DNA of 21,935 bases from a virus: positions 1 through 21,935 of the IMG/VR virus record IMGVR_UViG_3300007541_000262; one strand, given 5' to 3'. The position numbers were made by a program, and so were the translations under genes. The notes under the pieces are model-generated. The model was not told where the DNA came from. It saw nothing but the letters and a program-made list of their open reading frames with translations, and made no database searches. This document shows, in pieces, positions 1 to 21,935 of the stretch (positions within the stretch are counted from its first letter, which is position 1; every line of letters begins with the position of its first letter).

Positions 1-523
1 CACTATTGTCTATAAGGATGCCCCATGAACCAGCGACTTCAGTGCCACTGCCTCTTTCTATCAGAATAGGGAAAGTTTCTATAGGAGAAGAGGCTTGACG
101 AACCCAAAGCTCAACAGTAAAGTCAGAGTCAAAACTAAAAACAGAATTGGAACTCAACGACAAATAATCACCAGACCCATCAAACAGCGCACTAGACCCA
201 CCAAACTTACTCTGTGCTGTACTGGTTTGCGCGTTACCGAAACTTGTGACAGTTAATGTATTGCTGCTGCTGTCTGTAAAAGTAGTACCTCCGTTTGCGC
301 CGTTCATGCGCAGAAGCAATGACACATCGGCCCAATCTGGGTCGGCGTCGCCCCAAAAGTTAAAGTTTGTCGATGCAGTACCTACCAGAGGCACCAGCGC
401 CCCATTAAGGTTATCCCAGCCAGCCATAATACAACTGGTCTTGATTGCACTCCAGGTACCATCAGCCTTGCAGCCCGTAATAAAGGCATCATAGGCATCT
501 ACCAGATCTTTAACTTGGGTCAT
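1..523 (-). CDS. LamG-type tail fibre/adhesin protein, C-terminus beyond window
   Basis: The gene starts at an ATG (523-521) and runs open to the left edge, giving 174 codons without a stop. A strong Shine-Dalgarno (AGGAGG) sits about 9 nt upstream, and the start overlaps the stop of the previous gene as ATGA, so translation is probably coupled. Residues about 15-60 carry a conserved phage module (GCKADGTWSAIK, then LNGALVPLVGTA). From about residue 70 a concanavalin/LamG-like sandwich begins (VSLLLRMNGANGGTTFTDSS ... DFTVELWVRQ). The same module order occurs in the gene at 520-2109, so the two are tandem paralogues. It is probably a receptor-binding or decorating tail-fibre component. The LamG fold is a family inference; the ligand is unknown. 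The gene is truncated only by the window edge. Confidence 0.8.
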   Translation of the reverse strand, partial: MTQVKDLVDAYDAFITGCKADGTWSAIKTSCIMAGWDNLNGALVPLVGTASTNFNFWGDADPDWADVSLLLRMNGANGGTTFTDSSSNTLTVTSFGNAQTSTAQSKFGGSSALFDGSGDYLSLSSNSVFSFDSDFTVELWVRQASSPIETFPILIERGSGTEVAGSWGILIDNS

Positions 524-2109
524 GATAAAGAACCTCCTGCTGCGTAACCAGCGTTAATGTACTTAAGGGTGTCGATGTCGTAGTCGGCTGGATTAAGCCC
601 AGTATTTAGGTAGAAGGCTACCTCATTAACCAGGGCTGTCACACGGCTGCCCAGTAGCGCCAAATCTAGGGATTCGCCGATAGAGTAGAAGGAAAGGCGC
701 GCGTTGCTGTATGAGGGGGTACTTGGTGCGCCTCTGCGATATAGTAAGATATTACTACTTTCTGGTGTTTGCGAAGGTCTTGCAACGGTCTGACTAGACG
801 TAGCTTGCACAGTATACTGTGTAGAACTAGCGCGGCTTAAGCCATAATAAGTCTGGGCCATAGAACCAACTGAATAACTGTCTGATGTACTGTTTTTATA
901 CCGTCTACCGCCGCCGTATAAAGCGCTGGTCCCGGTTGAGGAAAGCCCTTCTGCCCCTATAAGCAGAACACCGACAGTAGGTACAGTTGAGACATAAACA
1001 CCCATATGCGAATTATTTTGCGGATCGGCATTATTGGCCCTATTACTATTTAGGTACTTAGTACTACCATCACCAACAAGGCCTGTCGTTCTACTGTAGT
1101 CAGAAGAAGAGGATCCTGGGAAAGCAGTTGCAGGGATAGTAAAGTCAGAAGTATATCTAGCAACACCTTTTGTTACTCTGATTTCATCTACAGAATACCC
1201 AACTCCTCTCATATTAAGATTAAGGTTATTAAACAGAACAGGCCTACTTGTGCCATTGCTGTAATTAAAGCTATCCGAAACGGAGCCTTGGAGTACACCA
1301 TTCAAGAACACTCTGCTAACTCCACTAGAACGGCAAACAGCAAAGTGATACCACTGACCTACGGAAAGAGAAGACGTGTAAATAGAAGTGCCTGCAACAA
1401 TAGCTCTAGCTCTGTTGTCTCCACCCCCATGAAAGTCAGCATAGAATCTGTTAGTAAGACTTTCACCAGAGGCCCTGCTATCCCATAGGACATTAAAAAA
1501 TCCAACCGAAGGGGCAACGTCTGGTCTTATCCAAGCTTCCCAGGTAAAGTCTCCCGTTCCGAATTGAAGCTGTACAGGGTTGTTGTAAAGTATACTCGCA
1601 CTGGTTACGCCAGTATCTACATATCTTATACCACTGCCGAACTTACCACTAGAAGCTCCAGTGCTTAATACACTGCTTGCGAAAACACTGGCAGCAAACC
1701 TGTTGCTGCTACTATCTGTAAAAGTAGTGCCGCCATCTGCGCCTTCTCCTCTAAGTAAAAGAGAAACATTACTCCAATTAGGGTCCGCTTCTCCCGAGAA
1801 GTTAGCATTAGTCGGTGCAGTACCTACCAACGGAGTCAGAGCACCATTAAGAGTCCTGGCGCCAGCCAGGATGCAAGACGCCTTGATTGCACTCCAGACG
1901 CCGTCAGCCTTGCATCCAACAACAAAACTATTGATGGCTAATTTTACGTTTTCTTCTAGTGCCTGCCCATCCGCAGTTTCTACTGCAGTAATGTATGCTG
2001 CCGCATCAGCGTCATAGGAAAAACTAGACCACACCTGTTGAGCACCCAAGTAAACCTTGGAGGCCGCATTACTACCAACGTAAACTGCCGGACTTAATAG
2101 AGGTGCCAC
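520..2109 (-). CDS. LamG-domain tail fibre protein
   Basis: A 529-residue protein starting at GTG (2109-2107), 2 nt after the previous stop. No good Shine-Dalgarno is visible, so it probably relies on coupling. The first 30 residues hold a short motif (SKVYLGAQQVW) that I recall at the N-terminus of phage tail proteins. Residues about 36-105 form the conserved GCKADGVWSAIKASCILAG / LNGALTPLVGTAPTN module. Residues about 115-330 form a LamG/concanavalin-like domain (VSLLLRGEGADGGTTFTDSS, FTWEAWIRPD, WYHFAVCR, VDEIRVTKG). From about 345 there is a separate C-terminal module (TTGLVGDGSTKYLN ... STGLNPADYDIDTLKYIN style ending) that I associate with phage fibres. It is probably a carbohydrate-binding host-recognition fibre. 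The mosaic architecture is typical of exchangeable fibre modules. The exact partner and ligand cannot be seen. Confidence 0.85.
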   Translation of the reverse strand: MAPLLSPAVYVGSNAASKVYLGAQQVWSSFSYDADAAAYITAVETADGQALEENVKLAINSFVVGCKADGVWSAIKASCILAGARTLNGALTPLVGTAPTNANFSGEADPNWSNVSLLLRGEGADGGTTFTDSSSNRFAASVFASSVLSTGASSGKFGSGIRYVDTGVTSASILYNNPVQLQFGTGDFTWEAWIRPDVAPSVGFFNVLWDSRASGESLTNRFYADFHGGGDNRARAIVAGTSIYTSSLSVGQWYHFAVCRSSGVSRVFLNGVLQGSVSDSFNYSNGTSRPVLFNNLNLNMRGVGYSVDEIRVTKGVARYTSDFTIPATAFPGSSSSDYSRTTGLVGDGSTKYLNSNRANNADPQNNSHMGVYVSTVPTVGVLLIGAEGLSSTGTSALYGGGRRYKNSTSDSYSVGSMAQTYYGLSRASSTQYTVQATSSQTVARPSQTPESSNILLYRRGAPSTPSYSNARLSFYSIGESLDLALLGSRVTALVNEVAFYLNTGLNPADYDIDTLKYINAGYAAGGSLS

Positions 2110-2111
2110 AA

Positions 2112-2573
2112 TTACACAATAACGTAAAGAGTATTTGCATCAGGAGTACCAATTGCATCATAATTAGCTTGACTAATTTGAACACAATTAGTAATCGCAC
2201 TGGCTCCCGTAATGCCCGTAGGTTCAGATTGCACTACTGTACCTGGTTCCCACTGCCCTGCAGTATTGTCCCAAATTAAAGATTGACCATCCGTAGGGGC
2301 TACCGTGCTAGTATCAACATCCGTTAAGTCATCAATATTGTTTACTGTGGCACCGATAGCAATATAGGTCGAACCACTCCAACGATAAGTGGTACCAGCA
2401 TCAATAGCTACATAGATCTTGCCAGTCTCGCCGGTGGCTGGGAAGCTCGCAAAATTAGCGTACTCTAGAACATCATCAACATAGCTAGGCAAATAACTAC
2501 TAGGAATTTGCCCATTCTCTAAAGGAATAGTGTTATCAAAATTCCCAGTAAAAGGATTAAACTGGTAAGGCAT
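2112..2573 (-). CDS. Small tail-fibre-like structural protein
   Basis: A 153-residue protein with ATG at 2573-2571. A GGAG about 10 nt upstream lies inside the end of the preceding gene, 5 nt away. The N-terminus (MPYQFNPFTGNFDNT) and the central segment (ATGETGKIYVAIDAGTTYRW) match a motif I know from many phage tail-fibre and fibre-connector proteins, where G.IYV..D...TYRWSGS.Y forms a short beta-hairpin unit. The C-terminus (YDAIGTPDANTLYVIV) matches the common phage ending Y.A...PDANTLYVIV. It probably forms a trimeric fibre segment or attaches the LamG proteins encoded next. It has no enzymatic motif and no membrane segment. Family membership is from memory; function is inferred from context. 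Confidence 0.75.
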   Translation of the reverse strand: MPYQFNPFTGNFDNTIPLENGQIPSSYLPSYVDDVLEYANFASFPATGETGKIYVAIDAGTTYRWSGSTYIAIGATVNNIDDLTDVDTSTVAPTDGQSLIWDNTAGQWEPGTVVQSEPTGITGASAITNCVQISQANYDAIGTPDANTLYVIV

Positions 2574-2578
2574 TTTTA

Positions 2579-2773
2579 CTAGCTCCGGGTAACGCTAGCC
2601 ACGTCACCGCCGCTATACACTAGCGTCAAAGTAGCTACAGTTGTGCCACCAGGTCCGCCCTGCTTATAGGTGACGGTCTGGGAACCATCAGTAGGTGCTG
2701 CAGTCGGCGAAAATGCTATATAATCATGAGCCGGGATGTTTAATCCCCTAGTAGCAAGTGTGGTGCCACCCAT
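2579..2773 (-). CDS. 64-aa virion protein sharing the N-terminus of the LRR fibre protein
   Basis: I place the start at ATG 2773-2771, giving 64 residues. A longer reading from TTG 2791 is possible but unlikely: an AGGAGG lies 5 nt before the ATG, and the sequence upstream of it is conserved as DNA with the gene at 2845-4239 even across stop codons. The first 17 residues (MGGTTLATRGLNIPAHD) are identical to those of that gene. The rest (TYKQGGPGGTTVATLTLVYS) matches its next segment in pattern. The protein is therefore the N-terminal anchoring module alone, without the PKD and repeat regions. It may be a fibre-base or capping variant, or the remnant of a duplicated fibre gene that lost its tip. 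No other function is visible. Confidence 0.7.
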   Translation of the reverse strand: MGGTTLATRGLNIPAHDYIAFSPTAAPTDGSQTVTYKQGGPGGTTVATLTLVYSGGDVASVTRS

Positions 2774-2806
2774 GTCGCCCTCCTGCGGCAACTTTAACTA
2801 TTCTAG
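2774..2806 (-). promoter_or_regulatory. Fibre-gene leader, copy 1: TAGAAT box and SD-in-loop hairpin
   Basis: Reading the minus strand, a TAGAAT hexamer (2805-2800, five of six matches to a -10 box) is followed by a 6-bp hairpin GTTGCC/GGCGAC (2792-2787 with 2779-2774). Its 7-nt loop holds the Shine-Dalgarno AGGAG, and the start ATG follows the stem directly. The same arrangement precedes the gene at 2845-4239. No good -35 box is visible. Promoter activity is inferred; the hairpin is read directly. Confidence 0.4.
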
Positions 2807-2844
2807 GTTACCCAAATATTCGCACTAATCTGGACTGTTAAAAG

Positions 2845-4239
2845 CTATTGCGTCACACCGTTCAAAGTAATCACCCAACCACGTGCTTTCAAATTAGTAA
2901 CGGCAGTAGAGATGTTTGGCGTACCACTGCTAGCGTTGTAGCTAATAGTAATATTTTTTGAGGTTGACGGCGAATTACGCCCAGAAAAATCAATACTATT
3001 AAGGATGTTCTCAACCGATGTTGCCGTGAGGGAAGTACAGTTTGCCCAAGTATTTAAGAAGCAACCTGAAGATACTACTGTTGGCGCCCATGAGTCGAAG
3101 AAACCGGCTGGAAAACTGGTTAGGCTAGTGCAACCAGACCAAGCACTACTAAAACTTGTGCCCTTAGAAATATTTAACACAGGAAAACTGGTTAGGCCGC
3201 TGCAACCAGACCAAGTACTATCAAAACCTGAGCCACTAGAAGTATCCAGCGCAGGAAAACTGGTTAGGCTGGTGCAATTCTGCCAAGTAGCACTAAAATT
3301 TGAGCCACTAGAAGTATCCAGCGCAGGGAAACTGGTTAGGCCGCTGCAACCAGACCAAGCAGAACTAAGATTTGTGCCACTAGAAGTATCCAACACAGGA
3401 AAACTGGTTAGGCTGGTGCAATTCTGCCAAGCATTACTAAGATTTGTGCCACTAGAAGTATCCAACACAGGAAAACTGGTTAGGCTGGTGCAATTATACC
3501 AAGCAAGATTAAAACTTATGCCACTAGAAGTATCCAGCACAGGAAAACTGGTTAGGCCGGTGCAACCAGACCAAGCATAACTAAAAACTGTGCCACTAGA
3601 AGTATCCAGCACAGGAAAACTGGTTAGGCTGGTGCAATTCTGCCAAGCATAACTAAAATCTGTGACACCGGATAGATTCATTCCAGAGTCAATCGCGGTC
3701 AAGTTGACGCTACCCAACCAAGCTCTAGCCAGATTGGTCGCAAATGAAAAATTTCCAGGCGTCGCTCCTAGTGCTATAATCTTGTCTCCTTCTGCATTAT
3801 TATTATAATAAAACCGAAGTCCACGTGCATTATAAATTTGTATAGTATAGGTGCCTGGGGTACTATATGTATGATTAGTCAAAAGCGGAGATGAAGTACC
3901 TCTAGCTTCTAGTGTAGTAACTTCATAATTGCCATCCCCCCAATAAATTACAGCATCAACCGGACTTGGATTTGCTGTGATTAAACTAAATGTATTTACA
4001 CCAGGCGTTACTGCTTCGGTGTTGACAACTATAGAGAATTTACCATCATAATTGTAAACACTAGACAGGTCTCCTCCAGTGTATGCCAAATCTATAAGTG
4101 CTACAGATTCACCATTTTCTCCACCTCGCTTGTAGTGTATAGTTTGAACACCCTGAGCAGGTGGCGTAACAGGTGAAACTACTACGCTGTCGTGAGCAGG
4201 GATATTCAGGCCTCTAGTAGCTAAAGTGGTGCCACCCAT
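2845..4239 (-). CDS. BspA-type leucine-rich-repeat tail adhesin with PKD-like domain
   Basis: A 464-residue protein from ATG 4239-4237. An upstream TTG at 4257 is rejected because an AGGGGGG purine run lies just before the ATG. Residues 1-60 are the anchoring module shared with the gene at 2579-2773. Residues about 70-140 look PKD-like (IYWGDG, then HTYSTPGTYTIQI). Residues about 190-410 hold eight to nine 24-residue repeats of the form C(T/S)(S/G)LTSFPVLDTSSGT...AW(S/Q), which fits the BspA/DUF285 leucine-rich-repeat family, with one Cys per repeat forming a ladder. The tail (ATSVENILNSID ... LKARGWVITLNG) is the usual ending of such proteins. It is probably a receptor-binding fibre tip, exposed on the virion. 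It is the first gene after the capsid terminator, and its copy number may change by recombination. Confidence 0.85.
   Translation of the reverse strand: MGGTTLATRGLNIPAHDSVVVSPVTPPAQGVQTIHYKRGGENGESVALIDLAYTGGDLSSVYNYDGKFSIVVNTEAVTPGVNTFSLITANPSPVDAVIYWGDGNYEVTTLEARGTSSPLLTNHTYSTPGTYTIQIYNARGLRFYYNNNAEGDKIIALGATPGNFSFATNLARAWLGSVNLTAIDSGMNLSGVTDFSYAWQNCTSLTSFPVLDTSSGTVFSYAWSGCTGLTSFPVLDTSSGISFNLAWYNCTSLTSFPVLDTSSGTNLSNAWQNCTSLTSFPVLDTSSGTNLSSAWSGCSGLTSFPALDTSSGSNFSATWQNCTSLTSFPALDTSSGSGFDSTWSGCSGLTSFPVLNISKGTSFSSAWSGCTSLTSFPAGFFDSWAPTVVSSGCFLNTWANCTSLTATSVENILNSIDFSGRNSPSTSKNITISYNASSGTPNISTAVTNLKARGWVITLNGVTQ
3105..3665. repeat. 72-bp tandem repeats inside the LRR adhesin gene
   Basis: The block GGAAAACTGGTTAGG (plus strand) recurs every 72 bp, starting near 3110, 3182, 3254, 3326, 3398, 3470, 3542 and 3614. 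Each unit encodes 24 residues. Two unit types are mixed: one reads GCAACCAGACCAAG (encoding WSGC) and the other GCAATTCTGCCAAG (encoding WQNC). High DNA identity between units suggests recent amplification or gene conversion. Confidence 0.95.
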
Positions 4240-4271
4240 ATTGCCCCCCTGCGGCAACTTTTACTATTCTA
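4240..4271 (-). promoter_or_regulatory. Fibre-gene leader, copy 2: TAGAAT box and SD-in-loop hairpin
   Basis: Minus strand: TAGAAT (4271-4266), then the hairpin GTTGCC/GGCAAT (4258-4253 with 4245-4240) with loop GCAGGGG carrying the Shine-Dalgarno, then ATG. It is nearly identical to copy 1. Where the stems differ the pairs stay compatible (U-A versus U-G, and G-U versus G-C). It lies directly downstream of the capsid terminator, where a new start of transcription would be needed. Confidence 0.4.
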
Positions 4272-4281
4272 GGGTGCCAAT

Positions 4282-4304
4282 AAAAAGCCTCCCGAAGGAG
4301 GCTT
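4282..4304 (-). terminator. Intrinsic terminator after the major capsid gene
   Basis: On the minus strand an 8-bp stem AAGCCTCC/GGAGGCTT closes a UUCG tetraloop and is followed by a run of five Ts and TATT. It lies 22 nt past the capsid stop codon and separates capsid expression from the fibre cassette. Confidence 0.9.
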
Positions 4305-4325
4305 GATTGAACTATATAGTTAAGT

Positions 4326-5234
4326 TCAGACAGAAGCGGTCGCGTCGACGTTAGTCAGGCGAGCGCAGGAACGCCCGTTGATCATCGCTAACCCGCAGAA
4401 CCACTCAACGCGAGTCACCAGCACGGGGGCATCAGTGGCTTCACCCAGGTCACGAACCTGAGGACCGCCGTTCTGGATGCCAGTCAGGTGATCATTGCCG
4501 AAGGACACGACATAGATCGACTGATCGGTAGGATCGGAATCCAGGATCGCCACGTTCTTATGGTCGCGATCAATCTCCAGCACAGGCAGACCACCGTAGG
4601 TCAGTTGCTGGTAGCCGAACTCGGTGCGCTCGATGTCGATCTGACCCGAGGCACGAGCAGAGGCGCTCAGGTGGCGACGAGCCGACTTGGACATCACCAG
4701 ATACTTGCGGCCACCCTGGGCGTCCACAGCATCAATGGCTTCATCGAGCTTGCCCAGATCCAGAGCAGCGGCGGAACCAGAGTTGGCGATGATCTGGGAG
4801 TGGTTACCAGCCTCGGCGGCAGGCAGACGAACACTCAGACCGTCGAACTCAGCAGCGGTACTGTTGCTGTCGCCGTTGATGAACAGGCTCTCGAAGGCCA
4901 GACGCATGGCGCGGACCTTGGACTGCACCTGATAGGCACGGGCCTGGGGGCCTTCCAGTTCAACGATGGCGCGATCCACCTTGATGTCGCCACCAAAGAG
5001 CTTCAGCGCTTCGCTGTACTGACGAACTTCAGCGTAGCTCTCGGTGTAGCCAGCGTTGAAGGAGCAGAAACCCACGTCACCGAGGCTCTCTTCACGCTTG
5101 AAGAACAGGCCAGAACCCTGCACTTCACGGAAGGGCATGGTGCTTAACAGAGGACCGGCGGAAAGCTCGGTAATGATAGCAATCTCTTGGGGATTGCGGC
5201 TATGCTTTTTAGCCTCAACAAGACTGAGACCCAT
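4326..5234 (-). CDS. Major capsid protein (HK97-fold type)
   Basis: A 302-residue protein, ATG at 5234-5232 with AGAGG 6 nt upstream. The sequence fits the siphovirus HK97-like capsid families: FFKREESLGDVGFCSFN (residues about 44-60), LFGGDIKVDRAIV (79-91), FINGD (118-122) followed by FDGL (130-133), a helix-rich middle (LDEAIDAVDAQGGRKYLVMS), and a beta-rich C-terminal part ending in a GLAMINGRSCARLTNV strand. No N-terminal delta domain is obvious, which agrees with a separate scaffold gene just upstream. Base composition is clearly richer in G+C than in neighbours (39 of 60 bases in 4921-4980 by hand count), as expected for codon use tuned to high expression. It is flanked by terminators on both sides and has a structured leader, so it is probably transcribed as its own unit. 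Confidence 0.9.
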   Translation of the reverse strand: MGLSLVEAKKHSRNPQEIAIITELSAGPLLSTMPFREVQGSGLFFKREESLGDVGFCSFNAGYTESYAEVRQYSEALKLFGGDIKVDRAIVELEGPQARAYQVQSKVRAMRLAFESLFINGDSNSTAAEFDGLSVRLPAAEAGNHSQIIANSGSAAALDLGKLDEAIDAVDAQGGRKYLVMSKSARRHLSASARASGQIDIERTEFGYQQLTYGGLPVLEIDRDHKNVAILDSDPTDQSIYVVSFGNDHLTGIQNGGPQVRDLGEATDAPVLVTRVEWFCGLAMINGRSCARLTNVDATASV

Positions 5235-5310
5235 AATAAACCTCTAAAGGGTAGACAAGAAAAGAACGGGTGATTTGCTTTTGATGGCATCTCGCCTAGG
5301 CCAAAAGCTC

Positions 5311-5357
5311 GACACCCTTCTAATCCTTGTCGTCTCGACTTCGGATATCAGGGTATC
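5311..5357 (-). promoter_or_regulatory. Structured 5' leader RNA of the capsid gene
   Basis: Read on the minus strand, three nested helices can be drawn: GAUACCC/GGGUGUC (5357-5351 with 5317-5311, one G-U pair), AUCC/GGAU (5346-5343 with 5326-5323) and GUCG/CGAC closing an AGA loop (5339-5336 with 5332-5329). Purine-rich internal loops (UGAU/UAGAA and GAA/AA) separate them. An outer pairing CUAGGC/GCCUAG (5369-5364 with 5301-5296) is also possible but would need a transcription start further upstream than the putative promoter gives. I do not recognise an Rfam family. The element lies about 77 nt before the capsid ATG. Confidence 0.4.
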
Positions 5358-5367
5358 TCCTCAGCCT

Positions 5368-5396
5368 AGTATGCCAATTTATTTTAAATGTTACAA
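5368..5396 (-). promoter_or_regulatory. Putative sigma-70-like promoter of the capsid gene
   Basis: Minus strand: TTGTAA (5396-5391), a 17-nt AT-rich spacer, then CATACT (5373-5368); each hexamer has four of six consensus matches. The -35 box lies in the T-run of the scaffold terminator, so termination and restart are back to back. The string TTGGCATACT is repeated with one change upstream of the tail-tube gene. Confidence 0.4.
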
Positions 5397-5422
5397 AAAA
5401 AAGAGCCTTAATTAGGCTCTTT
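5395..5422 (-). terminator. Intrinsic terminator after the scaffold gene
   Basis: On the minus strand a perfect 8-bp stem AAGAGCCT/AGGCTCTT with a 5-nt loop AATTA is followed by a run of eight Ts. It begins 8 nt past the scaffold stop codon and isolates the capsid gene from upstream transcription. Confidence 0.9.
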
Positions 5423-5429
5423 ACTGTTA

Positions 5430-6167
5430 TTACATGCCAAATGCACGTTCAAACATTGCTTCTGCGCTTAATTCACTAAAATCATCAGCAGTCATACCGT
5501 TTGCATCGGTACCACCAAAGCCGATGCCGGCGCCACTGCCAAGTTGACCACGGAAGAACGTCCCGTAGATCGGATGAGACTTAAAGGAGCTCAAGTATTC
5601 CTCGGGAGCAATACGCTTGCCGGTATCGGCATCAAGAATCGGATCACCATTGCTATCAATAACAGTGATCATACCATTTGCTTCAAGACGGAAATTTGCC
5701 CCAAGGCGATCCGCCAGAAGATCAAAGAAACTAATACCACCTTCGGCATCAGTCCGACCGCCAGCAGCAAAGAATACTTTTTCAAGTGCATAACGCTTAC
5801 GGACTTCTTTCAGTTCACTTTGATACTGTTCCGCTTTTTTGTTGGCCTCGGCCGCCTGGGCGCCATACTTCTCTTCAAGAAGTGACGTGCGCTCCTCTGC
5901 TGCCAGACGCTCGCGCTCAGCAATTGCAGCTTCTTCAAGAATACGCCGATGCTCTTCGGGGTTAATATCTTTGAAGCGCTCCAGTTGAGCAGTTTTTTCC
6001 TTGATCTCCTTTTCGTAAATTTTACGAGCTTCCCTCTCAGACTTTAAAGCCTTCAGTAGGTTCTGGACTTCATCCTCACTGTAGGCTTTGTTTTCGGTTG
6101 CCTCGGGAGCAGCAGTTGCTTGGCCGGCGCTCGTCTCAAGCGCCTGCATGTTTTCTTCGGTAGGCAT
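5430..6167 (-). CDS. Probable capsid scaffolding protein
   Basis: A 245-residue charged protein. After a loose N-terminus rich in A, T and E (1-30), residues about 30-140 form a long heptad-like coiled coil rich in E, K, R and A (LLKALKSEREARKIYEKEIK). A more compact region follows (FFAAGGRTDAEGGISFFDLL), then a Gly-rich linker and an acidic/aromatic tail (MTADDFSELSAEAMFERAFG). Coiled coil plus short C-terminal interaction tail, immediately before a capsid gene that lacks a delta domain, is the usual picture for a phage scaffold. No serine-protease motif is seen. The chosen ATG (6167) has no Shine-Dalgarno; the nearest good one belongs to an in-frame five-codon leader ORF at 6200-6183. The assignment rests on architecture and position. 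Confidence 0.7.
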   Translation of the reverse strand: MPTEENMQALETSAGQATAAPEATENKAYSEDEVQNLLKALKSEREARKIYEKEIKEKTAQLERFKDINPEEHRRILEEAAIAERERLAAEERTSLLEEKYGAQAAEANKKAEQYQSELKEVRKRYALEKVFFAAGGRTDAEGGISFFDLLADRLGANFRLEANGMITVIDSNGDPILDADTGKRIAPEEYLSSFKSHPIYGTFFRGQLGSGAGIGFGGTDANGMTADDFSELSAEAMFERAFGM

Positions 6168-6174
6168 TGCTAAC

Positions 6175-6189
6175 AGGGTGTCTCACCCT
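6175..6189 (-). promoter_or_regulatory. Hairpin between leader ORF and scaffold start
   Basis: A perfect inverted repeat AGGGTG-AGA-CACCCT on the minus strand lies 7 nt upstream of the scaffold ATG, where a ribosome binding site would be expected. The stop codon of the leader ORF lies in the hairpin, spanning stem and loop. It could control access to the scaffold start or bind a regulator. No T-run follows, so it is not a terminator. Confidence 0.45.
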
Positions 6190-6200
6190 AAAGTGCGCAT
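6183..6200 (-). CDS. Five-codon leader ORF upstream of scaffold
   Basis: Reads ATG CGC ACT TTA GGG TGA on the minus strand. An AAGGA Shine-Dalgarno stands 7 nt before its ATG, better than anything at the scaffold start. It is in the same frame as the scaffold, and only five sense codons separate its TGA from the scaffold ATG. It may be a translated leader peptide that delivers ribosomes for re-initiation. Alternatively it is the original N-terminus of the scaffold, interrupted by a stop or by a sequence error. Confidence 0.4.
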   Translation of the reverse strand: MRTLG

Positions 6201-6213
6201 TATTATTCCTTTT

Positions 6214-6348
6214 TTATTTACTTTTTTCGATTTGCTTTATAGCACGTTCTGTTGACGCCTTTAATAGGTAGCTAAATCTATTGGCCTGAATTTGATCTTT
6301 TGCCTTTTCTAAAAGGTTTCTGAGATCATACGAAAAATTCTTATCCAT
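6214..6348 (-). CDS. Small 44-aa hypothetical protein
   Basis: The ORF begins with ATG 6348-6346, 2 nt after the stop of the LamG-like gene, and ends TAA 6216-6214, just before the Shine-Dalgarno of the scaffold leader. The product (MDKNFSYDLRNLLEKAK then a basic, helix-favouring C-terminus RAIKQIEKSK) is charged and probably alpha-helical, without a signal peptide or cysteines. It has no Shine-Dalgarno of its own, so translation would depend on coupling. The neat packing between two genes and the absence of any other content in the gap support a real gene, but I do not recognise the family. Confidence 0.5.
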   Translation of the reverse strand: MDKNFSYDLRNLLEKAKDQIQANRFSYLLKASTERAIKQIEKSK

Positions 6349-6350
6349 GG

Positions 6351-7634
6351 CTAAGAAATTGGATTCAAAGGAAAAGGAGATCTTGCCAGTGATTTTGGCG
6401 TATAATTGAATTTATCATATGCTGGAAATTCGAGCACTCTGGCTTGAGACAGCTTAATCGTGCCTTCTAGTGAACTTCCATCGGTAAATTGCTCAAAAGC
6501 AGATATATGGGTTGCGTAATTTGAAACAAGAGTATCGCTCGTTACCATATGAGTAACATACTTACCATTAATATGCAAAATTACAGCACCAGACTGGCTG
6601 CCGTCTTCACCTTCTAATCGCGGATACTTCCTTGCCGTTAAAGATATTCGATTCCATTGTCTTGGCGGCAGAAGGAAGGATGGATGCGCCGGATTCTCTT
6701 GGTCGTCGGAGTCTGACTCGATGTAAAATGATTCATAATATCGCTCATCTTCGAATCCAAAGATATCCCTTCCTGCATTAAGATTTGCAACAAAACCATA
6801 CTGGTCCTGATATATGTCAACATTGATTTCAAAGTTTTGACGAGTATTGCTGCTAAACTGCTTGGTAAGTGATATAAAATTACCATTTAAAAATATGTTT
6901 TCCGGCGATGAGATGATTGATACAGTATCAAAGTAAACATCGCACTCTATGGTTACGCCCTCTAGTCGAGGCGCTGTTATTTCATAAGTAGTGTCTTTCG
7001 TTATTTCACCATTAATCCAGCGGTTTAATGGTATATCCTTATAGTCTGTTGGAGCAGGGGTGAAATTGGGTACACCCATAGTCCTTAAAACGTCTACCCC
7101 AAAGAGCCCAGCACAATTGTATGCCCCAACAGTTTCGTTTCCGTAGGTAGGGCCGCCAGACTCTTCATAAACAACTGGAGCTTCACTGCCGGTATCATCT
7201 CCCCAGATATGACCTCGATACGTTACGCCTGGAACGTATACCCTGTTTTTGTCTCTTAAACTTATGCCACCAGTATAAACATCAAAACTAGTTCCGATAT
7301 AACCAGAGTCAGGAAAAATAGGCGAATCAAGAGACTCGACTATTCCGTCTTCTGGTGGAACAATGTTAAAAGTATTCTCTTCTGCCCTTATGTATTCGTA
7401 GGCTGCTGGCTCTGGCGATTTTTTAATGTAACTCCTTCCAGTCGCACCTTGCCTAGCTCTGTCTTGGTCTAAAACGTCTTTTTCCGCTTTCTTTACTTTT
7501 CTTTCTACTGCTTCTTCCAGGCTCCTTCTTTCTAGTCTTTTAATTTCTCTTGATTGTCGTCTCGCTTCATCGCGAGCCTGTTGTTGGCTAAGGAGGTCTT
7601 CTGATTGTACATTGATATTAATATTGGTTGACAT
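6351..7634 (-). CDS. Coiled-coil virion protein with LamG-like C-terminal half
   Basis: A 427-residue protein whose ATG overlaps the preceding stop by one base (TAATG). Residues about 10-60 are a strongly charged coiled coil (QQQARDEARRQSREIKRLER). Residues 70-210 contain a Gly/Tyr-rich region without recognised motifs (GYIGTSFDVYTGGISLRDKN). From about 220 to 400 the strand pattern resembles a LamG/concanavalin-type sandwich (VTIECDVYFDTVSI, WNRISLTARKYP, AVILHINGKYVTHMV, GTIKLSQARVLEF). I infer a virion appendage or baseplate-attached protein in which the coiled coil trimerises or anchors and the sandwich faces outward. Position between tail tip genes and scaffold does not distinguish head decoration from tail. 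The precise family is not recognised. Confidence 0.6.
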   Translation of the reverse strand: MSTNININVQSEDLLSQQQARDEARRQSREIKRLERRSLEEAVERKVKKAEKDVLDQDRARQGATGRSYIKKSPEPAAYEYIRAEENTFNIVPPEDGIVESLDSPIFPDSGYIGTSFDVYTGGISLRDKNRVYVPGVTYRGHIWGDDTGSEAPVVYEESGGPTYGNETVGAYNCAGLFGVDVLRTMGVPNFTPAPTDYKDIPLNRWINGEITKDTTYEITAPRLEGVTIECDVYFDTVSIISSPENIFLNGNFISLTKQFSSNTRQNFEINVDIYQDQYGFVANLNAGRDIFGFEDERYYESFYIESDSDDQENPAHPSFLLPPRQWNRISLTARKYPRLEGEDGSQSGAVILHINGKYVTHMVTSDTLVSNYATHISAFEQFTDGSSLEGTIKLSQARVLEFPAYDKFNYTPKSLARSPFPLNPIS

Positions 7635-8038
7635 TAGTCGTCAGTGATTAGATTTAATCTGTAGGTAGAAATCTGCCCAGGGCTGATAATATTATTAGGG
7701 GATTCCGTGATAACACTATGAGGATAGGTCTCGCCATCTATGTACAAGACGATCCGGTCGTAAGTATAGCTACTGCCTGTTGCAGTGAAATCCGCATCAA
7801 TGGACGGCATGGCGTAGCGGCCATTGACCGTGTCGTAAGATCCGGTAGAAATTACCTCAGAATAGCGTACATATCCATTGCCCGACTTTTCAACTGTTTG
7901 CCAGTCAGCGACAGTGCTTTCCGCTGTATAACCTGTTGCCCCTGCTGAGCAAAGCATTACCTTTAGAGTCTTTGTCTCATAAGCTTCAACCGCTACTCTT
8001 TGAAGCTCTTTCGAGCTAACTTCAGTGGTTAATGCCAT
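7634..8038 (-). CDS. Small beta-rich virion protein A
   Basis: A 134-residue protein; its start overlaps the previous stop by one base (TAATG), and the next gene starts on its own stop in the same way. The pattern LKVMLCSAGATGYTA, then a Gly/Tyr-rich segment, then YDRIVLYIDGETYP matches position by position the features of the neighbour at 8038-8469 (YKVMLCTSATFNAAD ... YAILYNDTDAND). The two are probably distant paralogues. No enzymatic motif, signal peptide or membrane segment is present. It is likely a structural protein of the tail tip or head surface; the exact role is not known to me. Confidence 0.7.
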   Translation of the reverse strand: MALTTEVSSKELQRVAVEAYETKTLKVMLCSAGATGYTAESTVADWQTVEKSGNGYVRYSEVISTGSYDTVNGRYAMPSIDADFTATGSSYTYDRIVLYIDGETYPHSVITESPNNIISPGQISTYRLNLITDD

Positions 8039-8469
8039 TACACTACCGTCCAGCTAAAAATACCATTGGAATTCCAAACAATAAGGAAGTCAGTTGTATC
8101 AGCGGCAGATTGAGAGCCTCCAAAATTGATAAAAGCTAACGGTGGATCATTCGCGTCGGTATCGTTATACAAAATAGCATAGCTTGCTGTAATTGCACCA
8201 CCGCTAGCTGTCCACGAAACATCGTCGGCGTCAAATTTTGCATCATCCGTAGCTACGGTCGTCAAGGTGACGCCCGTTAAAGCCTTTCCTCCAGCGGTAT
8301 ATCCGGTGCCTCCAGTAGTCTCTGTTTTCGTGACAGAAGACAACTGAGTATCTGCTGCATTAAAAGTAGCTGAAGTACATAGCATGACTTTATAAGTGTC
8401 ACCTGGAACATTGCTGCCTTCAGCGAACAGCTTTGCCGTATGGTTATAAAGAGAAACGGTAATAGCCAT
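8038..8469 (-). CDS. Small beta-rich virion protein B (widespread phage family)
   Basis: A 143-residue protein with ATG 8469-8467 and AAGG 6 nt upstream. The sequence (MAITVSLYNHTAKLFAEG, YKVMLCTSATFNAAD, DAKFDADDVSWTASGG, ITASYAILYNDT, LIVWNSNGIFSWTVV) is one I recall as a very common small protein of uncultured marine and freshwater tailed phages. It is annotated only as hypothetical or structural. The strand-rich, Thr/Ala-rich composition suggests a single beta-sandwich. Its location after the tail-tip proteins suggests a tail-tip or decoration protein. A 24-nt gap separates it from the previous gene, the largest gap in this block. Confidence 0.75.
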   Translation of the reverse strand: MAITVSLYNHTAKLFAEGSNVPGDTYKVMLCTSATFNAADTQLSSVTKTETTGGTGYTAGGKALTGVTLTTVATDDAKFDADDVSWTASGGAITASYAILYNDTDANDPPLAFINFGGSQSAADTTDFLIVWNSNGIFSWTVV

Positions 8470-8493
8470 AATACCTTTTAATGCATTGCTAGT

Positions 8494-9945
8494 TTACCCA
8501 ATATATCTATTGGAAGTCAGGCTCCATGTGGTCCCGGTATTATTTCCGGTAAAAACATAATTACTGTTGGCGGCAGCAGTGGCGGAGTTGCCTAATTGGC
8601 CTGTCGTCCGGCAAATAGCTAATGTTGCAGTAAAGTAAAGATCCTTTAACCCATATCTGGCTTCAATATATTGCGATCCGTTGTTAAATAGCTGATAGAA
8701 TGTGATTTCAGTTACAATAGTGGGACTGCCAATGATTCCAAAAGTATCCCAAGTTCCTTCCCATCTAATTGCAAAGTATTTATAGCCTCCTGCCGTTACT
8801 GATTGTTTCTTGAAGACCCGCTGAGAAGAAACATCATTTGAGGCAAATAATATTTTTGCGTAAGGAGGGTATGTGGTTGTCACGCCAGAGTCAGAAAATC
8901 CAGCGCCAAAGGTAATGTATCCATTGCTGCCGATGTAGCATCGATCATATGATACATTGTTTATTTTGATATTAAAACCAAATCCCCCTGATTCCACAAA
9001 TCCATCATCAACGTTCTCGTTTTGTATTAATTGCCAATCATCGTATGATGTAGCACCACCGGAGCCGAGCACAGGCGAAGCCGCTCCTGTTCTTAGTATT
9101 TCCCTAGAAACTGGATTTGGCTTGCTTATAGATGTAACAGATACAGGTACCGACAGATATACGTCCGTCAATACATTAGGCACCTCTGCTGCAACCAAAA
9201 AGACGCCTGAGGGCACCTGTAGAACGGTTGCAAAGGCGCCGACATAATCAGGCGCAGGTCCTTCCGTTAGGATTTGTGACCTTTGGATAGACAGGCTGGG
9301 CCCAATGTCATTAAAGGAAAGATTAATTTGCGCTGCCGGTACTGCAATTATAGTCGAAGGCACAAATGCTTGTATAGCTATTACCGCTGATGGTATGCTT
9401 ATTGGATAAGCGACTAGCGGTATGACTCGTGTAAATAAAGAGATTGGATCCGCTTCTTGAATTACTGACAAAGAATAATCGTATGCAACAGGATTTATCT
9501 TCGTTTTTACTGTACAGTTATATACTCGTATTTCGTTGGCGGGAGCCAGCAAGCTCTGTCCATACAAGTAAAGACCAGGAGCATCTCCGGTATTTTCCCA
9601 TAAAATTCCATCGTACTTCCAGAATTCATTGTTTGATAAGTTGATAACTGCATCACCAGTTGCAGCAGACGGAAAAGAATAGCCTAAAGCGCTTTGTTCG
9701 TCTCCGTCAGGCAAGTTATCAACGCATCCGATAACCTGATCAGGCGTCGTATCTACTATTTCTGTTGATAGATCAATGTAAGGCAATGAATTGTAAATTA
9801 TTCCTGGCGGAACCAATGTAAAAATTTCTTGACCAGTTGGGTATTGTATCGCCGGTACCGATGGAATATTGCATTCAATCGGTATGTATGGTTGCAATGC
9901 ATCAAGCCTTAAAGCTTTGACGCTAGGATACAGAGTAATCGTCAT
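8494..9945 (-). CDS. Tail-tip/adhesin protein with SNG-type C-terminal beta domain
   Basis: A 483-residue protein whose ATG overlaps the previous stop as ATGA. The N-terminal part contains a segment reminiscent of phage fibre inserts (SNNEFWKYDGILWENTGD, about residues 104-121). The middle (150-270) is rich in short hydrophobic strands with many Ile, Val and Pro (AIQAFVPSTIIAVPAAQINL). The C-terminal 170 residues match a beta-sandwich seen in bacterial surface proteins, with the signature FGFNIKINNVSYDRCYIGSN followed by GYITFG, then YFAIRWEGTW and IEARYGL, as in nidogen-like extracellular domains. It follows the hub-like gene, so a distal tail or host-contact role is likely. Domain naming is by pattern and memory. 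Confidence 0.6.
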   Translation of the reverse strand: MTITLYPSVKALRLDALQPYIPIECNIPSVPAIQYPTGQEIFTLVPPGIIYNSLPYIDLSTEIVDTTPDQVIGCVDNLPDGDEQSALGYSFPSAATGDAVINLSNNEFWKYDGILWENTGDAPGLYLYGQSLLAPANEIRVYNCTVKTKINPVAYDYSLSVIQEADPISLFTRVIPLVAYPISIPSAVIAIQAFVPSTIIAVPAAQINLSFNDIGPSLSIQRSQILTEGPAPDYVGAFATVLQVPSGVFLVAAEVPNVLTDVYLSVPVSVTSISKPNPVSREILRTGAASPVLGSGGATSYDDWQLIQNENVDDGFVESGGFGFNIKINNVSYDRCYIGSNGYITFGAGFSDSGVTTTYPPYAKILFASNDVSSQRVFKKQSVTAGGYKYFAIRWEGTWDTFGIIGSPTIVTEITFYQLFNNGSQYIEARYGLKDLYFTATLAICRTTGQLGNSATAAANSNYVFTGNNTGTTWSLTSNRYIG

Positions 9946-11849
9946 AATGTCCTACCCATCACTCCCCAATACAAGGCATCGCAAGACACTATGACGCCGC
10001 TTGAATCCATTGCCCAAGACAGCCCATTAGCTCGATACATTACTATTGTTCCTGATGCTTCTAGCAGTATTGGCGAATATGGCTTTGATGAAATTTTTTC
10101 TGGTGCAACCTGCAGGCTAAGGCCATACCTGTTGCCAAGCAACATTTTGTTTTGCACGGTGCCGAATCTCATTGCCTTTGCGGGCGCATCACTTCGACTA
10201 GATCTGAAACCGCTTCCTGTTTTATAGAATATATCATCTGGAGCATAAGGCATGCTGAACTCTGTTACCAGATTGGCATCTCTTTCCCCTGTTACCAGGA
10301 CTATTTCGGCACGACTGTCTACTCTGTATCCATTGTTTGGATCAGCGTCGGGATCTGCATTGTTTGCATTTGTTATTTCCGCAGGCAATGGTGCCTCTTC
10401 GCCTCTGTAACCAGTCCTTTCTGTGGATATCGATAGATTTACCCTGGAAAAGCCGCTTTTAGAAATAGTATTTATTACTTCATTAATAAAGCTTGTAGCG
10501 GTTTCAACGTCTTCTATTGACTCCCTTGTTACAGCAATAGATTGTTGACCTTCTAAAGTTTTTGGCCAAGTAGTGTATTGCTCTGTCGTCGTTGATCTAT
10601 AGGAACCTGCTACACTAGAAGAAGTGACTGTTTTTTCCATGTCTATAAGGTCGTATTCGTCAAATATACTTAAATCAATGACATCAACAAAATCGTATAC
10701 AAAATCAATTCCAAAAGTTCCTACTTCATACAAGGGATGCCCTCGCGTTATTGAGGTTGAAGATATTTGATTACCTTTGCTATCATAAGTGAAAGTTTCA
10801 GTGGTAATAGTTACAAGATCTTGTAGCCCAGGCTCCAAGCCTATGTCTAGATATTGCTGGAATATACCGGTTATTACGCCGGCGTTCGTTTTTGATGAAG
10901 TGGTAATACGAGAACGTACTACATTTCGTCTTTCTGTTTCTCCATCTTCTGATTGTATCTCGATTAATTCATAATTCGTAGTTGTTTGACTTTTTTCCAG
11001 GATGTTATATTTTTTGGATAATGGTTCTTCAAAAAAATCAGTATACTGAATAATAATTTCAGAAGACGATTCTGTTGTCTGGGTGTCTGCTCCCCATGGA
11101 GTTATCTTTAGGTCTCCTTCTTCCTCTCCCTCCGTCAACTCTTCGTCGTCAGGCGCTTTTAGTTTGTATGTGCTATAGGTGACAACTACAGTATCAGCAG
11201 CAATCTCGCCAGTGCCTATCCTGCCGACATCAATCAAATCACTGTTTCTAATAATTGGCCCAGAATCAGGCGCCTCAAATAAAGGGAAAACATTTAATAT
11301 TTCATCAATGTCAAGGTATCCGCAATAGCTCTCTGATAAAAGCAGGTCATTCAATACATTAACATATCCACTGTCGTAACTGAATTCCGAAATAGAAAAT
11401 TGATTTGTCAATGGATTAAGATTAGCTGTAATCCCTAGCTTCTGGAGGCAATAATTCATTGCCGAACTTGCACGGATCGGAACCGTAACAATTAATTCAT
11501 CACCTTCTCTGCCATCGTTTTCTGTATCGTCATATGCATCCCAATTAATTGGTTCTGAATATTCTTGCAAATACGTCAACTTGCACCCGAGCTCTACTGT
11601 CGTAACATTTCGATATGGATCAGCAAAGCTACTGAGGACTCGAACAGCCCTGGGGATACGCCTGGTAATTCCATCTTTTACATAATAAAAAAATACTTTT
11701 GAGCCTGGCGTTGGGACAACAATTCCAGCGATTTGGCAAGAACCAGAAACCTTAATCAATCCACTGTTCTGGACAAGACTATCACTTAAGTCTGCAGTAA
11801 GCAAAGGACCCAGACTGCAAATTACTGTACCTCGAATGTCGACTGTCAC
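9942..11849 (-). CDS. Putative tail hub / tail-tip protein
   Basis: A 635-residue protein starting at GTG 11849-11847, supported by a strong AGGTGAT Shine-Dalgarno at proper spacing and immediate adjacency to the previous stop (TAAGTG). The N-terminal 200 residues (MTVDIRGTVICSLGPLL, SGSCQIAG, RIPRAVRVLSSFADP, TVELGCKLTYL, then LNDLLLSESYCGYLDIDEIL) resemble hub proteins at the base of siphovirus tails, where a strand-rich ring domain precedes a fibre-like region. An acidic stretch (DDEELTEGEEEGDLK) lies near residue 235, and the rest is Thr/Ser/Ile-rich beta sequence. Following tape measure and distal-tail-like genes, it occupies the usual position of the Tal/hub gene. No lysozyme or peptidase motif is evident. 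Confidence 0.6.
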   Translation of the reverse strand: MTVDIRGTVICSLGPLLTADLSDSLVQNSGLIKVSGSCQIAGIVVPTPGSKVFFYYVKDGITRRIPRAVRVLSSFADPYRNVTTVELGCKLTYLQEYSEPINWDAYDDTENDGREGDELIVTVPIRASSAMNYCLQKLGITANLNPLTNQFSISEFSYDSGYVNVLNDLLLSESYCGYLDIDEILNVFPLFEAPDSGPIIRNSDLIDVGRIGTGEIAADTVVVTYSTYKLKAPDDEELTEGEEEGDLKITPWGADTQTTESSSEIIIQYTDFFEEPLSKKYNILEKSQTTTNYELIEIQSEDGETERRNVVRSRITTSSKTNAGVITGIFQQYLDIGLEPGLQDLVTITTETFTYDSKGNQISSTSITRGHPLYEVGTFGIDFVYDFVDVIDLSIFDEYDLIDMEKTVTSSSVAGSYRSTTTEQYTTWPKTLEGQQSIAVTRESIEDVETATSFINEVINTISKSGFSRVNLSISTERTGYRGEEAPLPAEITNANNADPDADPNNGYRVDSRAEIVLVTGERDANLVTEFSMPYAPDDIFYKTGSGFRSSRSDAPAKAMRFGTVQNKMLLGNRYGLSLQVAPEKISSKPYSPILLEASGTIVMYRANGLSWAMDSSGVIVSCDALYWGVMGRTL

Positions 11850-12593
11850 TTATATCACCTCTCCTAACTGAATGCTAACAATATAAGCCGTGGACTTTAC
11901 GCCAGAAATAACTATTGACTCGGCTGATGCTGTTGGAGCAGAAATCGGGAAATAATCGCCTGTCGATGGAGTTGCAGCAATGGATGACTCGTACCAAGTC
12001 CTTACGTCATTCCATCCTGTTAAATCAGTTCTTCCTTCAACATCCTTGATTCTGTAGGGAATTTTAGAGCCAGAAATAAAATGAGTACCAGATGCAGTTA
12101 GTTCCATTGACGGAGCCGAAGCATAGGTATCTACTGGTTTTAATAGTTTAAGCACCGTAGTGCCAATCGTAATCGTACCAAGATCAAGGTCTTCTTCTTC
12201 AGATTCCGCTTCTTGTTCCTTTAGTAATACCTCTAATGCTTCATTGGCATCTATTAGCCCAACGGTAACATTTAAAAATGCGCCATTAGCCGTAGCATTT
12301 GGTGCAGAAATAAACCAGCAGTCAATATTTGTCCACGTCTGACCACCGGGGCCTGATCCAGAAAAAGAAATGGTTGTCCCAATTACACCAGATACTAAAG
12401 TATCTGTGTCTTCAATTCTTAAGTCACGCCATGCATCATAAGCGCTTAATAAATCAAGCCATTCAGAAGGGGTAAGAAGCCCTGCTACTTCCCACTTTCT
12501 CGCTGTCCTACCGTTTCTTGTATCACTTTCTTCATAGCCAAACGGTTGCGCAGAAAGCGTCGGAAAGCTAGCGGCACCAATTGTGATCCCCAT
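11850..12593 (-). CDS. Distal-tail-like (Dit) protein
   Basis: A 247-residue protein whose ATG overlaps the tape-measure stop as TGATG. The first half (MGITIGAASFPTLSAQPFGY, RTARKWEVAGLLTPSEWLDL, FSGSGPGGQTWTNIDCWF) is strand-rich and fits the compact domain that caps the tail tube in siphoviruses. An acidic linker (KEQEAESEEEDLD) near residues 124-136 leads to a second beta-rich domain (GTITIGTTVLKLLKP ... YIVSIQLGEVI). The place directly after the tape measure is diagnostic for Dit-type proteins in many siphoviruses. Sequence motifs alone are not decisive, so the call is positional. Confidence 0.6.
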   Translation of the reverse strand: MGITIGAASFPTLSAQPFGYEESDTRNGRTARKWEVAGLLTPSEWLDLLSAYDAWRDLRIEDTDTLVSGVIGTTISFSGSGPGGQTWTNIDCWFISAPNATANGAFLNVTVGLIDANEALEVLLKEQEAESEEEDLDLGTITIGTTVLKLLKPVDTYASAPSMELTASGTHFISGSKIPYRIKDVEGRTDLTGWNDVRTWYESSIAATPSTGDYFPISAPTASAESIVISGVKSTAYIVSIQLGEVI

Positions 12594-15500
12594 CAGAATG
12601 ACCTCGTTAACCTTTCCATGTAGACATTTCTGCCGCTAGCCTGTACTCCCACATTGACGTTCCAATTCTTTTTAGTTAGATCGCTAACCGCACGGCTTAG
12701 CTTTCCTATTTGAATTGCTTGCTGTGATTGGACAGAGGCCAATTGAGAGATTTCTCCGCCACTATTTGCCTTGGATGCCAATGCCGCTGCGATAGTCCGA
12801 GACAGCCCGCCAAGATTCTTGCCGTTACTTGCCTTAACCGCTTTTGCGGACGTGGAGACGCCTGCTTTAGGAGCATTTATTTCCGACCAGATATGGGCCG
12901 GAATAACCGTACCACTGCTTGGAGCAGTCCACCGCCCCCAGCTTGGGGCTTTGATCTCGCTGAGACGACCAGAGGATGACAGGAAGCCTTCTCGGCCCAA
13001 TTCGTTGACCACATAGGTCTGACCGCCAGAGACTGGGCCCCCGCTCGCTGCATACTGCGTAGGACCATAGGTTGTCACGTCTACATTAAAATTGCCAAGA
13101 TTAGCTATCTGTTGTAAATTACTGAGCAAGCTGCTAGCATTAGAGGCTGCAGTGCCAAGACTGGTGGCTATGTCCCCAGAGTTGGTAGCCACTGTAGCGC
13201 TAGGCGAAACAGTATCGCTGACAGATGTCTGCATCGAGCTTGAATTTTCTGCGGCAAAGAAAGTGTTGTCAGCCATCGTTGCAGTATTGTTTGCGGTATT
13301 GGAAGTGAACCCGTCAAGTTCTTGCCCTGAATTCCTTGCCGCCAGTAAATTACTTGCAGTGGCTGCCCTTGAATTAGCCTCTCTTTGGCTGGATTTTTCA
13401 ATCTCTTCCTGGTTACTTAAAAGCTCTTTCGAATAGTCTTTTATGTCTTCCTCTATATCTTTCTGTTTGTTTAATGAAGTTTCAGCATTGGATTGCTGAG
13501 CCGCTTCAAGACCAGCAATTCTTTTTTGCCAGTTCTCTCTTCTCTTTTCATAAGCTTGCTCTAAGTTGCTTCGATTGTTTGATGCTGCAATAGCAGCGCT
13601 TGCAGCATCGGATTGCACTTTCGCAATCTGCTCCTCAATTCCTTGAATTTCATTTGCAGCACTTTTGCGTGATTCGTCCGCTTGTTGCTGCAGAGTGGCT
13701 ACTTTATTTTCCACATCGGTTCTGATCTGAGAAATTTTATTGTTTCTTTCGATCGAGTCAAGCTCCGCCTGCGCTTGGGCTCTTCTCTGAGCTTCTGCTG
13801 CAGCATCTCGCTGTTGTGCTATTTTTTCTGTTTTTTCTTTTAATTCGAGCTCGGCTAATGCCGCTTGGGCCTCAAGCCTGGCTCTACGCGCCATTATCTT
13901 TTCGATCCTTTCTGACCTTTCGATGCCATCTAGTTGAGCTTGTGCTTCTATCGCAGCAATTTGCTGCGTCAACTTTTCAATCTGCTCTTGTCTTGCTATT
14001 CGCTCAAGAGCAGCGGCGGCCTCCAGTTGCTTGCGCTGTTCTGCGCTAACATTAGCAGCATTATCAGCAGCTTCCTGCGCGGCGTTTGCAACCTCCTGAA
14101 GCCTGGCTCTCTCTTGAACCAAAGTATTTACTTGTGATTCCCTTTCGATTTGGTCTAATTGAGCTTGCGCTTGTGTTGCTGCAAGCCTTTTGTTTAACTG
14201 TTCAATTTCTTCCTGTCTTTGCAATCTTTCAAGAGATGCGGCGGCTTCTAGTTGCCTGCGCTGTTCTGCGCTAGCATTAGCGGCATCATCAGCAGCTTTC
14301 TGCGCGGCGTTTGCAACCTCCTGAAGCCTGGCTCTCTCTTGAGTCAACGCATTTATTTGCGATTCTCTTTCGATTCTATCCAACTGAGCTTTTGCCTCTA
14401 TCGCCGCAGCTTGCTTAGAAAGTTCGGCAATCTTTTGATCTCTTTCAAGTCTTTCAAGTTGAGCCTGCGCGCTAAGTTGTGACGCTGCAGCTTTTTCTCT
14501 TTCAAGTTGAGCTTGCGCTTCTGCATTTTGTTTCTGAAGGAGTGCTATCTGGTTTTCTCTTTGAATTTGAGCAAGCTGAGCTTGCGCATCCTCTTGTGCA
14601 ATTTGCTTTTCAATGTCACCAATTTCTTTTTCGCGTCTTAACCGCTCAAGTTGAGCGGCGGCCTCAAGTCTTAGCCTTTGCTTAGGAGCGCTTGCTGCTT
14701 GTTTCTCAAGTTTTGCTATTTCAAAATCCTGCAAGGCTTTCTCTGCAGCTCCTAGCTCCCTTAAGATACTCAAACGTCCTAGCAAGGTGTTTTGACTTGC
14801 TTTTTCGAGGCCCGCTTGAATACGAAGGGCCTGTATCCTCCTATCGTCGGCAGCCTGTTCTGCCGACGATAATCTTTGAAGCTGGGTTATCTGTGCCTCG
14901 TTCAAAAAGATTTTAGCCTGTAAATCTTGCGTAGTATCGGCTTGCAGTCCGGCTTGGACTCTTAATTGTTGGACTTGGATTTCCGCAAGTTTTTTCTCTG
15001 CTTCTGTTAGATCTTGTAGAGCACTAATCCGAGCAGAAATTGAACTCCCGGCAGATTTGTCTAGTCCAGCCTGAGCCCGCAGGGCGGCGATACGCTCGTT
15101 GTTGACAGCGCGTTCAGCACTGCTAAGCCTGCCTAGGCGTTCTATCTTTTGATCAATCAATCTGATATCTGCTTCCAGAGCAAAGGCACTTCCCTTTCTT
15201 GGGTTAGCCTCTATCTCAAGTTGTTTTCGTTGTATTTCTTGCAGTCTTTTCTCCGAATTAGTTAATTCTTCCAGAGCACTAATCCGGGCGGAAATTGAGC
15301 CCTCGGCAGACTCTTCCAGTCCAGCCTGAACTCGCAGGGCTGCAATGCGCTCATTGTTGACGGCGCGTTCGGCATTGCTAAGCTTACCTAGGCGTTCTAT
15401 CTTTTGATCAATCAATTTAATATCTGCATCCAAATTCAAGGCGCTTCCCTTGTTTGGGTTAGCCTGTATTTCAAGACGCTTTCGTTCTAATGCCACTAAG

Positions 15501-18500
15501 CGTTTTTCTGAATCGGTAAGCTCTTGCAGTGCAGCAATTCGATCCTGCAAGGAAGCATTGCCTCGATCCCGAAGCCCTGCTTCAACCTCAAGTTTTTCTA
15601 TTGCAGCTCTTGCAACACTTTCTTCCGCAGTTGTTAATTGATTCAATAAGTCAAGACGCTTAGCGATACTGTTTTCATTTTCTTTTGCTAATCCAATTTC
15701 GTACCTAAGGTCTTTTATCTTTTGACTGCTTAAAGTACGTTGTGCTGCGCTTATTCTATTTTGGAGTGACAGTTGTTCTTCGTCATTTTGATTAACAACG
15801 TCCTGTCCGCTTGCAATCTTTCTCAGTTCTTGAATCCTGTAGCTTTCTACTTGCTGCTCAGCAGTGGTTGGCTGCTCAAGAGTCGCTATTTTTGCATCGG
15901 CTTCGCGTTGTAATGCCGCAATTCTTGCATCAATCGCGGCAAGCTCTCGGTCTGATGCTGCCTGAGCGGCAGCAGCGGCGGCGTTAAGACCTTCAATTTT
16001 TCTTGCATAGAACTCTTGCTCTCTTCTGGTTCTTTCGTCTATCTGAGACAACTCTCGTTGATATTGTTTTTCACCCTCTGATGCAAGCCTCTGGGTGTCC
16101 GCTATTTGGTCATCATAATATTTGCTAGCTTCTTCGGCAGCGCGTTTCTCTGCCTCTAAAGCTTCCTCGGCTGCTTTGACTTTTCTATTTAATACTTTGT
16201 CAATTCCTTTTAATTGATTTTCTGTTACAATATCCTGCAATTGCTGATTGGTTTTACTACCAAGTTCCTGGAATCTATTGATTTCTTCTAATTTTTGTAA
16301 AACTCTGTCAGCACCAGGGGAATCGACCGGTATTGCAACCTTTAATTGGTTATAAGCCTCAGCTAGGCGGCCGATCTGACCAAAGGTCAAGCCAGAAGGC
16401 CCTTCTTTTTCGATTGCCTCAATAGTAATCTTTGCGTTTCTAGCTCTTATCTCGTCAAGCTTTGCGCGGGCTTCTTCTAATTCAGCAACAAGAGAAGGTA
16501 ATTCCGGTGCGTTTATGTCTATATTTACAACGGCTTGCTCAAGGTTTTTGACTACAGCTTCGGCATTGGTTAAGGAATCTAAAAATTGGCCACTTTCTAT
16601 TCCTATCTTGAGTTCTCTCGCTTGGAATAATCCCTGCAAGCCCGCTGCTCTATTTTTCAGTTGATCAAGCTCAACGCTCGCCTTGGCAAGCACTCCATTG
16701 AATCTAACCCACGCATCAGCCTGCTTATTGGGATCAATTTTATCCAGAACTGCTTGTAGTTCTTTGATTTCTGTACTAATAACTTCATTGGTTCTTGCAT
16801 TTTTTGACTCCTCAACTGTAAGTAGACCAAACTCTTTAGCAAGGGCATTGACCCTATCTTTTGCACCTTGAATGGCTGGAGTAATGGTCTTTAAGGCTTT
16901 TTGTACTGCATAAAGCTTATTGTTTACATCTTCATATGCTTTAACTTGCTCTGGAGTTACTGCGCCACCTGCTTGCTGTAATTCAACAGTAAGCTTCGCT
17001 TGTTTTTGCAATAATTCATAATATTCTTTTGCGTTTTCAAGTTTAGGTTGGCCGGATTCTCCAGTTGGAATACTCTTTAGTGTATCTTGTACCCCTTGAA
17101 GCTCTTTGGCGAGGGCTATTCTTCTTTGGAAGTTTTCTATGTCACCATTCGCCGCTTCGGCTTTTTCTCTTAGATAAGCTCGTTCTTGTTCGCGTAATAC
17201 TTCTTGTTCTTTTTCTAGATTCCTGACAGCATCTATCAGCGTGTTATATGTAGCTGCTAGTTTAACTTGATCAGTAGCAGAAGGTCCTGCGCCCTTGCCT
17301 TTTGCTTGTGCTTCTTCTAGCTCTTTTGCCCTTAACGCTGCATCCCTAAAGGAAACAGCAAGTGATTCTACAGCGGCTACTTGTGTCTTAACTGAATCAA
17401 CTGTCGCGCCGAGTGTTTTATACAGTTTCTGCAGTTGCACCTCTGCGTCGCCACCAGCAGCAACAAGAGCAAAAATTGCCGCCGTCGTTGCACCAATCAA
17501 AGCTACAGCGCCGGTGCCGACACCTGGAAGTATTGACCCTATGAGCGCACCAGTAGCGGCACCGGCGCCTGCTGCAGCGGCAACTCTTGCAATTAGATCA
17601 AGGGTTGGATTTAAATTAGCATTTGCCGAGATACTCGCCTTTCTCGCTCCCTCAGCTAATTGCTCAAAGAAGTTAATAACAGGAGCAATAGCGCCATCAA
17701 CCGCAAGTGAAAACTTTTCGAAAATAAGGGCAAAACCTGTAATTTCTTCCTTCCCTTCCGTGGTCGTTCCCGTCAGAGCTTCTTGTGCGGCCTTTAAAAC
17801 TTCGACTTTAGCTTTTGATTCATCTAGGATTGCGTTGGATTCCTTGTTTGCATTTTGATAACCAGCAGTAATTGCCGAAATTGCAAGCAATGCGGTGCCA
17901 ATAGGGCCGAGAACATTGAATAAACCCTTGGCCGCATTGCCAACGCCTTGGAATGCGGAACCCAAACGCCCCAGTCCACTGCCGGATGATGCGGTTACGG
18001 TTGTTAAAGTTGCAATACTGCTATTGATTTGACCCTGCTTTGTTGCAATACGACCTGCCGCGTTTTGATAAGCTTCTAACCGTGATTGCAATTTTGCGAT
18101 TTTTTGATTGTATTGATCCGCCAACGCAGCGGCATTGCTGCCACCAATAACCGGTCCTGAAGTGGCGGCGGCCTGAGCAAGCTTTTGATATTTACCTATT
18201 TCACTGGTAGTATTGGCAATCGAATTAGCAACCGCCTTGCTTCCTTCTGACAGCAAAAATTGGCGCTCTCGTAATTGGCCAATACTTACACTTGCTTTCT
18301 TGCTTGCGCTGGTGAAGGCAGTTAACTCTTTGCTGAATGCTTCACCGGAAAATGCAGCAGCCAACACACGGCCGAACCCGGTTGCGGATGCCGCAGTTGC
18401 TAAGAATCCTTTCTTTAATTCATTTAAAGGCGCCAGTAATTTGACTAAAATTGCTGCGCTAATCGCTTCGGTAACGCCTGGAATTTTCCCTAGAAAATCA

Positions 18501-19900
18501 ACTAATGCAGTTAAAGGTGTTAAAACAATTAAAGCCGATTCCCCTACCTTTAAAAGCGCTTCAAGAAAAATACTAAATTGAGTTCCTGCATTGCCAAGTA
18601 AGCTACCAATTGTCTTGACGCTTTGTAACTTACTGATGTTTGTTAATGCATCGGTAACGACGGCGCCAATTTTGATTAAAGAATTCAGAAATGGTTCAAA
18701 ACCTTTCGCAAGACGCTCCAGGCTTAATTGACTCAAGGTTCCCAATTTGGCGGTCGCTTGGTCAATAGTAACGTTGCCTTTGCTTAATGCGTCGGCGGCA
18801 TCTTTTGCGCTTGTGCCTAAATTACCATAAACGATAGCACTTTTGCTTAATTTTGGTAAATTCTCAAGTAATACATCAGTAGTAACACGGCCTGCCTTGA
18901 CCCATTCTTCTAATTGCTGAACGCTAATACCAACAGCGCGTGCAAAGTCAGTCTTGAAAGCAGGATCTGCTTCAGAGATTTGCTGCGTTAATTCTTCGGC
19001 CTGTAACTTGCCTTTTGCAAATGCCTGGATGATACCATTCGTAACCCTGCGGGCGCGATCTCCGCTAATGCCATAAGCCGCAAAACGGCTACTTAATGTC
19101 TCTACAATCTCAGAGACATCACCGATGGTTCCACCGCTATTCTGAATGACGGGAGTTAATTGCTGAAAAGCATCTCTGACGGAATTCAGGCTGACGCCAA
19201 GATTTGACGCAATTCGAGTGCTTTCACTTAAGGCTTGTAGTCCGCCTGCTTCACCAGCGCCGGCGGCAATAAACGTCAACTTGATTTGCTGTAGTCGGCT
19301 TAACGCCTGGAATAGTTCATTAAAAGAACCACGGATTTGACCGATTACAATCGAAGCGGCTTGAAGATTTTGTGTGACTTTTGTAAAGCCATCAGCAAAT
19401 CTGGCAATACCTCCAAGATTGAGATCAGCCTTTACTCGATCCCAGAAGCCAGAGGCGGCCGCTCGATCTAATGATCGACTTAAGTCTGCTACTCTTTTAT
19501 TCGCCGCAATCCATCGCTCATCTACAACACGGATCTCTCCACCTAAACGGCCAATTGCAGTGCTGTACCTAGCGATTTCGTCCCTGGCTTGTTTCGCTTG
19601 ATTGACTTGCTGTCTTAAACTCGTTAAACTGCCGGATTCTACACGATTTAAATCTTGCTTCTTCTTGATGATTGCATCGGCAACACTTAATATCTCTTTT
19701 TCGGCTGCAACTAACCTTTTGACGCCGCTGTCGTCAGTCCTGGTCTCTAGCCTGATAATTTTTTTTACTTCACCACCCAGCGCGCTATTTAATGATTTAG
19801 CGACACTTTCACCGCCTGTGTCTAATTGCCTCAGTAGTCTATTGATTTCAGACGGATCAACGTCGAAATTAATATTATACTGGAGGTCTCCCTTCGCCAC
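12593..19900 (-). CDS. Tape measure protein (giant, 2,435 aa)
   Basis: It starts at GTG 19900-19898, the furthest upstream possible start in frame; no Shine-Dalgarno is visible. Residues about 215-350 fit the tape-measure N-terminal domain (LGVSLNSVRDAFQQL, GKLQAEELTQQISEADPAF, VGISVQQLEEWVKAGRVTTD). Hydrophobic helices occur near 455-490, 665-685 and 775-825 (GALIGSILPGVGTGAVALIG), typical for proteins released into the host envelope. Residues about 1170-2150 are Gln/Ala/Glu/Arg-rich coiled coil with tandem repeats. The C-terminus carries the usual GG-rich signature (ASGGPVSGGQTYVVNELGRE). The protein sets tail length and guides tail-tube assembly from inside the tube. At roughly 0.15 nm per residue a tail of about 350 nm is predicted. 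It lies behind the tail-tube terminator, so expression should be by read-through or a weak promoter. Confidence 0.95.
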   Translation of the reverse strand: MAKGDLQYNINFDVDPSEINRLLRQLDTGGESVAKSLNSALGGEVKKIIRLETRTDDSGVKRLVAAEKEILSVADAIIKKKQDLNRVESGSLTSLRQQVNQAKQARDEIARYSTAIGRLGGEIRVVDERWIAANKRVADLSRSLDRAAASGFWDRVKADLNLGGIARFADGFTKVTQNLQAASIVIGQIRGSFNELFQALSRLQQIKLTFIAAGAGEAGGLQALSESTRIASNLGVSLNSVRDAFQQLTPVIQNSGGTIGDVSEIVETLSSRFAAYGISGDRARRVTNGIIQAFAKGKLQAEELTQQISEADPAFKTDFARAVGISVQQLEEWVKAGRVTTDVLLENLPKLSKSAIVYGNLGTSAKDAADALSKGNVTIDQATAKLGTLSQLSLERLAKGFEPFLNSLIKIGAVVTDALTNISKLQSVKTIGSLLGNAGTQFSIFLEALLKVGESALIVLTPLTALVDFLGKIPGVTEAISAAILVKLLAPLNELKKGFLATAASATGFGRVLAAAFSGEAFSKELTAFTSASKKASVSIGQLRERQFLLSEGSKAVANSIANTTSEIGKYQKLAQAAATSGPVIGGSNAAALADQYNQKIAKLQSRLEAYQNAAGRIATKQGQINSSIATLTTVTASSGSGLGRLGSAFQGVGNAAKGLFNVLGPIGTALLAISAITAGYQNANKESNAILDESKAKVEVLKAAQEALTGTTTEGKEEITGFALIFEKFSLAVDGAIAPVINFFEQLAEGARKASISANANLNPTLDLIARVAAAAGAGAATGALIGSILPGVGTGAVALIGATTAAIFALVAAGGDAEVQLQKLYKTLGATVDSVKTQVAAVESLAVSFRDAALRAKELEEAQAKGKGAGPSATDQVKLAATYNTLIDAVRNLEKEQEVLREQERAYLREKAEAANGDIENFQRRIALAKELQGVQDTLKSIPTGESGQPKLENAKEYYELLQKQAKLTVELQQAGGAVTPEQVKAYEDVNNKLYAVQKALKTITPAIQGAKDRVNALAKEFGLLTVEESKNARTNEVISTEIKELQAVLDKIDPNKQADAWVRFNGVLAKASVELDQLKNRAAGLQGLFQARELKIGIESGQFLDSLTNAEAVVKNLEQAVVNIDINAPELPSLVAELEEARAKLDEIRARNAKITIEAIEKEGPSGLTFGQIGRLAEAYNQLKVAIPVDSPGADRVLQKLEEINRFQELGSKTNQQLQDIVTENQLKGIDKVLNRKVKAAEEALEAEKRAAEEASKYYDDQIADTQRLASEGEKQYQRELSQIDERTRREQEFYARKIEGLNAAAAAAQAASDRELAAIDARIAALQREADAKIATLEQPTTAEQQVESYRIQELRKIASGQDVVNQNDEEQLSLQNRISAAQRTLSSQKIKDLRYEIGLAKENENSIAKRLDLLNQLTTAEESVARAAIEKLEVEAGLRDRGNASLQDRIAALQELTDSEKRLVALERKRLEIQANPNKGSALNLDADIKLIDQKIERLGKLSNAERAVNNERIAALRVQAGLEESAEGSISARISALEELTNSEKRLQEIQRKQLEIEANPRKGSAFALEADIRLIDQKIERLGRLSSAERAVNNERIAALRAQAGLDKSAGSSISARISALQDLTEAEKKLAEIQVQQLRVQAGLQADTTQDLQAKIFLNEAQITQLQRLSSAEQAADDRRIQALRIQAGLEKASQNTLLGRLSILRELGAAEKALQDFEIAKLEKQAASAPKQRLRLEAAAQLERLRREKEIGDIEKQIAQEDAQAQLAQIQRENQIALLQKQNAEAQAQLEREKAAASQLSAQAQLERLERDQKIAELSKQAAAIEAKAQLDRIERESQINALTQERARLQEVANAAQKAADDAANASAEQRRQLEAAASLERLQRQEEIEQLNKRLAATQAQAQLDQIERESQVNTLVQERARLQEVANAAQEAADNAANVSAEQRKQLEAAAALERIARQEQIEKLTQQIAAIEAQAQLDGIERSERIEKIMARRARLEAQAALAELELKEKTEKIAQQRDAAAEAQRRAQAQAELDSIERNNKISQIRTDVENKVATLQQQADESRKSAANEIQGIEEQIAKVQSDAASAAIAASNNRSNLEQAYEKRRENWQKRIAGLEAAQQSNAETSLNKQKDIEEDIKDYSKELLSNQEEIEKSSQREANSRAATASNLLAARNSGQELDGFTSNTANNTATMADNTFFAAENSSSMQTSVSDTVSPSATVATNSGDIATSLGTAASNASSLLSNLQQIANLGNFNVDVTTYGPTQYAASGGPVSGGQTYVVNELGREGFLSSSGRLSEIKAPSWGRWTAPSSGTVIPAHIWSEINAPKAGVSTSAKAVKASNGKNLGGLSRTIAAALASKANSGGEISQLASVQSQQAIQIGKLSRAVSDLTKKNWNVNVGVQASGRNVYMERLTRSF
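13850..14480. repeat. 225-bp (75-aa) repeats in the tape-measure gene
   Basis: The string GGCGTTTGCAACCTCCTGAA occurs at 14081 and again at 14306, 225 bp apart. The encoded copies (ERESQ.N.L.QERARLQEVA) are almost identical, and a third, degenerate copy follows on the 13850 side. The outer bounds are approximate. Confidence 0.85.
14990..15505. repeat. 255-bp (85-aa) tandem duplication in the tape-measure gene
   Basis: CCTAGGCGTTCTATCTTTTG occurs at 15132 and 15387, exactly 255 bp apart. Each copy encodes LIDQKIERLG.LS.AERAVN, NNERIAALR.QAGL and SISARISAL. The period is a whole number of codons, so the frame and coiled coil are preserved. More diverged relatives of the unit flank both sides. 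Confidence 0.9.
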
Positions 19901-19914
19901 GGCGTTGCTTAATT

Positions 19915-19928
19915 AGACTATTTAGTCT
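19915..19928. repeat. Inverted repeat before the tape-measure start
   Basis: AGACTA-TT-TAGTCT, a perfect 6-bp inverted repeat, lies 14 nt upstream of the tape-measure GTG. It could be an operator or a small hairpin; neither is shown by the sequence. Confidence 0.35.
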
Positions 19929-19952
19929 TCCATCTCGTTAGCTCGAACCAAT

Positions 19953-19975
19953 AAAAAAAGCCCCTTTCGGGGCTT
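19953..19975 (-). terminator. Intrinsic terminator after the tail-tube gene
   Basis: On the minus strand a 7-bp stem AAGCCCC/GGGGCTT closes a GAAA tetraloop and is followed by seven Ts. It lies 16 nt past the tail-tube stop and 52 nt before the tape-measure start, so most transcripts should end after the tail-tube gene. Confidence 0.92.
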
Positions 19976-19991
19976 GCTGTTTGAATTTAAA

Positions 19992-20579
19992 TCACACGTT
20001 AAAATCAGGATCGATCTTGTAGGGACCGTAGCCCTGCAGAGTGGCCTCCCAGGACACAATCGAACCGGCTTCAATCGATTCAGTATAGCCGTTGATCGTG
20101 CCATAGCCATACACCGCCTCGTCGGTGCCGGTCGGGCCCACTCGCAGAATCTTCACGCGCAGTGCGTCTGCCACGGTGTTCTGCTCGGTCAGACGCAGGA
20201 CGTGATAACCGGCATCCTTGAAGTCGGTGATGCCAGACAGCGAAATGCTCCAGGTCTTGGAGGTCGGCAGCGCAATGTTGAAACCTTTGGTTTCGTCGTC
20301 GTAGGTAACGATTTCTTCGGTATTGGTATCGGTTTCCAGCGCAGCATTCGTCAGGCCATACAGACGGAACGGATCATCCGTGCCATCCATCGCCATCGCA
20401 ACAGCGCCAACCGAAAACACGCCACTGGTATAGCTAATAACACCGCTCGGCGCTACCGGAGTTGCGGTGTCCATAAAATCACCGGCGTCAGTAATGCCAG
20501 TGAAGGCAATGTCCACATCGGCAGCAGCCAGAGGGACAATATAAAAGTCGAAGCCGAAGCTAGTCGAAAAGTTTGCCAT
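19992..20579 (-). CDS. Major tail tube protein
   Basis: A 195-residue protein beginning ATG 20579 (MANFSTSFGFDFYIVPLAAA). The second half (FNIALPTSKTWSISLSGITD, YHVLRLTEQNTVADALRVKI, YGYGTINGYTESIEAGSIVS, WEATLQGYGPYKI) fits the siphovirus tail-tube fold: a strand pair, the G.I.....S...G.I..W...L.G.G ending, and the usual size of about 200 residues. It forms the stacked hexameric rings of the tail. G+C content is visibly higher than in flanking genes, matching high expression. There is no clear Shine-Dalgarno at the start, which is odd for such a gene, but a structured leader precedes it and a strong terminator follows. No frameshifted tail-assembly chaperone lies between it and the tape measure. 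Confidence 0.85.
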   Translation of the reverse strand: MANFSTSFGFDFYIVPLAAADVDIAFTGITDAGDFMDTATPVAPSGVISYTSGVFSVGAVAMAMDGTDDPFRLYGLTNAALETDTNTEEIVTYDDETKGFNIALPTSKTWSISLSGITDFKDAGYHVLRLTEQNTVADALRVKILRVGPTGTDEAVYGYGTINGYTESIEAGSIVSWEATLQGYGPYKIDPDFNV

Positions 20580-20588
20580 AACTTGGTT

Positions 20589-20641
20589 CAGGTAGGAATG
20601 CCAAAAATTGGCACGAAGGGACGAAGCAGGTACCTACCTGC
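20589..20641 (-). promoter_or_regulatory. Tail-tube leader with alternative hairpins
   Basis: On the minus strand CAGGTAGG (20640-20633) can pair perfectly with CCTACCTG (20596-20589), enclosing a second hairpin TGCCAA/TTGGCA (20613-20599). Alternatively GCAGGT/ACCTGC (20641-20636 with 20631-20626) forms a local hairpin with a 4-nt loop. Both use 20640-20636, so they exclude one another. The larger structure ends 9 nt before the ATG. Confidence 0.4.
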
Positions 20642-20648
20642 CTGCCTT

Positions 20649-20696
20649 AGTGTTCCAACTTGTTTATCAGTATTCCAAACAAATATTGTTTATCAA
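20649..20696 (-). promoter_or_regulatory. Putative tail-tube promoter with tandem repeat
   Basis: Minus strand: TTGATA (20696-20691, five of six matches), a 16-nt spacer, AATACT (20674-20669). The segment is an imperfect tandem duplication: TGATAAACAA occurs twice, 26 bp apart (20695-20686 and 20669-20660), and each copy is followed by TTGGAA(T/C)ACT-type sequence. The string TTGGAATACT matches TTGGCATACT before the capsid gene. Confidence 0.45.
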
Positions 20697-20704
20697 CATT
20701 ACCG

Positions 20705-21133
20705 CTAAACCGTTACTACAGAATCGGAAGGTATTAAAACCATTAATTGCATCAAAGACCCAATACCATCCGGAGATGGCATTGTTTCAATGGTTACTGA
20801 TTTCGAGAATATCTCCATGATTCGACGCGCAGCAGCGCTCAATGTTGCGCCAGTTGCTCCGTTCCACGCAATAAGAAATACTTTCCACTTGGTTGTTACG
20901 TCTATTTCGTTTGTGATGTATTCTCGCCTTGATAAATCACTAATGTCGTGGATGATAACTTCCATCCCACTGATTGAAGTTAATCCTGGTAAATCCTGTC
21001 CTGGAGTGATGATTGAGATGGCATCCAATTCGGTAGCGCCAAAAGATTGCACGCCAACATATGACATGAATTCCGTATCGCCAGTCAGCGTATCATAGAT
21101 AACTTCAGGCGTTTCCGCATGCTGTTGTGCCAT
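20705..21133 (-). CDS. Probable tail terminator / tail completion protein
   Basis: A 142-residue protein, ATG 21133 with AGGA about 8 nt upstream. The pattern (PEVIYDTLTGDTEFMSYVG, LPGLTSISGMEVIIHD, WKVFLIAWNGATGATLSAAA, RRIMEIFSKSVTIETMPS) with a short helix, an alpha/beta core and a C-terminal strand resembles the small tail terminator proteins that cap the tail tube in siphoviruses. Position directly upstream of the tail-tube gene is the usual place for that gene. Similarity is weak, so an alternative is another head-tail completion protein. About 125 nt separate it from the tail-tube gene, and these hold the tail-tube promoter and leader. Confidence 0.6.
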   Translation of the reverse strand: MAQQHAETPEVIYDTLTGDTEFMSYVGVQSFGATELDAISIITPGQDLPGLTSISGMEVIIHDISDLSRREYITNEIDVTTKWKVFLIAWNGATGATLSAAARRIMEIFSKSVTIETMPSPDGIGSLMQLMVLIPSDSVVTV

Positions 21134-21259
21134 CTTTCTTCCTGCGCTAATCCTTAGTTTTCCGGCTTATACTGCGGCAAACTACTTCAGCGCTAGCTAA
21201 GGTTATGCTACTGTTTTCCTGGAGGCAATTACCGCCAACTCAGGAACGACAGGTCTGAT
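21134..21259. other. Divergent intergenic region between tail terminator and HNH genes
   Basis: 126 bp that must hold the starts of two divergent genes. CTTATACT at 21166-21173 gives a TATACT -10-like box on the plus strand and an overlapping TATAAG on the minus strand, but no convincing -35 partner is visible for either. The 9-mer TTGCCGCAG (minus strand, 21180-21172) also occurs in both fibre-gene leaders. GCGCTA occurs twice and CCTTAG/CTAAGG form an inverted pair. Confidence 0.3.
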
Positions 21260-21685
21260 ATGCCTCAATCTAATCCTTCGCCTTTGCTGACACAAAAGCA
21301 GGGGCTCGTTGAGTCGTACCATCAGTACCTGGCCGACATGGAATGCCTAAGCAGTGGTGAAGCAAAACGTCGTTGGCGTAAAGCAATTAAAGAAGCCTGG
21401 AATAATTGTTGTTGTTTTTGTGGTCAACCACCAATCTCGGATAAATCATTAACTATTGATCATATGCGGCCACGCAGTAAAGGTGGAGAAAATGTCTCCC
21501 GTAACTGCTTGCCCGCCTGCCTTGAACATAATCAATCCAAAGGCTCTGATGATTGGCAACCATGGTTTCGTGCTCAATCATTCTATGATCCAACTCGTGA
21601 GGCTCGTATCTTATTCTGGCTTGAACATTCGCGTTTACCCAGTCAAGATGAGCTTCAAATCGCTTTAAATCGCTTAAATGGTTAA
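21260..21685 (+). CDS. HNH endonuclease
   Basis: A 141-residue protein on the plus strand, opposite to all virion genes. ATG 21260 has AGG 6 nt upstream. It carries a zinc-binding C..C knuckle (C51, C54), the ββα-metal core with IDHMRPRSKGG (D67, H68), N82, and ACLEHNQSKG (C87, H90, N91, K94). The second Cys pair is C83/C87, a slightly unusual spacing. A C-terminal WFRAQSFYDPTREARILFWL segment matches a tail I recall from cyanobacterial and phage HNH proteins. It would nick or cut DNA with a metal ion. It could be a free-standing homing endonuclease or a packaging-related HNH protein. The stop codon overlaps that of the opposing gene within a GTTAAC palindrome. Confidence 0.88.
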   Translation: MPQSNPSPLLTQKQGLVESYHQYLADMECLSSGEAKRRWRKAIKEAWNNCCCFCGQPPISDKSLTIDHMRPRSKGGENVSRNCLPACLEHNQSKGSDDWQPWFRAQSFYDPTREARILFWLEHSRLPSQDELQIALNRLNG

Positions 21686-21935
21686 CATAGTATCCTGAGG
21701 TTTGCCTCCTCGTCCGCTTGTACTTTGTCGGGTAATTCTGGCATCCGCACCAGTATCATATGGCCCTCGGGTGATATCATTTCCTTGATTTGATTGCTTG
21801 CCTTGTTTGTCGCAATTAACATCCCTCGGATCATTCCATTATCGATGCTTGGTGCTAAAATAATCGCATCCTCACATTGATAACACAGTAACTCTGGTGG
21901 TAACGCATCGGCAGCCCTTGTCTTTAAATCATTAA
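21682..21935 (-). CDS. 3' end of an unrecognised phage gene
   Basis: On the minus strand one frame stays open from the right edge to TAA at 21684-21682, giving 84 codons. The fragment contains ALPPELLCYQCEDAIILAPS, IRGMLIATNKASNQIKEMIS, then GHMILVRMPELPDKV and a charged end (QADEEANLRILC). I do not recognise it; composition looks like a soluble globular protein. It converges with the HNH gene and the two stop codons overlap by two bases inside TTAA. It should be the gene upstream of the tail terminator in the virion operon. The start lies outside the window. Confidence 0.6.
   Translation of the reverse strand, partial: NDLKTRAADALPPELLCYQCEDAIILAPSIDNGMIRGMLIATNKASNQIKEMISPEGHMILVRMPELPDKVQADEEANLRILC

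Follow-up and report, generated by a model that had tools for sequence, protein, structure and literature searches.

Introduction

Post-transcriptional control of head genes is known in tailed phages, and the scaffold gene of P22 is autoregulated. The capsid gene of T7, gene 10, is expressed from its own promoter, with a 5'-terminal stem-loop in its leader and a terminator after the gene. The boxB hairpins of lambda and P22, which carry loops of the GNRNA type, are bound by the N protein. In the maturation-gene leader of MS2, the fold that is kinetically first to form gives way to a more stable one, which limits translation. To our knowledge, structured and covarying leaders on the structural genes of tailed dsDNA phages have been little described. 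The putL and putR elements of phage HK022 (~70 nt) consist of two adjacent stem-loops near a phage promoter (PMC9378689), and the structured RNA motifs manA, wcaG and PhotoRC-II of cyanophages are linked to downstream genes (PMC2864571).

Here we describe a leader RNA in front of the major capsid protein (MCP) gene of S-CBS2-like cyanosiphoviruses, which is real and conserved and apparently undescribed. It recalls the put, T7 gene 10, boxB and MS2 RNAs by resemblance alone, and membership in these classes is not claimed. In P22 the scaffold gene is the one controlled, whereas the cyanophage leader is located on the capsid gene and its protein partner is hypothetical. The manA, wcaG and PhotoRC-II motifs are associated with metabolic or photosystem genes, whereas the capsid leader has no gathering-level match. 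In Rfam 15, the window (the whole 21,935-nt, or 21.9-kb, IMG/VR virus record analysed here) and 12 related loci gave zero matches at the gathering threshold, the best permissive matches being far below it and at chance level, and an initial annotation of this DNA had likewise recognized no known family. Literature searches, with subscription papers outside their reach, found no account of a capsid leader RNA.

We read the leader as a two-state cis-regulatory element of a monocistronic MCP mRNA, probably held by a loop-binding protein, and assign this reading a probability of roughly 0.55. A conserved and apparently refoldable leader suggests a previously undescribed switch setting the amount of capsid protein, and the anatomy fits a regulatory leader of a gene whose protein is required in greater quantity than any other.

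The capsid transcription unit

The window is an S-CBS2-like cyanosiphovirus, with an MCP that shares 66% identity with that of Synechococcus phage S-CBS2 and 51% with that of cyanophage PSS2. The leader and the capsid gene are on the minus strand, in the following arrangement:

5430-6167, minus strand: scaffold protein gene (PHROG 206, head scaffolding protein), 5' of the leader
5395-5422, minus strand: intrinsic terminator closing the scaffold gene, AAAGAGCC-UAAUUA-GGCUCUUUUUUUU, in the same place in most relatives
5367-5377, minus strand: extended -10 promoter TTGGCATACTA
5241-5244, minus strand: Shine-Dalgarno-like GAGG, at -10 to -7 relative to the ATG at 5234
4326-5234, minus strand: MCP gene (PHROG 212, Pfam GP7)
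4280-4304, minus strand: intrinsic terminator ~21 nt past the capsid stop, AAGCCUCC-UUCG-GGAGGCUUUUU, found in most relatives

The upstream terminator sets the capsid transcription unit apart from the scaffold gene, and the capsid mRNA is a monocistronic unit between two predicted terminators. The order of terminator, promoter, leader, capsid gene and terminator is repeated in most relatives, in which a strong terminator also follows the capsid stop by ~14-38 nt. A clear Shine-Dalgarno sequence is missing from several relatives.

The promoter pattern T-N-GG-N-A-N-N-N-TA at 5377-5367, represented by the motif TNGGNANNNTA, is kept in 55 of 55 leaders. It stands about 130-137 nt before the ATG across leaders, of which 48 of 51 have a purine 7 nt downstream of the -10 box. 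Because of the conserved promoter and this purine, we infer that transcription starts at ~5361, ~4 nt before hairpin 1, which would give a leader of about 127 nt. The initial annotation had rightly taken the leader to be 5' untranslated; its length of ~140 nt shortens to ~127 nt when counted from this start. It had also proposed, as alternatives, an outer helix CUAGGC/GCCUAG and a promoter overlapping that helix. The motif at 5377-5367 bears out the promoter. The outer helix is conserved in the nearest relatives alone, and was rejected because it lacks wider conservation, a transcript starting at ~5361 would leave out its 5' arm and its 3' arm falls within hairpin 2.

In the degenerate form TNGGHAHHHTA, the promoter motif has five copies in the window (2814, 4280, 5377, 8500 and 20658), all on the minus strand and each 20-145 nt before the start of a minus-strand ORF. 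Five copies against 3.6 expected in the window is not significant by count alone; their placement hints at a late promoter common to these ORFs.

Two hairpins with covarying stems

The first part of the leader contains two successive hairpins:

5311-5357, minus strand: hairpin 1, with stems P1 (5357-5351/5317-5311), P2 (5346-5343/5326-5323) and P3 (5339-5337/5331-5329)
5336-5332, minus strand: pentaloop GAGAC of hairpin 1, closing P3
5277-5308, minus strand: hairpin 2, with stems P4 (5308-5302/5283-5277) and P5 (5296-5294/5288-5286)
5293-5289, minus strand: pentaloop GAGAU of hairpin 2, closing P5

The three nested helices of hairpin 1 had already been drawn on the minus strand, at the same place, and folding agrees with them: the strand from 5370 to 5294 folds at -34.8 kcal/mol (z = -5.2), and 0 of 200 shuffles were equally stable. 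The earlier drawing missed hairpin 2, which has the same loop, and a downstream strand that competes with P1 and is the best clue to mechanism.

A total of 80 capsid relatives were fetched, which provided ~55 related leaders, and 49 distinct sequences were aligned with the help of a covariance model built from 11 close leaders. Comparison across these 49 leaders, the check proposed at the outset, upheld both conservation and covariation. In this alignment, whose fit to the covariance model biases it towards the modelled structure, 99.7% of cells are paired in P1 and 99.3% in P3, with two P1 pairs changed on both sides and compensation at 3 of 3 pairs in P3. Pairing amounts to 90% of cells in P4 and 97% in P5, with both-side changes at 7 of 7 modelled pairs across these two stems. 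When the partner was slid by 1-3 columns as a control, overall pairing fell to 32-48%. The conservation expected of the nested helices therefore holds for P1 and P3 (>99%), and P2 is variable, being paired in 45% of cells over the whole set; in the closest clade, P2 reads by eye as AUCC/GGAU, UACC/GGUA or GUCC/GGAU. The two hairpins are also found in single-sequence folds of many divergent leaders.

The GNGAN pentaloops

Both hairpins end in a G-N-G-A-N pentaloop, whose G, G and A never change among the aligned sequences (49 of 49 for each hairpin). Loop positions 2 and 5 vary, as do the stems, and position 5 can be T, C, G or A. The likeness to boxB consists of a GNRA-like pentaloop on a short variable stem. 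In contrast to the GNRNA of boxB, the capsid leader has G, G and A fixed at positions 1, 3 and 4 with position 5 free, its hairpins are paired and there is no late-operon antitermination context. When the leader is compared with metabolite riboswitches, which have a conserved ligand-binding core, its conservation is seen to sit in the two identical hairpin loops and in the GGGU/ACCC strands described below, not in one complex core.

GNGAN hairpin pairs reach further than the remaining similarity between leaders, to PSS2-type phages and to prophages of diverse cyanobacteria. Prophage-like loci with such pairs were found in Iningainema, Nostoc, Leptolyngbya, a contig assigned to Thermosynechococcus and other cyanobacterial genomes. 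Nine distant loci were picked as cyanobacterial relatives before counting, and at least two GNGAN hairpins were detected in the 150 nt before the MCP gene in 8 of the 9, compared with 0.07 expected from shuffles. None of the other 63 of 64 comparable loop classes exceeded 1 of 9 distant loci. The motif was first noticed in the Thermosynechococcus-assigned locus (L079, equal to L093) and in PSS2; among the remaining six, which check the pattern independently, five were positive. Among the other capsid relatives, just 1 of 69 has at least two GNGAN hairpins before the capsid gene. The Thermosynechococcus-assigned locus carries three successive GCGAU-loop hairpins before the capsid gene (2885-2975), not two.

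GNGAN accounts for 3 of 537 five-base-loop hairpins in one host genome sample and 8 of 428 in another, near the 1/64 expectation. No comparable GNGAN pair precedes the capsid genes of P-SSP7 and Syn5, podoviruses with picocyanobacterial hosts, or of Microcystis phage Mwe-JY26. Because the hosts are not enriched and the podovirus capsid leaders are without GNGAN, a putative reader of the loop is more likely to belong to this phage lineage than to be a general host protein.

Some cyanobacterial genomes contain tandem intergenic GGC-GNGAY-GCC hairpin repeats, whereas the phage leaders use varied stems. One such genome (G158, loci L190, L202 and L205) has tandem intergenic hairpins (GGGCGAGACGCCC) whose pentaloops, GAGAC or GGGAC, are similar to the phage loop.

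A downstream strand predicted to compete with hairpin 1

The last part of the leader opens with (C)ACC(C), followed by a pyrimidine-rich tract, and includes the following element:

5254-5272, minus strand: third strand CACCCGUUCUUUUCUUGUC, with complementarity to the 3' half of hairpin 1 (5331-5313)

Pairing of 5272-5254 with 5331-5313 would form an alternative helix, P1', that encloses hairpin 2. The GGGU/ACCC core of P1' is paired in 96.7% of cells and is nearly invariant, and covariation is uninformative there because the core hardly varies. In a duplex test that ignored register, no difference between own and foreign arms was left once the CACCC core was excluded. With the register fixed, 41 of 47 leaders show a better fit of the segment next to the core to its own hairpin arm than to foreign arms, and 40 of 47 a better fit than shuffles. 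Grouping the 47 leaders by eye gave 18 clades, of which ~17 favour their own arm; the p-values ignore relatedness.

Predicted stability favours P1' over P1 in 15-16 of 18 clades. The folding is a thermodynamic prediction at 37 C and describes equilibrium, not kinetics; within it, growing transcripts that reach the end of hairpin 2 contain hairpin 1 in 29 of 30 leaders, and those that extend through the AUG contain it in just 2 of 30, P1' then being favoured in ~27 of 30. The leaders without a flip to P1' are L026, L071 and L022, the model giving neither fold the upper hand in L022 and L071. P1 is lost in 90% of cases with the native downstream part, as opposed to 35% with a shuffled one; the loss is 61-63% when the core alone is kept and 30% when the core is removed.

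The leader thus holds two mutually exclusive conserved pairings, one of which (P1) covaries, while the extension of the other (P1') co-evolves and is predicted to win at full length. These observations give good comparative support to a two-state switch.

Exposure of the Shine-Dalgarno sequence shows no consistent difference between the two states: 4 of 13 clades have it more accessible in the P1 state (p 0.27-0.31). Sequestering of the Shine-Dalgarno sequence in one state looked attractive in L070, L010 and L016, and was set aside as inconsistent over clades. By construction, P1' hides the pyrimidine-rich tract before the start codon in every clade.

One leader per genome

The 11-leader covariance model was run over 412 kb and recovered nearly all of the other leaders where they were expected, with no second site. 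Model searches of 37 whole records yielded one credible match per genome, always the capsid leader, and a broader model (R2) likewise gave one credible match at the capsid leader in each of 17 whole records. In PSS2 the leader is the sole match in 107 kb, and a weak one (E 0.26); in its relative L090 the leader match has an E value of 0.004. Isolated phages with the leader include S-CBS2, S-CRES2, S-CRES3 and PSS2, for which strains of Synechococcus or Prochlorococcus are given as hosts.

IMG/VR-wide scans with two clade patterns, which took no account of the capsid gene, returned 50 stretches, mostly capsid contigs already among the fetched relatives. Of the others among these 50, 17 were examined: 14 had this capsid gene just downstream, one was cut by the stored stretch and two, L229 and L231, are unrelated. 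L229 and L231, which are the same sequence, were considered as non-capsid copies and rejected as chance-like matches with no MCP. No credible non-capsid copy of the leader was found in whole records.

Chromosomal homologues of the MCP in Cyanobium/Synechococcus (L098-L155), with several copies per genome, carry a different conserved element (GGYAAYRG ... GACGT ... GGGGCC-GGCCCC) located 42-51 nt before the ATG, within the last 75 nt.

Mechanism and alternative explanations

In the mechanism that we propose, hairpin 1 would form first during transcription. Once made, the third strand would pair with the 3' half of hairpin 1 and enclose hairpin 2, and this refolding to P1' would bury the pyrimidine-rich tract ahead of the start codon. 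A putative protein binding both loops, most simply the capsid or scaffold protein, or another phage factor, may hold the hairpin-1 state, and the leader would thereby time or limit capsid synthesis. Hairpin 1 is somewhat more likely to be the ON state, because the pyrimidine-rich tract is exposed in it. Tuning of translation by the leader is plausible.

Autoregulation by a head protein (capsid or scaffold) is a plausible candidate, and the simplest protein hypothesis because the leader is linked to head genes and both head proteins are common to the phages and most of the prophages. A more specific version, in which a head protein reads the twin GNGAN hairpins, traps the co-transcriptional fold and couples capsid synthesis to assembly, is possible and put forward tentatively. 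If true, it would represent an old regulatory module of cyanobacterial siphoviruses and prophages, and its loop code is not known to have a counterpart among other RNA operators. Were the twin loops an operator and the strand exchange a switch, the phage would meter its most abundant protein post-transcriptionally through a short RNA operator, possibly involving a new RNA-binding activity of a head protein.

T7 gene 10 also has a capsid leader with a promoter, a 5' hairpin and a terminator, but it has neither twin GNGAN hairpins nor a competing strand, its sequence is unrelated and a different polymerase is involved. In a T7 gene 10-like role with no switching, a stable 5' structure would shield the capsid mRNA from RNase E-type decay and aid translation, in keeping with a hairpin 1 that begins a few bases from the inferred 5' end and with an isolated single-gene capsid transcript that has a terminator behind it. 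However, mere stability demands neither the invariant GNGAN loops nor the co-evolving downstream strand, and we regard this role as rather unlikely. A protein-free folding timer, in which the mRNA would be translated in a burst while still in the early hairpin-1 fold and would then slowly refold to P1', would make direct use of the sequential flip predicted during elongation in ~27 of 30 leaders. The predicted replacement of an early fold by a more stable one is also the likeness to the MS2 leader, although MS2 is an RNA phage with a different fold and no conserved loop motif, and Shine-Dalgarno effects are inconsistent in the capsid leaders. That inconsistency counts against a timer, which also leaves unexplained the invariant loops and their persistence in prophages without the third strand; we consider it distinctly improbable.

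The two stem-loops just downstream of the promoter, arranged as in putL (PMC9378689), and the GNRA-like pentaloops that recall boxB would suit an antiterminator that acts on RNA polymerase in the manner of the HK022 put RNA or a nut site. HK022 put acts on early operons over kilobases, whereas the capsid leader belongs to a single-gene unit that in most relatives meets a strong terminator soon after the capsid stop. Because of the flanking terminators and the single site per genome, antitermination is very unlikely. The existence of GGC-GNGAY-GCC intergenic hairpin repeats in some cyanobacterial genomes might suggest a chance structure or a functionless host-type repeat; that explanation is hardly tenable against the covariation, the failure of the slid controls, the fixed position of the leader before the MCP gene and the absence of a general GNGAN enrichment in the two host genome samples.

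Other features of the window

The neighbouring minus-strand ORFs at 2579-2791 and 2845-4257 have a common N-terminal stretch, GxMGGTTLATRGLNIPAHD, which in the ORF at 2845-4257 is followed by leucine-rich LTSFPVLDTSSG repeats. On the plus strand, opposite to the structural genes, the ORF at 21260-21685 contains an HNH-nuclease-like zinc motif (CCFCGQPP ... DHMRPRSKGG).
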